This document shows positions 1 through 64,000 of a DNA stretch of 64,000 nucleotides, in pieces (positions within the stretch are counted from its first letter, which is position 1; every line of letters begins with the position of its first letter). A program made the translations under genes and the position numbers. The notes under the pieces are model-generated. The model did no database searches. It was given only the letters and a program-made list of their open reading frames with translations, and was not told the origin of the DNA. The stretch comes from Burkholderiaceae bacterium (GTDB lineage: Bacteria; Pseudomonadota; Gammaproteobacteria; Burkholderiales; Burkholderiaceae_C): positions 124,001-188,000 of the forward strand of contig JAIESX010000006.1 of the NCBI GenBank assembly GCA_019745555.1, written 5' to 3'.

Positions 1-1415
<1,415 letters not shown>

Positions 1416-1468
1416 GACCTCCCCCTGCAGCCGAAGGCCCGGTCCGGGTGGATGTCGGGTGCAGATGC

Positions 1469-1474
1469 TACATT
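1469..1474 (+). promoter_or_regulatory. coaBC -10 element, possible leaderless start
   Basis: TACATT ends 8 nt before the coaBC ATG, and no purine-rich Shine-Dalgarno sequence lies between. This spacing puts transcription initiation at or next to the ATG. Confidence 0.35.
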
Positions 1475-1482
1475 CCGTGGCC

Positions 1483-2703
1483 ATGAACGACCTCGCCGGA
1501 AAACACATCGTCCTGGGGCTCACGGGCGGCATCGCCTGTTACAAGGCGGCCGAACTCTGCCGCGCCCTGGTCAAGGAAGGCGCCACCGTGCAGGTGGTGA
1601 TGACCGAGGCCGCGGGCCAGTTCATCACGCCCGTGACGATGCAGGCCTTGTCCAACCGCCCGGTCTACCACTCGCAGTGGGATGCGCGCGAGCCCAACAA
1701 CATGGCGCACATCAACCTCAGCCGCGAGGCCGACGCCATCCTGATCGCCCCGGCCAGCGCCGATTTCATGGCCAAGCTGCTGCACGGCCGCGCCGACGAC
1801 CTGCTGAGCCTGATGTGCCTGGCCCGCCCCGTCGAGACCGTGCCCCTGCTGATCGCCCCGGCCATGAACCGCGAGATGTGGGCCAACCCGGCCACGCAAC
1901 GCAATGTGGCCCAGCTCAAGGCCGATGGGGCCCATGTGTTCGAGGTCGGTTCCGGTGACCAGGCCTGTGGCGAGGTGGGCGATGGTCGCATGCTGGAGGC
2001 CGATGAGCTGCTGGCGGAGGTCATCGCCTTCTTCCAGCCCAAGACCCTGCGCGGCCAGCGCGTGCTGGTGACCGCCGGCCCGACCTACGAGGCCATCGAC
2101 CCGGTGCGAGGCATCACCAACCGCTCCAGCGGCAAGATGGGCTTTGCCATCGCGCGCGCCGCGCGCGAGGCCGGTGCCGACGTGACCCTGGTAGCCGGAC
2201 CGGTGCACCTGCCCACGCCGCGCGGTGTGCGTCGCGTCGACGTGCGTTCGGCGCGCGAGATGCAGCAGGCTGTCGAGGTGGAATCACAGAGCGCTACTGT
2301 TTTTGTAGCTACTGCGGCCGTGGCGGACTGGCGTCCGGCCACTTCGGCCGAGCAGAAGATCAAGAAGGACGGCTCCGGTGCGGTGCCGGCGCTGAGTTTC
2401 GTCGAGAACCCGGACATCTTGGCCGCCGTGGCCCAGGGGCCGCGGGCCAAGAACGGCAAGCTCTACTGCGTGGGCTTCGCTGCCGAGAGCCACGATTTGC
2501 AGGCCCATGCCCAGGCCAAGCGTGCGCGCAAGGGCGTGCCCCTGCTGGTCGGCAATATCGGGCCGGCCACCTTCGGCCAGGACGACAACCAGCTGCTGCT
2601 GGTCGATGAAAAAGGTGTCACCGAGCTGCCGCGCGCCGACAAGCTCACGCTGGCGCGCCAGCTGGTGACCGAGATTGCCCGCCGCCTGCCAGTGCTGCTC
2701 TGA
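1483..2703 (+). CDS. coaBC: Bifunctional phosphopantothenoylcysteine decarboxylase / phosphopantothenate-cysteine ligase
   Basis: Catalyses two consecutive steps of coenzyme A synthesis: CTP-dependent ligation of cysteine to 4'-phosphopantothenate, then FMN-dependent decarboxylation. The N-terminal flavoprotein (CoaC) half shows [15 protein letters not shown] and PAMNREMW. The C-terminal ligase (CoaB) half begins at [23 protein letters not shown]-type sequence near residue 200. Length is 406 aa, usual for the family. I take ATG 1483 rather than the track's 1459, because family proteins start just before the [10 protein letters not shown] strand. A 17-nt dispersed repeat (2293-2309) lies in frame in the CoaB domain. 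dut follows 20 nt downstream. Confidence 0.95.
2293..2309. repeat. GCTA-N9-TAGC dispersed repeat, copy 1 (inside coaBC)
   Basis: GCTACTGTTTTTGTAGC is a 17-nt inverted-repeat element. Four similar 17-nt copies occur at 24311, 47431, 54963 and 55458. This one is translated as part of CoaBC (near [10 protein letters not shown]) without breaking the frame. Confidence 0.6.
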
Positions 2704-2723
2704 GTTTTCCTTTCTTTTTCTCT

Positions 2724-3173
2724 ATGCATATCGACGTCAAGATCCTCGATCCGCGCCTGGCGGATCAGCTGCCCACCTATGCCACGCCTGGCAGCGCCGG
2801 CCTGGACCTGCGTGCCTGCCTGAGCGAGGCGTTGACCCTGCAGCCCAATGCCTGGCAGCTCATCCCCACGGGCATGGCCATCCATCTGGCCGATCCAGGT
2901 TATGCCGCGCTGATCCTGCCGCGCTCGGGCCTGGGCCACAAGCACGGCATCGTGCTGGGCAATCTGGTCGGTCTGATCGACAGCGACTACCAGGGCCAGC
3001 TCATGGTCAGCGCCTGGAACCGCAGCCCCACGGCCTTCACCATCGAACCCATGGAGCGCATCGCGCAACTGGTCATCGTGCCCGTGGTGCAGGCACAGTT
3101 CAACATCGTGAATGACTTCGCCGCGGCTACCGAGCGTGGCGCTGGCGGCTACGGGTCCACTGGAAAAGCCTGA
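2724..3173 (+). CDS. dut: dUTP diphosphatase
   Basis: Hydrolyses dUTP to dUMP and diphosphate, keeping uracil out of DNA and supplying dUMP for thymidylate synthesis. The 149-aa protein has the trimeric dUTPase motifs in order: [11 protein letters not shown] near residue 23, [15 protein letters not shown] mid-protein, [20 protein letters not shown], and the C-terminal Gly-rich [12 protein letters not shown] that closes over the active site. It lies 20 nt after coaBC on the same strand and is probably co-transcribed, a common pairing in proteobacteria. It converges with slyD, leaving only 10 bp between stop codons. Confidence 0.96.
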
Positions 3174-3183
3174 GCGCGTCAGC

Positions 3184-3717
3184 TCAGTGCAGCGACGACC
3201 CGCCCGGCCCCTGCTCGTGCAGCGGGGCGATGCGGAAAAAGCCGGTGCCGGCCGTACCGCTGCCGATCTCGTCTTCGGTGGCTTCGCGCACGGCCTCGAC
3301 CTTGAGGCGCAGGCGCAGCGCGATGCCGGCCAGCGGGTGGTTGCCGTCGAGCACCACGTGTTCGGGGTAGATCTCGGTGATCGTGTAGAGCGCGTCTTTG
3401 GGCGCTTCGGGGTTGCAGCCGGCAGGCAGGGCTGAACCCTCGATGGTCATGCCTTCCTCGATCTCGGCCGGGAAGAGCTCGCGCTTTTCCAGAAAGAGCA
3501 GCTGATCCTGGTAGTCGCCAAAGGCCTCTTCGGGTTCGAGCTGCAGCGCCACGGTGGCGCCGACGCTGTGGCCTTGCAGCGCGTCCTCGATCTTCTTGAA
3601 GAGATCGCTGCCGCCGATCAGGAACTCGACCGGTTCGTCAAGCACGTCGAGCTCTTCACCGAGGGTGTCGGTGAGCGTCCAGGTCAGCGCGACCACACAT
3701 TGCTGATTGATGTCCAT
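3184..3717 (-). CDS. slyD: FKBP-type peptidyl-prolyl isomerase, SlyD type
   Basis: Cytoplasmic prolyl isomerase and chaperone. The 177-aa protein has an FKBP half near FLIGGSDLFKKIEDAL, the insert-in-flap chaperone region from about residue 70, then DGNHPLAG and VREATEDE, both typical of SlyD. The His/Cys-rich metal-binding tail of E. coli SlyD is absent; the end is Gly/Ser-rich (GPGGSSLH), so a nickel-carrier role is not supported. It is divergent from the ribosomal oxygenase gene, with starts about 40 bp apart, so the two must share a compact promoter region. Confidence 0.9.
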   Translation of the reverse strand: MDINQQCVVALTWTLTDTLGEELDVLDEPVEFLIGGSDLFKKIEDALQGHSVGATVALQLEPEEAFGDYQDQLLFLEKRELFPAEIEEGMTIEGSALPAGCNPEAPKDALYTITEIYPEHVVLDGNHPLAGIALRLRLKVEAVREATEDEIGSGTAGTGFFRIAPLHEQGPGGSSLH

Positions 3718-3759
3718 AGGGCAGAATTGTCGCAGTTAATGCGAACCACGGATCACGAC

Positions 3760-4893
3760 ATGGATGTGAAACAGCCGCTGCCCCTGCTGGGCGGTCTCAG
3801 TCCCGAAACCTTCATGCGCCGCCACTGGCACAAGAAGCCCTTGCTGGTGCGCCAGGCCATCCCGGGCTTCCAGGCCCTGCTGTCGCGCACCGAGCTGGTG
3901 GAACTGGCCGCGCAGGAGGACGTGGAGTCGCGCCTGGTCACGCTGCAGCGCCAGCGGGGCAAGGAACACTGGAGCCTGCAGCGCGGGCCTTTTGCACGCC
4001 GTGCCCTGCCCACCTTCAAGACGCCCGAGTGGACGCTGCTGGTGCAGGGCGTGGACCTGCATCACGATGCGGTCCACGCGCTCATGAACCGCTTCCGTTT
4101 CATTCCCGATGCGCGTCTGGACGATCTGATGATCAGCTATGCCACCGAGGGCGGCGGGGTCGGGCCGCATTACGACAACTACGATGTCTTCCTGCTGCAG
4201 GCGCACGGCAAGCGCCGCTGGCGCATCGGCCGTCAGGACGATCTGAGCCTCAAGACCGGCATGCCGGTGAAGATCCTCGCGAACTTCCGGCCGGAAGAGG
4301 AGTTCGTGCTGGAGCCCGGCGACATGCTCTACCTGCCGCCGCACTATGCGCACGATGGCGTGGCCGAGGACGGCGAGTGCATGACCTATTCCATCGGTTT
4401 CCGTTCGCCCAAGGCCGGCGAGCTGGCGCAGGAACTGTTGCAGCGTCTGGCCGAGGACGCGGTCGACGCTGCAGGCGAGGATTTCTACCGCGACCCGCGC
4501 CAGGCCGCCGTGGCCGCCCCGGCCGCTCTGCCGGCCGAACTGCAGCGCTTTGCACAGCAGGCCCTGCAGCAGGTGCTCAAGGATCCCCTTGCCCTGACGC
4601 GCGCGCTGGGCGAGGCCATGAGCGAGCCCAAACCCCAGGTCTGGTTCGAGCCCGGGCAGCGCCTGCGGGCGCGCCGTGGGGTGCTGCTGGACCGCCGTAC
4701 GCGCATGCTCTACGACGCCGATCACATCTACATCAACGGCGAGAGCTACCGAGCCGCGGGCCGCGACGCAGCGCTGATGCGCCAGCTGGCCGATGAACGC
4801 AGCCTGTCGCCGGCCGCGCTGGCACGCGCCAGTGCGGCGGCGCGTGAGCTGCTGGGCGACTGGTGCGAGGACGGGTGGGCCCATGAACTCTGA
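3760..4893 (+). CDS. roxA: JmjC/cupin-type ribosomal oxygenase (YcfD/RoxA family)
   Basis: Fe(II)/2-oxoglutarate-dependent protein hydroxylase. E. coli YcfD hydroxylates an arginine of ribosomal protein L16. The N-terminus HWHKKPLLVRQA is the family signature. The iron triad is visible as His137 and Asp139 (HYDNYDVFLLQ) and His198 (YAHDG). Basic HGKRRWRIG follows the first ligands, and a C-terminal winged-helix-like region completes 377 aa. I prefer ATG 3760 (MDVKQPLPLLGG) to the track's 3568, which runs into slyD; ATG 3739 is also possible. The last 11 bases overlap the next gene. Confidence 0.87.
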   Translation: MDVKQPLPLLGGLSPETFMRRHWHKKPLLVRQAIPGFQALLSRTELVELAAQEDVESRLVTLQRQRGKEHWSLQRGPFARRALPTFKTPEWTLLVQGVDLHHDAVHALMNRFRFIPDARLDDLMISYATEGGGVGPHYDNYDVFLLQAHGKRRWRIGRQDDLSLKTGMPVKILANFRPEEEFVLEPGDMLYLPPHYAHDGVAEDGECMTYSIGFRSPKAGELAQELLQRLAEDAVDAAGEDFYRDPRQAAVAAPAALPAELQRFAQQALQQVLKDPLALTRALGEAMSEPKPQVWFEPGQRLRARRGVLLDRRTRMLYDADHIYINGESYRAAGRDAALMRQLADERSLSPAALARASAAARELLGDWCEDGWAHEL

Positions 4894-5389
4894 TGAGGCG
4901 GTTCCGGCGGGCCTGCCGCAGGGCCGCCTGCAGGGGCGCAGCGTCTTCCAGCAGGCCGTGCGCGACGCCTTGCAGACGGCGGCGCGCGAGGGCTGGAACG
5001 AGATCATCGTCTGCGACGCCGACTTCGCCGACTGGCCGCTGGGCGAGCGCGCCGTCGCCGAGGCCCTGCAGGCCTGGTCGCGCGGCGGGCGCCGCTTCGT
5101 GATGCTGGCCATGCGCTACGAGGGCATTCCGCGCTGGCATGCGCGCTTCGTGAAATGGCGCCAGACTTGGGATCACATCATCGAGTGCCGCGTCTGCCGC
5201 GTCAGCGATGCACTGTCCTTTCCCAGTGTGTTGTGGACGCCGGCCTGGGTGATGCAGCGCATCGATACCGAGCAGGACGTACTGCTTTGCGACCACGAGG
5301 CCGCGCGGCGCGTGGGCCTGCGTCAGCTGCTGGATGAATGCCGGCGCGACAGCAGCCCAGGTTTCCCATCCTCTGTACTGGGGCTTTAG
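4883..5389 (+). CDS. Conserved hypothetical protein coupled to the ribosomal oxygenase
   Basis: A 168-aa soluble protein without signal peptide or membrane segments, and with no function I can recognise. Notable stretches are GRLQGRSVFQQAVRDAL, an acidic CDADFADWPLGERAV and RHARFVKW-like basic aromatic sequence. The middle resembles phospholipase-D-like or restriction-helper folds only weakly, and I do not assign one. ATG 4883 is used because it overlaps the roxA stop by 11 bases (translational coupling), whereas the track's 4793 start lies well inside roxA. It ends before a 185-bp spacer containing a palindrome and a strong promoter. Confidence 0.75.
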   Translation: MNSDEAVPAGLPQGRLQGRSVFQQAVRDALQTAAREGWNEIIVCDADFADWPLGERAVAEALQAWSRGGRRFVMLAMRYEGIPRWHARFVKWRQTWDHIIECRVCRVSDALSFPSVLWTPAWVMQRIDTEQDVLLCDHEAARRVGLRQLLDECRRDSSPGFPSSVLGL

Positions 5390-5412
5390 CGGGATGCGAA
5401 ATGATTTCGCGT

Positions 5413-5430
5413 GTTTACCTAAGGGTAAAC
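5413..5430. repeat. 18-bp palindrome upstream of the lipoprotein promoter
   Basis: GTTTACC-TAAG-GGTAAAC has perfect 7-bp arms with a 4-bp centre. It lies about 10 bp upstream of the -35 of the promoter at 5441-5470, a position typical of an activator site or upstream operator. A similar half-site GTTTACCCTAGG occurs near 62342. Confidence 0.5.
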
Positions 5431-5440
5431 GCGGAATATT

Positions 5441-5470
5441 TTCATGATGCGGTAAATCTAGGCCTATAAT
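5441..5470 (+). promoter_or_regulatory. Sigma-70 promoter for the small lipoprotein
   Basis: A -35 candidate TTCATG and a perfect -10 TATAAT are separated by 18 bp. The predicted leader is about 100 nt, ending at ATG 5575. This is one of the best -10 elements in the window. Confidence 0.6.
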
Positions 5471-5574
5471 CGCGCCCCAGCAAGTCGCTGTGTCCGCAGT
5501 CTTGCTGGCCGGGTGCGGTTCGCTGCACGGGTCTTTCCGGACAGGTTCAACGCTTTTTTGAAGTTTTACCCAAC

Positions 5575-5790
5575 ATGAACAAGTCTCTCGTTCTGGCTGC
5601 CGTGATCGCTGCCGCAGCCCTGGCCGCTTGCGGCAAGAAGGAAGAAGCCGCCGCTCCCGCCGCCGCCCCCGCTCCGGCTGCTGCCCCGGCCCCCGCTGCT
5701 GCGCCCGCTCCGGCCGACGCTTCGGCGCCCGCCGCTGCTCCCGCTGCCACTCCGGCCGCTGCTCCCGCCGCCGAGCCGGCCAAGCAGTAA
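5575..5790 (+). CDS. Small Ala/Pro-rich lipoprotein
   Basis: A 71-aa protein with a short signal peptide ending in lipobox LAAC (Cys near residue 19), then GKKEEA and a low-complexity tail made almost entirely of Ala and Pro (repeated APAAAPAP units) ending EPAKQ. After lipidation the mature part would be an extended, flexible linker-like chain at the inner or outer membrane. Residues after Cys (GKK) do not include Asp+2, so transport to the outer membrane is plausible. A strong promoter and a textbook terminator flank it, so it is a stand-alone, probably highly expressed gene. Function unknown; comparable small AP-rich lipoproteins occur in related bacteria. Confidence 0.75.
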   Translation: MNKSLVLAAVIAAAALAACGKKEEAAAPAAAPAPAAAPAPAAAPAPADASAPAAAPAATPAAAPAAEPAKQ

Positions 5791-5805
5791 GCTGTACGCA
5801 CCAGC

Positions 5806-5834
5806 AAAAAAGCCACCGCAAGGTGGCTTTTTTT
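5806..5834 (+). terminator. Rho-independent terminator of the lipoprotein gene
   Basis: GCCACC-GCAA-GGTGGC is a 6-bp GC stem with a GCAA tetraloop, flanked by six A and followed by seven T. The A-tract makes it work for the convergent bamC side as well. Confidence 0.9.
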
Positions 5835-5858
5835 CGTCCCTGCACAGGATGTGCAGAC

Positions 5859-6953
5859 TCAGCGCAGGTCGTCGGCGATCACCTGCAGGATGCGACGTGC
5901 GGCGTCCGAGGACTCGGGCGCACCGTCGGCATTGAGCACGGCCACGGTGCTGCTCTCGCCCGCGCTGCGCACCGTGATGCGGTACTTCTGCGGCGTCTTG
6001 TCCTTGGGTGTACCGCTGAAGAGACGGCTGAAGAAGCCGGGCTCCTGCTCGCCGGGCGCCCGCGGCTCCACGTAGCGCACGTAGTAGACACCCTCGCTGC
6101 GGTCGCGGTCCTCGACGGTGAAGCCGGTGCGGTCCAGCGTCAATCCCACGCGGCGCCAGGCACGGTCGAAGCCTTCGCTGACCAGCACCACGGGCTGGCC
6201 CTCGCGCTGCTCTACCTTGGCGGTTGGGCGGGGCGCCACGGCGGCCACCTGCTGGGCGGCCTGCGGGCCGCTGGCGCCGAGCTTGAGCATCAGGCGGCGC
6301 AGCATCTCGACCTCCATCTCGGTGTCGCTGGCGCGTGGCTGCCAGGTGGTCTTGGTGGGGCTGTCCGGACGCACCACTTCCTCCAGGCCGCGGTGGCTGA
6401 TGTAGATCTCGGTGCCGCCGGCTGCATTGCGCTCCAGCCGGGTGCGGTACTTGTCCAGCAGGCCGGTGGAGAACAGGTTGTCGAGGATGGCGCCCAGGGT
6501 GCGGCGGATGAAGTCCTGCGGCAGCTTGGCGCGGTTTTCGGCCCAGTCGGTTTCCATGATGCCGAGTTTGGGATCTTCCATCACCAGCGGCAGGCCGGTT
6601 TCCTGCCAGAAGGCCTTGAGTTCGGGCCAGAGCTTCTCGGGCGGCTGATCCACCACGAGCCAGCGCTGCGCCCCCTGGCCTTCGAGGCGCATGCCCGGGA
6701 AGACCGAGGCCACGGTATTGCCCGGCGCCTGGCTGGCGTTCTGGAAACCCGTAGCGCTGACGGTGGCGCCCGGCGAGGTGTAGCGCGTGTCGCGCGGCAA
6801 CTGGGTGAGGTCCGGCGGGATGGACAAGGGGGGTGCCTTGGCAGCGGCCTTGTAGTCCACCTTGTCGCCTTGAAGGGCCGCGCAGGCTGACAACAGCAGG
6901 GTCAGGCCCAGCAGGGCCAGTTTCGATGCAGATTTCAACGGAGGTTTCCTCAA
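5859..6953 (-). CDS. bamC: Outer membrane assembly lipoprotein BamC
   Basis: Accessory lipoprotein of the Bam complex that inserts beta-barrel proteins into the outer membrane. A signal peptide with lipobox LLSAC puts the lipidated Cys at residue 24. An unstructured segment (KVDYKAAAKAPPLSIPPDL) matches the BamC N-terminal stretch that binds BamD. Two helix-grip domains follow, with GFDRAWRRVGLTLDRTGF in the second. Length 364 aa is normal. It lies 7 bp after dapA on the same strand, the same dapA-bamC (nlpB) order as in E. coli. Confidence 0.92.
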   Translation of the reverse strand: MRKPPLKSASKLALLGLTLLLSACAALQGDKVDYKAAAKAPPLSIPPDLTQLPRDTRYTSPGATVSATGFQNASQAPGNTVASVFPGMRLEGQGAQRWLVVDQPPEKLWPELKAFWQETGLPLVMEDPKLGIMETDWAENRAKLPQDFIRRTLGAILDNLFSTGLLDKYRTRLERNAAGGTEIYISHRGLEEVVRPDSPTKTTWQPRASDTEMEVEMLRRLMLKLGASGPQAAQQVAAVAPRPTAKVEQREGQPVVLVSEGFDRAWRRVGLTLDRTGFTVEDRDRSEGVYYVRYVEPRAPGEQEPGFFSRLFSGTPKDKTPQKYRITVRSAGESSTVAVLNADGAPESSDAARRILQVIADDLR

Positions 6954-6960
6954 CAGGGCA

Positions 6961-7857
6961 TCAGAGCAGGCCGCACGCGCGCAGTGCAGCCTCGACTGCC
7001 GGCTGGTTGGCAGGGGTCAGCGGCGTCATGGGCAGGCGCAGCGCACCGCCACAGCGGCCCATGCGCTGCAGGGCCCACTTGACGGGGATGGGGTTGGGCT
7101 CGACGAAGAGCTGTTTGTGCAAGGGCATGAGCCTGAACTGGATCTCCATGGCGCGCTTGGTGTCGCCGGCCATGGCCGCGACGCAGAGCTCGTGCATGGC
7201 GCGCGGTGCGACGTTGGCCGTGACGCTGACGTTGCCGTGGCCGCCGCAGAGCATGAGGGCCACGGCCGTCGGGTCGTCACCCGAATAGATCGCAAAACCC
7301 TTCGGCGCTTCGCGGATCAGCCACTGCGCGCGTTCGATGTTGCCCGTGGCTTCCTTGATGCCGACGATGCCCGGGACCTGCGCCAGACGCAGCACGGTGT
7401 CGTGGGCCATGTCGGCCACGGTGCGGCCGGGCACGTTGTAGAGCACCATGGGCAGGTCGCCCACGGCCTCGGCGATGGCCTTGAAGTGCAGGTACTGGCC
7501 CTCTTGCGTGGGCTTGTTGTAGTAGGGCACGACCTGCAGCTGGCAGTCGGCGCCGACCTTCTTGGCGAAGCGGGCCAGCTCGATGGCTTCGGCCGTGGAG
7601 TTGGCGCCGCAGCCGGCCATGATGGGCACCTTGCCCTTGGCCTGCTCCACGGACACGCGGATGATCTCGCAGTGCTCTTCGACGTTGACGGTGGGCGACT
7701 CGCCCGTGGTGCCGACCACGCCGATGCAGTCCGTGCCCTCGGCGATATGCCAGTCGATCAGTTTGCGCAGGGTGGGGTAGTCGACGCTACCGTCCTCGTG
7801 CAGGGGGGTGACGAGGGCCACGATGCTGCCGGTGATCTGGCGGGTAGAGGAAGTCAT
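6961..7857 (-). CDS. dapA: 4-hydroxy-tetrahydrodipicolinate synthase
   Basis: Condenses pyruvate with aspartate semialdehyde, the first committed step of lysine and diaminopimelate synthesis. The 298-aa TIM barrel shows GTTGESPT near residue 49, LYNVPGRT with the proton-relay Tyr, and GIKEATGN with the Schiff-base Lys. It starts at ATG 7857. A -10 element (TAGAAT) lies about 36 bp upstream. bamC follows after 7 bp and is probably co-transcribed. Confidence 0.97.
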
Positions 7858-7893
7858 GTCCGGAGGGAAGGGTTGAGTTCAGGTGGATGGTGC

Positions 7894-7899
7894 ATTCTA
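7894..7899 (-). promoter_or_regulatory. dapA-bamC -10 element
   Basis: TAGAAT on the minus strand, 37 bp upstream of dapA. No clear -35 is visible at 16-18 bp. Confidence 0.35.
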
Positions 7900-7934
7900 C
7901 CGAGCAAGGTCGCCCGGCCGCCGGGCAGACCGGC

Positions 7935-8504
7935 TCACAGGGAATAACGCGCGGGCGCGCCGGCCGTGGACAGGCCGGTCTCGTTCACGGCGACGATGCG
8001 CTGGACATAGCGCTCGGGCATGGCGAGGTAGCCGTCCTCGTAGGCCACGACGCGCAGCCCCGCGCAGATACGCAGCAGCTCACCGGGCTGCAGCAGGAAA
8101 TCCGGCCGTGAGGGCTTGCCCACGGTTTCGTTGCCCGCGGTAAAGGTCTCGTAAATCAGCACCCCGCCCGGCGCCAGGCTGGCCAGCAGGGTAGGAAACA
8201 GCGCGCGCCAGAGGTAGTTGGTGACGATCACGGCGTCAAAGCGCTGCGGTTGGCCGCTCTGCAGCAGAGGCCAGGGGCCGTTCTCGATGTCGGCCTCGAT
8301 GGCGGTGCCCAGAGGGGCTACGGCGGCGATGGCCTCGGGCGAGCGGTCCATGCCCGTGACCGGGTGGCCGCGCTGCGCGAACCAGCGCACGTGGCGGCCG
8401 TGACCACAGGCGACGTCCAGCACCGTGCCGCCGGGACGCACGAGGTGAGACCAGCGCTGGACCCAGGCCGAGGGCGCCTCGGTGCCGTGCGGCAAGGGGT
8501 TCAT
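7935..8504 (-). CDS. Class I SAM-dependent methyltransferase
   Basis: A 189-aa protein with the SAM-binding motif I VLDVACGHGRHVRWFA near residue 30, motif II around GMDRSPEAIAAV, and FDAVIVTNYLW followed by LAPGGVLIYETFTAGNE, the layout of small TehB-like methyltransferases. Substrate unknown. The track ORF extends to 9335, but its upstream part is a shadow of the SDR; ATG 8504 overlaps the SDR stop as ATGA, indicating coupled translation. It is the last gene of the MFS / small protein / SDR / methyltransferase unit. Confidence 0.85.
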   Translation of the reverse strand: MNPLPHGTEAPSAWVQRWSHLVRPGGTVLDVACGHGRHVRWFAQRGHPVTGMDRSPEAIAAVAPLGTAIEADIENGPWPLLQSGQPQRFDAVIVTNYLWRALFPTLLASLAPGGVLIYETFTAGNETVGKPSRPDFLLQPGELLRICAGLRVVAYEDGYLAMPERYVQRIVAVNETGLSTAGAPARYSL

Positions 8505-9319
8505 CGCGGCTTGACCTCGTCCTTGAGGGCGGCCAGGGCCATGTTCTCGACCAGCCCGGGCGCCAGCAGCTTGAGCAGGCGGCCCAGTTTGCCTTTGGAC
8601 GTCATCACGACTTCGCGCTGACGTGCATTCATGCCCACGAGGATGAGCCGGGCACATTCTTCCACCGTCATGGCGTCGTCTTCCTTGAGGCCGCTGCGGC
8701 CGGCCGGTTGGCCCGCGGCGTTGTAGCCTCGGTAACGGATCTCGGTGGCGACCACGCCGGGGTAGGCCGTGGTGACGCTGACCCCCGCGCCCTTGAGCTC
8801 GGCGCGCAGGGCCTCGAAGAAGCCCGTCATGGCGAACTTGCTCGCGCTGTAGGCCGTGCGCCCGGGCACGCCCACGAGGCCGGCCAGCGAGGAGACGGCC
8901 ACGATCTGGCCGCGGCTGGCCTTGAGGTGGGGCAGCGCAGCATGCGTGCACCAGACCGAGCCCCAGAGGTTCACGCGCATCAGGTCCTCGTACCAGCCCA
9001 GGTGCTCGGTCTGCACTTCCTCGAACAGGGCCTGGGCCGAGACGCCGGCGTTGTTGATCAGCACGTCGAGCCAGCCGAAGCGCTCCACCGCGCGCTCGAC
9101 GAGCTTGCGGCATTGGTCCGGATCGCTGACGTCGGTAGGGGCGACCAGCACTTCGCTGCCGTGGCTGCGGCACTGGCTGGCCACCTCTTCGAGCAGGGCC
9201 TGCTTGCGGGCCGCCAGCACCAGGCCAGCTTCGGCGCCGTGTCGCTGTGCCAGCTGGCGCGCCAGCTCGGCGCCGATGCCGTCTGACGCGCCGGTGAGGA
9301 TGAAGGTCTTCATGGTCAT
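8501..9319 (-). CDS. Short-chain dehydrogenase/reductase
   Basis: NAD(P)-dependent oxidoreductase of the classical SDR family, 272 aa from ATG 9319 (ATG 9313 is equally possible). The cofactor motif TGASDGIG lies at the N-terminus, NNAG at about residue 85, and the catalytic SS...YSASK pattern (VSSLAGLVGVPGRTAYSASK) mid-protein. The C-terminal extension (VVMTSKGKLGRLLKLLAPG) resembles DHRS7-like, membrane-associated SDRs. Substrate not predictable. It follows the small membrane protein gene by about 60 bp and overlaps the methyltransferase by 4 bp. Confidence 0.87.
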   Translation of the reverse strand: MTMKTFILTGASDGIGAELARQLAQRHGAEAGLVLAARKQALLEEVASQCRSHGSEVLVAPTDVSDPDQCRKLVERAVERFGWLDVLINNAGVSAQALFEEVQTEHLGWYEDLMRVNLWGSVWCTHAALPHLKASRGQIVAVSSLAGLVGVPGRTAYSASKFAMTGFFEALRAELKGAGVSVTTAYPGVVATEIRYRGYNAAGQPAGRSGLKEDDAMTVEECARLILVGMNARQREVVMTSKGKLGRLLKLLAPGLVENMALAALKDEVKPR

Positions 9320-9380
9320 GGCCTGAGTGTGCCATCGCGCCACGTGCCGAGGGATGGAGACTATCCCTAGCGGCAGCAGC

Positions 9381-9509
9381 TCAGAAGCAGGCCCAGATCT
9401 GGTCGGCCAGCGTGACGAGGAAGTCTGGCCGGGTGTACAGCGCGAACACGGCCAGCAGCAGCACCAGGGCCGCAGCCCAGGCCAGCCCGTGGCGCAGGCT
9501 CTTCTTCAC
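9381..9509 (-). CDS. 42-residue single-pass membrane protein (not in ORF track)
   Basis: Read directly from the minus strand: GTG start at 9509, stop TGA at 9381-9383. The protein starts VKKSLRHGLAWAAALVLLLA, with a basic N-terminus, then one hydrophobic helix (about residues 8-25) and a conserved-looking tail YTRPDFLVTLADQIWACF. Its GTG overlaps the MFS stop (GTGA), so translation is coupled. Tail residues such as RPDFLV and ending WACF do not look like random sequence, and I recall similar annotated small proteins in Comamonadaceae. It could be an accessory subunit of the transporter or an independent membrane peptide. Confidence 0.65.
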   Translation of the reverse strand: MKKSLRHGLAWAAALVLLLAVFALYTRPDFLVTLADQIWACF

Positions 9510-10720
9510 GCGCGGGCTCCCTCGGGGTGGCGCCGGATCGCGGCTTCGCGTACCGGCAGGTTGATCAGCGCGGCGGCCACGCCCAGGGCGATGGCGATGT
9601 ACCAGACGATGTCATAGCTGCCGGTCTTGTCGTAGAGGTAGCCGCCGAGCCAGACGCCCATGAAGCTGCCGATCTGGTGGCTGAAGAAGACGAAGCCGCC
9701 CAGCATGGACAGGTGGGCCACACCGAAGATCTGGGCCACGATGGCATTGGTCGGCGGCACGGTGGACAGCCAGAGCACACCCATGACGGCGGAGAAGATG
9801 TAGACGCTCAGCGGCGTCAGCGGCGCTAGCAGGAAGAGGGCGATCGCGATGGCTCGCGAGAAATAGATGAAGGCCAGGATCTTGCGCTTGGCCAGACGCT
9901 GGCCCAGCGTGCCCGCGGCATAGGTGCCGAAGACGTTGAAGAGGCCGATCAGGGCCAGCGAATAGCTCGCCACCTGGGGCGAGAGGCCGTGGTCCTTGAG
10001 GTAGCTGGGCATGTGCACGCCGATGAAGACCACCTGGAAGCCGCAGACGAAGTAGCCGGCCATGAGCAGCTGGAAGCTCGGGTAGGCGAAGGCCTCGCGC
10101 AGGGCCTGCAGGATGGACTGCTCGCGCTTGGGAGGCGTGCCGCTGGCAAAGCTGGATTCATGCAGGCCCCAGGCCAGCGGCACGATGAGCAGCGCGGCCA
10201 TGCCCAGCGCCACCAGGGCCTGCTGCCAGCCCAGGCCGCTGATGAGCCAGCCTTCGACCGGCACCATGAGGAACTGGCCAAAGGAGCCGGCCGCCGCGGC
10301 CACGCCCATGGCCCAGGAGCGCTTCTCCATGCTGACGTTACGGCCGATCACCCCGTAGATCACGGCATAGGTGGTACCTGCCTGCGCCATGCCGATCAGC
10401 ACGCCGCAGCTCAGCGCGAACATGAGCGGTGTGGGCGCGTGGGCCATGCCGATCAGACCCAGGGCGTAGAGGATGGCGCCGCCGATGATGACCTTGAAGG
10501 CGCCGTAGCGGTCGGCCAGCATGCCGGCGAAGATGCCGGCAAAGCCCCAGGTCAGGTTCTGGATGGCCATCGCGAAAGCGAAGGTCTCGCGGGTCCAGCC
10601 CTGGGTCTGGGTGACGGGCTGCAGCCAGAGGCCGAAGCCGTGGCGTATGCCCATGGAGAGGGTGACGATCATGGCGCCGCAGATCAGGACCTGGGCCATG
10701 GGAAGTTTCTTGTTGCTCAT
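9506..10720 (-). CDS. MFS transporter, monocarboxylate/oxalate-formate-like
   Basis: An inner membrane secondary transporter of 404 aa with 12 predicted membrane helices. The first helix contains SMGIRHGFGLWLQP and the helix 2-3 loop GMLADRYGAFKV carries the MFS motif A pattern. A cytoplasmic loop (ESSFASGTPPKREQS) splits the six-plus-six halves. Overall it resembles the OFA/MCT-like branch that moves monocarboxylates, but the substrate is not readable from the sequence. The track's start at 11095 runs into parE; ATG 10720 is chosen because the TM1 region begins immediately after. It is divergent from parE. Confidence 0.87.
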   Translation of the reverse strand: MSNKKLPMAQVLICGAMIVTLSMGIRHGFGLWLQPVTQTQGWTRETFAFAMAIQNLTWGFAGIFAGMLADRYGAFKVIIGGAILYALGLIGMAHAPTPLMFALSCGVLIGMAQAGTTYAVIYGVIGRNVSMEKRSWAMGVAAAAGSFGQFLMVPVEGWLISGLGWQQALVALGMAALLIVPLAWGLHESSFASGTPPKREQSILQALREAFAYPSFQLLMAGYFVCGFQVVFIGVHMPSYLKDHGLSPQVASYSLALIGLFNVFGTYAAGTLGQRLAKRKILAFIYFSRAIAIALFLLAPLTPLSVYIFSAVMGVLWLSTVPPTNAIVAQIFGVAHLSMLGGFVFFSHQIGSFMGVWLGGYLYDKTGSYDIVWYIAIALGVAAALINLPVREAAIRRHPEGARA

Positions 10721-10773
10721 CGCCGCACTGTAGCCAATCCGCCGCTCGCTTGCCGGCGGCCGGCTGGAATGTA

Positions 10774-10791
10774 ACTGGATGTTCATCCAGT
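10774..10791. promoter_or_regulatory. LexA-box-like palindrome between MFS gene and parE
   Basis: ACTGGATG-TT-CATCCAGT is a perfect 18-bp palindrome. Its core CTGGATGTTCATCCAG fits the gammaproteobacterial/betaproteobacterial LexA pattern CTG-N10-CAG and closely resembles the E. coli ruvAB box as I remember it. It sits about 20 bp upstream of the parE -10, covering the -35 region, and 54 bp upstream of the MFS start. Confidence 0.55.
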
Positions 10792-10809
10792 GATTGTGCG
10801 GACTGGGTC

Positions 10810-10815
10810 TACAAT
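10810..10815 (+). promoter_or_regulatory. parE -10 element, possible leaderless start
   Basis: TACAAT ends 8 nt before ATG 10824, with no Shine-Dalgarno between. The -35 region coincides with the right arm of the LexA-like palindrome. Confidence 0.5.
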
Positions 10816-10823
10816 CCCGCGCC

Positions 10824-12790
<1,967 letters not shown>

Positions 12791-12791
<1 letters not shown>

Positions 12792-13510
12792 TGCGCCAGC
12801 TGATCGCCTTGCTGACCATGCTCCTGCTGGGGCAGGGCGCGGCGCACGCCGATGTCTGGGCTTATGTCAACGAGCAGGGCGTGGCGCATTTCGCGACCGA
12901 GCAGCTGGACGAGCGCTACGAGCTCTATTTCAGTGACGAGGCGCCCGAGGACCGTACGCGTGCCGGCCCGGTGCCGCTGGCGCCCACCCGCCTGCACGCC
13001 TTCTTCGAGATCTCGCCCGACTACAAGGCCGTGCGGCACTTGCTGCGCGAGGCCGCACGCGAGCACGGCATCGACTACGCTCTGTTGCAGGCCCTGATCG
13101 CCACCGAGTCGGGCTTCGACCCCGATGCGGTCTCGCCCAAGGGGGCGGTCGGGCTCATGCAACTGATGCCGGCCACGGCGCGCGGCTATGGCCTGGTGGA
13201 CCGGAAGCGCCGGCCGGTGGCACGCCAGCTCACCGATGCACGCACCAACATCCGCATCGGCAGCCTGCACCTGGCGCGTCTGCTGAAGAAATTTCCCGAG
13301 CAGCCCGAACTCGCGCTGGCTGCCTACAACGCCGGGCTCGGTGCTGTGCGGCGCGCTGGCAACGCGGTGCCGCCTTACCGCGAAACGCAGAACTACGTGC
13401 GCACCGTGCTGGCCCTGCACGCGGTGCTCAGGCCTGCAGCCGAGAGAACCCAGCGTTCCTGGGTGCGCGAGCCGGCCCAGGTGGCCAGCCTCGAAGCGCA
13501 GCCTGACTGA
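12791..13510 (+). CDS. Secreted lytic transglycosylase (SLT domain) within the parE-parC locus
   Basis: Periplasmic murein hydrolase that cleaves the MurNAc-GlcNAc bond. A 239-aa protein with an N-terminal signal peptide (cleavage after GAAHA near residue 20), a short DUF4124-like segment ([16 protein letters not shown]), and an SLT domain with catalytic Glu106 in [18 protein letters not shown] followed by [14 protein letters not shown] and [12 protein letters not shown]. Start ATG overlaps the parE stop, so it is translated from the same mRNA. No lipobox is seen, so it should be soluble in the periplasm. Confidence 0.9.
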
Positions 13511-13542
13511 GCTGTCCCATCCCGAAGAACCGAACTGTCACG

Positions 13543-15909
<2,367 letters not shown>

Positions 15910-15925
15910 GCGGGAGTTCTTGGGG

Positions 15926-15931
15926 CAGAAT
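15926..15931 (+). promoter_or_regulatory. -10 element of the FAD monooxygenase gene
   Basis: CAGAAT ends 9 nt before ATG 15941 with no Shine-Dalgarno in between, again consistent with a leaderless or near-leaderless message. No good -35 is seen. Confidence 0.25.
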
Positions 15932-15940
15932 CAGACCCCG

Positions 15941-17122
15941 ATGCATACCGAGGTACTCATAGCCGGAGGCGGTATCGGCGGCCTGGCTGCCGGACTGGCC
16001 TGTTCGCGGGCCGGCTGCCATGTCCGCCTCTACGAGCGCGCCGAGGCCTTCACCGAGGTAGGGGCGGGCATCCAGATGGGCCCCAACGTCGTGCGGGTGC
16101 TCCAGGGCTGGGAGCTCGATGCCGCCCTGCGACGAGTGGCCGCCTATCCCGAGCGGCTGCAGGTGCGCCATGCCATCAGCGGGGTCGCACTGGGCGTGCT
16201 GTCGCTCGGCCCGTCCATGGTGCAGCGCTACGGCGCACCCTATGCCACGGTCCATCGTGCCGATCTGCAGCAACTGCTGCTGCAGGCCCTGCAGCAGCGA
16301 GATGACGTCTGGTTGCACACGGGCAAGACTGTGAACCGCTATGTGGAGACCCATGGCGCGGTCGGCCTGAGCCTGAGCGATGGCCTGGACGTGGAGGGCG
16401 ATGCCTTGATCGCGGCCGATGGCCTCTGGAGCCGGATCCGTCTGCAGCTGCTGGCCGATGGGCCGCCGCGCGTCGCCGGACACCTGGCCTATCGCGCACT
16501 GGTGCCTCAGGCCGATCTGCCCGCAGCCCTGCGCAGCCAGCAGGTCACGGCCTGGCTCGGCCCCAGGCTGCACGTGGTGGCTTACCCTGTACGCGGTGGC
16601 GAGTGGCTCAATGTCGTGGCCATCGTGCACGGCCATGTGCATGGCGGCCTGGAGGACTGGGACCATGGCGCCAATGCGGCTGATCTGCAGTCGGCCCTGG
16701 CCCGTACCTGTGCCGATCTGCGCGATCTGATCGCCTCCATCCCGGCCTGGCGTCTCTGGGTGCTGTGTGACCGCCCGCCCGTGGGCTCGGCCGAGCAGAT
16801 GGCGCGCGGCCATGTGGCGCTGCTCGGGGATGCAGCTCATCCCATGCGGCCCTATCTCGCCCAGGGCGCCGGCATGGCCATCGAGGACGCGGCGGAGCTC
16901 GGGCGCCAGGTGGGGCTGGTCGATGGCGTGCTGGACGTGCCCACGCTGCTGCGTCGCTACGCGCTCAACCGCTGGCAGCGTAATGCGCGGGTGCAGGCGC
17001 GCTCGATACGCAATGGCGGGATCTTCCATCTGGAAGGTTCCATGGCCTGGGCGCGCGATACGTCGCTGCGCCTGCTGGGGGAGCGCCTGCTCGATGTGCC
17101 CTGGCTGTACCAGGGACCCTGA
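15941..17122 (+). CDS. FAD-dependent aromatic-ring monooxygenase
   Basis: Flavoprotein hydroxylase of the salicylate/3-hydroxybenzoate 6-hydroxylase type, 393 aa. The N-terminal Rossmann motif is GGGIGGLAAGLACSRAG, the middle DG motif lies in ALIAADGLWSRIR, and the FAD-ribityl motif is GDAAHPMRPYLAQGAGMAIED. A single-component class A enzyme using NAD(P)H is expected. The substrate is unknown, and no ring-cleavage genes are near. ATG 15941 is preferred to the track's 15920 because the beta-strand before GGGIGG starts at MHTEVLIAG. It converges with the YkgJ gene, 3 bp apart. Confidence 0.87.
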   Translation: MHTEVLIAGGGIGGLAAGLACSRAGCHVRLYERAEAFTEVGAGIQMGPNVVRVLQGWELDAALRRVAAYPERLQVRHAISGVALGVLSLGPSMVQRYGAPYATVHRADLQQLLLQALQQRDDVWLHTGKTVNRYVETHGAVGLSLSDGLDVEGDALIAADGLWSRIRLQLLADGPPRVAGHLAYRALVPQADLPAALRSQQVTAWLGPRLHVVAYPVRGGEWLNVVAIVHGHVHGGLEDWDHGANAADLQSALARTCADLRDLIASIPAWRLWVLCDRPPVGSAEQMARGHVALLGDAAHPMRPYLAQGAGMAIEDAAELGRQVGLVDGVLDVPTLLRRYALNRWQRNARVQARSIRNGGIFHLEGSMAWARDTSLRLLGERLLDVPWLYQGP

Positions 17123-17125
17123 GGT

Positions 17126-17434
17126 TCAGGCCTCCAGGGGCGGCAGGCCGACCTTGGCGCGGGCGCGTTGACAGGCCTCGCTGCCTTCCTCGAATTCGCG
17201 GCAGGGCGAAGGACGCCACTCGTAGATCCCGCAGGCCACCTTTACACCGAGCGTGCCCGTGAGGGCAGCGCAGCGCGGGGGCCAGTGGTCGGTGCCGCGC
17301 ATGCGTGCGGTGTTGCCGTTGACCTCGACCGTCAGGCCCACGGGCACGTGGCCGCCGTTGCCTTCGAGTTCGTAGGCGGAGAAATCGACGCGGCACCAGG
17401 AACAGCAGGCGCCGCAGCTGATGCAGGCGGTCAT
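17126..17434 (-). CDS. YkgJ-family cysteine cluster protein
   Basis: A 102-aa protein with the N-terminal cysteine cluster CISCGACCSWC, then RCAALTG and VACGIYEWRPSPCREFEEG. Together these seven or so Cys match the YkgJ/UPF0153 zinc- or iron-binding family. Biochemical function in the family is not established. The translation start ATG 17434 gives MTACISCG, the usual beginning. It is isolated: it converges with the FAD monooxygenase and is preceded by a strong palindrome after argF. Confidence 0.85.
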   Translation of the reverse strand: MTACISCGACCSWCRVDFSAYELEGNGGHVPVGLTVEVNGNTARMRGTDHWPPRCAALTGTLGVKVACGIYEWRPSPCREFEEGSEACQRARAKVGLPPLEA

Positions 17435-17478
17435 ATTGATACTGATACGTGAACGGTTTTGGCTGTGGCCGCTGCGCT

Positions 17479-17500
17479 TAACTTCGCTGGCGCGAAGTTA
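17479..17500. terminator. 22-bp hairpin between argF and the YkgJ gene
   Basis: TAACTTCGC-TGGC-GCGAAGTTA has perfect 9-bp arms and a 4-nt loop. It begins 25 bp beyond the argF stop, so it could end the argDF transcript, but no T-run follows. An operator for ykgJ is the alternative. Confidence 0.45.
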
Positions 17501-17524
17501 GCCTCCGCCGAAATCGCCTGTACA

Positions 17525-18445
17525 TCACTTCAAGGCTCCCAGGAGCAGATACTCCATCAGAGCCTTCTGGACGTGCAGGCGATTCTCAGCCTCATCCCAT
17601 ACCACCGACTGCGGCCCGTCGATGACCTCGGCCTCGACCTCTTCGCCGCGGTGGGCGGGCAGGCAGTGCATGAAGAGGGCGTCAGAGCGGGCGGCGCGCA
17701 TCATCTCGGCGTCCACGCACCAATCTGCGAAGGCCTTCTTGCGGGCCTCGTTCTCGGCCTCGTAGCCCATGCTGGTCCAGACATCGGTGGTCACGAGGTC
17801 GGCGCCGGCGCAGGCCTGCATCGGGTCCTTGAAGACCTTGTAGCAGGAGCTTTTCACGCCCGCTACGGCCGGGTCGATCTCGTAGCCGCTGGGCGTGCTC
17901 ACGTGCACGGTGAAGCCCAGCAGCTCGGCCGCCTGTAGCCAGGTGTTGGCCATGTTGTTGCCGTCGCCCACCCAGGCCACCACCTTGCCCGCGATCGAAC
18001 CGCGGTGCTCGATGTAGGTAAAGATGTCGGCCAGGATCTGGCAGGGGTGGTACTCGTTGGTCAGGCCGTTGATCACGGGGACGCGCGAATACTCGGCGAA
18101 ACGCTCGATCTTGTCCTGCCCGAAGGTGCGGATCATCACCAGGTCCACCATGCGGCTGATCACACGCGCGCTGTCCTCGATGGGTTCGGCGCGGCCCAGC
18201 TGGCTGTCGCCCGTGGTCAGGTGCACCACGCTGCCGCCGAGCTGGTACATGCCGGCCTCGAAGCTCACGCGCGTGCGCGTGGAAGCCTTCTCGAAGATCA
18301 TGGCCAGGGTTCGGTCTACCAGGGGCTGGTGTTTCTCGTAGGCCTTGAACTTCTTCTTGATCAGCGCCGTTCGCTCGAAGAGGTAGGCGTACTCGGCGGC
18401 CGTGAGGTCGGTGAACTGCAGGTAGTGCTTGAGGGCCTGGGTCAT
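17525..18445 (-). CDS. argF: Ornithine carbamoyltransferase
   Basis: Transfers the carbamoyl group from carbamoyl phosphate to ornithine, making citrulline for arginine synthesis. The 306-aa protein has the carbamoyl-phosphate motif FEKASTRTRVSF near residue 52, the ornithine-binding SMG loop in TDVWTSMGYE, and HCLPAHRGEEV. It lies 12 bp after argD on the same strand, so the two genes form an arginine biosynthetic pair. The anabolic role is inferred from this pairing; no arginine deiminase genes are near. Confidence 0.96.
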   Translation of the reverse strand: MTQALKHYLQFTDLTAAEYAYLFERTALIKKKFKAYEKHQPLVDRTLAMIFEKASTRTRVSFEAGMYQLGGSVVHLTTGDSQLGRAEPIEDSARVISRMVDLVMIRTFGQDKIERFAEYSRVPVINGLTNEYHPCQILADIFTYIEHRGSIAGKVVAWVGDGNNMANTWLQAAELLGFTVHVSTPSGYEIDPAVAGVKSSCYKVFKDPMQACAGADLVTTDVWTSMGYEAENEARKKAFADWCVDAEMMRAARSDALFMHCLPAHRGEEVEAEVIDGPQSVVWDEAENRLHVQKALMEYLLLGALK

Positions 18446-18457
18446 TCTGCGCGCTCC

Positions 18458-19669
18458 TCAGGGTTCGGCCAGGAAGTCGCGCACCAGGGGCAGCAGGCGT
18501 GCCAGCAGTTCGTCGATCTCGGCCTCGCTGATGATCAGCGGCGGCAACAGGCGGATCACGCTGTCGGCGGTCACGCTGATCAGCAGGCCGGCCTCGGCCG
18601 CACGGCCGATCAGCACGCCGCAGGGCTTGGCCAGCTCGACGCCGATCATCAGGCCCTGGCCGCGGATCTCCTTCACACCCGGATGGCTGCCGAGCGCTTC
18701 GCGCAGCTTGCCGCTCAGGTACTGGCCCATCTGCTCGGCGCGCTGCAGCAGGCCGTCCTCCTCCATGATGCGCAGGGTCTCGACGCCGGCGCGCATGGCC
18801 AGCGGGTTGCCACCGAAGGTGGTGCCGTGGTTACCCGGCTGAAAGATCTCGGCCGCCTTGGGGCCGGCCACGACCGCGCCGATGGGCACGCCCGAGCCCA
18901 GGCCCTTGGCCAGGGCCATCACGTCGGGCACGATGCCGGCCCACTGGTGGGCGAACCACTTGCCCGTGCGGCCCATGCCGCTCTGCACCTCATCAATGCA
19001 CAGCAGCCAGTCGCGTTCGGAGCAGAGCTCGCGCACGGCACGCAGGTACTCGTTGCGCATGGCGTTGATGCCACCTTCGCCCTGGATGGTCTCGAAGAAC
19101 ACGGCCACCACGTCCGGATTGTGGGCCGTGGCCTTTTTCAGGGCCTCGATGTCGTTGAGCGGCACACGGATGAAACCCGGCACCAGCGGACCGAAGCCCT
19201 TCTGGATCTTCTCGTTGCCCGTGGCGCTGAGGGTGGCGATGGAACGGCCATGGAAGGCGCGTTCATAGACCACGATCTGCGGGTTGGCGATGCCCTTGTC
19301 ATGGCCGTACTTGCGCGCCAGCTTGAGCACGGCCTCGTTGGCCTCCAGGCCCGTGTTGCAGAAGAAGACATTGCTCATGCCCGAGATCTCGACCAGCTTC
19401 TTCGCCAGCTCTTCCTGCAGGGGCACGTGGTAGTAGTTGGAGGTGTGGATCAGGCGGGCGATCTGGTCCTGCAGGGCCGGCACCAGCTTGGGGTGCTTGT
19501 GCCCCAGGGTGTTGACGGCGATGCCGGCCAGCGCGTCCAGGTATTCCTTGCCGTTGATGTCCCAGACGCGGCAGCCGTCACCGTGCGACAGCGCGATCGG
19601 CACGCGGCCGTAGGTGTTCATCACGTGCGGGGAAGCTGCGGTGGCTGGTTTGACGGCAGGGGCGTTCAT
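18458..19669 (-). CDS. argD: Acetylornithine/succinyldiaminopimelate aminotransferase
   Basis: PLP-dependent class III aminotransferase that makes N-acetylornithine from its semialdehyde, with a possible second role in lysine synthesis. The 403-aa protein shows FFCNTGLEANEAVLKLAR, FHGRSIATLSATGN, CIDEVQSGMGRTGK, and PLP lysine in ALAKGLGSGVPIGA. The start ATG 19669 (MNAPAVKP) is chosen rather than the track's 19783, since the extra 38 residues would come from the leader containing the promoter and hairpin. argF follows 12 bp downstream. Confidence 0.93.
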   Translation of the reverse strand: MNAPAVKPATAASPHVMNTYGRVPIALSHGDGCRVWDINGKEYLDALAGIAVNTLGHKHPKLVPALQDQIARLIHTSNYYHVPLQEELAKKLVEISGMSNVFFCNTGLEANEAVLKLARKYGHDKGIANPQIVVYERAFHGRSIATLSATGNEKIQKGFGPLVPGFIRVPLNDIEALKKATAHNPDVVAVFFETIQGEGGINAMRNEYLRAVRELCSERDWLLCIDEVQSGMGRTGKWFAHQWAGIVPDVMALAKGLGSGVPIGAVVAGPKAAEIFQPGNHGTTFGGNPLAMRAGVETLRIMEEDGLLQRAEQMGQYLSGKLREALGSHPGVKEIRGQGLMIGVELAKPCGVLIGRAAEAGLLISVTADSVIRLLPPLIISEAEIDELLARLLPLVRDFLAEP

Positions 19670-19701
19670 GTCTACACACTCCGGAGGTCTCAAAACAAAG
19701 G

Positions 19702-19723
19702 CGGCCCAACGAAAGTTGGGCCG
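19702..19723 (-). promoter_or_regulatory. Hairpin in the argD leader
   Basis: CGGCCCAAC-TTTC-GTTGGGCCG on the minus strand has 9-bp perfect arms and a 4-nt loop. It lies between the predicted -10 (19734-19739) and the argD ATG, followed by CCTTTGTTTTG, a loosely U-rich tract. It may be an attenuator or an RNA-protein site. Confidence 0.4.
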
Positions 19724-19733
19724 TTGAGCGGTG

Positions 19734-19764
19734 ATTTTAGGGCCTGTGGCGCGGCTTGGGGCAA
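19734..19764 (-). promoter_or_regulatory. argD promoter
   Basis: Minus-strand TTGCCC and TAAAAT are separated by 19 bp, slightly long. The TAAAAT hexamer is the more convincing part. The leader to ATG 19669 would be about 58 nt. Confidence 0.4.
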
Positions 19765-19822
19765 GGCCGGCCTGTCCGGTCACCGGCGCGGGCAGTCTGG
19801 CAGATCGCTGCAGCGCCTTATG

Positions 19823-19840
19823 TCTTATATAAGATATAAT
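19823..19840 (+). promoter_or_regulatory. Palindrome and -10 of the DUF3579 gene
   Basis: TCTTATATAAGA (19823-19834) is a perfect 12-bp palindrome abutting a perfect -10 TATAAT (19835-19840). The palindrome occupies the spacer, as expected for a repressor site. No strong -35 is visible. Confidence 0.5.
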
Positions 19841-19906
19841 ACTTGTAGCCCTTTTCGTCGGGCCAGAGCCCTACCCGGCCCGAGCCCGACGCCCGAGTCC
19901 CTACCC

Positions 19907-20254
19907 ATGGTCTCCAACGCCGCCCAAGAAGTCTTCATCCTCGGACTGACCCGCACAGGCAAGGCGTTTCGCCCCAGCGACTGGGCCGAACGTCTGGCCG
20001 GCGTCATGAGCCAGTTCCGGCCCGGCGGTCCGCAGCCCGGCAGTCATCTGGGTTACTCGCCCTGGTGTGTGCCCAGCTCCGTCGACGGCATCAAGTGCGT
20101 GATCGTCAACCGTGACCTGCGCGATGCCGAACCCATGGCCTGGGACTTCTGCGTCAACTTTGCAAGGGACAACAGTCTGCAGGTCCGGCAGTTTGACGCC
20201 CGGGGACAGCTCATCTCCGAATCAGATGACCCCAACAAAAAAGCCGCTCAATGA
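19907..20254 (+). CDS. DUF3579 domain protein
   Basis: A 115-aa soluble protein matching, by recall, the betaproteobacterial DUF3579 family often found beside argD. Recognisable stretches are FRPSDWAERLAGVMSQF, the YSPWCVPS turn, KCVIVNRDLRDAEPMAWDF and VRQFDARGQL. Function is unknown. The track ORF starts at 18005, but that part is antisense to argF-argD; ATG 19907 (MVSNAAQEVFILG) is the natural start. Its stop codon lies inside the stem of the terminator that follows. Confidence 0.82.
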   Translation: MVSNAAQEVFILGLTRTGKAFRPSDWAERLAGVMSQFRPGGPQPGSHLGYSPWCVPSSVDGIKCVIVNRDLRDAEPMAWDFCVNFARDNSLQVRQFDARGQLISESDDPNKKAAQ

Positions 20255-20264
20255 GCGGCTTTTT
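20236..20264 (+). terminator. Terminator overlapping the DUF3579 stop codon
   Basis: GCCGCTC-AAT-GAGCGGC stem, preceded by six A and followed by five T. The TGA stop (20252-20254) lies within loop and stem, so gene end and terminator are fused. Confidence 0.87.
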
Positions 20265-20295
20265 GCTTTGCTGACAGCGCACCCGTTACAAACGG

Positions 20296-20316
20296 CGGAC
20301 GGGTCAGACCCGTCCG
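20296..20316 (-). terminator. Probable rpsT terminator
   Basis: CGGACGGGTC-T-GACCCGTCCG read on the minus strand, 10-bp arms, 18 bp beyond the rpsT stop, followed by CCGTTTGT. The U-tract is weak. Confidence 0.5.
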
Positions 20317-20333
20317 GGCTGTTTGCCTGAATC

Positions 20334-20630
20334 TCAGGCGGCGGCCAGGGCCTTGACCTTGGCGGACAGGCGGCTCTTGTCGCGAGCGGCCTTGTTCTTG
20401 TGGAAGATGCCCTTGTCGGCCACGGTGTCCACCACGGCCTGCATCTTGGCAAACAGTTCGGTGGCCTTGGCCTTGTCACCGGTCAGAACAGCCTTTTCGA
20501 CGTTCTTCACGGCGGTGCGGTATTTGGAGCGCAGGGAGGTGTTGGCTGCATTGAGCTTCACGTCCTGACGTGCGCGTTTACGGCCCGACGCCAGGCGCGG
20601 GTTCTTTTTCTTCGGCTTTCCAGATGCCAT
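20334..20630 (-). CDS. rpsT: 30S ribosomal protein S20
   Basis: Binds 16S rRNA in the small ribosomal subunit. The 98-aa basic protein begins [22 protein letters not shown] and contains [17 protein letters not shown] and [20 protein letters not shown], all diagnostic of S20. It is about ten residues longer than E. coli S20 because of its N-terminus. A purine-rich AAGGAAA Shine-Dalgarno precedes ATG. It is a monocistronic minus-strand gene, divergent from murJ. Confidence 0.97.
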
Positions 20631-20675
20631 ATCAGTGTTTCCTTGTGTCTGTGGATGATGTCAGCAAAGCCGGCT

Positions 20676-20681
20676 ATTGTA
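20676..20681 (-). promoter_or_regulatory. rpsT -10 element
   Basis: TACAAT on the minus strand, 45 bp upstream of rpsT. The -35 is not clear. Confidence 0.45.
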
Positions 20682-20733
20682 GCAGGTCGAGCCAATTGGG
20701 GTGAGTGTGCACTCCGCGAGGGGGAGGGCGGGC

Positions 20734-20739
20734 TAAACT
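20734..20739 (+). promoter_or_regulatory. murJ -10 element, possible leaderless start
   Basis: TAAACT ends 8 nt before ATG 20748. The intervening CGGGGGCA has a G-run but no proper Shine-Dalgarno spacing. Confidence 0.35.
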
Positions 20740-20747
20740 CGGGGGCA

Positions 20748-22319
20748 ATGAGTCTTTTCAAAGCCGCCTCGACGGTCTCGCTGCTGACCCTGGCCTCGCG
20801 CATCACGGGGCTGGCGCGTGAACTGCTGATCGCCGCCACCTTCGGTGCCAGCGCCCTGACCGACGCCTTCAACGTCGCCTTCCGCATTCCCAACCTGTTC
20901 CGTCGTCTGTTCGCCGAAGGCGCTTTCAGCCAGGCCTTCGTGCCCGTGCTGGCCACGGTCAAGGAGCAGCAGGGGGAGGAAGCCACGCGCCAGCTGGTCG
21001 ATCGGGTTGCCACGGTGCTGGCCTGGGTGCTGCTGGCCGTCAGCGTGCTGGGCGTGCTGGTCTCACCGCTGCTGGTCTGGCTGATGGCTGCGGGCCTGCG
21101 CAAGATGGAGGCGGGCGGCGCTTTCGACGCAGCGGTCGTGATGACGCGCTGGATGTTTCCCTACATCGCCTGCATGTCGCTGGTGGCGCTGGCTGCCGGG
21201 GTGCTCAACACCTGGAAGCGCTTTGCCGTGCCGGCCGCCACGCCCGTGCTGCTCAATGTGGCCATGATCGCGGCCGCCTGGCTGGGCGCCCCCTGGTTCC
21301 GCGCGCTGGGCATCGAGCCCATCTACGCGCTGGCCGCCGGCGTCATGGTCGGGGGGCTGCTGCAATTGGGTGTGCAGATACCAGCGCTCAGGCGGCTGGG
21401 CCTGCTGCCGCGCATCGGCCTGTCCTGGGCCGCGGTGCGCGCGGCCTGGGCCGATGCCGGCACGCAGCGTGTGCTCAAGCTCATGGCCCCGGCCCTGCTG
21501 GGCGTGAGCGTGGCCCAGCTCTCGCTGCTGATCAATACCCAGATCGCCTCGCATCTGGCGCCGGGCAGCGTGAGCTGGCTCAGCTATGCCGACCGGCTCA
21601 TGGAGTTTCCCGTCGCCCTGCTGGGCGTGGCCCTGGGGGTGGTGCTCATGCCCCAGCTCGCGGCGGCCAAGGCGGCCAACGACGCTGCGCGCTATTCGGC
21701 CATGCTGGACTGGGGGCTGCGCCTGGTCGTGCTGCTGGCGGTGCCCTGCGCCATCGCCTTGCTGACCTTCGCGGTCCCGCTGGTTGCCGTGCTCTACCAC
21801 TACGGAGCCTTCACGCCGCGCGACGTGCAGATGACGTCCTGGGCCCTGATGGGCTGGGGGGCGGGCTTGCTGGGCATCGTGGCGGTCAAGGTGCTGGCGC
21901 CCGGCTACTACGCCAGCCAGGACATCCGCACTCCGGTGCGCATCGCCATCGTGGTGCTGGTCTTCACCCAGCTGCTCAACCTCGTGCTCGTGCCGCAGCT
22001 GCAACACGCGGCGCTGGCCTTGTCCATCGGTATCGGGGCCCTGGTCAACGCCGGCTGGCTGCTGCTGGGGCTGTTGCGCCGCGGCAGCTACCGGCCGCTG
22101 CCGGGCTGGGGCGTTTTTGCCCTGCAGGTCACGGCCGCTGCGGCCCTCCTGACGGTGTTCCTCATGTGGGCGGCCAGCGCCTGGGACTGGACCCGCCTGC
22201 AGGCCCAGCCCTGGCTGCGTATCGGCTTGCTGGCCGCTCTGGTGGCGGGCGCGGCCGGCATCTATCTGGGGGCGGTCTGGGCGGCCGGCCTGCGTTTCCG
22301 CCAGTTCCTGCGCCGTTGA
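20748..22319 (+). CDS. murJ: Lipid II flippase MurJ
   Basis: Moves lipid-linked peptidoglycan precursor across the inner membrane. The 523-aa polytopic protein has the MurJ N-terminus SLFKAASTVSLLTLASRITGLARE, AFRIPNLFRRLFAEGAFSQAFVPV (with the conserved Arg residues of the central cavity), and about 14 membrane helices. The track's 20400 start is antisense to rpsT; ATG 20748 fits the family. The SirB1-like gene starts 2 bp after its stop, so the two are probably co-transcribed. Confidence 0.95.
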   Translation: MSLFKAASTVSLLTLASRITGLARELLIAATFGASALTDAFNVAFRIPNLFRRLFAEGAFSQAFVPVLATVKEQQGEEATRQLVDRVATVLAWVLLAVSVLGVLVSPLLVWLMAAGLRKMEAGGAFDAAVVMTRWMFPYIACMSLVALAAGVLNTWKRFAVPAATPVLLNVAMIAAAWLGAPWFRALGIEPIYALAAGVMVGGLLQLGVQIPALRRLGLLPRIGLSWAAVRAAWADAGTQRVLKLMAPALLGVSVAQLSLLINTQIASHLAPGSVSWLSYADRLMEFPVALLGVALGVVLMPQLAAAKAANDAARYSAMLDWGLRLVVLLAVPCAIALLTFAVPLVAVLYHYGAFTPRDVQMTSWALMGWGAGLLGIVAVKVLAPGYYASQDIRTPVRIAIVVLVFTQLLNLVLVPQLQHAALALSIGIGALVNAGWLLLGLLRRGSYRPLPGWGVFALQVTAAAALLTVFLMWAASAWDWTRLQAQPWLRIGLLAALVAGAAGIYLGAVWAAGLRFRQFLRR

Positions 22320-22321
22320 CC

Positions 22322-23173
22322 ATGGGCCTGTCCTTCACCGTTCCGACGCCGCTGGAGTACTTCGCGAGTCTGGTGCAGAGCGACCAGTCGTTCCACCTGT
22401 TCGAGGCGGCGGTCAGCCTGGGGCAGGACGAGTACCCGGAGCTGGACGTGCAGCGCGCGCTGGCCGAGGTGGACGCCCTGCTGGTCCGCTTGCGGCAGCG
22501 CCTGCCCGCCGACGCCTCAGCCATGCACAAGCTGCGCCTGCTCAACCACTTCTATTTCCAGGACCTGCACTTCGGCGGCAATGTCAACCACTACTACGAC
22601 CCGGACAACAGCTATCTGCACAAGGTGCTGGAACGCCGCCGCGGCATCCCGGTCTCGCTGGCCGTGCTCTGGCTGGAGCTGGCCCAGGGTCTGGGCCTGG
22701 CGGCGCACGGGGTCGGCTTTCCCGGGCATTTCATGGTCAAGGTCAACCTGCCACAGGCGCAGGTGGTGATCGATCCCTTCAGCGGCCAGTCGCTGAGCCG
22801 TGAGGCTCTGCAGTCACGGCTGGAGGCCTGGCGCGCCAGCCATGGCCTGCCTGGCGTCTCGGAGTTGCCGCTGGGCCACTACCTGCAGGCCATGCCCCCG
22901 CGCGAGATCCTGGCGCGCATGCTGCGCAACCTCAAGGAGATCCACCGCACCCATTGCGACTGGGCGCGCCTGGTGGCGGTGGAGGACCGACTACTGGTCC
23001 TGCTGCCCCAGGCCTGGGACGAGTACCGCGATCGCGGTCTGGCCCGGGCCGAGCTCGGCCAGCTGGCCCCGGCGGTGCAGGACCTGGAGATCTATCTGGG
23101 GCAGGCGGGCGAGGGAGGTGATGCCGGGGCGATTGCCGAGCGCCTGGCTACGCTACGCCGGGCGCTGGACTGA
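22322..23173 (+). CDS. SirB1-family transglutaminase-like / TPR protein
   Basis: A 283-aa cytoplasmic protein. The N-terminal region (residues ~1-180) has the SirB1 transglutaminase-like fold, with HYYDPDNSYLHKVLERRRGIPVSLAVLW and GVGFPGHFMVKV as signatures. The C-terminal part has TPR-like helices (LVAVEDRLLVLLPQAWDEYRDRGLARAELGQ). The Cys of true transglutaminases is not evident in the usual place, so catalysis is doubtful. In E. coli sirB1 lies near prmC/kdsA; here it is 2 bp after murJ. ATG 22322 is chosen by this tight spacing. Confidence 0.85.
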   Translation: MGLSFTVPTPLEYFASLVQSDQSFHLFEAAVSLGQDEYPELDVQRALAEVDALLVRLRQRLPADASAMHKLRLLNHFYFQDLHFGGNVNHYYDPDNSYLHKVLERRRGIPVSLAVLWLELAQGLGLAAHGVGFPGHFMVKVNLPQAQVVIDPFSGQSLSREALQSRLEAWRASHGLPGVSELPLGHYLQAMPPREILARMLRNLKEIHRTHCDWARLVAVEDRLLVLLPQAWDEYRDRGLARAELGQLAPAVQDLEIYLGQAGEGGDAGAIAERLATLRRALD

Positions 23174-23221
23174 ACCCTTGGCAGGGAAACACCCGCGGCC
23201 CTGCGGCAGGCCGGGCCGGGC

Positions 23222-24232
23222 TCAGCACTTCACGAGCTTGAGAAAGGACGGGATGGGAGGGGCTTCCTGGGCCGCTGCGGCCTCGGTGGCGCGCGAGGCC
23301 GCAGCAGTGCTGCGCAGTGCGCCGTTGCCGGCCACGCGGTCGAGCACGCGCGGGCTGCTGTTGATCCGGGTGACGGCCGGCACAGGGCGCGAGGCCAGCA
23401 GGCGGGAGGCGGCAGGTGCGGTGGCCGGCGGCAGCGTCATGGCCGGCCGACCGGGCTCGATGGTCTGAGGCCGCAGGCCGGCCGACGGGGTAGACAGCAG
23501 GCGGCTGGGCGGGTTGGCAGGTGAGGCGGGTGCCCGTGCGGGCAGCGCACTGGCGGGGGCAGCGGATGCTGGCTGGGGGGCGCTGGCAGTCGCCGCCGGG
23601 CTCAGGGACAGTTGCGGGCGCAGCCAGCCCAGGATGGGTTCCCACTGGCGCAGATCCGTGGGAACGCGATCGGCAGGCAGGTCGAAGATCGTCATGCCGC
23701 GCTCCAGGCACTGCACATAGGCCTGGGATTCACGCAGCACGCCCAGGAAAGGCATGCCCAGTCCGCCAGCCCATTCCTTCAGGACCTGGGGCGTGCGGGT
23801 GCGGGTGTCGATGCGCATGCCGATGCAGGCCACCTTGCAGCGGCCGGTGGCCACGCGCGGCAAGGCCAAGAGCTCGGCATGGCAGTCGGCGGCCGACTCG
23901 CGGTCGAAGGCGGAGCCGCAGACCGGCATGAGGATCACGTCGGCGAACATGACCATGCGCGCCAGATCGAAGCCGTGCAGGCCGCCCGGGGTGTCGAGGA
24001 TCACATGGGTGATGCCGGCGGGTACGCGCAGGATGTTCTGGTCTACGGTCCAGGGGGCGATGGCCGGCAGCGTCTCATGGCGCTTGCGCAGCCAGGAGCG
24101 GGTGGATTGCTGGCGGTCCACGTCACCCAGCATGACCGCGTGGCCCTGGTGCGCGCACCAGGCCGCCAGGTGAGCCGCGAGTGTGCTTTTGCCACTCCCT
24201 CCCTTGCGATTGACCACGGCGATGACGGGCAT
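23222..24232 (-). CDS. Orphan ParA-family ATPase with long Pro/Ala-rich tail
   Basis: Deviant Walker A ATPase of the ParA/MinD superfamily, 336 aa from ATG 24232. MPVIAVVNRKGGSGKSTLAA holds the signature Lys and P-loop, GDVDRQQSTRSWLR the A' motif, and VILDTPGGLHGFDL the Walker B region. From about residue 215 the chain is a Pro/Ala/Ser-rich, probably disordered extension to a short end FLKLVKC. No parB, minE or parS-like repeats are nearby, so it is not a chromosome partition locus; such orphans often position cellular machines. Start choice: an AGGAG lies just upstream, while the track start 24469 is in untranslated DNA. Confidence 0.85.
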   Translation of the reverse strand: MPVIAVVNRKGGSGKSTLAAHLAAWCAHQGHAVMLGDVDRQQSTRSWLRKRHETLPAIAPWTVDQNILRVPAGITHVILDTPGGLHGFDLARMVMFADVILMPVCGSAFDRESAADCHAELLALPRVATGRCKVACIGMRIDTRTRTPQVLKEWAGGLGMPFLGVLRESQAYVQCLERGMTIFDLPADRVPTDLRQWEPILGWLRPQLSLSPAATASAPQPASAAPASALPARAPASPANPPSRLLSTPSAGLRPQTIEPGRPAMTLPPATAPAASRLLASRPVPAVTRINSSPRVLDRVAGNGALRSTAAASRATEAAAAQEAPPIPSFLKLVKC

Positions 24233-24310
24233 CCATGCTCCTGGCGATAAACCAAAAGCTGCAGTGTGACCCGAAACTGTCTGAATGTCCAGCCGCAGCA
24301 GGTGCCGGCA

Positions 24311-24327
24311 GCTAGGGATTTTGTAGC
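24311..24327. repeat. GCTA-N9-TAGC dispersed repeat, copy 2
   Basis: GCTAGGGATTTTGTAGC lies in the 169-bp spacer between the ParA gene and purM. It has the same 17-nt length and end bases as copies at 2293, 54963 and 55458. Confidence 0.5.
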
Positions 24328-24401
24328 GAAAAGCAACACTTCGGGCATGCTTCACGCTATACGCGGCCGACGCGCAGCATCGGCCGGCTGGCGGGCGGCC
24401 C

Positions 24402-25445
24402 TCAGGCCACGACGACCGGGGCACCCGTGCCGCGCGCGGCGATGGTGCCGATCTCGTAGACCTGCTCACCCAGGCCGCGCAGGGTCTGGGCCGTGGCCGC
24501 AGCTTCGGCCGCCGGCACCACGACGACCATGCCGATGCCGTTGTTGAAGGTGCGGTTCATCTCGAAATCGTCGATGCCGGCGGTCTTCTGCAGCCAGGCG
24601 AAGAGTTCGGTCTGGGGCCAGCTGCCCTTCTTCAGGTGGGCGGCCGTGCCCTCGGGCAGCACGCGCGGGATGTTCTCCAGCAGGCCGCCGCCGGTGATGT
24701 GGGCCAGGGCCTTGATCGGGTGCTTCTGCAGCGCCGCCAGCACGTTCTTAACGTAGAGGCGGGTGGGTTCCATGACGGCCTGGCGGAAGGGCTTGCCGTC
24801 CAGGGTGGCCGGCAGATGGCCGGCGGCGCGCTCGATGCACTTGCGCACCAGGGAGAAGCCGTTGGAGTGCACGCCGCTGGAGCCTAGGCCCAGCACCACG
24901 TCGCCGGGCTGGACGTTCTGGCCGGTCAGGATCTTCGATTTCTCGACCGCGCCGACGCAGAAGCCAGCCAGGTCGTACTCACCGTCCGGGTACATGCCCG
25001 GCATCTCGGCGGTCTCGCCGCCGATCAGGGCGCAGCCCGAGAGCTCGCAGCCCTTGGCAATCCCGCCGACCACGGCCGCGGCTGTGTCCACGTGCAGCTT
25101 GCCGCAGGCGAAGTAGTCGAGGAAGAACAGGGGCTCGGCACCCTGCACCAGCACGTCGTTGACGCTCATGGCCACCAGGTCGATGCCCACGGTGTCGTGC
25201 ATATTCCACTCGAAGGCCAGCTTGAGCTTGGTACCCACTCCGTCGGTGCCCGAGACCAGTACCGGCTCCTTGTAGCGCTTGGGCACCTCGAACAGGGCAC
25301 CGAAGCCGCCAATGCCGGCCAGCACGCCTTCGCGCATGGTTTTCTTGGCCAGGGGCTTGATGCGCTCGACCAGCGCGTCACCGGCGTCGATGTCGACGCC
25401 GGCGTCTTTGTAGGACAGGGGGGTGGAGGTTTTGGAGGTGCTCAT
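24402..25445 (-). CDS. purM: Phosphoribosylformylglycinamidine cyclo-ligase (AIR synthetase)
   Basis: Closes the imidazole ring in purine synthesis, ATP-dependent. The 347-aa protein shows the ATP-binding [14 protein letters not shown] near residue 60, [51 protein letters not shown] and [14 protein letters not shown], all typical PurM signatures. ATG 25445 ([22 protein letters not shown]) is used; the track's 25634 start would extend into the divergent permease gene. Confidence 0.96.
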
Positions 25446-25481
25446 GGGGTGGGCGGTCGCGGCGCGAAACGCCGGGGCCGA

Positions 25482-25501
25482 TAGAATTTGGGCTGATTTT
25501 A
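25482..25501. promoter_or_regulatory. Divergent -10 elements, purM / AI-2E permease
   Basis: Plus-strand TAGAAT (25482-25487) points toward the permease, and minus-strand TAAAAT (25496-25501) toward purM. Neither has a strong -35. Confidence 0.3.
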
Positions 25502-25539
25502 AGGGTTCACCCGGACCCTTGCCGCCATCCTGCTGATCC

Positions 25540-26622
25540 ATGCCCCTGTCCACCCCCCAAAAAAGCGCCCTGGCCTGGTCGGCGGTCGCCCTGCTGCTGG
25601 TGCTGGCCCTGTGGCTGCTGGGCCCGGTACTCACGCCCTTCGTCGTGGCGGCCGTGCTGGCCTATGTGCTGACACCGCTGGTGGACCGGCTCGATGCGCT
25701 GGCCCGGGGTCGCATGCCGCGCGTGCTGGCGGTGCTGGTCGTGGAGCTGCTCTTTATCCTGGCCGTGCTGGGCCTGATGCTGCTGCTCGTGCCCGTGCTC
25801 ACGCGCGAATGGCCGCTGCTGCGCGAGCAGGTGCCGCAGCTGCTGGACCGGCTCAATGCCGGCGTGCAGCCTCTGCTGGCCGAGCTGGGTCTCAAGCTCG
25901 CCTTCGACACGGCCAGTCTCAAGCCGGCGCTCATGAAATACCTCAATGCCAATATGGAGGAGGCCCTGGGCTCGCTGCTGGCTTCGCTCAAGATCGGCGG
26001 CAGCGTGGCGCTGACCGTGCTGGGTAACCTGATCCTGATTCCCGTGGCCCTGTTCTACCTGCTGCTGGACTGGAAGCAGCTCGTGCGGCGCCTGCTGGAA
26101 CTCGTGCCGCAGCGTCTGCGTGGCAGCTACGACAGCTTTGTGGCCGAGGCCGACGAGGTGCTGGGCCAATACCTGCGCGGGCAGATGCTGGTGATGCTGA
26201 TCCTGGCGGTCTACTACAGCGTGATGCTGTCCTTCTTCGGTCTGGATCTGGCCCTGCCCATCGGTGTCTTCACGGGGCTGGCCATCTTCGTCCCTTATGT
26301 CGGCTTCGGCGTGGGGTTGGTGCTGGCCGTGCTGGCCGGTCTGCTGGAGTTCAGCGGCGATGGCGGCCTGACCCGTGTGGTCCTGATGGTCGGCGTGGTC
26401 TATGGTCTGGGGCAGCTGCTGGAGAGCTTCTACCTGACCCCGCGCCTGCTGGGCGAGCGCATCGGCCTGCATCCGCTCGCTGTGATCTTCGCCCTGCTGG
26501 CCTTCGGCCAGATCTTCGGCTTCGTCGGCATCCTGGTCGCGCTGCCGGTCAGCGCCGTGCTGCTGGTGGCGGCGCGGCGTCTGCGCCAGCGCTATCTGGC
26601 CAGCAGCGTGTACCGCGCATGA
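25540..26622 (+). CDS. AI-2E family transporter / PerM-like permease
   Basis: A 360-aa inner membrane protein with about 7-8 hydrophobic segments arranged as in the AI-2E/PerM (UPF0118) family: an N-terminal pair of helices ([33 protein letters not shown]), an amphipathic central region (residues ~95-150) and C-terminal helices with [16 protein letters not shown] and [17 protein letters not shown]. Family members export small molecules or act as Na+/H+ antiporters; the substrate is unknown here. The stop overlaps hda by 4 bp (ATGA). The purM-perM-hda order is common in betaproteobacteria. Confidence 0.87.
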
Positions 26623-27305
26623 AGCAGATCGCGCTGGACATCGGGCTGGGCAGCGGCCCGACCCTGGCCAATTTCATGGCGGGCCCCAACGAGGCCGTGC
26701 TGCAGCACCTGCGTCTCTGGGTGGGTGACGGCTCCAGCGCCGCGCTGCGCTCGCCCGTGCCGACCTACCTTTGGGGGCCCTCGGGCAGCGGCAAGACCCA
26801 TCTGCTCAAGGCTGTGCGTGAAGCCCTGCGCGAGCAGGGGGCCGTGGTGGGCTGGCTCGATGCCTCGGTGACCGAGCCGCCGCCCTTTGACGAGCGCTGG
26901 GCCGCTGTCTTGATGGACGATGTGCAGCATTACACCGCGGTGCAGCAGCATGCGGCCTTCAACTGGTTCGTCCATGCCCAGACCGGTCACCAGTGGGTGC
27001 TGGCGGCGGGCGAACTCGCGCCCGCGGGCCTCAAGCTGCGCGAAGACCTGCGCACGCGCCTGGGCTGGGGCCATGTCTACGGTCTGCAGGTGCTGAGCGA
27101 GACCGAGCGCCGCGCCGTGCTGCGCCGCGCTGCCGACGCGCGCGGCGTCTTCCTCAGCGACGAGGTCATGGACTTCATGCTGACGCGCTTTTCCCGCGAT
27201 CTGGGCAGCCTGATGCAGCTGCTCGAACACCTCGACGGCTACGCCCTGCAGACCCAGCGTGCCATCACCATTCCGCTGATCAAGGCGATGCTGCAAGAGA
27301 TATGA
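26619..27305 (+). CDS. hda: DnaA regulatory inactivator Hda
   Basis: DnaA-like AAA+ protein that, with the beta clamp, stimulates DnaA-ATP hydrolysis to stop re-initiation of replication. The 228-aa protein has a short N-terminus [11 protein letters not shown] that includes the clamp-binding QxxL-type motif (QIALD), P-loop GPSGSGKTHLLKAV, Walker B VLMDDVQHY, sensor-like LKLREDLRTRLGWG, and a DnaA-like lid FMLTRFSRDLGSLMQLLEHLDG. It starts with ATGA overlap with the permease gene and ends with ATGA overlap with the HAD gene. Confidence 0.93.
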   Translation: MKQIALDIGLGSGPTLANFMAGPNEAVLQHLRLWVGDGSSAALRSPVPTYLWGPSGSGKTHLLKAVREALREQGAVVGWLDASVTEPPPFDERWAAVLMDDVQHYTAVQQHAAFNWFVHAQTGHQWVLAAGELAPAGLKLREDLRTRLGWGHVYGLQVLSETERRAVLRRAADARGVFLSDEVMDFMLTRFSRDLGSLMQLLEHLDGYALQTQRAITIPLIKAMLQEI

Positions 27306-27997
27306 CCGACAAGAAAAAGCTGGCGCTGTTCGACCTCGACCACACGCTGCTGCCCATCGACTCCGATTATTCCTGGGGTCAGTTCACGATCACCATCGGC
27401 TGGACCGATCCGGTGGAATTCGCGCGCCGCAACGACGAGTTCTACGCCCATTACCAGGCCGGCACGCTGGATGTGCACGATTACGTGCGCTTTGCCACCG
27501 AGGCCGCACGCTTGCGCGGACCGCAGCAGGCGCAGGCAGCGCGTGAGCGCTTCTTGGCGGAAGTGATCGATCCGGCCATCCGGCCGCAGGCGCTGGAGCT
27601 GGTGCGCAGCCATCAGCAGGCCGGCGACGAGGTGCTGATCATCACGGCCACCAACGAGTTCGTGACCCGTCCGATCGCCGATCGCTTTGGCGTGGACCAG
27701 CTGATCGCGGTCGAACTCGAGCGTGATGCTGCCGGCTGGATCACGGGCGAGATCAAGGGCATGCCATCCTTTCGCGAGGGCAAGGTGCGTCGCTTCCAGG
27801 ACTGGCTCACGGGTCGCGGGCTGGCGCGCGAGCAGGTCCACGTCACCTTTTACACGGACTCCACCAATGACCTGCCGCTGATGGACAATGCGGACCATCC
27901 GGTGGCGACCAACCCCGACGAACGCCTGCGCGCCCTGGCCCGTGAACGGGGCTGGCGCATACTCGATCTGTTTCAGTCAGCCGGGACAGCGTCGTAG
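27302..27997 (+). CDS. HAD-IB family phosphatase (SerB-like)
   Basis: A 231-aa haloacid-dehalogenase superfamily hydrolase of subfamily IB. Motif I is LFDLDHTLLPIDSD (nucleophile Asp), motif II ITATNEFV, and motif III YTDSTNDLPLMD. A helical cap with WGQFTITIGWTDPVEFARRNDEFY separates motif I and II. Relatives act on phosphoserine or histidinol phosphate; the substrate cannot be read here. ATG 27302 overlaps the hda stop as ATGA, so it is translated in the permease-hda-HAD unit; pcnB follows 24 bp later. Confidence 0.87.
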   Translation: MTDKKKLALFDLDHTLLPIDSDYSWGQFTITIGWTDPVEFARRNDEFYAHYQAGTLDVHDYVRFATEAARLRGPQQAQAARERFLAEVIDPAIRPQALELVRSHQQAGDEVLIITATNEFVTRPIADRFGVDQLIAVELERDAAGWITGEIKGMPSFREGKVRRFQDWLTGRGLAREQVHVTFYTDSTNDLPLMDNADHPVATNPDERLRALARERGWRILDLFQSAGTAS

Positions 27998-28021
27998 ACG
28001 CTGTCCCCCAATCCATCACCC

Positions 28022-29560
28022 ATGATCAAGAAAATCATCGACAAGCTGCTCGGCAAGCGCAGCACCCCGCCGACCTTCGGCAAGCGCCGCGAGATCGGCG
28101 CCGCCGAACACGGCATCGATCCCTCGCTGGTGGACAAGCGCGCCGTCGACGTGGTGCAGACCCTGCAGGACGCGGGCTACGAGGCCTATATCGTGGGCGG
28201 CGCCGTGCGCGACCTGCTGCTGGGCCTGCGACCCAAGGATTTCGACGTGGCCACCGACGCCACACCCGAGCAGGTCAAGAGCCTGTTCCGCCGCGCCTTC
28301 ATCATCGGGCGGCGCTTTCGCATCGTGCACGTGGTCTACGGCCGCGGGCGCGAGCACGAGGTGATCGAGGTCTCGACCTTTCGGGCCTACATGGACCATG
28401 CCGCGGCCGAGCAGGTGGCCGGCAATGAGCGCACCAGCAAGAGCGAGCTCGCCGGCATGAAACATGCCGTGGACTCCAGCGGTCGTGTGTTGCGCGACAA
28501 CGTCTGGGGGCCGCAGGACGAGGACGCAGCGCGACGCGACTTCACGGTCAACGCCATGTACTACGACCCCGAGACCCAGGTCGTGGTCGACTACCACGGC
28601 GGTTTCAAGGATGCGGGCAAGCGCGTGCTGCGCATGATCGGCGATCCGGCCACACGTTACCGCGAAGACCCGGTGCGCATCATCCGTGCCGTGCGTTTCG
28701 CGGCCAAGCTCAGCGGCCTGGGTTTCAAGCTGGAGACGCAGACCGCCAAACCGCTCAAGGAGTCGAAAGCCCTGCTGGCCGACGTGCCGCAGAGCCGGCT
28801 GTTTGACGAGATGCTCAAGCTGCTGCAGACCGGCCATGCCCTGGCCACGATCGTGCAGCTCAGGAAGCTGGGCCTGGCGCGTGGCATCTACCCGCTGCTG
28901 GACCTGGTGGTCGAGCGGGCTGACGAGCCCTTCGTCAAGGCGGCGCTCGAAGATACCGATCGCCGTGTTGGCGAGGGCAAGCCGGTCGCCCCCAGCTTTC
29001 TGCTGGCCTGCGTGCTCTGGTCCGATGTGCGCGAGGGCTGGGCCCAGCGGCAGAAGAAACAGCACGCCCACCCGGCGCTGCAGGATGCGATCGACGATGT
29101 CTTCAATGCCCGCATCGGTGACGTCTCGGGCCGCGGCAAGCTGGCCGCGGACATGCGCGAGATCTGGATGATGCAGCCGCGTTTCGAGAAACGTGTGGGC
29201 AACACGCCTTTCGGGCTGGTTGAGCAGCCGCGTTTCCGTGCCGGTTTCGACTTCATGCGCTTGCGGGCCGATACCGGCGAAATCGACGAGGTGCTGGCCG
29301 ACTGGTGGGAAGACTTCAGCCTGGCCAACGATGAGCTGCGCCAGGACATGCTGGACCAGGTACGCGAGGAGCAGGCCCGCCAGCGTGCGAAGACACCGCG
29401 CACGCCTCGGGCCGAGCGGGGCACGACCACGGCACCGGCGCGCGCCGAGGAGGGCGCCGCACCGGTCACCGAGGACGGAGCCGCGCCGAAGAAGCGCCGC
29501 CGCCGTCGTCGGTCCGGTGCTCGCAAATCCGGTGACGCGGCGCCGGATGCCCAGGATTGA
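28022..29560 (+). CDS. pcnB: Poly(A) polymerase I
   Basis: Adds poly(A) tails to RNA 3' ends, promoting decay. The 512-aa protein has the class II nucleotidyltransferase motif IVGGAVRDLLLGLRPKDFDVATDATPEQV near residue 58, the RRDFTVNAMYYDP motif, RYREDPVRIIRAVRFAAKL, and a long Arg-rich C-terminal extension ending with KKRRRRRRSGARKSGD. Length and basic tail favour poly(A) polymerase over the shorter CCA-adding enzyme. folK lies 2 bp downstream, a pairing seen widely in proteobacteria. Confidence 0.93.
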   Translation: MIKKIIDKLLGKRSTPPTFGKRREIGAAEHGIDPSLVDKRAVDVVQTLQDAGYEAYIVGGAVRDLLLGLRPKDFDVATDATPEQVKSLFRRAFIIGRRFRIVHVVYGRGREHEVIEVSTFRAYMDHAAAEQVAGNERTSKSELAGMKHAVDSSGRVLRDNVWGPQDEDAARRDFTVNAMYYDPETQVVVDYHGGFKDAGKRVLRMIGDPATRYREDPVRIIRAVRFAAKLSGLGFKLETQTAKPLKESKALLADVPQSRLFDEMLKLLQTGHALATIVQLRKLGLARGIYPLLDLVVERADEPFVKAALEDTDRRVGEGKPVAPSFLLACVLWSDVREGWAQRQKKQHAHPALQDAIDDVFNARIGDVSGRGKLAADMREIWMMQPRFEKRVGNTPFGLVEQPRFRAGFDFMRLRADTGEIDEVLADWWEDFSLANDELRQDMLDQVREEQARQRAKTPRTPRAERGTTTAPARAEEGAAPVTEDGAAPKKRRRRRRSGARKSGDAAPDAQD

Positions 29561-29562
29561 GC

Positions 29563-30033
29563 ATGACCGCTGCCGCGCCGGTGACGGCCTACGTCGCCCT
29601 CGGCGCCAACCTGGGGGATGCCCGGGCCGCCGTAGGCCAGGCCCTGCGGGATCTCGATGCCTTGCCGCAGACCCGGCTGCTGCGGGCCTCGCCCCTGTAC
29701 CGCAGCGCACCGGTCGAGTCCTCGGGGCCGGACTACATCAATGCCGTGGCCGAACTGCAAACCGCCCTGTCTGCCCATGCCTTGCTCGATGCGCTGCAGG
29801 GGCTGGAGTTGCGCGCCGGGCGTGAGCGCCCCTGGCCCAATGCCCCGCGCACGCTGGATCTCGATCTGCTGCTGTATGGCGACCTGCACCTCGATGATCC
29901 GCGGCTGACCCTGCCGCATCCGCGCATGCGCGAGCGTGCCTTCGTCCTGCGGCCACTGGCCGATATCGCACCGGGGCGGGTCGATGTCCGTGACCTCGAA
30001 CGTGTCTCCGGACAGGTTATCAACCGTCTCTGA
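29563..30033 (+). CDS. folK: 6-hydroxymethyl-7,8-dihydropterin pyrophosphokinase
   Basis: Transfers diphosphate from ATP to hydroxymethyldihydropterin in folate synthesis. The 156-aa protein has AYVALGANLGDA at the N-terminus, SPLYRSAPV near residue 45, the loop ERPWPNAPRTLDLDLLLYGD with the Mg-binding Asp pair, and LPHPRMRERAFVLRPLADIAP. ATG 29563 follows the pcnB stop by 2 bp; the track's TTG at 29557 is less likely. Confidence 0.95.
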   Translation: MTAAAPVTAYVALGANLGDARAAVGQALRDLDALPQTRLLRASPLYRSAPVESSGPDYINAVAELQTALSAHALLDALQGLELRAGRERPWPNAPRTLDLDLLLYGDLHLDDPRLTLPHPRMRERAFVLRPLADIAPGRVDVRDLERVSGQVINRL

Positions 30034-30092
30034 GACGCCTGCTGGCGGCATGGTGTGCACACTAGAATCCTCATAACCTGGAGGGGTATGTG

Positions 30093-31814
30093 ATGAACTT
30101 CAAGAACATGCACGTGGCGACCAAGCTCTGGCTCGGCGTGGCCGTGATCGTGGTCTCGCTCACGGTCCTGATCGCTTTTGCCGGCATCCGGTCGGCCCGG
30201 CTGACGGCCGAGAGCGAAGGCACGCTGCGTGCGCTCAACAGCCGTGTCAATCTGGCGAGCAGCTGGGCCGGCCTGACCGAGGCCAATGCGGCGCGCACCG
30301 TGGCCATGATCATCACCTTCGATCCCGGGGTGGAGGAGCGCATGTCGGCGGACATCAAGGTCACCACGGCGCGCATCTCCAAGGTGCAGCAGTCCATCGA
30401 GGCCATGACGCTGAGCGCCGAGGAGCAGGCGCAGATGGCCAAGATCGCCGGCCTGCGCAAGGCCATGATCGAGGTGCGCAATCAGGCGCAGCAGGCCAAG
30501 AGCGCGGGTGACAGCGAGGGCGCGCAGCGTCTGGTCAACGAGAAGTACACACCCGCCGTCAACGCCTATGTGGCGTCCCTGCGCGAGCTCGTGGAACTCG
30601 AGGAGCGGGCCGAGGCGCAGTACTCGGCGCAGGTCGCCGCCTCGCGCAGTCTCACGATCAAGATCGCCGGCGGTGCCGTGGCGCTGATCCTGCTGGCCAT
30701 CCTGGCGGGTGCGGCGGTGCTGATCCGCTCGATCCGCCAGCCGCTGGAAGAAGCCAACCGGCTGGCCGCGCGCATCGCCGAGGGCGATCTGAGTGCCAGC
30801 ATCGACACCTCGCGTGGCGACGAGTTCGGCGACCTGATGAAGTCGCTCGCGCGCATGAACGCATCGCTCGCGGCCATGGTGCAGCAGGTACGCCAGAGCA
30901 CCGACAGCATTGCCACGGCCAGCGCCGAGATCGCGCACGGCAACCAGGATCTGTCCCAGCGCACCGAGCAGACCTCCAGCGACCTGCAGTCCACGGCCTC
31001 GGCTATGGAAGAGCTGACCAGTACCGTGCAGCACAGCGCCGACAACGCGCGCCAGGCCTCGCAGCTTGCGTCCAGCGCGTCCACCGTGGCGCAGAAGGGC
31101 GGGGCGGTGGTGCAGCAGGTGGTGTCCACCATGGACGAGATCAACGCCAGCAGCCGCAAGATCGCGGACATCATCGGCGTCATCGATGGCATCGCTTTCC
31201 AGACCAATATCCTCGCGCTCAATGCCGCAGTCGAGGCCGCGCGTGCCGGAGAGCAGGGCCGCGGCTTTGCCGTGGTGGCCAGTGAAGTGCGGTCCCTGGC
31301 CGGGTGCAGCGCCGAGGCGGCCAGGGAGATCAAGGCCCTGATCGGCACCTCGGTCGAGAAGGTGGGTGCCGGGACGCAGCTGGTGAGTCAGGCCGGTGAC
31401 ACCATGCACGAGATCGTGCAGTCGGTGCGTCGTGTGGCCGATGTGATCGGCGAGATCACGGCGGCGGCCGGCGAGCAGAGTTCGGGCATTGCCCAGGTCA
31501 ACACATCGATCGCCAACCTGGACCAGATGACGCAGCAGAACGCTGCCCTCGTGGAACAGAGCGCCGCGGCGGCCCAGAGCCTGCGCGAGCAGGCCGACCA
31601 GCTGGCCCGGGCCGTGGCGGTGTTCAAGCTGGCGGCCCAGTCTGCCCAGGCTCCGGCAGCGACCTTGCCGCGCGCGGCGCCATCACCTCACATGCCACCG
31701 CCGGCTCGGCCGGCACCTGCCGCCGCCAAGCCGGCGGGGGTGGCCTTGCCTGCGGCCCGGCCGGCACCCGTTGCCGCCAAGGGTGCCGCAGACAGCGACT
31801 GGGAAAGCTTCTGA
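30093..31814 (+). CDS. Methyl-accepting chemotaxis protein
   Basis: Inner membrane chemoreceptor, 573 aa. TM1 spans about residues 12-30, a periplasmic four-helix-type sensor domain lies at ~31-185, TM2 at ~190-210, a HAMP domain ([24 protein letters not shown]) and the signalling domain follow. The hairpin tip [40 protein letters not shown] is canonical, but then reads GCSAEAA where QRSA or GRSA is usual. The C-terminus ends DWESF, the CheR/CheB-tethering pentapeptide, after a Pro/Ala linker. A strong GGAGGGG precedes ATG 30093, and a -10 TAGAAT lies at 30063-30068. Ligand unknown; no che genes are nearby. Confidence 0.93.
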
Positions 31815-31841
31815 ACCGCTGGGTGCTCAGCCCATAGAAAG

Positions 31842-31870
31842 GAACAGGGCCTGCGCGGCAGGCCCTGTTC
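31842..31870. terminator. Strong hairpin between chemoreceptor and RidA genes
   Basis: GAACAGGGCCTGC-GCG-GCAGGCCCTGTTC is a perfect 13-bp stem with a 3-nt loop between convergent genes. No long T-tract follows on either strand. It probably terminates or protects both transcripts. Confidence 0.6.
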
Positions 31871-31874
31871 ATGC

Positions 31875-32330
31875 TCAGGCGATTTCGGCGATCAGCTCGA
31901 TCTCCACGCAGGCGCCGAGGGGAATCTGGGCCACGCCAAAGGCGCTGCGGGCATGGGCGCCCTTGTCGCCAAAGACCTGGGCCAGCAGTTCACTGGCACC
32001 GTTGGTGACCAGGTGCTGCTCGGTGAAATCAGGCGTGGAGTTCACGAGCGACATCACCTTGACGATGCGCCGCACACGGTTGAGATCGCCCACGGCGGCC
32101 TGCAGCGTGCCCATCAGGTCGATGGCGATGGCGCGTGCGGCGGCCTTGCCCTCTTCCGTGCCCATGTTCCTGCCAAGCTGACCGACCCAGGGTTTGCCAT
32201 CCTTTTTGGCGATATGGCCGCTGAGAAAGACCAGATTGCCGGTCTGCATGAAAGGCAGGTAGGCCGCGGCCGGCGTGGCCACGGGGGGCAGGGTGATACC
32301 GAGCTGTTTGAGTGTCTCTTGGATATTCAT
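31875..32330 (-). CDS. RidA (YjgF/UK114) family protein
   Basis: A 151-aa protein of the trimeric RidA fold, which in the archetype hydrolyses reactive enamine/imine intermediates. Signatures are FLSGHIAKKDGKPW, NMGTEEGKAAARAIAIDLMGTLQAAVGDLNRVRRIVKV and GVAQIPLGACVEIELIAEI. It is longer than RidA itself (~130 aa) and has Leu-Gly-Ala before the C-terminal strand instead of the usual LP-x-x-A-x-V; it lacks the archetypal Arg105 context, so it belongs to a broader Rid subgroup and deaminase activity is uncertain. It converges with the chemoreceptor gene and is divergent from the transglutaminase. Confidence 0.85.
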   Translation of the reverse strand: MNIQETLKQLGITLPPVATPAAAYLPFMQTGNLVFLSGHIAKKDGKPWVGQLGRNMGTEEGKAAARAIAIDLMGTLQAAVGDLNRVRRIVKVMSLVNSTPDFTEQHLVTNGASELLAQVFGDKGAHARSAFGVAQIPLGACVEIELIAEIA

Positions 32331-32413
32331 GGGGACTCCGTAGGGTTGCGGACTGCAGAACGCCCGATTGTCGGGTATTGTTGTCGACGCACCGTGTTTC
32401 GCCGCCTGTCTTC

Positions 32414-34435
32414 ATGAAGAATCCCTTTGCCCAACTGCCGCGTGACAGCCGCGACACCCTGTTCCTGCTGGCGGTGATCGCCTGGGTGCTGCTGCCGCAG
32501 ACGGCGCATCTGCCCTGGTGGTGCACGGCGCTGGCCGCGGGGATGCTGGCCTGGCGCGGCTGGCTGGCCTTCAGCCTGCGACCGCTGCCCGGACGCTGGT
32601 GGCTGCTCGCCGCGCTGGTGCTTACGATGGCGGCCACCTGGGCCACACACCGAACGCTGCTGGGGCGGGATGCCGGCGTGACGCTGATCGTGGTGCTGCT
32701 GGCGCTCAAGACGCTGGAGCTGCGCGCGCGTCGCGACGCCTTCGTGGTCTTCTTTCTCGGCTTCTTCACGATGCTGACGAACTTCTTCTACTCGCAGTCC
32801 CTGCTCACTGCTGCAGCCATGCTGCTGGGGCTCATGGGCCTGCTCACCGCCCTCGTCAACAGCCACATGCCGGCGGGTCGCCCCTCGCTCTGGCAGTCGG
32901 CCCGTCTGGCCACGCGCATGACCCTGCTGGGTGCGCCCATCATGGTTCTGCTCTTCGTGCTCTTTCCCCGCATGGCGCCGCTGTGGGGCATGCCGGGCGA
33001 TGCCATGAGCGGGCGCAGCGGCCTGTCCGGCCGCATGGAGGTGGGGCAGATCACCAGTCTGGCGCTGGACGACAGCATCGCCCTGCGGGTGCGCTTCGAG
33101 GGCGAGCTGCCGCCGCAGGGCCAGCTCTACTTCCGCGGTCCCGTGCTGTCCACCTTCGACGGGCGCGAGTGGGTGCCGCTGCAGCCCACCTTCCAGGTGA
33201 AGGACCGCCCCCGCGCCGACCTGCAGGTCAGCGGTCCGTCCGTGCGCTACGAGATGACGCTGGAGCCGCACCGGCGGCCCTGGCTGCTCACGCTGGATGC
33301 CACGGCCAGCCCGCCCGAACTGCCGGGCGAGCTCGAGCCGCACATGAGCGAAGAGCTGCAGTGGCGGTCCAGCGCTGCGGTCAACGACCTGTTGCGCTAC
33401 CGCGCCGAGGCGCACACCAGCTATCGCCACGGCCCGCAGCGCATGATGGCGGGCCTGAGCGACTACCTGGTGCTGCCGCCGGGCTACAACCCCCGGACCT
33501 TGCAGTGGGCCGCCGATCTGCAGCGCGAGACGGGTGGCGATCCGGTGGCCCTGATCGAGCGTGTGCTCGCGCAGCTGCGCACCGGCGGGTATACCTACAC
33601 GCTCGAACCCGATCAGTACGGCCAGCACACGGCCGACGAGTTCTGGTTCGACCGCAAGGCCGGTTTCTGCGAGCACATGGCCTCGGCCTTCGCCGTGCTC
33701 ATGCGCGCGGCCGGCATCCCGGCGCGCATCGTGACCGGCTACCAGGGCGGGCAGCTCAATGCGGTCGACAACTACTGGGTGGTGCGCCAGAGCGATGCCC
33801 ACGCCTGGACCGAGGTCTGGCTGGCCGGGCAGGGCTGGGTGCGGGTGGATCCCACGGCCTCGGTCATGCCCGGGCGCATCGGGTCCTTGCAGCGCCTGCT
33901 CGCACCGCGCAGCGCCGTGGCGACCGCCGTTGCCACGGCGATGGGCACTGTGATCAGTCCTACCTTCGTGCAAAGCGTGCGCGCCGTCTGGGATGCCGTC
34001 AACAACGCCTGGAACCAGCGCATCCTGAACTACACCCAGAACCGGCAGCTCGACCTGCTGCGGGCCCTGGGCTTCGAGGCCCCGAGCTGGGAAGACCTGG
34101 GCTATCTGCTGCTGGGAGCGCTGGTACTCGCCAGCCTGGCTGGGGCGGCCTGGACACGCTGGGAGCGTAGCCGACGAGATCCCTGGCTGCGTCTGCTCGA
34201 TCTGGTGCGCCAGCGCCTGCAGGGCGAAGGCCTGCAGCCCGGTGCGGCGGCCACGCCACGCGAGCTGGCCCGCCTGCTGGCCTTGCGGCACGATCCAGCG
34301 GACAATCGGGTGCAGGCCATTCAGGCATGGCTGCGCCGTTTCGAGGTGCTGCGCTATGCGCCGGCCGGTGCGAGACCCGGTGCCGATCTGGCAACCTTGC
34401 GACGCGAATGGAATGAATTGAGCTGGCCCTCGTGA
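32414..34435 (+). CDS. tgpA: TgpA-like membrane transglutaminase (DUF3488)
   Basis: A 673-aa inner membrane protein: N-terminal DUF3488 part with about six helices (residues ~10-180), a large periplasmic region, a transglutaminase core, and a final TM helix (near YLLLGALVLASLAGAAWT) with a cytoplasmic DUF4129-like tail. The catalytic triad is readable as Cys419 (KAGFCEHMA), His463 (DAHAWTEVW) and Asp479 (VRVDPTA). In P. aeruginosa TgpA is essential. ATG 32414 (MKNPFAQLP) is preferred to 32312. The usual partners, MoxR and DUF58, are 4.5 kb downstream on the other strand, not adjacent. Its stop overlaps mltB as GTGA. Confidence 0.88.
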   Translation: MKNPFAQLPRDSRDTLFLLAVIAWVLLPQTAHLPWWCTALAAGMLAWRGWLAFSLRPLPGRWWLLAALVLTMAATWATHRTLLGRDAGVTLIVVLLALKTLELRARRDAFVVFFLGFFTMLTNFFYSQSLLTAAAMLLGLMGLLTALVNSHMPAGRPSLWQSARLATRMTLLGAPIMVLLFVLFPRMAPLWGMPGDAMSGRSGLSGRMEVGQITSLALDDSIALRVRFEGELPPQGQLYFRGPVLSTFDGREWVPLQPTFQVKDRPRADLQVSGPSVRYEMTLEPHRRPWLLTLDATASPPELPGELEPHMSEELQWRSSAAVNDLLRYRAEAHTSYRHGPQRMMAGLSDYLVLPPGYNPRTLQWAADLQRETGGDPVALIERVLAQLRTGGYTYTLEPDQYGQHTADEFWFDRKAGFCEHMASAFAVLMRAAGIPARIVTGYQGGQLNAVDNYWVVRQSDAHAWTEVWLAGQGWVRVDPTASVMPGRIGSLQRLLAPRSAVATAVATAMGTVISPTFVQSVRAVWDAVNNAWNQRILNYTQNRQLDLLRALGFEAPSWEDLGYLLLGALVLASLAGAAWTRWERSRRDPWLRLLDLVRQRLQGEGLQPGAAATPRELARLLALRHDPADNRVQAIQAWLRRFEVLRYAPAGARPGADLATLRREWNELSWPS

Positions 34436-35622
34436 AACGACGTCTTCCCACCCTCCTGCTGCTGGCCCTGCTCTGCGCTGCGCTGGCTTCGGCCCAGGCC
34501 AGCGCCCAGAAGAAGCCGCGCGCAAAGCGCGCGCAGGACAGTGCCCCCCAGCTGATCGAAGGCAGCGGTCCGGCCTATGCGACCCGGTCCGAGGCCATGG
34601 CCCTGGCCGACGAGATCGCGCAGCAGCACGGGCTGGACCGCCGCTGGGTGCGCCGCACCCTCGGCAAAGCGCGCCACGTGCCGCAGCTGGCCAAGCTGGT
34701 CGTGCCGCCGCCCGTGAGCACGCCGCGCAACTGGCAGCAGTACCGCAGCCGTTTTCTGGAAGCCGAGCGTGTACAGGCCGGCGTGGCGTTCTGGCAGACG
34801 CACGAGGCGCTGCTGCAACGCGCCAGCAGCACCTACGGCGTGCCCGCAGACATCATTGTCGGCATCATCGGCGTCGAGACCTTCTACGGCCGTCATCTGG
34901 GTCGCTACCGCGTGCTGGACACGCTGACGACCCTGGCACTGGATTTTCCGGCCGAGCATCCACGCGCGGCGGCGCGCACCGCTTTCTTCCGCAGCGAGCT
35001 GGGCGAGTTTCTCAAGCAGCGTTACCAGGCCGGCCTGGATCCGCTCAAGGCCCGTGGCAGCTATGCCGGCGCCATGGGTATTCCGCAGTTCATGCCCTCG
35101 AGCTGGGCCCGCTATGCGGTGGATTTCGACCAGGACGGCCGCATCGATCTGCTCGACAGCCCGGCCGACGCCATCGGTTCCGTCGCGCACTATTTCAAGT
35201 CCTTCAACTGGAAGCCGGGCATGCCCACCCACTACGCCGTGGACTTCGATTACTCGCGGCTGGACATGGACACCCTGCTGGCCCCGGACATCAAGCCCAC
35301 CTTCGGCGTTGATCAGTTCGCTGCCAAGGGTGTGGTGCTGGGCCCCGCAGGCCAGCAGCATGAGGGGCCGCTGGCGCTGGTGGAGCTGCAGAACGGCGAT
35401 TATTCGCCCAGCTATGTGGCCGGCACCGAGAACTTCTATGCCGTCACGCGCTACAACTGGAGCAGCTATTACGCCCTGGCCGTGATCGAGCTTGGCCAGG
35501 CTGTCGCCCAGGCGCGCCGCTCGGCGCAGGGCGCACAGGCTCAGGCCAGCACCACGGACTCGAACACCGGGTGCAGTGTGTCGACCCAGAGATCGACCTC
35601 CGGCTCGCCGATCTGCAGATAG
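34432..35622 (+). CDS. mltB: Membrane-type lytic murein transglycosylase B
   Basis: Periplasmic enzyme that cleaves glycan strands of peptidoglycan. A GTG start at 34432 overlaps the tgpA stop. A signal peptide (LLLLALLCAALASAQASA) is followed by the MltB domain with catalytic Glu149 in GIIGVETFYGRHLGRYRVLDTL, then GSYAGAMGIPQFMPSSWARYAVDFDQDGRIDLLDS. No lipobox is clear, so it is likely a soluble MltB-like enzyme. The reading frame runs on through the 3' end of the convergent HDOD gene for 82 bp, giving an odd Ser/Thr-rich tail STTDSNTGCSVSTQRS after residue ~370. Confidence 0.9.
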   Translation: MKRRLPTLLLLALLCAALASAQASAQKKPRAKRAQDSAPQLIEGSGPAYATRSEAMALADEIAQQHGLDRRWVRRTLGKARHVPQLAKLVVPPPVSTPRNWQQYRSRFLEAERVQAGVAFWQTHEALLQRASSTYGVPADIIVGIIGVETFYGRHLGRYRVLDTLTTLALDFPAEHPRAAARTAFFRSELGEFLKQRYQAGLDPLKARGSYAGAMGIPQFMPSSWARYAVDFDQDGRIDLLDSPADAIGSVAHYFKSFNWKPGMPTHYAVDFDYSRLDMDTLLAPDIKPTFGVDQFAAKGVVLGPAGQQHEGPLALVELQNGDYSPSYVAGTENFYAVTRYNWSSYYALAVIELGQAVAQARRSAQGAQAQASTTDSNTGCSVSTQRSTSGSPICR

Positions 35623-36449
35623 GCCAGGCAGGCCGGGCCATGCTGTGCCCATTCGCGCTGGATGGACACCCCCTCGAAATCCGCTACCAGATGCTCGGCC
35701 ACCGCGGCCAGCGCCACCAGGGTGCGCACCCCCGCCGGGATGGAGCTCACGCGCAGCACGTGGAAGTCATGGTGCAGGCGGATCGCGAAGGCGATCACCG
35801 GTGGCAGATGCCAGGTGCGCGCCACGATGGCGCCCACCACCGCATGGTCGGTACGGTGCGCGGCGTTTTCCGTTTCCGTGAAGCTGCGGTCCTGCCGCGC
35901 CAGGGCTTCGGCCAGGGTGCCGGCATAGCCGCGCAGGCCCTGCAGCAGGATGGGCAGGCCGACATGCATGAAGAGACCGCAGGTCTGCGCCACCTCGGCG
36001 TCCACGCCATGGAGCTGGCGCGCGATGAAGGCCATGGCCAGCGAGCGGCGCGTCGAAGTCTCCCAGAAATGCTCCAGCAGTGGCGAGTTGGCGGGGATGC
36101 TGCTGCGCGCCAGGAAGCCCGTGAGGATGGCGGCCGTCTGGCCCAGGCCCAGCAGGCTCACGGCCTCGGTTACCGTGTGAGCGGGTCGCGCCCGGCTGTA
36201 GAGCGGGCTGTTGGCCAGGCGCAGCAGGGCGGCCGCCATGGCCACGTCGCTGGTGGCGATGCGTGTGACCTCAGTCGGATCCGGATCACTCTGACGCATC
36301 TCCAGCTGCAGCGCGGTGAGCAGCTCGGGGCAGGGCGGGATCACGATGTCGCGCACCGGACCGTCGACGCGGGCCTGGTCCAGTTCCCGGTCGATGTCGG
36401 TGATCTGCAGGGAGGCCGGCCGGACTGTTTTCGACATGATGGGCATCAT
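35541..36449 (-). CDS. HDOD domain protein
   Basis: A protein of about 300 aa whose main part is an HDOD domain, the non-catalytic relative of HD phosphohydrolases, found in signalling proteins. Visible features are LLRLANSPLYSRARPAHTVTEAVSLLGLGQTAAIL, a helix-rich middle with HGVDAEVAQTCGLFMHVGLPILL, HAVVGAIVARTWHLPPVIAFAIRLHHD, and VALAAVAEHLVADFEGV. No GGDEF or other output domain is fused. Start candidates MMPIMSK at 36449, 36446 and 36437 are close; 36449 has a GGGAAGG at suitable distance. It begins 31 bp after comEC on the same strand, and its last 82 bp overlap mltB antisense. Confidence 0.85.
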   Translation of the reverse strand: MMPIMSKTVRPASLQITDIDRELDQARVDGPVRDIVIPPCPELLTALQLEMRQSDPDPTEVTRIATSDVAMAAALLRLANSPLYSRARPAHTVTEAVSLLGLGQTAAILTGFLARSSIPANSPLLEHFWETSTRRSLAMAFIARQLHGVDAEVAQTCGLFMHVGLPILLQGLRGYAGTLAEALARQDRSFTETENAAHRTDHAVVGAIVARTWHLPPVIAFAIRLHHDFHVLRVSSIPAGVRTLVALAAVAEHLVADFEGVSIQREWAQHGPACLAYLQIGEPEVDLWVDTLHPVFESVVLA

Positions 36450-36480
36450 CGCTGCGCTGCCTTCCCGGCGCAAGCTGTGG

Positions 36481-38925
36481 TTATTCCCCGGACGGAAGAT
36501 GCTGCCAGTAGCGGCGACGCTCAATGCGCTCGCAGCGCACCCGATCGGCCTGCGCCGAGGCCCAGGACGCGGCGCCGCAGCCCGCGGAGTCCAGCAGCCG
36601 CACCTCGCGTTCGGCGTAGCGCGCCAGCACCTCGGTGGCCGGGTGGCCATAGCGGTTGCGATAGCCGGCCTGCACCAGGGCCCAGCGCGGCGCCACGGCG
36701 TCGAGAAAGGCCGCCGTGCTCGAGGTCTTGCTGCCATGGTGCGGCACCAGCAGCCAGTCGGCGCGCAGCGCGGCGCCCTCGGCCAGCAGCCGGGCCTCCT
36801 GCTCCTTCTCGATGTCCCCGGTCAGCAGGGCCGTCTGCGCGCCGCTGCTGACCCGCAGCACGCAGGACAGGGCGTTGCTGCGTCGCACGCGCCCGTAGTC
36901 CTCGGGCCGGGGATGCAACACCTCGAACTGCACGCCGTCCCAGATCCAGCGCTGGCCGGCCTCGCAGCGCTGGCTCGCCTGCCCGGCCAGCAGCTCGTGC
37001 GCTGCATCCAGCGAGCTCAGCAGGCGGGCCTGCGGCTGGGCCCCCAGCACCGAAGCCGCCCCACCCGTGTGGTCGCTGTCGCGATGGCTCAGCACCAGGG
37101 TGTCCAGCCGCACGCCCTGCGCGCGCAAGAGCGGCACCAGCACCCGCTGGCCCGCATCGCTGTCATTGGCATAGCGTGGCCCCGTGTCGTAGAGCAGGGC
37201 GTGCGAGGCCGTGCGCACCAGCACGGCATTGCCCTGGCCCACGTCGGCTGCCAGCAGCTCGAACTGTCCGGGCGGCGGAGCATGTGGCTGCCACAGCAGC
37301 GCCGGCAGCAGCAGGGGCAGGCCGGCCAGCCGCACGGGCCAGGGCAGGCGCAGGACCATCAGCAGGCCACCCAGTACCGCGGCCAGCCCGGCCCACAGCG
37401 GCGCCTGCGCCACGGCCAGCGTGGCCAGCGGCAGGCCGGCGAGTTGGGTCAGCAGCGCCCCAAGCATTTGCACGGCCCAGGCCGCGGCGTCCCACAGCGG
37501 CGACCAGAGCGTACCCAGCAGGGCCAGCGGCGTCACGCCCAGTGTTACCCAGGGAATCGCCAGCAGATTGGCCAGCAGGCCGATCAGCGAGACCTGGCCG
37601 AAGAACAGCAGCGTCAGGGGTGCCAGGGCGAGCGTGATCAGCCATTGTTCGCGCAGCAGGCCCAGCAGCCGCACGCGCAGGGTGCGCGGCGCGCCTGCAG
37701 CTTCGTGGCCGACGCCGGCAAACAGCACGCCGACGGCCACGAAACTCAGCCAGAAACCCGGCTGCAGCAGCGCCCAGGGGTCGACGGCCAGCACCACGGC
37801 GGCCGTCAGCAGCCAGAGCTGGGGCCAGGGCCAGCGCCGCGCCGTCAGGCGCAGCAGCGTGGCCGTGGCCAGCATGAGCACGGTGCGCTGCGCCGGCACC
37901 CCCCAGCCGCTGAAGAGCGCGTAGGCGGCGGCCAGCGCCAGGCCGCCCAGCAGGCCGGCGTGCTGGGCCGGATACAGCAGGCACAGGCGCGGTGACGCAC
38001 GCCAGAGCCCGCGCAAGAGCAGCGCGGCCAGCCAGGCAAAGAGCGTGATGTGCAGGCCCGAGATGCTCATCAAGTGGGCCACGCCAGTGGCGCGGAACAC
38101 ATCCCAGTCGCTGCGCGCGATGGCCTGCTGGTCGCCCGTGACCAGGGCCGCGACCACGCCCAGGGCGCGCGCCCGGGCCTGCTCCTGCGGCGTCTCCGGC
38201 AGGGACGGCGCGCGTTGCTGGATCGCATCACGCACCCGCTGGCGTGCCAGTTCGACCGGATGCTCGCCGCTGGGCCCCAGGTTCTGCGGCGACGGGTCCT
38301 TGCGGCCGGTGCGCACATAACCCGTGGCCTGCAGGCCCTGTTCCCAGAGCCAGAGCTCGAAATCGAAGCCGTGGGGGTTGCGCGCGCCATGCGGTGCGCG
38401 CAAGCGCACGTTGAAGCGCCAGCGCTCGCCGGCCTGCAGCTCGGGTGCCTGCAGAAAGGGTTCGAGCACGGCGCCGTCCTCGTTGCGAAAGCCGCCGTAC
38501 CAGCTCAGGTAGAGGCGGGGCGGCACCGGCACGGCCTGGCCGTCCAGCGTGGCGTGTTCGACGCTGAAGCGAAAGCGCGTGCTGTTCTCGCCGAACTGCG
38601 GCATGGCGCTGATGCGGCCCGTGACACTGAGGTCGCGGCCTTCGAGGGCCGGGTCCAACGCCTGTTGCTGGAAGTGGCTGGCGCGCAGGCCGGTACTGGC
38701 GTGGGCCAGCAGGGCCGTGGCCCCGAAAGCCAGCAGCTGTCGCAGCATTGGTTGTGGCAGCCGGCGCAAGACCAGCAGGAGCGCCAGTGCCGTCGCCAGC
38801 GTCAGCGCATAGGCGGCCACCGGCCAGAGCTCGGCCTGCTGCAGCTGCAGCGCGATGCCGGCGATCCCGCCGAGCAGGCAGGGCGTCAGCAGCCGGGCGG
38901 GCGTTCCGGTGGACGGGTCATGCAT
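36481..38925 (-). CDS. comEC: DNA internalization competence protein ComEC/Rec2
   Basis: Inner membrane channel for single-stranded DNA uptake during natural transformation. The 814-aa protein has N-terminal helices, an OB-like DUF4131 region (ALEGRDLSVTGRISAMPQF), the Competence membrane domain (VAHLMSISGLHITLFAWLAALLLRGL with the ISGLH signature), and a C-terminal metallo-beta-lactamase-like domain with SHRDSDHTGGAASVLG and LVPHHGSKTSSTAAF. All three regions are intact. The HDOD gene follows. The ComFB-like gene at 63.3 kb is the only other competence-linked gene in the window. Confidence 0.93.
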   Translation of the reverse strand: MHDPSTGTPARLLTPCLLGGIAGIALQLQQAELWPVAAYALTLATALALLLVLRRLPQPMLRQLLAFGATALLAHASTGLRASHFQQQALDPALEGRDLSVTGRISAMPQFGENSTRFRFSVEHATLDGQAVPVPPRLYLSWYGGFRNEDGAVLEPFLQAPELQAGERWRFNVRLRAPHGARNPHGFDFELWLWEQGLQATGYVRTGRKDPSPQNLGPSGEHPVELARQRVRDAIQQRAPSLPETPQEQARARALGVVAALVTGDQQAIARSDWDVFRATGVAHLMSISGLHITLFAWLAALLLRGLWRASPRLCLLYPAQHAGLLGGLALAAAYALFSGWGVPAQRTVLMLATATLLRLTARRWPWPQLWLLTAAVVLAVDPWALLQPGFWLSFVAVGVLFAGVGHEAAGAPRTLRVRLLGLLREQWLITLALAPLTLLFFGQVSLIGLLANLLAIPWVTLGVTPLALLGTLWSPLWDAAAWAVQMLGALLTQLAGLPLATLAVAQAPLWAGLAAVLGGLLMVLRLPWPVRLAGLPLLLPALLWQPHAPPPGQFELLAADVGQGNAVLVRTASHALLYDTGPRYANDSDAGQRVLVPLLRAQGVRLDTLVLSHRDSDHTGGAASVLGAQPQARLLSSLDAAHELLAGQASQRCEAGQRWIWDGVQFEVLHPRPEDYGRVRRSNALSCVLRVSSGAQTALLTGDIEKEQEARLLAEGAALRADWLLVPHHGSKTSSTAAFLDAVAPRWALVQAGYRNRYGHPATEVLARYAEREVRLLDSAGCGAASWASAQADRVRCERIERRRYWQHLPSGE

Positions 38926-39001
38926 GACGCGATGCTAATCGGGCCAGGCCAGGGATGCGCCGCATGAAGATGGGAGGCGCTGGCACTCCGCTCAGCTCAG
39001 C

Positions 39002-39997
39002 TCAGTACAGGGCCAGCGCCTGCAGGCACGCGCGCTTGTGGGCCTCGCCCTGCGCCGGCGCCAGCTCCACGCCCCGCAGGCGCAGTCCGTAGTCCAGTTC
39101 CTGCGCCTCGGCCTGCAGCACCCAGGCGCACAGACGCGAGAGACGCTGCTCGGTGGTGGCGCCATAGGTCTCGTTGAGGTCCAGCCAGAGCTGGAAATGC
39201 TGCGCCTGCAGGCTGTCGCGGCTCACCAGCTCGTCGGTCTTGGCCGCCTTCTTCCAGACGATGCTCTTGAGCGGGTCGCCGCGGCGGTAGGGGCGCACGC
39301 CGTCGAATTCGCTGCTGGCTACATGGCGTGCGGCCGCACCGCCGCTGCTGTGCGGTTGGCCCGGCGGCAGCGGTGGGGGCGAGGCCTCGGCCTGCGGGTA
39401 GACCAGCACGCTGGCGGCAGGACGCCAGAGGGTCCAGACCCGGAAGATACCCAGCGGGAAGCGTGTCTCGGCAGTGAGTATGGGGATGTCGTGGCGTCCA
39501 CGTGGCAGACCGGGCAGTACCAGTTCCACGTCACTGCTTCCCAGGCGCGGCACATCGCACCAGACCCAGTGCGCGGCCTCGTCCGGCGTGTGCACACGCA
39601 GGCCGATGCCGTAGCGCGCGGCCTTGCGCGCGTTGTGCAGGCTGATGCGCAGCCGCGTGGGCGTGCCGGCGTGATGCGACTCCAGCGGGTGCAGCACCAG
39701 GGTCAGGCCGCGCAGCGTGCCGTGCGAGATGTGCATGCTGACGATGGCGCAGCCGCCGAGCAGGAAGGTCAGCAGGTATCCCAGATTGAGCTGGTAGTTG
39801 ATGGACGCGACCAGCAACACCAGCAGGGTGGTGGCCAGCATGAAGCCCGCGCGCGTGGGCAGGATGTAGACGTTGCGCCGGGTCAGCGTATGCGTGTCGC
39901 TGCGCGGCAGGCGGGCCTGCCACCAGCGCTGCCAGCGGGCGCGCACATGGCCCAGCGGATGCAGCAGGGGGTTCGGCAGAGACGGTGCCGCGCTCAT
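39002..39997 (-). CDS. DUF58 domain protein
   Basis: A 331-aa membrane-anchored protein with two hydrophobic helices near residues 50-90 (FMLATTLLVLLVASINYQLNLGYLLTFLLGG) and a large soluble part carrying the DUF58 signature VRPYRRGDPLKSIVWKKAAKTDELVSRD. DUF58 proteins resemble von Willebrand factor A folds and pair with MoxR ATPases in protein-maturation complexes. It follows moxR by 13 bp. ATG 39997 is used; the track's 40126 start overlaps moxR. The TgpA partner is separated. Confidence 0.87.
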   Translation of the reverse strand: MSAAPSLPNPLLHPLGHVRARWQRWWQARLPRSDTHTLTRRNVYILPTRAGFMLATTLLVLLVASINYQLNLGYLLTFLLGGCAIVSMHISHGTLRGLTLVLHPLESHHAGTPTRLRISLHNARKAARYGIGLRVHTPDEAAHWVWCDVPRLGSSDVELVLPGLPRGRHDIPILTAETRFPLGIFRVWTLWRPAASVLVYPQAEASPPPLPPGQPHSSGGAAARHVASSEFDGVRPYRRGDPLKSIVWKKAAKTDELVSRDSLQAQHFQLWLDLNETYGATTEQRLSRLCAWVLQAEAQELDYGLRLRGVELAPAQGEAHKRACLQALALY

Positions 39998-40010
39998 GGG
40001 GTGGATGAGC

Positions 40011-40931
40011 TCAGGGCAGGGGCACGGCGTCGAGCATGGCGCGCACCTGTTCCAGCGGGCCACGGCCCGCGCTGGCCACAGGCACCAGGCGGTGGGCCGT
40101 GGTCTGCGGCAGGATGGCCTGCACATCGTCGGGTGCCACGTAGTCGCGCCCGCTGATCAGGGCCTGGGCCTTGGCGGCACGCAGCACGGCCAGACCGGCG
40201 CGGGGCGAGAGGCCCTGCACGAACCAGCGGCCGTTGCGCGTGGCGGCAATGATGTCCTGCAGGTAGTCGAGCAGGGGCGGTGCAGCGTGGATGGCCAGCA
40301 CCTGTTGCTGCAAGGCCTTGAGCTCCTCGGCGCTCAGCAGGCCCGGCAGCTGCTCGACCATCTCACGCCGTTCGCGGCCGGCCAGCAGCTCGCGTTCGGC
40401 GGCACGATCGGGGTAGCCCAGCGAGATGCGCATGAGGAATCGGTCGAGCTGTGATTCGGGCAGCGGGTGCGTGCCCAGCTGCTCCTGCGGGTTCTGGGTG
40501 GCGATCACGAAGAAGGGCAGCGGCAGCGGGCGCGTCTCACCCTCGATCGTGACCTGGCGCTCCTCCATGGCCTCGAGCAGGGCGCTCTGGGTCTTGGGGC
40601 TGGCACGGTTGATCTCGTCGGCCAGCAGCACCTGGGCGAAGATGGGGCCGGGATGGAAGACGAAGGCGTTCTGGTTGCGGTCGTAGATGGACACGCCCGA
40701 AAGGTCGCTGGGCATGAGGTCGGCCGTGAACTGCACGCGCGAGAACTGCAGGCCGAAGCTGCGTGAGAGCGCGTGCGCCAGCGTGGTCTTGCCCACGCCC
40801 GGGGCGTCCTCGATCAGCAGATGCCCCCCTGCGAGCAGGCAGGCCACGCCGTCGCTGACCTGGGCGGGCTTGCCGACGATGACCGTGTTGAGTTGTGCCA
40901 GCAGTGCTTTAATCTTGGCTTGTGCGTCCAT
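40011..40931 (-). CDS. MoxR-family AAA+ ATPase
   Basis: A 306-aa AAA+ chaperone-like ATPase. It has Walker A in EDAPGVGKTTLAHAL near residue 40, GVSIYDRNQNAFVFHPGPIFAQ, Walker B and surrounding LLADEINRASPKTQSALLEAMEE, sensor ATQNPQEQLGTHPLPESQLDRF with the arginine finger, and the lid region YVAPDDVQAILP. The track start 41729 is antisense to the HDAC gene; ATG 40931 (MDAQAKIKALLAQLNTVI) is normal. It is divergent from the HDAC gene, 30 bp apart, and is the first gene of a MoxR-DUF58 pair. Confidence 0.92.
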   Translation of the reverse strand: MDAQAKIKALLAQLNTVIVGKPAQVSDGVACLLAGGHLLIEDAPGVGKTTLAHALSRSFGLQFSRVQFTADLMPSDLSGVSIYDRNQNAFVFHPGPIFAQVLLADEINRASPKTQSALLEAMEERQVTIEGETRPLPLPFFVIATQNPQEQLGTHPLPESQLDRFLMRISLGYPDRAAERELLAGRERREMVEQLPGLLSAEELKALQQQVLAIHAAPPLLDYLQDIIAATRNGRWFVQGLSPRAGLAVLRAAKAQALISGRDYVAPDDVQAILPQTTAHRLVPVASAGRGPLEQVRAMLDAVPLP

Positions 40932-40961
40932 GGTGCGAACATAACCGAAATCGGATGAGTC

Positions 40962-41915
40962 ATGAGCAAGACAGGCTTTTACACACATGGTGACTGCCGC
41001 AAGCACGAGATGGGCCCCGGTCACCCGGAATGTCCCGAGCGGCTGGACGCCATCGAGGAGCGGCTGCTGATCAGCGGGGTGGACCATGCGCTGATCCGCA
41101 TCGAAGCGCCCATGGCCTCGCTCGACGAGGTGGAGCTGGCGCACAGCCGCACCCATGTGCTGGCCCTGCGTGGCATGAGTGCCACCCTGGCCGATGAGCA
41201 GCTTGCCGGCGGCCCGCGCTACGCCATGGTCGACCCGGACACTTCCATGAACGTGGACAGCTGGAACGCCATCCTGCGTGGCGCAGGGGCGGCCCTGGCG
41301 GCCACCGATGCCGTGATCGCCGGGGAACTGGAAAACGCCTTCTGTGCCGTGCGCCCGCCCGGGCATCACGCGGGCCGCGAGCAGGCCATGGGCTTCTGCT
41401 TCATCAACAACGTGGCCGTGGCCGCCAAGTACGCGGTGGAGCGGCACCGTCTCAAGCGCGTGGCCATCGTCGACTTCGACGTGCACCATGGCAACGGGAC
41501 CGAGGACATCGTGGCCGGCGATCCGCGCATCCTCATGGTGAGCTTCTACCAGCATCCCTTCTATCCGCCGGGCGGCTCGCGCTCGGACGCGGACAACCTG
41601 GTCAACGTGCCCGTGCCGGCCTACACCCGGGGCATGGCCATCCGCGAAGTCGTGGAGACGCAGTGGATGCCTCGGCTCGAGGCGCACAAGCCGGAGATGA
41701 TCTTCATCAGCGCCGGCTTCGACGCCCACCGCGAGGACGACCTAGCCCAGCTCGGTCTGGTCGAGGAGGACTATGCGTGGATCACCGGGCGCATCATGGA
41801 CGTGGCCCGTCGCTACAGCAAGCAGCGCATCGTCTCCTGTCTGGAGGGGGGCTACAACCTCAGCGCCTTGGGGCGCAGCGTGGAAGCTCACCTGCGCACG
41901 CTGGCCGGGGTCTGA
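40962..41915 (+). CDS. Histone deacetylase family hydrolase
   Basis: A 317-aa zinc-dependent amidohydrolase of the class II HDAC/acetylpolyamine amidohydrolase family. Zn ligands lie in VDFDVHHGNGTED (Asp and His) and SAGFDAHREDDLAQ (Asp). The catalytic His pair is in VRPPGHHAGREQAMGFCFINN. N-terminus HGDCRKHEMGPGHPECPERL is the family's HxxHP-type start. The bacterial substrate is likely an acetylated polyamine or small amide, not a histone. It is tightly divergent from moxR and converges with the DsrE-like gene. Confidence 0.92.
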   Translation: MSKTGFYTHGDCRKHEMGPGHPECPERLDAIEERLLISGVDHALIRIEAPMASLDEVELAHSRTHVLALRGMSATLADEQLAGGPRYAMVDPDTSMNVDSWNAILRGAGAALAATDAVIAGELENAFCAVRPPGHHAGREQAMGFCFINNVAVAAKYAVERHRLKRVAIVDFDVHHGNGTEDIVAGDPRILMVSFYQHPFYPPGGSRSDADNLVNVPVPAYTRGMAIREVVETQWMPRLEAHKPEMIFISAGFDAHREDDLAQLGLVEEDYAWITGRIMDVARRYSKQRIVSCLEGGYNLSALGRSVEAHLRTLAGV

Positions 41916-41924
41916 GGCCTCGGC

Positions 41925-42401
41925 TCACCAGGCGAGATAGGCGTACCCCTTTTCCTGGAACTCCATCACCGCGGCCGCGCCGACTTCCTCGATGCGCGCG
42001 ATGTCCAGCATGTCGGCCTTCTGCCATCCCAGGCTGTACATAGTGTTGCCGCAGGCCACGAACTCCACGCCATAGGACTCGCTCATGCTTTTGACGCGCT
42101 GCTGCAGCACCGGGGCCACCGGGCGCTGCGGTTTTTTCGCGAGCAGATGGATGCCCGGCCCCCAGACCACGACGGCGATGGCCACGTCGTCCACATACTT
42201 CTTGAGCATGGCGCCGATGGAGTTGAGGATGGCTTCCTGGTAGTCCGGCTCGGCACGGTTGAGCTGGTAGACGATCTTGTGCGGCGGGCCGTCGGCGCCC
42301 GGTTTGCCCGCCGCCCTTACGGGCAGGGCGGCGCCGGTGGCTGCTGCAGCGGCCACGGCGCCCAGCAGGTGACGGCGGGGCAGAGGTGAACGGTCGGTCA
42401 T
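41925..42401 (-). CDS. Secreted DsrE/DsrF-like protein
   Basis: A 158-aa protein with a twin-arginine-type leader (PLPRRHLLGAVAAAAATGAA then ALPVRA), predicting export in folded state. The mature part has the DsrE/F sulfur-relay fold pattern: KIVYQLNRAEPDYQEAILNSIGAML, AIAVVVWGPGIHLL, and VACGNTMYSLGW with one conserved-position Cys. Function unknown; it may bind a periplasmic sulfur or redox partner. ATG 42401 (MTDRSPLPRR) is chosen as giving the compact leader. Confidence 0.82.
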   Translation of the reverse strand: MTDRSPLPRRHLLGAVAAAAATGAALPVRAAGKPGADGPPHKIVYQLNRAEPDYQEAILNSIGAMLKKYVDDVAIAVVVWGPGIHLLAKKPQRPVAPVLQQRVKSMSESYGVEFVACGNTMYSLGWQKADMLDIARIEEVGAAAVMEFQEKGYAYLAW

Positions 42402-42466
42402 GGCAATCTCCATCAACAGGCCTGAGGTTAGCCGATCATGGAGCCGGTTTCAGCCTGCAGTTCTGT

Positions 42467-42472
42467 GAGAAT
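42467..42472 (+). promoter_or_regulatory. -10 of the MscS-type channel gene, possible leaderless start
   Basis: GAGAAT ends 8 nt before ATG 42481; no Shine-Dalgarno intervenes. Weak match, but the spacing equals that of coaBC, parE and murJ. Confidence 0.25.
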
Positions 42473-42480
42473 CGGCACCC

Positions 42481-43716
42481 ATGAGCGAACTTCAACATCT
42501 TTTGCAAGAGCTCGGTGGCACTCGACTCTGGGTCGAGGTGCTCGTGCTGCTGGCCTGTGTGAGCCTGGCCTGGGGCCTGGCGCGTCTGCTGCGGCGCGGC
42601 GCGTCCGCCGATTCCGTCTGGTTCGGCCGCTACACCATCGATGGCCTGCTGTTTCCGGTGCTGGCCGTGGTCCTCATCTACGTTGCGCGCTACGGTGTGG
42701 GGCTTCACCAGCCGGTGGTCGTGCTCAAGGTGGCGCTGCCCATCTTCATCTCCCTGGCTGCCATCCGCCTTTTTGCCCGCGTGCTCGGCGCTTCCTTTCC
42801 GCAGTCCTCGACGATCAAACTGATCGAGAGCGTGGTGTCCTGGCTGGCCTGGGGCGGGGCGGTGCTCTGGATCACGGGGCTGTTGCCGGCGGTGCTGGCC
42901 GAGCTCGAGGCCATCTCCTTTGCCTTCGGCAAGACGCGCATCAGCCTGCGCACCCTGTTCGAAGGCGTGCTGTCCTCGGGCGTGATGCTGGTGGTGGTGC
43001 TCTGGATCTCGGCCACCATCGAGAAGCGCGTGCTGCGCGAGGCCGTGGGCGACCTGTCCATGCGCAAGGTGGCGGCCAACGTCATCCGCGCGGGGCTGCT
43101 GCTGGTGGGCCTGCTCTTCGTGCTCTCGGCCGTGGGGGTGGATCTCACGGCGCTGTCGGTACTCGGTGGTGCGCTGGGCGTGGGTCTGGGCTTCGGCTTG
43201 CAGAAGCTCGCGGCCAACTACGTCAGCGGCTTCGTGATCCTGATCGAGCGTTCGCTGCGTATCGGCGACCTGGTGCGGGTGGACAATTTCGAGGGCGTGG
43301 TGACGGACATCAAGACCCGCTATACCCTGCTCCGTGCGCTCAACGGCCGTGAGTCCGTGGTGCCCAACGAGCTCTTCATCACCCAGCGGGTCGAGAACCT
43401 CACGGCGGCCGACCCCAAGGTCTCGGTCACTCTCAATGTCTCGGTGGCCTATGACAGTGATGTGGATCAGGTGCAGCAGATCCTGCTGGCTGCGGCCTTG
43501 AGCAGTCCGCGTGTATTGCGGGAGCCGGCTCCCGCAGCTCATCTGGCCAATTTCGGGGCCGACGGACTGGAGTTCACGCTGGCGTTCTGGATTGCCGATC
43601 CGGAAAACGGTCAGCTGGGTCTGCGCTCGGACATCAACCTGGCCATCCTGCGTGGCTTGCGCGCGGCCGGCATCGAGATTCCGTACCCGCAGCGCGTGGT
43701 CCACACAAAATCCTGA
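42481..43716 (+). CDS. Small-conductance mechanosensitive channel (MscS family)
   Basis: A 411-aa inner membrane channel. About five hydrophobic segments precede the pore helix (LTALSVLGGALGVGLGFGLQKLAANYVSGFVIL, the MscS TM3 Gly/Ala pattern), followed by the cytoplasmic beta domain SLRIGDLVRVDNFEGVVTDIKTRYTLLRALNGRESVVPNELF and a C-terminal alpha/beta vestibule. It releases solutes on hypo-osmotic shock. The extra N-terminal helices make it longer than E. coli MscS (286 aa). Not operonic with etfB, which has its own promoter 167 bp away. Confidence 0.9.
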   Translation: MSELQHLLQELGGTRLWVEVLVLLACVSLAWGLARLLRRGASADSVWFGRYTIDGLLFPVLAVVLIYVARYGVGLHQPVVVLKVALPIFISLAAIRLFARVLGASFPQSSTIKLIESVVSWLAWGGAVLWITGLLPAVLAELEAISFAFGKTRISLRTLFEGVLSSGVMLVVVLWISATIEKRVLREAVGDLSMRKVAANVIRAGLLLVGLLFVLSAVGVDLTALSVLGGALGVGLGFGLQKLAANYVSGFVILIERSLRIGDLVRVDNFEGVVTDIKTRYTLLRALNGRESVVPNELFITQRVENLTAADPKVSVTLNVSVAYDSDVDQVQQILLAAALSSPRVLREPAPAAHLANFGADGLEFTLAFWIADPENGQLGLRSDINLAILRGLRAAGIEIPYPQRVVHTKS

Positions 43717-43763
43717 GCAGATGCTCCGGCGGCCGGATTTCTCGGCATATAATCCAAAAAAGC

Positions 43764-43775
43764 ACGACCGTTCGT
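43764..43775. promoter_or_regulatory. TetR-type inverted repeat upstream of etfB
   Basis: ACGACCGTTCGT is a 12-bp palindrome with one mismatch pair, flanked by A- and T-runs (AAAAAAGC and TTTTG). Such CGA-x-CG-TTCG sequences are common TetR-family operator cores in Burkholderiales. Confidence 0.4.
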
Positions 43776-43816
43776 TTTTGTGTCGCGCAGGTGCCCTTGA
43801 AGGCCGGCGCAGCGCC

Positions 43817-43848
43817 TAGAATCGTCCGATTGACGTGCACGTCAATCG
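43817..43848 (+). promoter_or_regulatory. etfB promoter -10 plus 22-bp perfect palindrome
   Basis: A -10 TAGAAT (43817-43822) is followed 4 bp later by CGATTGACGTGCACGTCAATCG (43827-43848), perfectly palindromic over 22 bp. Its position over the predicted start of transcription fits repressor binding. CTTGAAG lies 15 bp upstream of the -10 as a loosely spaced -35. Confidence 0.6.
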
Positions 43849-43883
43849 AATCTCTGAATCAGTAACCAGCAGGAGTGGCTCCC

Positions 43884-44633
43884 ATGAAAGTCCTCGTCCC
43901 CGTCAAACGCGTGGTCGACTACAACGTCAAGGTCCGGGTCAAGTCGGACAACACCGGCGTTGATATTGCCAACGTCAAGATGAGCATGAACCCCTTTGAC
44001 GAGATCGCCGTCGAAGAGGCCGTGCGCCTGAAGGAAAAGGGTGCCGTCACCGAAGTCATCGCCGTCTCCTGCGGCGTGGCCCAGTGCCAGGAAACCCTGC
44101 GCACGGCCATGGCCATCGGTGCCGACCGCGCCATCCTGGTCGAGACCAACGAGGAGCTGCAGCCCCTGGCCGTGGCCAAGCTGCTCAAGGCCCTGGTCGA
44201 CAAGGAACAGCCGGGCCTGGTCATCCTGGGCAAGCAGGCCATCGACGACGACTGCAACCAGACCGGCCAGATGCTGGCCGCGCTGGCCGATCTGCCGCAA
44301 GCCACCTTCGCCTCCAAGGTCGAAGTGGCCGATGGCAAGGCCCAGGTCACGCGCGAAGTCGACGGCGGCCTGGAGACGCTGAGCGTGAGCCTGCCGGCCG
44401 TGGTCACCACCGACCTGCGCCTGAACGAGCCGCGTTACGTCACGCTGCCCAACATCATGAAGGCCAAGAAGAAGCAGCTCGACACGCTCAAGCCCGAAGA
44501 CCTGGGTGTGGATGTCGCGCCGCGCATCAAGACCCTCAAGGTCAGCGAGCCGCCCAAGCGCAGCGCCGGCATCAAGGTGCCCGACGTCGCCACCCTGGTG
44601 GCCAAGCTGAAGAACGAAGCCAAAGTGATCTGA
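43884..44633 (+). CDS. etfB: Electron transfer flavoprotein subunit beta
   Basis: With EtfA it carries electrons from acyl-CoA dehydrogenases to ETF-ubiquinone oxidoreductase. The 249-aa protein begins [20 protein letters not shown], then [21 protein letters not shown], the AMP-binding [31 protein letters not shown] region and ADPRI-like ATG-rich end; the ETF-beta recognition loop [10 protein letters not shown] is visible. ATG 43884, with AGGAG upstream, replaces the track's 43875. etfA starts 9 bp later. Confidence 0.95.
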
Positions 44634-44642
44634 GGACCCGAC

Positions 44643-45575
44643 ATGACTGCACTCGTTATTGCCGAACACGACAACGCGTCCATCAAGGGCGCCACCCTCA
44701 ACACCGTGACCGCGGCGCTGGCCTGCGGTGGCGACGTCCACGTGCTGGTGGCCGGTCACAACGCGGCTGCCGCGGCTGCCGCGGCCGGCAAGATTGCCGG
44801 CGTCAGCAAGGTCATCCACGCCGACGGCGCGCAACTCGCGCATGGCCTGGCCGAGAACGTCGCCGCCCAGGTATTGGCCATCGCGGGCAACTACAGCCAC
44901 ATCCTGTTTCCGGCCACGGCCTCGGGCAAGAACGTGGCCCCGCGTGTGGCCGCCAAGCTGGACGTGGCTCAGGTCTCCGACATCACCAAGGTGGTGAGTG
45001 CCGACACCTTCGAGCGCCCCATCTACGCCGGCAACGCCATCGCCACCGTTCAGAGCACCGACGCCAAGAAGGTGATCACCGTGCGCACCACGGGTTTTGA
45101 CGCCGCTGCCGCCACCGGTGGCAGCGCTGCCGTCGAGACCGCCGTGGCTGCCGCCGACAGCGGCAAGAGCAGCTTTGTCGGTTCCGAGATTGCCAAGAAC
45201 GACCGCCCCGAGCTGACCGCCGCCAAGATCATCGTCTCCGGTGGCCGTGCCCTCGGTTCGAGCGAGAAGTTCAACGAGGTCATGACCCCGCTGGCCGACA
45301 AGCTGGGCGCCGCCATCGGTGCCAGCCGCGCCGCGGTGGACGCGGGCTACGCGCCCAACGACCTGCAGGTCGGCCAGACCGGCAAGATCGTCGCGCCCCA
45401 GCTCTACATCGCCGCCGGCATCTCGGGCGCCATCCAGCACCTGGCCGGCATGAAGGACAGCAAGGTCATCGTGGCCATCAACAAGGACCCCGAGGCCCCG
45501 ATCTTCTCGGTCGCCGACTACGGCCTGGAAGCAGACCTGTTCACCGCCGTGCCCGAGCTGGTCAAGGCCCTCTGA
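44643..45575 (+). CDS. etfA: Electron transfer flavoprotein subunit alpha
   Basis: FAD-binding partner of EtfB. The 310-aa protein has the N-terminal ETF domain ([21 protein letters not shown]) and the C-terminal FAD-binding domain with [38 protein letters not shown] and [17 protein letters not shown], followed by [20 protein letters not shown]. It lies 9 bp after etfB, and a strong terminator follows at 45589. Confidence 0.96.
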
Positions 45576-45588
45576 TCCGCTGAACCGA

Positions 45589-45616
45589 GGGCGTCACGGC
45601 GTGACGCCCTTTTTTT
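45589..45616 (+). terminator. etfBA terminator
   Basis: GGGCGTCAC-GGC-GTGACGCCC, a perfect 9-bp stem with 3-nt loop followed by seven T. It separates etfBA from the acyl-CoA dehydrogenase gene, though some read-through is possible. Confidence 0.92.
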
Positions 45617-45643
45617 GTACCTGTTTCGTCCCCGGAGTCTTCC

Positions 45644-47428
45644 ATGAGCTACACCGCCCCCCTCAAGGACATGCTGTTCAACATCAAGCACCTGGCGCGC
45701 ATCGACGAGATCGCCAAGCTGCCGGGCTTCGAGGACGCAGGCTACGACACGGCCCAGGCCGTGCTCGAGGAGGCGGCCAAGTTCAACGAACAGGTTGTCG
45801 CGCCCCTGAACTGGGACGGCGACCGCAATCCTTCGAGCTGGAAGGACGGCCAGGTCAGCACCACGCCCGGTTTCAAGAACGCCTTCCGCCAGTTCGGCGA
45901 AGGCGGCTGGCAGGGCCTGCAGCACCCGGCCGACTTCGGCGGCCAGGGCTTGCCCAAGACCATCGGCGCGGCCTGCATCGAGATGGTCAACAGCGCCAAC
46001 CTGAGCTTCGCGCTCTGCCCGTTGCTCACTGACGGCGCCATCGAAGCCCTGCTGACCGCGGGCAGTGATGAGCTCAAGGCCACCTACCTGGAAAAGCTGG
46101 TCAGCGGTGAGTGGACCGGCACCATGAACCTGACCGAGCCCCAGGCCGGTTCCGACCTGGCCCTGGTGCGCAGCCGCGCCGAGCCCCAGCCCGACGGGAC
46201 CTACAAGGTCTTCGGCACCAAGATCTTCATCACCTATGGCGAGCACGACATGGCGGACAACATCGTCCACCTCGTGCTGGCGCGCGTGACGGGTGCGCCC
46301 GAGGGCATCAAGGGCATCAGCCTCTTTGTCGTGCCCAAGTTCCTCGTCAACAAGGATGGCAGCCTGGGTGCGCGCAACGACGTGCACTGTGTGAGCATCG
46401 AGCACAAGCTGGGCATCAAGGCCAGTCCCACGGCCGTGCTGCAGTACGGCGACCACGGTGGCGCCGTGGGCTACCTCGTGGGCCAGGAAAACCGCGGCCT
46501 CGAGTACATGTTCATCATGATGAACGCCGCGCGCTACGCCGTGGGCATGCAGGGCATTGCCGTGGCCGAGCGTGCCTACCAGCAGGCCGTAGCCTATGCG
46601 CGCGATCGTGTGCAGAGCCGTCCCGTGGATGGCTCGCTCAAGACCAGCGCGCCCATCATCCACCACCCGGACGTGCGTCGCATGCTCATGACCATGCGCG
46701 CCTACACCGAAGGCTGCCGTGCCATGGCCTCCGTGGCCGCCGCGGCCTACGACGCCGCGCATCACCACCCCGACGCCGAGGCACGCAAGACGAACCAGGC
46801 CTTCTACGAATTCATGGTGCCGCTGGTCAAGGGCTACAGCACCGAGATGAGCCTCGAAGTCACGAGCCTGGGTGTGCAGGTGCACGGTGGCATGGGCTTC
46901 ATCGAGGAGACGGGTGCGGCCCAGCATTACCGTGACGCCAAGATCCTCACCATTTACGAAGGCACGACCGCCATCCAGGCCAACGACCTCGTGGGCCGCA
47001 AGACCCTGCGCGACGGCGGCCAGACCGCCAAGGCCATCGCCCAGCAGGTGGCCAACACCGTGGCCGAGCTCAAGAAGAACGGCAGCGCCGACGCGCTGGC
47101 TGTCGCCGCGCGCCTGGACGCCGCACGCCAGGCCTTCGTCGACGTGGTCGAGTTCATGGCCGCCGAGAAGGACCCCAATGCCGTCTACGCCGGCAGCGTG
47201 CCCTACCTCATGCTCGCAGGCAATCTGATGGCCGGCTGGCAGCTCGCGCGTGCCCTGCTCGTGGCCCAGGCCGAACTGGCACGCGGCGAGGACACCGCGT
47301 TCATGCAGAGCAAGATCGCCGTCGCGCGCTTCTATGCCGAGCACATGCTGAGCAAGGCCCCGGGGATGCGCGACAGCATCGTGGCTGGCGCTGCCAGCGT
47401 GACGGCCCTGCCGCTCGAAGCCTTCTGA
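45644..47428 (+). CDS. Acyl-CoA dehydrogenase (long, DmdC/FadE-like branch)
   Basis: A 594-aa flavoprotein oxidising acyl-CoA to 2-enoyl-CoA and passing electrons to ETF. N-terminal extension with YTAPLKDMLFNIKHLARI is typical of the ~600-aa branch annotated as DmdC-like or acyl-CoA dehydrogenase C-terminal-domain proteins. The FAD contact motif is MNLTEPQAGSDLALVRS, the C-terminal motif GGMGFIEETGAAQHYRDAKILTIYEGTTAIQ contains the likely catalytic Glu. A C-terminal domain from about residue 470 is the branch-specific tail. Exact substrate chain length is unknown. It sits 68 bp after etfA, beyond a terminator. Confidence 0.9.
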   Translation: MSYTAPLKDMLFNIKHLARIDEIAKLPGFEDAGYDTAQAVLEEAAKFNEQVVAPLNWDGDRNPSSWKDGQVSTTPGFKNAFRQFGEGGWQGLQHPADFGGQGLPKTIGAACIEMVNSANLSFALCPLLTDGAIEALLTAGSDELKATYLEKLVSGEWTGTMNLTEPQAGSDLALVRSRAEPQPDGTYKVFGTKIFITYGEHDMADNIVHLVLARVTGAPEGIKGISLFVVPKFLVNKDGSLGARNDVHCVSIEHKLGIKASPTAVLQYGDHGGAVGYLVGQENRGLEYMFIMMNAARYAVGMQGIAVAERAYQQAVAYARDRVQSRPVDGSLKTSAPIIHHPDVRRMLMTMRAYTEGCRAMASVAAAAYDAAHHHPDAEARKTNQAFYEFMVPLVKGYSTEMSLEVTSLGVQVHGGMGFIEETGAAQHYRDAKILTIYEGTTAIQANDLVGRKTLRDGGQTAKAIAQQVANTVAELKKNGSADALAVAARLDAARQAFVDVVEFMAAEKDPNAVYAGSVPYLMLAGNLMAGWQLARALLVAQAELARGEDTAFMQSKIAVARFYAEHMLSKAPGMRDSIVAGAASVTALPLEAF

Positions 47429-47430
47429 TT

Positions 47431-47447
47431 GCTATAAGAAAAAGAGC
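47431..47447. repeat. GCTA-N9-TAGC-type repeat, copy 3 (one end mismatched)
   Basis: GCTATAAGAAAAAGAGC has the same 17-nt length; the right end is GAGC instead of TAGC. It lies directly after the acyl-CoA dehydrogenase stop. Confidence 0.35.
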
Positions 47448-47449
47448 AG

Positions 47450-47488
47450 ACGGCTGTCGCGCGATGGACATCGGCGGCAGCCGTTTTT
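47450..47488 (+). terminator. Terminator of the acyl-CoA dehydrogenase gene
   Basis: ACGGCTG ... CAGCCGT with an inner CGATG-GA-CATCG stem, followed by five T (TTTTTG). This is a two-part stem-loop. Confidence 0.6.
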
Positions 47489-47523
47489 GCTGAAAATGAT
47501 CTAGACCTCTTCCGGAGACATCT

Positions 47524-48492
47524 GTGTCCAAGCTCCCCGCCGTCCTGCAGAACCTGCCGCTGCCCGTCATCGGCTCGCCGCTCTTCATCATCAGCAACCC
47601 CAAGCTCGTTATCGCCCAGTGCATTGCGGGTGTGGTGGGTTCCATGCCCGCGCTCAATGCGCGCCCCGCTGCTCAGCTCGACGAGTGGCTGGCCGAGATC
47701 ACCGAGGCCCTGGCCGCGCACAACAAGGCCCATCCAGATCGTCCGGCCGCGCCCTTTGCGATCAACCAGATCGTGCACAAGTCTAATGACCGGCTCGAGC
47801 ACGACATGGCACTGTGCGTGAAGTACAAGGTGCCGGTCATCATCACCTCGCTGGGTGCGCGTGAAGAGATCAACCAGGCCGCCCACAGTTACGGCGGCGT
47901 GGTGCTGCACGACATCATCAACAACAAGTTCGCGCACAAGGCCATCGAGAAAGGGGCCGACGGCCTGATTGCCGTGGCGGCCGGCGCGGGCGGCCATGCG
48001 GGCGTGAAGAGCCCGTTTGCCCTGGTGCAGGAGATCCGCCAGTGGTTCGACGGCCCGCTGGCGCTCAGCGGCTCGATCAGCACCGGTGCCTCGGTGCTCG
48101 CGGCGCAGGCCATGGGCGCGGACTTCGCCTACATCGGCTCAGCTTTCATCGCCACCCACGAGGCACGCGCGGTCGAGGCCTATAAGCAGGCCATCGTCGA
48201 GGGCAGCTCGGACGATATCGTCTACAGCAATCTCTTCACCGGCGTGCACGGCAACTACCTGGCGCCCAGCATCCGTGCCGCCGGCCTGGACCCGGAGAAC
48301 CTGCCCGAGAGCGACCCCAGCAAGATGAACTTCGGCGGCGACGCCAAGAAGGCCTGGAAGGACATCTGGGGCTCGGGCCAGGGCATCGGCGCCATCACCC
48401 AGGTACAGGGCGCGGGCGACTACATCGAACAGCTCAAGCGCGAGTACCGCGCTGCGCGCGAGCGCCTGCTGGCCGTCTCGGCTGGTATCTGA
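47524..48492 (+). CDS. NAD(P)H-flavin oxidoreductase of the nitronate monooxygenase family
   Basis: A 322-aa FMN-dependent TIM-barrel protein. It has the family's PVIGSPLFIISNPKLVIAQ N-terminus, phosphate-binding AAGAGGHAGVKSP mid-protein with the candidate catalytic His, and ALSGSISTGASVLAAQAMGADFAYIGSAFIATHEA near residue 180. Members oxidise nitronates or act as enoyl reductases; the beta-oxidation-related neighbours make the latter possible. It begins with GTG 47524. It converges with the truncated EptA gene. Confidence 0.88.
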   Translation: MSKLPAVLQNLPLPVIGSPLFIISNPKLVIAQCIAGVVGSMPALNARPAAQLDEWLAEITEALAAHNKAHPDRPAAPFAINQIVHKSNDRLEHDMALCVKYKVPVIITSLGAREEINQAAHSYGGVVLHDIINNKFAHKAIEKGADGLIAVAAGAGGHAGVKSPFALVQEIRQWFDGPLALSGSISTGASVLAAQAMGADFAYIGSAFIATHEARAVEAYKQAIVEGSSDDIVYSNLFTGVHGNYLAPSIRAAGLDPENLPESDPSKMNFGGDAKKAWKDIWGSGQGIGAITQVQGAGDYIEQLKREYRAARERLLAVSAGI

Positions 48493-48519
48493 GGCGCACT
48501 TTGCGCTTGCGCGCTACGT

Positions 48520-49173
48520 TCAGGCGTGGCGCAGGCTCAGCAGGGTATTGAAGGGGCTGAGCAGTTCCAGCCAGCGCGGCTGGTCCTGCAGCAGGGGGAG
48601 CAGCGCGCTGCTGCCGGCGAACCAGACCAGGCCCAGCACACAGGTGCAGAGCAGGGCCAGCAGCAGATTCTGCGGCAGGCGGACCAGGGCGGGGATGCGC
48701 CGCAGGCGCAGTGCCCAGACCCAGATAGAGGGTACCAGCGCCAGCACCGCCAACAGCAGCAGCGTCTGCCACAGCGGCGGCGTGCGCAGGGCAGTCAGCA
48801 GTGCCGGCAGCCCCTGTGCCGCCACCCCGATGTTCAGGTAGGCGTGGCCGGACAGCAGCAGCACCGTGTTGAGCGCCGCCAGCCAGAGCAGCAGGGTGAG
48901 CACGCCCTTGAGCAGCCAGGGCCAGTTCAGCAGGGTGAGCAGCAGGCCGAGCGCGGCCGTGGTCAACAGGGCTAAGCACAGCATGATCCAGATCAGGCTG
49001 CCCGTCTCCATCGGCAGGCGCGAGAGCTCGCGCCACAGCGGCACATTGCCCGCCAGCGCCAGCCAGAGACTGGCCAGCAGAATCAGAAGCGCGGGATGCC
49101 GGGCGTCGCGCTGGGCGGCCGGCGTGAGCATGGAATCGGCGAATTCGGTGATATGGAACAGGCGCAGACTCAT
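48520..49173 (-). pseudogene. EptA-like phosphoethanolamine transferase remnant, catalytic domain missing
   Basis: A 217-aa protein corresponding to the N-terminal membrane domain (DUF1705) of lipid A phosphoethanolamine transferases. It begins MSLRLFHITEFADS, has about five hydrophobic helices (e.g. LLILLASLWLALAGNVPLW, LWLAALNTVLLLSGHAY), and ends RWLELLSPFNTLLSLRHA. LSPFNTLLS aligns with the linker after the last helix of EptA, where the periplasmic sulfatase-fold domain should begin. The stop is followed by only 27 bp before the convergent neighbour, so the catalytic domain and its Thr nucleophile are absent. A stand-alone membrane protein cannot be excluded. Confidence 0.7.
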
Positions 49174-49247
49174 GGACCGTCATTCTGACCGATCAGCAGC
49201 CCATCATGTAACCGGTGGTAACCCTGCGTGACGTAGAGCCGCCAGAC

Positions 49248-50612
49248 TCAAGCCGGCCAGGTCGACCCATGTTCCGGCACCAGAGCCCGCCAGCCTAGGC
49301 CGTGTTCGATGCGCATGCGCAGTGCATCGGCGGCGCCGGCTTCGCCGTGGACCACGTAGACCTGGTCCGGTGCCGAGGGCAGGGTGCGCAGCCAGGCTTC
49401 GAGCTGATTGGCGTCGGCGTGGGCTGAGGCGGATTGGAGCTGCACGACCTCGGCGCTCACGCTCACGTCGCGGCCATGGATACGCACCGAGGGCGCGCCG
49501 CTGGAGAGGGTGGCGCCGCGCGTGCCCGGGGCCTGGTAGCCGGTGAGGATGATCATGTTGCGGTGGTTGCCGGCGTAGAGCGACAGGTGGTGCAGCACGC
49601 GCCCGCCCGTGGCCATGCCGCTGGCGGCCAGGATGACCATGGGGCCGTGGCGGCGTGCCAGGGCCTTGGACTCGTCGGGCGTGTTCACCATGGTGGCGCT
49701 GTGGGTCAGGGCGCGCACGGCACGCCCATCGAGCTTGTGTTCGTCGGGGAAATGCTCGAACAGGTTCGTGGTGTGGATGGCCATGGGGCTGTCGAGGAAG
49801 ACGGGCAGCTTGGCCGGGATCACGCCGCGCTGCTTGAGCACGTCGATGGCGTGCAGGATTTCCTGCGCACGACCGACGGCGAACACCGGCAGCACAGCCA
49901 CGCCGCCGCGCGCGGCCAGGCGCTGCAGCGCCGGGCCGAGTTCGGCCAGCACATCCTCTTCGGGATGCAGGCGGTCGCCGTAGGTGGATTCGACGAGCAC
50001 GGTGTCGGCCTGTGGTGCGGGCTCGGGCGCGCGCATGAGGAAGTCGTCGCTGCGACCGAGGTCACCCGAAAAGAGAATGCGCCGCCCGGCGATCTCCAGA
50101 AGCAGGCTGGCCGCGCCCAGGATGTGGCCGGCGCGGTGGAAGGTGGCGCGGCATTCGGGGATGGGCTCGAAGCTGCGGCCGAAGTCCACGGGCTTGATCA
50201 GGCTCAGGCAGTTCAGCGCATCCTGGCGCGTGTACAGCGGCAGGGCCGGCGCGTGCTTGGAGAAACCGTGCCGGTTGGCATAGGCTGCGTCTTCTTCCTG
50301 GATGTGGCCGCTGTCGGGCAGCAGGATCTTGCACAGGGCCTGTGTGCCCGGGGTGGCCCAGACCTTGCGGTGAAAGCCCTCGCGCGCCAGCAGGGGCAGG
50401 TAGCCGCTGTGGTCCAGGTGGGCGTGCGTCAGCAGCACGGCGTCGATCTGGTTGGGGGCGACGGGCAGCGGCGTCCAGTTGCGCAGGCGCAGCTGCTTGT
50501 AGCCCTGGAACAGACCGCAGTCGACCAGCAGGGTGTGGCGATCATGGCGCACGAGGTATTTGGAGCCGGTGACCGTGCCGGCCCCGCCGAGGAAGGTGAT
50601 GGAGACGCTCAT
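49248..50612 (-). CDS. MBL-fold/beta-CASP RNA-processing-type hydrolase
   Basis: A 454-aa metallo-beta-lactamase fold protein with the zinc motif THAHLDHSGYLPLLAR, then HILGAASLLLEIAGRRILFSGDLG, a beta-CASP domain with VESTYGDRLH, and a C-terminal RMMBL motif region (SASAHADANQLEAWLR). This layout is that of CPSF73-like nucleases (YSH1 type) in bacteria, likely acting on RNA. N-terminus ITFLGGAGTVTGSKYLV is the family signature. It lies upstream of the EptA remnant on the same strand and downstream of dnaJ. Confidence 0.9.
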   Translation of the reverse strand: MSVSITFLGGAGTVTGSKYLVRHDRHTLLVDCGLFQGYKQLRLRNWTPLPVAPNQIDAVLLTHAHLDHSGYLPLLAREGFHRKVWATPGTQALCKILLPDSGHIQEEDAAYANRHGFSKHAPALPLYTRQDALNCLSLIKPVDFGRSFEPIPECRATFHRAGHILGAASLLLEIAGRRILFSGDLGRSDDFLMRAPEPAPQADTVLVESTYGDRLHPEEDVLAELGPALQRLAARGGVAVLPVFAVGRAQEILHAIDVLKQRGVIPAKLPVFLDSPMAIHTTNLFEHFPDEHKLDGRAVRALTHSATMVNTPDESKALARRHGPMVILAASGMATGGRVLHHLSLYAGNHRNMIILTGYQAPGTRGATLSSGAPSVRIHGRDVSVSAEVVQLQSASAHADANQLEAWLRTLPSAPDQVYVVHGEAGAADALRMRIEHGLGWRALVPEHGSTWPA

Positions 50613-50656
50613 GGCCGCATGGTAACGAGACTCGGGGCCCGCCCCATGACACAGGT

Positions 50657-50696
50657 CAAAAAAGAAAAGCCGCGAGGCCTGTGGCTCTCGCGGCTT
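50657..50696 (-). terminator. grpE-dnaK-dnaJ terminator
   Basis: On the minus strand GCCGCGAG-(10 nt)-CTCGCGGC is followed by TTTTCTTTTTT. It lies about 20 bp beyond the dnaJ stop. Confidence 0.9.
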
Positions 50697-50714
50697 GGGT
50701 GCGGCGTGGCTCGT

Positions 50715-51845
50715 TCAGCTGAAGAAGCTCTTGAGCCGGTCAGCCCAGCTGCCTTCACCGGGCGAGTGCTTGGCGCCGCCCTTGCGCAGGGACTCGTCGA
50801 GCTCGCGCAGCAGCTTGCGCTGGTGCTCGGTGAGCTTGACCGGCGTTTCCACCGTGATGTGGCAGTAGAGGTCGCCGGGGTAGCTGGAGCGCACGCCCTT
50901 GATGCCCTTGCCGCGCAGGCGGAACTGCTTGCCGGTCTGCGTGCCTTCGGGCAGGTCGATGGCGGCCTTGCCCTGCAGCGTGGGTACCTCGATCTCACCA
51001 CCCAGCGCCGCGGTGACGATGCTGATGGGCACGGCGCAATGCAGGTCATCGCCATCGCGCTCGAAGATGTCGTGCTTCTTGAGACGGATCTCGATGTAGA
51101 GATCGCCCGGCGGGCCGCCGTTGGTGCCCGGCTCGCCGTTGCCGGCGCTGCGGATGCGCATGCCGTCGTCGATGCCGGCGGGGATCTTCACTTCCAGCGT
51201 CTTCTGGCGCTTGATACGGCCCTGGCCCATGCAGGTGGTGCAGGGGTCGGGGATGATCTTGCCCGTGCCGTGGCAGTGCGGGCAGGTCTGTTGCACGCTG
51301 AAGAAGCCCTGGCGCATCTGCACCGAGCCTGCGCCGTGGCAGGTGCTGCAGGTCTTGGCCTGGGTGCCGGGCTTGGCGCCGCTGCCTTGGCAGGTGCCGC
51401 AGTTGTCCCAGCTGGGGATGCGGATCTGCGCGTCCTTGCCCTTGGCGGCCTCTTCCAGCGTGATCTCCATCGCGTAGGACAGATCGCTGCCGCGGTAGAC
51501 CTGGCGGCCGCCGCGGCCACGCTGCTGGCCGAACATGTCGCCGAAGATGTCGCCGAAGGCCTCGGCGAAACCGCCACCGAAGCCGTCGCCCGGGCCGCCG
51601 CGCATGTTCGGGTCCACGCCGGCGTGGCCGTACTGGTCGTACGCCGCCTTCTTCTGCGGGTCCGACAGCATCTCGTAGGCTTCCTTGGCCTCCTTGAACT
51701 TCTCCTCGGCCGTCTTGGCGCTGTCCCCCTGGTTGCGGTCCGGGTGGTACTTCATCGCCAGCTTGCGATACGCCTTCTTGATCTCCTCTTCGGAGGCGTT
51801 CTTGGGCACGCCCAGGACTTCGTAAAAATCTCGTTTGGTGGCCAT
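50715..51845 (-). CDS. dnaJ: Chaperone DnaJ
   Basis: Co-chaperone that delivers substrates to DnaK and stimulates its ATPase. The 376-aa protein has the J domain with HPD motif in [12 protein letters not shown], a Gly/Phe region ([17 protein letters not shown]), four zinc-finger repeats ([32 protein letters not shown]) and the C-terminal substrate domain. It is the third gene of the grpE-dnaK-dnaJ unit; 93 bp separate it from dnaK. Confidence 0.97.
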
Positions 51846-51938
51846 GTTCGTTAGGTTCTAGAGCAGGAACGCCGCGTTGACCTTACCGCAGGGCAAGTGT
51901 CGAACGCGGCGGGTGAGGTCGGTGCCAGGCGTCCGACG

Positions 51939-53876
<1,938 letters not shown>

Positions 53877-53947
53877 GTTCTTACTCCTGAGATGCTTGGA
53901 AATTCGGATGTGCCGTACTTGTGGATAACTTTCCGGGTTTCAAGTCT

Positions 53948-54484
53948 TTATTTGGGGGCGGCCACGGTCACCAGGGCCGGGCGCAGCACGCGGTCGGCAA
54001 TGGTGTAGCCCTTCTGCAGCAGGCTGACGACCGTATTGGCTTCCTGGTCGGCCGGCACCATGCTGATGGCCTGGTGCTGGTGCGGGTCGAACCTGGCGCC
54101 GGGAGCCGGAGCGATGGCGATGACCTTGTTGCGTTCCAGCGCGGCGATGAGCTGGCGCAGCGTGGCTTCGGCACCCTCACGGATCTGTTCGGGGGTGGCG
54201 TCCTTGATCACCAGCCCGGCCTCCAGGCTGTCGCATACGGGCAGCAGGCTCTCGGCGAAGGACTCGACGGCGAACTTTCGGCTCTTGCTGATCTCATCTT
54301 CGGCACGGCGACGCGCGTTCTCGGCCTCGGCCTTGGCGCGCAGGTACTGGTCGGCCAGTTCGGCGCTCTTGGACTTGAGCTCGGCCAGTTCAGCCTGGAG
54401 CTGGGCCAGGGGATCGGAAGCTTGGCCTTCAGGGGCGGTGCCGGGGGCCTGTTCGGGCTGGGGGGTGGCTTGGGGTTCGGACAT
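53948..54484 (-). CDS. grpE: Nucleotide exchange factor GrpE
   Basis: Releases ADP from DnaK. The 178-aa protein has a disordered Pro/Ala N-terminus, a long dimeric coiled coil ([38 protein letters not shown]) and the beta wing with [30 protein letters not shown] 54484 is used: the track start 54541 would include the sigma-32 promoter region. First gene of the heat-shock unit. Confidence 0.96.
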
Positions 54485-54514
54485 TTTTCTGGGGGAATGG
54501 AGAGTCAGCGGCCC

Positions 54515-54542
54515 AGATGGGGGCAGGACCGGCCGCTTCAAG
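54515..54542 (-). promoter_or_regulatory. Sigma-32 heat-shock promoter of grpE-dnaK-dnaJ
   Basis: The minus strand reads CTTGAA, 14 bp, then CCCCATCT, the full E. coli sigma-32 consensus (CTTGAA-N13-15-CCCCAT-T). The start of transcription is expected near 54508, about 24 nt before the grpE ATG. No sigma-70 elements overlap it. Confidence 0.9.
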
Positions 54543-54555
54543 AGGCTGATCGATA

Positions 54556-54579
54556 CCGGCCGCCATCGGTGGCGGCCGG
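54556..54579 (-). terminator. Hairpin between FKBP gene and heat-shock promoter
   Basis: CCGGCCGCCA-TCGG-TGGCGGCCGG has perfect 10-bp arms with a 4-nt loop just beyond the FKBP stop. It lacks a T-tract but likely insulates the FKBP gene from the sigma-32 promoter. Confidence 0.5.
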
Positions 54580-54587
54580 GCGGGGGA

Positions 54588-54947
54588 TCAGCCGGCCAGG
54601 GCCAGCAGTTCGACTTCGAACTTCAGCGTGGCATTGGGCGGGATCACGCCGCCAGCGCCACGGGCGCCATAGCCCAGGCTGGCGGGGATGATGAGCACGC
54701 GGGTGCCGCCGATCTTCATCCCGGCCACGCCCTCGTCCCAGCCGCGGATCACCATGCCGGCGCCGAGCGAAAACTGGAAGGGGTCGTTGCGGTCCTTGCT
54801 GGAGTCGAACTTGGCGCCCTGCACGCCGTCGTTCCAGAGCCAGCCGGTGTAGTGGACGGTCACGTCCTGGCCAGGTTTTGCTTCAGCGCCGGTGCCGGGC
54901 TTGGTGTCTTCGTATTGCAGACCGGAGGGGGTGGTGACGGTGGCCAT
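54588..54947 (-). CDS. FKBP-type peptidyl-prolyl cis-trans isomerase
   Basis: A 119-aa single FKBP domain without signal peptide, cytoplasmic. Signatures are [75 protein letters not shown] and [13 protein letters not shown], with active-site aromatic and Asp residues in place. It catalyses prolyl isomerisation and may help fold newly made proteins; being next to the heat-shock genes is suggestive but it has its own transcript end. Confidence 0.93.
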
Positions 54948-54962
54948 GGCATGGTCCTTCTT

Positions 54963-54979
54963 GCTACTGTTTTGATAGC
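54963..54979. repeat. GCTA-N9-TAGC dispersed repeat, copy 4
   Basis: GCTACTGTTTTGATAGC lies between the FKBP and HxlR genes, nearly identical to the coaBC copy at 2293. Confidence 0.6.
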
Positions 54980-55040
54980 TGGCGAGGCCGGTTGCGAAGA
55001 CCGGGCGTCAGCGGGCGAAGGACGGATTATGCCAGCGGGG

Positions 55041-55352
55041 TCAGCGCGCCTTGCGCGCCTGGCTGGCCACCCATTTGCTGGCAAAGGCGGGCAGTTCGCC
55101 CAGGCGGCGCGTCAGCTCGGTGCCGCTGCTGGTGAGCAGGTAGCCTTCGCTGCCGTGACTGAGCAGGCCGGCCTCGCGCAGTTCCTTGATACGGGTGTTC
55201 AGGGTGTTGGGAGTGATGCCGCCCACGCTGTCCTGCAGCAGGCGGAAGGTCTGGGCGTGGCCGTCGCGCAGGGCCCACAGCACGCGCATCGCGTAGCGTG
55301 ACTCCAGCAGAGCCAGCAACTGGCCGATGGCGGCATTTTCCTTGTAGCTCAT
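55041..55352 (-). CDS. HxlR-family winged-helix regulator
   Basis: A 103-aa DNA-binding protein. The winged helix is seen as ALLESRYAMRVLWALRDGHAQTFRLLQDSVGGITPNTLNTRIKELREAGLL, with the ITPNTLNTRIKEL recognition helix typical of HxlR/MarR-like regulators, and EGYLLTSSGTEL as wing. Regulated target unknown; no divergent gene lies at its upstream side (the next gene upstream is MarR on the same strand). Confidence 0.82.
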   Translation of the reverse strand: MSYKENAAIGQLLALLESRYAMRVLWALRDGHAQTFRLLQDSVGGITPNTLNTRIKELREAGLLSHGSEGYLLTSSGTELTRRLGELPAFASKWVASQARKAR

Positions 55353-55457
55353 TCAGCAGCACTCCTTGGTGCGCCGCCTGCGGTGCGGCTGACGCGTCCT
55401 CCCCGGGCCGGCTCAACAGGTTCCGGCGAAGGCGGACTATAGCGCAGATTCTTGACT

Positions 55458-55474
55458 GCTACAAGATTAATAGC
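55458..55474. repeat. GCTA-N9-TAGC dispersed repeat, copy 5
   Basis: GCTACAAGATTAATAGC lies in the 184-bp spacer between HxlR and MarR genes. Otherwise this spacer holds no recognisable gene. Confidence 0.5.
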
Positions 55475-55536
55475 TGATAGACCCACCCGTATCTACCCTG
55501 ACGCCCGGTCACGGGTAGCGGGTGTGAAATAGTGCA

Positions 55537-55998
55537 TCAAATATAGATTTTTCTGAGCAGCTGAATCAGCGTCTTGCGCTCGGCGGGGCTGAGGCGTGAG
55601 GTGGCGGCGTCTTCCAGTTCGGAGGCCGTGACCTCGGCCTGCTTGACCAGCTTGCGCCCCGCGGGCGTGAGGTGCAGGCCCATGGCGCGGCCGTCGTGCG
55701 GGTGCGGCCGGCGGGTGATCAGTTCGCGCCGCTGCAGCTGGTTGATCATGCCGACGAGGTTGGGCGGCTGGATGTTGAGCGTGCTGCAGAGCTGGCGGGA
55801 GGTGATGCCCGGGTTGTGGGCGATCAGCGAGAGCACCGAGAACTCCACCGGCTTGAGCCCGTAGACCGCCATGTTGCGCAGGAAGGCGTCAACGATCACC
55901 AGCGTCGCGCGTCGCGCGTTGTAGCCGACCAGACCTTCGAGGTAGCTGGTGTCGACCTGTTCGACGGCGGTGTCGGGGGCTGGCTTGCGGGTGGCCAT
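55537..55998 (-). CDS. MarR-family transcriptional regulator
   Basis: A 153-aa dimeric winged-helix protein. It has the MarR pattern FSVLSLIAHNPGITSRQLCSTLNIQPPNLVGMINQLQRRELITRRPHPHDGRAMGLHLTPAGRKL, recognition helix and wing with the conserved DGRA region. MarR proteins often sense CoA-thioesters of aromatic acids. It is the last gene of the catabolic unit, 3 bp after the acyl-CoA dehydrogenase, so likely represses its own operon through the site at 62291-62309; this link is inferred. Confidence 0.9.
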   Translation of the reverse strand: MATRKPAPDTAVEQVDTSYLEGLVGYNARRATLVIVDAFLRNMAVYGLKPVEFSVLSLIAHNPGITSRQLCSTLNIQPPNLVGMINQLQRRELITRRPHPHDGRAMGLHLTPAGRKLVKQAEVTASELEDAATSRLSPAERKTLIQLLRKIYI

Positions 55999-56001
55999 GG
56001 T

Positions 56002-57681
56002 TCAGGCGGCGGTGGTTCCGGTTTCCGGGATTTGTTGTTCGATGATCTGCATGCGCAGGCCGAATTCTGGCAGCACCCAGCTGTGCAGCGCGCGCGCCGG
56101 TGTCTGCCAGTCGGGCAGGGCGCTGCCGATGCGCGCACCGGCCCAGCCCAGCAGGGCCAAGGCCAGGGCCTGCAGAAAATCGTCGGCCACCCAGTAGGGC
56201 AGGTCGGCCTGGCTGGCCGAGGCCTGAGTCAGGCGGCGGGCCAGCGCGCGCAGCTGGTCGAAGCGCTGCTGCACGTCGGCGGGCAACGGCGTTTCGGATG
56301 CGAGCGTGTCGAGCAAGGCGCCCAGAGCCGTGCCGCCGTCGGGCAGCACCTTGCGCACCAGCAGGTCGATGGCCTGGATCTCGTTCGTGCCCTCGTAGAT
56401 CATGGTGATGCGCGCGTCACGCACGATCTGCTCGATTCCCCATTCGCGCACATAGCCGTGGCCGCCGAAGACCTGCAGGCATTCGCTGGCGCCGAGAAAA
56501 CCCTGACGCGTCCAGGCGGTCTTGAGCACGGGGGTGACCAGGCTGCACCAGCGCTGCGCGGCATCGCGGCGCGCTGCGTCCGGGTGGTGCTTGATCATGT
56601 CCAGCTCGATGGCCGTGCGGTAGGCCAGCAGGCGGCCGCCGTCGATCCAGGCGCGCTGGGTGTGCAGGATGCGCTGGATGGCCGGGTGGTCTTGTATGAG
56701 ACTGGTCTCGCTGGCGCCGGGCGCGCGCATCTGGCGCCGCTCGGCGGCGTAGGCGCTGGCCTTCTGCCAGGCGGCTTCGAGCAGGGCGATGCCCTGCAGG
56801 CCCACATGCAGGCGCGCCGCGTTCATCATCACGAACATGGCGTTGAGGCCCTTGCCGGGCTCGCCCACGAGCCAGCCCGTGGCGTCCTCAAAGCGCAGCA
56901 CGCAGGTGGGGCTGCCGTGCAGGCCCATCTTTTCCTCGATGCGCTCGCAGTGCACGCCGTTGCGTGCACCGTCGGGTAGCAGTTTGGGCGCGAGGAACAG
57001 CGACAGCCCCCTGGGGCCGGGCGGGGCATCGGGCAGGCGTGCGAGCACCAGATGCACGATGTTGTCGGTCAGGTCATGCTCACCGCCGGAGATGAAGATC
57101 TTGCCGCCGCTGATGCGATAGCTGCCGTCGGCCTGCGGCAAGGCCTTGGTGCGCACCAGGCCCAGGTCGCTGCCGGCGTGGGCTTCGGTGAGGCACATGG
57201 TGGCCAGCCACTCGCCGGTGGCGATCTTTTCCAGGTAGCGCGCCTTCAGCTCTTCGCTGCCGTGGTGCTTGAGGCACTCGTAGGCGCCGTGCAGCAGACC
57301 GGGGGCCATGGTCCAGCCGTGGTTGGCAGCCGTCAGCATTTCATAGAGCACGGCTTCGAGCACGGCGGGCAGGCCCTGGCCGCCGTCTTCGGGCGCGCAG
57401 GCCAGCGCGGGCCAGCCGGCCTGCCAGAAGGCCTGGTAGGCGGCGCGGAAACCCGGGGGCATGGTCACACGCCCCGCTTCGAAGTGCGCACCAGTCTCGT
57501 CGCCCACGCGCTGCAGCGGCGCAATCTCGCTGGCGACGAACTTGCCGGCTTCGTCCAGCACCTGCTGCATCAGATCGGCATCGGTCTCCGCGTAAGGCGC
57601 CAGGCTCTGCAACTGCTGCGGGGCCTGCAGGGTCTGGAACAGAAGGCGGCCGATGTCGTCGAGGCGGGGCTGGTAATCCAT
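56002..57681 (-). CDS. Acyl-CoA dehydrogenase of the catabolic cluster
   Basis: A 559-aa flavoenzyme that introduces a 2,3-double bond in an acyl-CoA. The N-terminus MDYQPRLDDIGRLLFQTL, MCLTEAHAGSDLGLVRTKAL (FAD contact), KIFISGGEHDLTDNIVHLVLARL, and C-terminal YVREWGIEQIVRDARITMIYEGTNEIQAIDLLVRK with the catalytic-base Glu are present. It belongs to the long acyl-CoA dehydrogenase branch, paralogous to the gene at 45.6 kb. ATG 57681 is used; the track start 58002 runs into the Bug gene. Tandem hairpins separate it from Bug; MarR follows after 3 bp. Confidence 0.92.
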   Translation of the reverse strand: MDYQPRLDDIGRLLFQTLQAPQQLQSLAPYAETDADLMQQVLDEAGKFVASEIAPLQRVGDETGAHFEAGRVTMPPGFRAAYQAFWQAGWPALACAPEDGGQGLPAVLEAVLYEMLTAANHGWTMAPGLLHGAYECLKHHGSEELKARYLEKIATGEWLATMCLTEAHAGSDLGLVRTKALPQADGSYRISGGKIFISGGEHDLTDNIVHLVLARLPDAPPGPRGLSLFLAPKLLPDGARNGVHCERIEEKMGLHGSPTCVLRFEDATGWLVGEPGKGLNAMFVMMNAARLHVGLQGIALLEAAWQKASAYAAERRQMRAPGASETSLIQDHPAIQRILHTQRAWIDGGRLLAYRTAIELDMIKHHPDAARRDAAQRWCSLVTPVLKTAWTRQGFLGASECLQVFGGHGYVREWGIEQIVRDARITMIYEGTNEIQAIDLLVRKVLPDGGTALGALLDTLASETPLPADVQQRFDQLRALARRLTQASASQADLPYWVADDFLQALALALLGWAGARIGSALPDWQTPARALHSWVLPEFGLRMQIIEQQIPETGTTAA

Positions 57682-57708
57682 GGGGGAAGGACACAAGAGG
57701 AGGAAGAA

Positions 57709-57736
57709 GCCCCCTGCGGCGGCGGCCACAGGGGGC
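57709..57736 (-). terminator. Hairpin 2 in the Bug / acyl-CoA dehydrogenase gap
   Basis: GCCCCCTG ... CAGGGGGC with a 12-nt loop, 28 bp upstream of the acyl-CoA dehydrogenase ATG. There is no T-tract. Confidence 0.45.
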
Positions 57737-57745
57737 GGGAGAGCG

Positions 57746-57767
57746 GTCGGGCCGCGGCGGGCCCGAC
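57746..57767 (-). terminator. Hairpin 1 after the Bug gene
   Basis: GTCGGGCC-GCCGCG-GGCCCGAC (read on the minus strand) is an 8-bp stem, 6 bp beyond the Bug stop. Together with hairpin 2 it could attenuate or process the operon mRNA. Confidence 0.45.
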
Positions 57768-57773
57768 GGCCGA

Positions 57774-58760
57774 TCAGGACTCGGCGGTGAAGCCGACCTT
57801 CTTGACCAGCGGACCCCAGCGCTTGAACTCGGACTCGAGCGAGGCGCGCATGTCCTGCATCGTGCTGCCGCCAGAGGCCACCAGGCCCACGTTGGACAGG
57901 CCATCGATCACGCTTTGGTCGCGCAGCGCGGCACGGATGGCGCTGTTGGCGGCGTTGAGCACGCTGGCCGGCGTCTTGGCCGGGGCGAAGAAGCCGAACC
58001 ACTCCTCGGCCACGATTTCCGGATAGCCCAGCTCGGCGAAGGTCGGCGCGTCAGGAGCGGCCACGCGCTTGGGCGCGGAGACGGCCAGGATGCGCAGCTT
58101 GCCGGCGCGGGCGTGGGCCAGCGAATCGCCCGTCGGCGTCACGCAGGCGGCGATCTGGCCACCGACGGTGTCGTTCACGGCCGGCAGCGAGCCACGGAAG
58201 GCGATGTGCTGGAAGGTGATGCCGGCGTTGATGCCGAACAGCGAGCCCACGAAGTGCGGCATGGAACCCGCGCCCGGCGAGCCGAAGCTGGATTTCTCCG
58301 GGTTGGCCTTGGCCCAGGCGACGAAGTCCTGCAGGGTCTTGACGCTCTCGGGCACCAGCGGGCCGATGGCCAGGGCGAAGATCATCTGCGCGCCGATGGA
58401 AATGGGCGCGAAGTCCGCCATCGTGTAGTTCATCTTGCTGTACACGTGCGGGTAGATGGTCAGGGCCGAGGCCTGGGCCAGCGTGAGCACGGAGCCATCG
58501 GCCGGCGAGCCCTTGAGCGTCTCCAGCACGATGCGGCCACCGGCGCCGGGCTTGTTCTCGACCACGGCGTTGTTGCGGGCATAGGGCGTGCCGCCCAGCT
58601 TGTCGGCCACACGGCGGGCCAGGCTGTCGCCCGCGCTGCCGGCGGGGAAGCCGTAGTAGATCCGCGGCTGGGCCACCTGGGCCAGGGCGGCCAGAGGTTG
58701 CAGCGCGGCCAGGGCGGTGGCGCTGGCGGCGGCTTGAACGAAGGTGCGACGTTGCATCAT
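57774..58760 (-). CDS. Bug-family tripartite tricarboxylate transporter substrate-binding protein
   Basis: A 328-aa periplasmic binding protein of the Bug (TctC-like) family. The leader MQRRTFVQAAASATALAALQPLAALAQ has twin-Arg character and a signal peptidase site near AALA-Q. Mature signatures are RIYYGFPAGSAGDSLARRVADKL, NKPGAGGRIVLETLKGSPADG and GYPEIVAEEWFGFFAPAKTP. These proteins bind carboxylates, often without a fixed transport partner; no TctA/TctB membrane genes are in the window. It lies between the SDR and acyl-CoA dehydrogenase, so it likely binds the cluster's acid substrate. Confidence 0.9.
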   Translation of the reverse strand: MMQRRTFVQAAASATALAALQPLAALAQVAQPRIYYGFPAGSAGDSLARRVADKLGGTPYARNNAVVENKPGAGGRIVLETLKGSPADGSVLTLAQASALTIYPHVYSKMNYTMADFAPISIGAQMIFALAIGPLVPESVKTLQDFVAWAKANPEKSSFGSPGAGSMPHFVGSLFGINAGITFQHIAFRGSLPAVNDTVGGQIAACVTPTGDSLAHARAGKLRILAVSAPKRVAAPDAPTFAELGYPEIVAEEWFGFFAPAKTPASVLNAANSAIRAALRDQSVIDGLSNVGLVASGGSTMQDMRASLESEFKRWGPLVKKVGFTAES

Positions 58761-58810
58761 GGTTTGTCTCCTGTGCAGTGGTTGGTGGTGGGGGAACGGG
58801 AATCGGTGCC

Positions 58811-59575
58811 CTAGCGCGGTGCCATGCGCAGCGCGCCATCGAGGCGGATCACCTCGCCATTGAGGTGGCCGTTGCTGACGATGTGGGCGGCGAGCTGGGC
58901 GAATTCCTCCGGATGGCCCAGGCGTTTGGGGAAGGGGATGGAGGCGGCCAGCGAGGCCTGCACTTCCTCGGGCAGCTCCTTCATCAGCGGTGTGGCGAAG
59001 AGGCCGGGTGCCACGGTGCAGACGCGGATGCCGTGCTGGGCCAGATCGCGTGCCATGGGCAGGGTCATGCCGACCAGGCCGCCCTTGGACGCGCTGTAGG
59101 CCTGCTGGCCGACCTGGCCGTCGAAGGCGGCGACCGAGGCGGTGAACATCATCACGCCGCGTTCGCCGTCTTCGAGCGGATCGAGTTTGACGCAGGCTGC
59201 GGCAAACAGGCGGCTGATGTTGTAGCTGCCGATCAGGTTGACATTGATGACGCGCGTGAAGTCTTCCAGCGGCGCGGGCTGGCCGTCCTTGCCGACGATG
59301 CGCTTGGCCGTGCCGATGCCGGCGATGTTCATGAGGATGCGCGCCGGGCCGTGGGCGGCGGCGGCCTTGGCCAGTGCGGCCGTCACGCTGTCGGTGTTGG
59401 TGATGTCGCAGACGCAGGCGACGCCGCCAATCTCGGCCGCAACCTTCTCGGCGAGCGCGGCGTTCACGTCGAGCACGGCGACCCTGGCGCCCAGGCGTGC
59501 CAGTTCACGCGCCGTGGCTTCGCCCAGGCCGGAGGCGCCGCCGGTGACGAGAGCTGCTTGTCCTTGGATCTTCAT
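58811..59575 (-). CDS. 3-hydroxyacyl-CoA dehydrogenase, HSD10-like SDR
   Basis: A 254-aa SDR close to type II 3-hydroxyacyl-CoA dehydrogenase (HSD17B10). Signatures are ALVTGGASGLGEATARELARLGARVAVLDVN (NAD-binding Rossmann with acidic Asp ending beta-2), NIAGIG, MMFTASVAAFDGQVGQQAYSASKGG (catalytic Ser and YxxxK) and PGLFATPLMKELP, then NGEVIRLDGALRM. It should oxidise a 3-hydroxyacyl-CoA to 3-ketoacyl-CoA with NAD. The ligase gene lies 8 bp upstream; the Bug gene 50 bp downstream. Confidence 0.93.
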   Translation of the reverse strand: MKIQGQAALVTGGASGLGEATARELARLGARVAVLDVNAALAEKVAAEIGGVACVCDITNTDSVTAALAKAAAAHGPARILMNIAGIGTAKRIVGKDGQPAPLEDFTRVINVNLIGSYNISRLFAAACVKLDPLEDGERGVMMFTASVAAFDGQVGQQAYSASKGGLVGMTLPMARDLAQHGIRVCTVAPGLFATPLMKELPEEVQASLAASIPFPKRLGHPEEFAQLAAHIVSNGHLNGEVIRLDGALRMAPR

Positions 59576-59583
59576 ACGGTGGT

Positions 59584-61455
59584 TCAGGCTTGGGGTTTGA
59601 GGATGCCGGGGGCGGTGTCGTCGTGCAGGGCCTGCACGAGCGCATCACGGTGCTTGAGCACGGCGCGCTGGTTGATCGAGCCCTTGTCGGTGACCTCGCC
59701 CTTGTCGATCGAGGGCGGCTCGGCGAGCAGCAGGGCGCGCGCGATGCGGTTGGCGCTGCCGGTGGCCTGGCGGGCCAGTTCGTTGATCACGGCCTGGAAG
59801 CGGTCGCGCACGGGGGCGCTGGCCAGCACGTCCGGCCACGGTGCGTCGGCCGGCAGGCCGCTGACGCTGCGGCAGGCGGGCGAGGGGAAGATCAGCGCGC
59901 CGACCTCCTTCATGTTCAGGCCCGTGAGCACCACGTCCTGCACATAGGGCGCGCCGGTGACGATGACCTTGGCGCGCATCGGGCCCACGCTGACGAAGGT
60001 GCCGGTGGAGAGTTTGAAGTCCTCGGCGATACGGCCGTCGAATTTCAGGCCGCGGTGGATGTCCTGCGGGTCGATCCACTGTACGGCGTCGCCGGTGCAC
60101 AGATAACCTTCCTCGTCGAAGGCCTCGCGCGTGGCCTGCTCGGAGCGCCAGTAGCCCGGCGTGACATTGGGGCCCTTGTAGCGGACCTCGGTCTTGCCGT
60201 CCACATCGACGAGCTTAAGTGTCATGCCGGGCACGGGCGTGCCGATGTCGCCGGCTTTCACATTGGGGCTGTTGGTGAACATGGCCGAGGGCGCGGACTC
60301 GGTCATGCCCAGGCCGGTGGCCATGACGATGCGCTCACCCACTTCGGCTTCGGCAGTCTGGTGCAGGCTGTCCCAGACGGGCTGGGCCAGGCCGGCGCCC
60401 GAGTAGAAGAACATGCGCACACGAGACAGCAGCTTCTTGCGCAGCGCTTCGTCGGTCTTCATGGCCTGGGCGATCATCTCGAAGCCCGTGGGCACGTTGA
60501 AGTACAGCGTGGGGGCGATCTCGCGCAAATTGCGCAGGGTCTCGCCGATGAGCGCGGCCGTGGGCTTGCCGTCGTCGATGTAGAGGGTGCCGCCGTGCAT
60601 CAGCGTCAGGCCCACGTTGTGGTTGCCGCCGAAGGTGTGGTTCCAGGGCAGCCAGTCCACGAAGATGGGCGGGGCCTCGGCGATCACCGGCATGGACAGC
60701 GTGATCTGCTGCAGGTTGGCGCACCACATGCGGTGCGTGTTGATCACCGGCTTGGGCATCTTCGTGGAGCCCGAGGTGAAGAGGAACTTGGCGATGGTGT
60801 CGGGTCGCACGGCGTGCATGGCCGCGTCCACCACCTCGGTCGCGGCGGTGTTGCGCAGCGCATCAAAGGCCGTGGTCTGCCGGCCGTCGATGCTGCCCTG
60901 GGCCAGCACGACCTCGATGTCGCTGCTGACCGTGGCCTGGATCGCCTTGCCGTAGCGCGCGCCATCGGCGGCGTAGACCAAGCCTGGGGTGAGCGTGGCC
61001 AGCACATGCTTGAGTTTGTCGTAGTCCTGGCTCACCGTGGCATAGGCCGGCGAGACGGGGCAGTACGGGATGCCGGCGTAGATGCAGCCCAGCGAGAGCA
61101 GGGCATGTTCCAGCGTGTTCTCGCTCAGGATCACCACGGGGCGCTCGGCGCTGAGCTTGCGGTCCAGCAGGGCCTGGCCGATACGGCGTGCGGCTTCGAG
61201 CGCCTGGGCGTAGCTGATGCGCTGCCATTCGCCGGTGCGGCCTTCGCCGAGCTGTTCGCGGCGTGCCATGAAGGTGCGCCCGGGTTCGGCCTCGGCCCAG
61301 TGGACCAGGAAGTCGCTGAGGCGGCGCGCGTAGGCGCCCAGGGGCAGCTCGGCCTGCACATAGCGGGTGCCGGGTGCACCTTCACGCACCGTGACGCGGG
61401 TCACGCCAAAAGGCACGGGGCGGTAGCGCGGGGAGGTCTTCGTCGTCTCGCTCAT
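59584..61455 (-). CDS. fcs: Feruloyl-CoA synthase-type acid-CoA ligase
   Basis: AMP-forming acyl-CoA ligase of the feruloyl-CoA synthase family, 623 aa. Order of motifs: GVTRVTVREGAPGTRYVQAELPLGAYARRLSDFLVHWA, the AMP-loop KFLFTSGSTKMPKPVINTHRMWCANL (A3, with Lys in SGSTKMPK where Gly is common), VDWLPWNHTFGGNHNVGLTLMHGGTLYIDDG, GLGMTESAPSAMFTNSP, YKGPNVTPGYWRSEQATREAFDEEGYLCTGDAVQW, and a C-terminal domain with KLSTGTFVSVGPMRAKVI. It activates an aryl- or phenylpropenoid-type carboxylic acid; ferulate is the family archetype, not proven here. Confidence 0.87.
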   Translation of the reverse strand: MSETTKTSPRYRPVPFGVTRVTVREGAPGTRYVQAELPLGAYARRLSDFLVHWAEAEPGRTFMARREQLGEGRTGEWQRISYAQALEAARRIGQALLDRKLSAERPVVILSENTLEHALLSLGCIYAGIPYCPVSPAYATVSQDYDKLKHVLATLTPGLVYAADGARYGKAIQATVSSDIEVVLAQGSIDGRQTTAFDALRNTAATEVVDAAMHAVRPDTIAKFLFTSGSTKMPKPVINTHRMWCANLQQITLSMPVIAEAPPIFVDWLPWNHTFGGNHNVGLTLMHGGTLYIDDGKPTAALIGETLRNLREIAPTLYFNVPTGFEMIAQAMKTDEALRKKLLSRVRMFFYSGAGLAQPVWDSLHQTAEAEVGERIVMATGLGMTESAPSAMFTNSPNVKAGDIGTPVPGMTLKLVDVDGKTEVRYKGPNVTPGYWRSEQATREAFDEEGYLCTGDAVQWIDPQDIHRGLKFDGRIAEDFKLSTGTFVSVGPMRAKVIVTGAPYVQDVVLTGLNMKEVGALIFPSPACRSVSGLPADAPWPDVLASAPVRDRFQAVINELARQATGSANRIARALLLAEPPSIDKGEVTDKGSINQRAVLKHRDALVQALHDDTAPGILKPQA

Positions 61456-61481
61456 GGATCGTTTCGTATTCGGGGAAGTTG

Positions 61482-62264
61482 TCAGCCCTTGCTGACTTTG
61501 GCGGCCTTGCCATCAAGGAAGGCGCGCACGCGTTGTTTGGCTTCGGGCGCGCTCTGGGCAATGGCGGCCATCATGGCTTCGGTGAGGAAACCCTGGTCGG
61601 CCGGCTGTTCGGCAATGCGGGGCAGGGCGTGGATCAGGGCGTAGTTGGTCAGTGGCGCGTTCTGCGCCACACGCACGGCCAGCTCGTAGGCCTTCTCGAA
61701 GGCCGTGCCCTGGGGCACGAGGTACTGGGCGAAACCTACTTTCTCGCCGTCAGCAGCGTTGTAGACGCGGCCCGTCAGCATCATGTCGGTCATGCGCGCG
61801 GCGCCGATCAGGCGCGGGATGCGCACCGCACCGCCGCCACCCACGAAGATGCCCCGCGAGCCCTCGGGCAGGGCGTAGAAGGTGGATTCGTCGGCCACAC
61901 GGATGTGGCAGGCGCTGGCCAACTCCAGGCCGCCGCCCACGACCGCGCCGTGCAGCGCCGCGATGACCGGCACCGGGCCGTACTGCACCTGCTCCAGAGC
62001 GGCATGCCACATGCGTGAGTGGTGCAGGCCCTGGCCGGCGTCACGTTCTTTCAGTTCGCTCAGGTCCAGGCCGGCGCAGAAGTGTTCACCCTCGCCGTCG
62101 ATGACGGCAGCGCGCACGCCCTCGGGCATGTTCTCGAACAGCTGGCGGATAGCCAGGATCAGGCCGTCGTTGAGCGCGTTGCGCTTGGCAGGCCGGGTGA
62201 GGCGGATCACGGCGATTTCCTGGTGTTCGCCGCGGCGCTCGAAGTGGATGTCAGGGTTCTTCAT
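61482..62264 (-). CDS. Enoyl-CoA hydratase/isomerase (crotonase) family protein
   Basis: A 260-aa crotonase. Oxyanion-hole residues lie in GEGEHFCAGLDLSELKERD and AALHGAVVGGGLELASACHIRVA; the usual Glu in GLDEIRVA-type catalytic position is not clear, and LPEGSRGIFVGGGGAVRIPRLIG replaces the standard PEVGLGL region. Expected to hydrate the enoyl-CoA formed after CoA ligation or to cleave it. ATG 62264 (MKNPDIHFERR) is used; the track start 62315 includes the operator. First gene of the minus-strand set; fcs follows by 26 bp. Confidence 0.88.
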   Translation of the reverse strand: MKNPDIHFERRGEHQEIAVIRLTRPAKRNALNDGLILAIRQLFENMPEGVRAAVIDGEGEHFCAGLDLSELKERDAGQGLHHSRMWHAALEQVQYGPVPVIAALHGAVVGGGLELASACHIRVADESTFYALPEGSRGIFVGGGGAVRIPRLIGAARMTDMMLTGRVYNAADGEKVGFAQYLVPQGTAFEKAYELAVRVAQNAPLTNYALIHALPRIAEQPADQGFLTEAMMAAIAQSAPEAKQRVRAFLDGKAAKVSKG

Positions 62265-62286
62265 CTTGCGTTTCTTTCGGGAATCG

Positions 62287-62315
62287 ATTATGGTTATGAA
62301 ATATAACCAATTCAA
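62287..62315 (-). promoter_or_regulatory. Catabolic operon promoter with operator in the spacer
   Basis: On the minus strand, -35 TTGAAT (62315-62310), 17-bp spacer, -10 CATAAT (62292-62287). The inverted repeat TGGTTAT-GAAAT-ATAACCA (62291-62309; 7-bp arms) occupies the spacer almost exactly. A plus-strand -10-like TATAAC (62302-62307) for the amidohydrolase lies in the same element, so one bound regulator could silence both directions. Confidence 0.7.
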
Positions 62316-62350
62316 GCAAGCGCCGCCTGCTTTTCATCAGTGTTTACCCT

Positions 62351-62372
62351 AGGCCACCGGATCCGGTGGCCT
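62351..62372. repeat. 22-bp perfect palindrome in the amidohydrolase leader
   Basis: AGGCCACCGGATCCGGTGGCCT is fully palindromic over 22 bp. It lies 16 bp upstream of ATG 62389 and right before the GGAG Shine-Dalgarno. It can form a strong RNA hairpin or a second operator. Confidence 0.6.
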
Positions 62373-62388
62373 CAGCCCGGAGCCGGTC

Positions 62389-63255
62389 ATGGACCACAAG
62401 AACCTCATCGCCATCGATGTCCACACGCACGCCGAAGTCAGCTGCTGGAACCCCTTCGACAACTATGGCGAGGAGTACGACCGCGCCGCAGACAAGTATT
62501 TCCGCTCCAACCGCCGCCCGACGATTGCCGAGACGGTGGCCTATTACCGTGAGCGCAAGATCGGCCTGATCATGTTCACGGTGGACAGCGAGGCCCAGCT
62601 GGGCCGTCGCCGCATCCCGAACGAGGAGATTGCCGAGGCCGCCAAGGCCAACAGCGACATGATGATGGCCTTTGCCAGCATCGACCCGCACAAGGGCAAG
62701 ATGGGCGCGCGCGAGGCGCGCCGCCTGATCGAGGAGCACGGCGTCAAGGGCTTCAAGTTCCACCCCACGGTGCAGGGCTATCACCCCTACGACAAGATGG
62801 CGTGGCCCATCTACGAGGTGATCGCCGAGTACAAGATGCCGGCCATCTTCCACACCGGCCACAGCGGCATCGGCAGCGGCATGCGCTGCGGCGGGGGGCT
62901 GCGCCTGGAGTACAGCAACCCCATCCATCTGGATGACGTGGCGATCGACTTCCCCGACATGCAGATTGTGATGGCGCACCCGAGCTGGCCCTGGCAGGAC
63001 GAGGCCTTGAGCGTGGCCATGCACAAGCCCAATGTCTGGATCGACCTGTCGGGCTGGAGCCCCAAGTACTTTCCCAAGCAGCTCGTGCAGTACGCCAATA
63101 CCCTGCTCAAGGACCGCATGCTGTTCGGCAGCGACTATCCGCTGATCACGCCCGAGCGTTGGATGAAGGATTTCGAGGAAGCCGGCTTCAAGCCCGAGGT
63201 CATGCCCGGCATCCTCAAGGACAACGCGGTGCGACTGCTGGGCTTGGCGCCCTGA
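62389..63255 (+). CDS. Amidohydrolase-2 family metal-dependent hydrolase
   Basis: A 288-aa TIM-barrel protein of the amidohydrolase 2 (ACMSD-like) family. Metal ligands are visible as HTHAEVS near residue 11, HPTVQGYHPYD, IFHTGHSGIG, VMAHPSWPWQDEA and FGSDYPLITPERW (catalytic Asp). Relatives catalyse decarboxylation or C-C/C-O hydrolysis, e.g. 4-oxalomesaconate hydratase, gamma-resorcylate decarboxylase. It is divergent from the crotonase-fcs set across the shared operator. Reaction unknown; C-C cleavage in place of a thiolase is a speculation. Confidence 0.87.
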   Translation: MDHKNLIAIDVHTHAEVSCWNPFDNYGEEYDRAADKYFRSNRRPTIAETVAYYRERKIGLIMFTVDSEAQLGRRRIPNEEIAEAAKANSDMMMAFASIDPHKGKMGAREARRLIEEHGVKGFKFHPTVQGYHPYDKMAWPIYEVIAEYKMPAIFHTGHSGIGSGMRCGGGLRLEYSNPIHLDDVAIDFPDMQIVMAHPSWPWQDEALSVAMHKPNVWIDLSGWSPKYFPKQLVQYANTLLKDRMLFGSDYPLITPERWMKDFEEAGFKPEVMPGILKDNAVRLLGLAP

Positions 63256-63320
63256 GCCCGGGCTGGCTTGTCAGGCCCGATTGGACCTGCTAAGGTTGCC
63301 GCCCAATACTGGAGGCGGCC

Positions 63321-63629
63321 ATGATCAGCAATTTCGAGCAGGTCCACAACTACTACGAACGTCTGGTGTTCGAAGAGGTGCTGCGCCGCGCGGCCAAGCG
63401 CCCGGACCTCATGCCCGATGCCCTGGCCGACATCGCCTGCGTCGCGCTCAACCGCCTGCCGGCGCGTTATGTGCGCCACGACGTGGACCTGATGTTCTAC
63501 CTGACCGAGCACGAGCGCCACGCCATCGAACTTTCGCTGGAAGCGGCGCTGGACTATGCCTTCCGCCTGGTCAGCGAACGCTCCAGTCACGGCAAGCCCT
63601 ATGCGGGGACTGAAAAAAAGGCGGCCTGA
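63321..63629 (+). CDS. ComFB-like protein
   Basis: A 102-aa protein matching the ComFB family: NYYERLVFEEVLRRAAKRPDLMPDALADIACVALNRLPARYVRHDVDLMFYLTEHERHAIE. Members are linked to competence and, in some bacteria, bind cyclic dinucleotides. The GGAGG before ATG 63321 supports the start. It is isolated from comEC and ends in the terminator that follows. Confidence 0.82.
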   Translation: MISNFEQVHNYYERLVFEEVLRRAAKRPDLMPDALADIACVALNRLPARYVRHDVDLMFYLTEHERHAIELSLEAALDYAFRLVSERSSHGKPYAGTEKKAA

Positions 63630-63643
63630 AGGCCGCCTTTTTT
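63613..63643. terminator. Bidirectional terminator between comFB-like and metE-like genes
   Basis: AAAAAAAGGCGGCC-TGAA-GGCCGCCTTTTTT: GGCGGCC stem with flanking A and T tracts, overlapping the ComFB stop codon. Confidence 0.9.
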
Positions 63644-63659
63644 CTGAGCCAGTCCAGCC

Positions 63660-64000
63660 TCAGGCGCGGCCCCAGACTTCCTGGGCCGTCTCGATCACCA
63701 GGCGCAGCTTGGCGCGCTGGTCCTCCACCGCGATGTCGTTGCCGTGCACGGTGCTGGAGAAGCCGCACTGGGGCGAGAGGCAGAGCTGCTCCAGGGGCAC
63801 GTACTTGGCGGCTTCATCGATGCGGCGCTTGAGATCGTCCTTGGATTCGAGCTTGCCGAACTTGGTGGTCACCAGGCCCAGCACCACGATCTTGCCCGGC
63901 GCGAGGAAGCGCAGGGGGCGGAAATCGCCGCTGCGGTCGTCGTCGTACTCCAGGAAGTAGGCATCGAGGTTCATCTCCTTGAGCAGGGCCTCGGCCACGG
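63660..64000 (-). CDS. MetE-like (UROD/methionine synthase superfamily) protein, N-terminus outside window
   Basis: The C-terminal ~112 residues of a protein with FGKLESKDDLKRRIDEAAKYVPLEQLCLSPQCGFSST, which is the zinc-binding Cys motif of cobalamin-independent methionine synthase C-terminal domain (LSPQCGFSS). The frame stays open to base 64000, so the start is beyond the window; the track's first codon (GTG 63998) is probably internal. Whether it is full MetE or the shorter MetE-like methyltransferase cannot be told. Confidence 0.85.
   Translation of the reverse strand, partial: VAEALLKEMNLDAYFLEYDDDRSGDFRPLRFLAPGKIVVLGLVTTKFGKLESKDDLKRRIDEAAKYVPLEQLCLSPQCGFSSTVHGNDIAVEDQRAKLRLVIETAQEVWGRA

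Follow-up and report, generated by a model that had tools for sequence, protein, structure and literature searches.

A proposed thiolase-free gene cluster for hydroxycinnamate degradation in a Burkholderiaceae bacterium, with an amidohydrolase as the candidate C-C cleaving enzyme

Background

A thiolase-free route has already been described in Rhodococcus, Agrobacterium and Corynebacterium. In Rhodococcus jostii RHA1, the cou genes encode a ligase, a hydratase, a dehydrogenase and an amidohydrolase (CouL, CouM, CouN and CouO), the last of which takes the place of a thiolase in the final step, together with the MarR repressor CouR; an inverted repeat whose halves lie 5 bp apart is located in a divergent promoter there (PMC4737184). 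The same gene set in Agrobacterium fabrum, found in the SpG8-1b region (atu1415, atu1416, atu1417 and atu1421), comprises a feruloyl-CoA synthase, a hydratase, a dehydrogenase and a beta-keto-CoA cleaving enzyme, accompanied by the MarR regulator HcaR (PMC7797058). The phd genes of Corynebacterium glutamicum provide for CoA-dependent beta-oxidative deacetylation of phenylpropanoids, and hydroxycinnamoyl-CoA relieves MarR repression in this system.

Two further systems share single components with these gene sets. The hpe cluster for acetovanillone in Rhodococcus GD02 encodes HpeF, which is 95% identical to CouO and is predicted to be a hydroxyphenyl-beta-ketopropionyl-CoA hydrolase (PMC9618137); its beta-keto acid arises from carboxylation of an acetophenone, without beta-oxidation. 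In Pseudomonas fluorescens, a phloretyl-CoA dehydrogenase has been demonstrated (PMC12642758). This acyl-CoA dehydrogenase for saturated substrates (phloretate) is encoded by pcd (PFLU3296) in the ech hydroxycinnamate operon, which has a hydratase/lyase and a vanillin dehydrogenase in place of the SDR and the amidohydrolase.

In this work, a comparative genomics approach was applied to a gene cluster in a 64,000-nucleotide window of a Burkholderiaceae genome (2.99 Mb, incomplete at 88.6%). As a result, we report that the cluster very probably serves the CoA-dependent beta-oxidative deacetylation of hydroxycinnamates with an amidohydrolase replacing the thiolase, and as such it is an ordinary example of the described route.

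Results and discussion

Organization of the locus

All seven ORFs between positions 55537 and 63255 are present and intact, each with a strong Pfam match, and the layout without a thiolase that an earlier note had read from the same DNA proved right in its coordinates after two gene starts were corrected. The compact minus-strand unit comprises an enoyl-CoA hydratase (61482..62264; ECH_1, E 3e-42), a feruloyl-CoA synthase-type acyl-CoA ligase (59584..61455; AMP-binding, 3e-52), an SDR 3-hydroxyacyl-CoA dehydrogenase (58811..59575; adh_short, E 6e-43), a Bug (TctC) periplasmic solute-binding protein (57774..58760; TctC, E 1.5e-50), an acyl-CoA dehydrogenase (56002..57681; Acyl-CoA_dh N, M and 1 domains) and a MarR-family repressor of the CouR/HcaR kind (55537..55998; MarR_2, E 9e-16). 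Since only 8-92 bp (3 bp for the acyl-CoA dehydrogenase and MarR pair) separate adjacent genes, the six genes likely form one operon. An amidohydrolase-2 gene (62389..63255, plus strand; Amidohydro_2, E 5e-50) is divergent from this unit. The corrected start of the acyl-CoA dehydrogenase is ATG 57681, and that of the hydratase is probably ATG 62264 rather than the upstream TTG 62315, because the longer reading frame would cross the putative operator described below. For neighbouring stretches of the contig, genes were accepted only with the backing of a profile match, because antisense frames led longest-ORF calls astray in this GC-rich genome.

Ligase, hydratase and dehydrogenase

The ligase scores 712 bits against PRK12582, slightly below the cut-off of 777, and is 48% identical to the Rhizobium sp. 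Q54 protein annotated as feruloyl-CoA synthase. The hydratase, a candidate for the CouM/Atu1417/CouA role, exceeds the PRK08150 cut-off (425 bits versus 232), has 3hin as its best PDB match (E 1.5e-98) and shows the two-glutamate spacing of hydratases, GGGLE...ALPE. The SDR, proposed for the CouN/Atu1415 role, carries the catalytic motif TASVAAF...YSASK and is 57% identical to a syntenic SDR of Rhizobium sp. Q54. The plasmid of that strain holds an Agrobacterium-type set, in which acyl-CoA dehydrogenase, SDR and feruloyl-CoA synthase genes accompany genes for a hydratase, a MarR regulator and a '4-hydroxyphenyl-beta-ketoacyl-CoA hydrolase'; each enzyme gene considered here, like the MarR gene, has a homologue in that set (37-60% identical).

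Operons of the ech type also hold a ligase, a crotonase, an acyl-CoA dehydrogenase and a MarR gene (PMC12642758), so that a non-beta-oxidative route has to be considered, in which a hydratase/lyase would yield vanillin or 4-hydroxybenzaldehyde for an aldehyde dehydrogenase, as in Acinetobacter hca or Pseudomonas ech. The crotonase, however, reaches 80.5 bits against the hydratase/lyase family PRK09120, for which the cut-off is 276, and no gene in the 88.6% complete genome passes that cut-off (best score, 125.5 bits). The unit also has an SDR where an aldehyde dehydrogenase would be expected. We rejected this route on the PRK09120 scores and regard it as highly improbable.

The amidohydrolase in place of a thiolase

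The beta-oxidative reading leaves the final C-C cleavage to the amidohydrolase, which we propose to be an aryl-beta-ketopropionyl-CoA hydrolase in the role of CouO, HpeF and Atu1421. The metal ligands expected of the family (HxH, His, His, Asp) correspond to H12, H14, H125, H155 and D249, which are conserved among close homologues and also in hpe- and Rhizobium-type homologues. The protein is 60% identical to the Rhizobium sp. Q54 protein annotated as a '4-hydroxyphenyl-beta-ketoacyl-CoA hydrolase'. Both P. putida YC-AE1 (75%) and Rhodococcus JS3073 (50%) carry a homologue within an hpe-type cluster. The likeness of the amidohydrolase to CouO (WP_011597356.1) and Atu1421 was judged through stand-ins, the JS3073 hpe-type protein (50%) and the Q54 protein (60%).

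Linkage was counted in 69 loci of relatives with at least 8 kb of flanking sequence. The amidohydrolase gene has a ligase nearby in 66 of these loci, a hydratase in 65 and an SDR in 58, and in 63 the hydratase gene is divergent from it within 600 bp. The pairing of amidohydrolase, hydratase and ligase is conserved in nearly all Comamonadaceae loci examined. In a sample of the order, the ligase occurs in 13 of 15 genomes bearing the amidohydrolase and in 23 of 286 others. The earlier note had raised both this co-conservation and the amidohydrolase as the missing C-C cleaving enzyme; the former is borne out by these counts, and the latter is well supported by the co-conservation, the named homologues and the published assignments of CouO, Atu1421 and HpeF.

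The same note had offered, as another option, a 3-keto acid passed to a thiolase encoded elsewhere, which would leave the amidohydrolase with another job. The minus-strand unit contains no thiolase gene, and the incomplete genome encodes five full-length thiolases elsewhere, along with three thiolase-like matches that are short or partial. In six to eight relatives, among them Rhodoferax ferrireducens OTU1, an intact thiolase gene stands within the same operon as the amidohydrolase, and C-C cleavage there need not depend on the amidohydrolase alone. Against an external thiolase in the genome studied here, its thiolase genes all lie on other contigs, the putative operator has no second genomic copy, the amidohydrolase is tightly linked to the hydratase and ligase, and its family is shared with hpe-type clusters, in which a substrate of the same kind is formed. 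A thiolase in the same regulon was rejected on the first two of these grounds, and completion of the spiral by a thiolase elsewhere is, in our estimate, improbable.

Accessory genes and saturated substrates

The acyl-CoA dehydrogenase and the Bug protein distinguish this unit from RHA1 cou, which also differs in gene order and transport gene. They are less widely conserved, the former being present in only 30 of the 69 loci and the latter (at least 45% identity) in 38. Curvibacter delicatus NBRC 14919 possesses the full set of seven genes, whereas the available stretch of Hylemonella gracilis has no acyl-CoA dehydrogenase gene. The Bug protein is possibly a component for hydroxycinnamate uptake. 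The dehydrogenase contains the catalytic-glutamate motif IYEGT, has a syntenic homologue in Rhizobium sp. Q54 and is proposed to act on dihydro-hydroxycinnamoyl-CoA. A role in saturated side chains, as the earlier note had suggested, is probable by analogy with the phloretyl-CoA dehydrogenase of P. fluorescens (PMC12642758).

The note's suggestion of a cycloalkyl acid found no support. For a cycloalkyl or alkyl carboxylic acid in place of a hydroxycinnamate, the sole pointer is that the acyl-CoA dehydrogenase weakly resembles cyclohexane-1-carbonyl-CoA dehydrogenase, with 113 bits against a cut-off of 650, whereas the feruloyl-CoA-synthase-type ligase, the CouR-like regulator, the hydroxyphenyl-linked amidohydrolase family and the tannase/feruloyl-esterase-family genes in the operons of several relatives all stand against it. 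This substrate class was rejected as scarcely credible. In sum, the note's cleavage and dehydrogenase roles are probably right and its thiolase and cycloalkyl options found no support, and the described pathway had gone unrecognised in it.

Regulator and putative operator

The best PDB match of the MarR protein is CouR of R. palustris (6c28, E 2e-18), and it also matches the RHA1 CouR structures 3fm5 and 5cyv. The divergent promoter contains a 6-5-6 inverted repeat, GGTTATGAAATATAACC (62292..62308), which we regard as the putative operator of this CouR/HcaR-type regulator. Its arms, GGTTAT-N5-ATAACC, share the 5-bp spacer of the RHA1 repeat but differ in sequence from it (cATTGA-N5-TCAATg). 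In a genome scan, the palindrome was the only site at no more than one mismatch, and exact arms occur in 29 of 78 loci, versus 0.0 expected from shuffles.

Proposed pathway

The analysis shows what the genes are, that their linkage, the operator and the active-site residues are conserved, and that genes for downstream steps are present; the substrates, the individual reactions and the inducer are those that we infer. The candidate substrates p-coumarate, ferulate and caffeate would be converted to CoA thioesters by the ligase; probably their dihydro forms are degraded as well, after desaturation by the acyl-CoA dehydrogenase. The hydratase would add water to give a beta-hydroxy thioester, which the SDR would oxidize to an aryl-beta-ketopropionyl-CoA. 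Hydrolysis of its C-C bond by the metal-dependent amidohydrolase would release 4-hydroxybenzoate or vanillate and acetyl-CoA, so that neither a thiolase nor a thioesterase would be required. MarR bound to the palindrome may silence both divergent promoters until relieved by hydroxycinnamoyl-CoA. The likeness to phd is drawn at the pathway level and not residue by residue, the actinobacterial sequences and layout being different.

The onward route could proceed through PobA (encoded in the genome; 689 bits), possibly a VanA-type demethylase (a candidate by domain match only) and protocatechuate 4,5-dioxygenase, for which LigAB-type genes lie on the same contig as the cluster. The folate-dependent vanillate O-demethylase and second regulator of the Agrobacterium region are both absent from this cluster.

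A broader and rather doubtful idea is that Comamonadaceae share one operon family for hydroxycinnamates and their saturated forms via hydrolytic C-C cleavage, with several members in which a thiolase beside the amidohydrolase divides substrates or conditions with it; we found no description of such an arrangement.

The known route by which phenolic acids from lignin are degraded without a thiolase now extends to a widespread Comamonadaceae cluster. This cluster adds a likely operator, together with an enzyme that likely serves saturated side chains, and may be of use in lignin-conversion work, the biochemistry itself being unchanged. Such hydrolases are usually annotated merely as 'amidohydrolase family protein', and the proposed assignment would aid their annotation.

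Gene content and conservation of the cluster

The cluster at window positions 55537-63255 is real, conserved and functionally coherent, and belongs to an already known kind, for which the proposed role is CoA-dependent beta-oxidative deacetylation of hydroxycinnamates. The seven genes that an earlier note had placed here from the sequence were all confirmed as intact, with exact coordinates and clear profile matches. The minus strand carries genes for an enoyl-CoA hydratase of the crotonase type (62264-61482), a ligase (61455-59584), an SDR (59575-58811), a Bug protein (58760-57774), an acyl-CoA dehydrogenase (57681-56002) and a MarR regulator (55998-55537), and the amidohydrolase gene (62389-63255) is divergent from these on the plus strand. 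The short intergenic gaps suggest that the six minus-strand genes form one operon. The hydratase reading frame can be extended upstream as far as TTG 62315, and ATG 62264 is its likely start. The source genome comprises 57 contigs (2.99 Mb, 88.6% complete), and the amidohydrolases of Hylemonella and Curvibacter are 95-97% identical to the window protein, which makes a member of the Comamonadaceae close to these two genera the likely source. Genes for DnaK and GrpE adjoin the cluster on the minus strand (51939-54541).

Linkage was assessed across public loci for which 8 kb or more of flanking sequence was available (n = 69), a biased sample picked by 90-97% amidohydrolase similarity, in which the ligase accompanies the amidohydrolase in 66 loci, the hydratase in 65, the SDR in 58, MarR in 48, Bug in 38 and the acyl-CoA dehydrogenase in 30; in 63 of the 69, the hydratase gene is divergent from the amidohydrolase gene and less than 600 bp away. 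In genomes sampled from the order, the ligase was found in 13 of 15 with the amidohydrolase (at least 59% identity) versus 23 of 286 others (Fisher p ~1e-11, uncorrected for relatedness). On the strength of both samples, the amidohydrolase is co-conserved with the cluster, the association on which the earlier note had staked its reading.

Pathway reconstruction and the C-C cleavage step

In profile searches the crotonase scores 425 bits against PRK08150 and only 80.5 against the hydratase/lyase family PRK09120 (cut-off 276), which rules out a hydratase/lyase; no protein in the genome (88.6% complete) exceeds the latter cut-off. Its two glutamates are 20 residues apart, the rule for the hydratase family, and as judged from sequence the enzyme is a hydratase. 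Catalytic motifs are intact in the SDR and the acyl-CoA dehydrogenase, and the ligase shares 48% identity with the protein annotated as feruloyl-CoA synthase in Rhizobium sp. Q54. Since the unit contains neither an aldehyde dehydrogenase nor a thiolase, the remaining C-C cleavage would fall to the amidohydrolase.

Atu1421 belongs to the amidohydrolase superfamily; in a couO mutant of RHA1 the beta-keto acid reportedly builds up, and an Asp257 variant is said not to complement it. Within the cou set of R. jostii RHA1, the final step is carried out by the amidohydrolase CouO (PMC4737184). The equivalent set in A. fabrum (atu1415, atu1416, atu1417 and atu1421) is controlled by HcaR, and Atu1421 was termed a beta-keto-thiolase (PMC7797058). 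HpeF of Rhodococcus GD02, 95% identical to CouO, was predicted to release acetyl-CoA from hydroxyphenyl-beta-ketopropionyl-CoA (PMC9618137). The phd cluster of C. glutamicum likewise serves CoA-dependent beta-oxidative deacetylation of phenylpropanoids, and its MarR repressor is relieved by hydroxycinnamoyl-CoA. On a Rhizobium sp. Q54 plasmid, genes for an acyl-CoA dehydrogenase, SDR, feruloyl-CoA synthase, hydratase, MarR and a "4-hydroxyphenyl-beta-ketoacyl-CoA hydrolase" (60% identical to the window amidohydrolase) are clustered (locus L121). Homologues also close hpe-type biotin-carboxylase/HAD/CoA-ligase clusters in P. putida YC-AE1 (75%) and Rhodococcus JS3073 (50%), where the predicted substrate is likewise an aryl-beta-ketopropionyl-CoA. 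The window, Rhizobium and hpe-type proteins all retain H12, H14, H125, H155 and D249 as metal ligands. A Rhodococcus opacus plasmid (L122) encodes a 56% homologue followed by an AMP-binding ligase, an SDR and a MaoC dehydratase, a further combination that lacks a thiolase and whose hydratase has another fold. On the Q54 plasmid, the hydroxycinnamate cluster has a CRISPR-cas locus of type I-C as well as a TRAP transporter as immediate neighbours.

Relatives possessing both enzymes do not fit neatly. A full-length thiolase gene with intact catalytic Cys, His and Cys adjoins the ligase gene in the same operon in six relatives' loci (L016, L061 at 5951-7171, L065, L067, L075 and L110), as does a partial one in two truncated loci (L054 and L066). 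All eight retain the amidohydrolase, and the two enzymes may share the work.

For the acyl-CoA dehydrogenase, the simplest reading by analogy would be a role with saturated substrates, as for the phloretyl-CoA dehydrogenase PFLU3296 of the P. fluorescens ech operon, which is required for such substrates only (PMC12642758); its patchy presence (30/69 loci) fits this role.

Putative operator and metabolic context

The best solved relative of the MarR protein is R. palustris CouR (E 2e-18). A palindrome, GGTTATGAAATATAACC, lies at 62292-62308 within the divergent promoter, and no second copy with up to one mismatch occurs elsewhere in the genome (88.6% complete). Among 78 loci of relatives, which are not independent, its exact arms were found in 29 (0.0 in shuffles) and a perfect 6-5-6 repeat of any sequence in 46 (3.3 in shuffles). 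The putative operator shares the 5-bp spacer geometry of the published CouR box but differs from it in sequence. We infer that MarR may bind this palindrome and would be released by hydroxycinnamoyl-CoA.

In about 20 relatives' loci, the operon contains, or has close to it in the same orientation, a tannase/feruloyl-esterase family gene that is absent from the window (e.g., L041:3543-5258 and L042:3515-5242; PF07519 E 1.6e-121 in one relative), neighbours whose family would fit hydroxycinnamate release from plant esters. The genome encodes PobA (689 bits, cut-off 538.7), a VanA-type oxygenase by domain match only, and two protocatechuate 4,5-dioxygenase-type loci on the same contig, ~15-27 kb from the cluster. 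Directly beyond the window (L140, contig C55:188001-204000) are a minus-strand MetE-like gene, an ABC transporter of the branched-chain type accompanied by two Peripla_BP_6 binding proteins, further Bug proteins and then a protocatechuate 4,5-dioxygenase locus.

Follow-up and report, generated by a model that had tools for sequence, protein, structure and literature searches.

What does an exact inverted repeat do between the -35 and -10 elements of a catabolic promoter, which regulator would bind it, and does it serve one or both of the transcription units that diverge from this point? The question arises in a 64,000-nt stretch of DNA from a Burkholderiaceae bacterium (hereafter the window), where the minus strand from 62315 to 62287 reads TTGAAT-TGGTTATATTTCATAAC-CATAAT, so that positions 62287-62315 comprise the full promoter, with the -35 hexamer TTGAAT at 62310..62315, assigned by sequence and conservation, and the -10 hexamer CATAAT at 62287..62292. 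That a palindrome spans the whole spacer of this minus-strand promoter had been stated in a preliminary description of the locus, and the sequence confirms it: the 17-bp spacer (62309-62293) is completely filled by the exact 19-bp repeat TGGTTAT-GAAAT-ATAACCA (62291..62309; core GTTAT-N5-ATAAC), a predicted operator that enters the -10 hexamer by 2 bp. The crotonase start codon lies at 62264, and, judging from the -10 element, transcription would begin near 62280 and leave a short leader. Dyads with 7-bp arms and a 5-bp gap number 19 in the GC-rich window, against about 4 expected for uniform bases, and this one is the only AT-rich member of the set; a given 19-mer with the local base composition would form a palindrome with a probability of 8.5e-5. 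No further match was found in the window at up to three mismatches (0.16 expected), nor a second copy in a 3-Mb scan of the organism's own genome at up to one. It is conservation, described below, that makes the repeat more than a chance occurrence.

The promoter heads a series of minus-strand genes, separated by short gaps, that runs from crotonase to MarR. Its first gene encodes a crotonase-family enoyl-CoA hydratase (61482..62264, PRK08150; nearest solved relatives 3hin, 1e-98, then 4izb/4izc), followed by an AMP-binding, AMP-forming acyl-CoA synthetase (59584..61455, PRK12582-like) that is probably a hydroxycinnamate-CoA ligase, a short-chain dehydrogenase (58811..59575), a TctC/Bug substrate-binding protein (57774..58760), an acyl-CoA dehydrogenase (56002..57681, taken to start at MDYQPRL) and a CouR-like MarR-family regulator (55537..55998), the proposed binder of the palindrome. 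The presence of a MarR gene in the operon, noted earlier, is thus borne out, at its 3' end and as the last gene of the suggested unit, and a minus-strand gene for an HxlR-family regulator (55041..55352) lies downstream of it. Diverging on the plus strand is an amidohydrolase_2 gene of the CouO superfamily (62389..63255). This gene set is the one expected of a CoA-dependent, beta-oxidative route whose substrate would presumably be a hydroxycinnamate or phenylpropanoate. Just upstream of the amidohydrolase gene, at 62352-62371, stands a separate, perfect 20-bp palindrome, GGCCACCGGATCCGGTGGCC, which even the nearest relative (L035) does not share.

Comparison loci were drawn from a scan of genome contigs, from 201 family genomes and from 60 regions of more distant family members. 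The palindrome, which the preliminary description proposed to look for upstream of orthologous clusters, is indeed present there: of 171 loci, 121 have the 29-mer comprising -35, palindrome and -10 ahead of the orthologous crotonase gene with at most four mismatches, and some genomes are represented more than once in this set. Among 102 unique promoters the inner-arm bases TTAT and ATAA are invariant bar one base, while variation is seen at the outer GG/CC pairs (G/A, C/A/T) and is greatest in the 5-bp centre; every position of TTGA in the -35 element is kept in at least 83 of the 102. Within these sites the two arms show no covariation beyond expectation, so that the dyad symmetry rests on invariance. 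Retention of the core (at most one mismatch, within 300 bp upstream) follows crotonase identity, from 82/85 loci at 80% or above and 18/20 at 74-80% to 6/7 at 68-74% and 3/28 below 68%, with 0.8% in shuffled upstream regions. A matrix built from the site returned 142 matches over about 2.5 Mb of flanking DNA, versus 5 in block-shuffled sequence, nearly all of them at this promoter.

The protein encoded at 55998-55537 carries a winged-helix MarR domain (Pfam MarR_2, 8.6e-16; MarR, 1.2e-12; both above cut-offs), and among solved proteins its best match is CouR of Rhodopseudomonas palustris (RpCouR, E 2e-18), followed by CouR of Rhodococcus jostii RHA1 (4e-8). Against NF053777, the NCBIfam model for the Saro_0803 family, it scores 78.8 bits, below the curated cut-off of 200. 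In RHA1 CouR, Arg36 and Arg38 of the wHTH are arginines that serve ligand and DNA contacts, and the RHA1 type is marked by Arg or Lys at one or both positions; as read off the alignment, the window protein has Lys at the first and Val at the second. RpCouR and FerC have neither arginine (PMC4737184). The MarR gene accompanies the pathway closely: 68 of the 75 genomes whose crotonase reaches 67% identity have it, versus 4 of 126 others, and wherever MarR and crotonase share a contig they lie within 15 kb of each other (56/56 pairs, median 8 kb), although the position of marR shifts between loci, from the operon end to beyond the amidohydrolase or thiolase gene. Six of the seven genomes without marR were examined (the seventh being G180): four (G023, G030, G125 and G156, with loci L142, L148, L136 and L147) also have no good GTTAT-N5-ATAAC core, and for the other two, G009 and G041, the assembly is incomplete.

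The type of MarR protein and the sequence of the operator also change together. Where the core is GTTAT-N5-ATAAC, the MarR recognition segment [PA]PN[LMF]V is near-constant; the core is present with at most one mismatch in 64 of 67 loci with a PPN[LMF]V-type MarR, in keeping with the earlier expectation that the palindrome persists where the MarR gene does, but in only 2 of the 19 whose MarR is of another type. The three exceptions of the right MarR type (L061, L127, L146) have the core with two mismatches. Locus L136 of G125 retains the same pathway genes together with a MarR protein of 34% identity from a different clade and a perfect operator of different sequence, AGTTCT-AAAAC-AGAACT, and on this pairing it is a natural repressor/operator swap. 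A further locus, L152, has TGCTTAA-N5-TTAAGCA in its promoter, with no MarR match in the fetched stretch. Fisher values for the MarR/operator association overstate independence, because the loci are related, and are descriptive only; the argument is carried by the swaps and by distant clusters. The latter came from a survey of 399 genomes of the phylum for the nearest crotonases, which outside the family include a set from genomes of 6-9 Mb that, from their likeness to R. palustris proteins, would be alphaproteobacterial. Four of these that were examined (G481, G414, G398, G567) and G483, from a related genus, have RpCouR-like MarR genes 9-10 kb away, and in them a TTGACT-like -35 element is directly followed by GTTAT-AAAAC-ATAAC or a near variant of it; related dyads (ATTAT-CAAAT-ATAAC) precede some of the marR genes in such clusters.

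Identification of the palindrome as a CouR-type operator is therefore strongly supported at the level of sequence, its site, geometry, conservation, linkage to marR and co-change with MarR type all being directly observed. Very probably it is the operator of the MarR repressor whose gene lies 6.3 kb downstream within the operon; like CouR, this protein would sense a thioester of the hydroxycinnamoyl-CoA type. A CoA-ester is a reasonable candidate for the ligand in view of the gene neighbourhood and of R. palustris CouR as the nearest protein of known structure. Binding and repression, as well as the ligand and the role of the CTAGGG box discussed below, we infer to operate as follows. Without substrate, a MarR dimer would occupy the spacer between -35 and -10 and exclude RNA polymerase; basal ligase would produce a little CoA-ester, which would release MarR and allow transcription of the operon for crotonase, CoA ligase, dehydrogenase and acyl-CoA dehydrogenase. 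With marR inside the operon that it represses, the arrangement would amount to negative autoregulation, and the CTAGGG box, a second conserved element, would bind an activator.

Two other readings of the palindrome bear on this assignment. The block might be kept merely as a strong core promoter with incidental symmetry, and the -35 and -10 elements are indeed highly conserved too. The most conserved bases are, however, TTAT and ATAA in the middle of the spacer, and the core persists where the hexamers are missing or its spacing to the start codon is different; it recurs as a second copy at the promoter of the divergent thiolase gene and in distant clusters whose promoter layout is not the same. 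In L130, L133, L135, L139 and L140 the palindrome is retained and the -35/-10 frame lost; because the operator thus outlives the promoter layout, core-promoter conservation cannot explain the palindrome, and this reading is hardly credible. Alternatively, the site could belong to another local regulator, most plausibly the HxlR-family protein (55352-55041), whose gene stands beside marR both in the window and in 23 loci that bear the operator, about 40% of those with both operator and MarR. Yet 31 loci with operator and MarR have no HxlR match in the fetched DNA, no HxlR appears among the matches of the Acidovorax-type loci that retain the site, and the operator sequence follows the MarR clade, swaps included, which makes an HxlR operator very unlikely.

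A further question is whether the MarR operator also governs the divergent unit. The preliminary description saw in the palindrome the expected geometry for a repressor of both divergent units, its right arm covering a plus-strand -10-like hexamer; on such a reading a MarR dimer bound to the single operator would also block a plus-strand amidohydrolase promoter. Amidohydrolase-type loci do have a single operator, the window does contain the hexamer (TATAAC), and in RHA1 a single CouR box serves two divergent promoters (PMC4737184). The hexamer is, however, merely the dyad mate of the opposite arm: across 65 distinct amidohydrolase loci it begins with T in just 25 and has no -35 element at the right distance, and no conserved plus-strand hexamer pair was found there for the amidohydrolase promoter. 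Moreover, in 12 Acidovorax/Variovorax-type loci (L059, L063, L065, L067, L068, L072, L074, L086, L099, L102, L105, L107) the divergent amidohydrolase gene is replaced by a thiolase-like gene with a second operator of its own, at a distance of 80-81 bp, which lies between a weak opposite-strand -35 (ttcata) and -10 (taaaat) in almost the same register. As judged from these sites, the spacer-operator design recurs with one operator per promoter, and thiolase in place of amidohydrolase suggests a swap of the last beta-oxidation step. The earlier claim accordingly stands for the spacer operator of the catabolic promoter and for the presence of the hexamer, and not for single-site control of both units, which we consider rather doubtful; MarR may still repress the amidohydrolase gene by roadblock or looping.

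A second conserved element lies upstream of the -35 hexamer. The CTAGGG box, which reads CTAGGGTAAACACTGA on the minus strand (62337..62352), is probably an activator site; 36 bp separate the first T of its TAGGG from the -35, and cTaGGGtAAacaCcgAg occurs upstream of the -35 in nearly every close locus. Of 106 promoters, 91 have this same 36-bp spacing, 8 more a spacing of 35-38 bp and 5 one of 25-26 bp, the last being one helical turn nearer the -35. Perfect copies of CTAGGGNAARNCCTAG are several-fold enriched in the family relative to a reversed control. On our reading of the sequences, the genes that they precede encode PEP carboxykinase, a cNMP/CBS protein, several regulators and an acyl-CoA ligase whose gene diverges from that of a Crp/Fnr protein. 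Looser versions of the pattern, counted in the organism's own genome, were no more frequent than the control. L136 and L151, whose repressor and operator are different, retain a box-like sequence. A candidate binder is a Crp/Fnr-type regulator, whose gene is found in 82 of 101 family genomes (for example in L209, L224 and L231, and in the organism itself at G000:C53:134404-135096, L238) and is divergent from an acyl-CoA ligase gene in several loci; a box-like sequence with at most two mismatches lies upstream of the Crp/Fnr gene in 8 of 30 cases (27%), versus 2.7% for shuffled sequence. CrbR/ErdR was considered as a binder and set aside, the published ACTU motif (e.g., TACTACCATCGTCGAAT) being unlike the box, and a literature search with the box sequence strings found no paper. 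It is conceivable, and proposed here tentatively, that the promoter is a two-input switch, in which a swappable CouR-type spacer operator is combined with an activator box that works from one fixed helix face, 36 or 25-26 bp from the -35. The box would then serve a catabolic regulator, so far undescribed, that Comamonadaceae-type bacteria share across the family and that is perhaps of Crp/Fnr type.

Repressors of the MarR/CouR kind that act on a catabolic promoter through an inverted-repeat operator are in themselves a well-known, ordinary kind of switch. What this locus offers is a precise and testable predicted operator for a widespread putative repressor of phenolic-acid catabolism in Comamonadaceae-type betaproteobacteria, of which the literature searched, with curated regulon databases outside its scope, yielded no account in these bacteria. 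Such an operator could be used for regulon annotation and for CoA-ester biosensors. The locus set also constitutes a natural experiment in repressor-operator co-evolution, in which one pathway promoter is found with matched repressor/operator swaps while the upstream activator-like box is retained in at least some of the swap loci.

Known regulators place this proposed switch in context. FerC of Sphingobium SYK-6, HcaR of Acinetobacter ADP1 and Agrobacterium fabrum, and FerR of P. fluorescens are MarR regulators of hydroxycinnamate catabolism answering hydroxycinnamoyl-CoA esters (PMC10458429); the ADP1 and P. fluorescens systems differ in controlling a non-beta-oxidative route. CouR of RHA1 (PDB 3fm5/5cyv) is a MarR repressor of a beta-oxidative hydroxycinnamate cluster that includes the amidohydrolase CouO, the beta-ketoacyl-CoA-cleaving enzyme of the last pathway step, and it is released by p-hydroxycinnamoyl-CoA from a promoter-overlapping inverted repeat whose half-sites are 5 bp apart (PMC4737184). 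The window shares with this system the 5-bp-gap inverted repeat overlapping a promoter and a MarR gene linked to CoA ligase, enoyl-CoA hydratase and amidohydrolase, but the half-sites differ (cATTGA in RHA1, GGTTAT in the window), the RHA1 box overlaps the -35, and the identity of RHA1 CouR to the window MarR is low. The closest solved relative is CouR of R. palustris (PDB 6c28), which controls couAB. Genomes with this type of regulator, whose linked proteins are about 37% identical, share the window's GTTAT-N5-ATAAC core at the promoter of their crotonase gene, although in their clusters the operator lies downstream of the -35 towards the start region, whereas in the window it fills the spacer.
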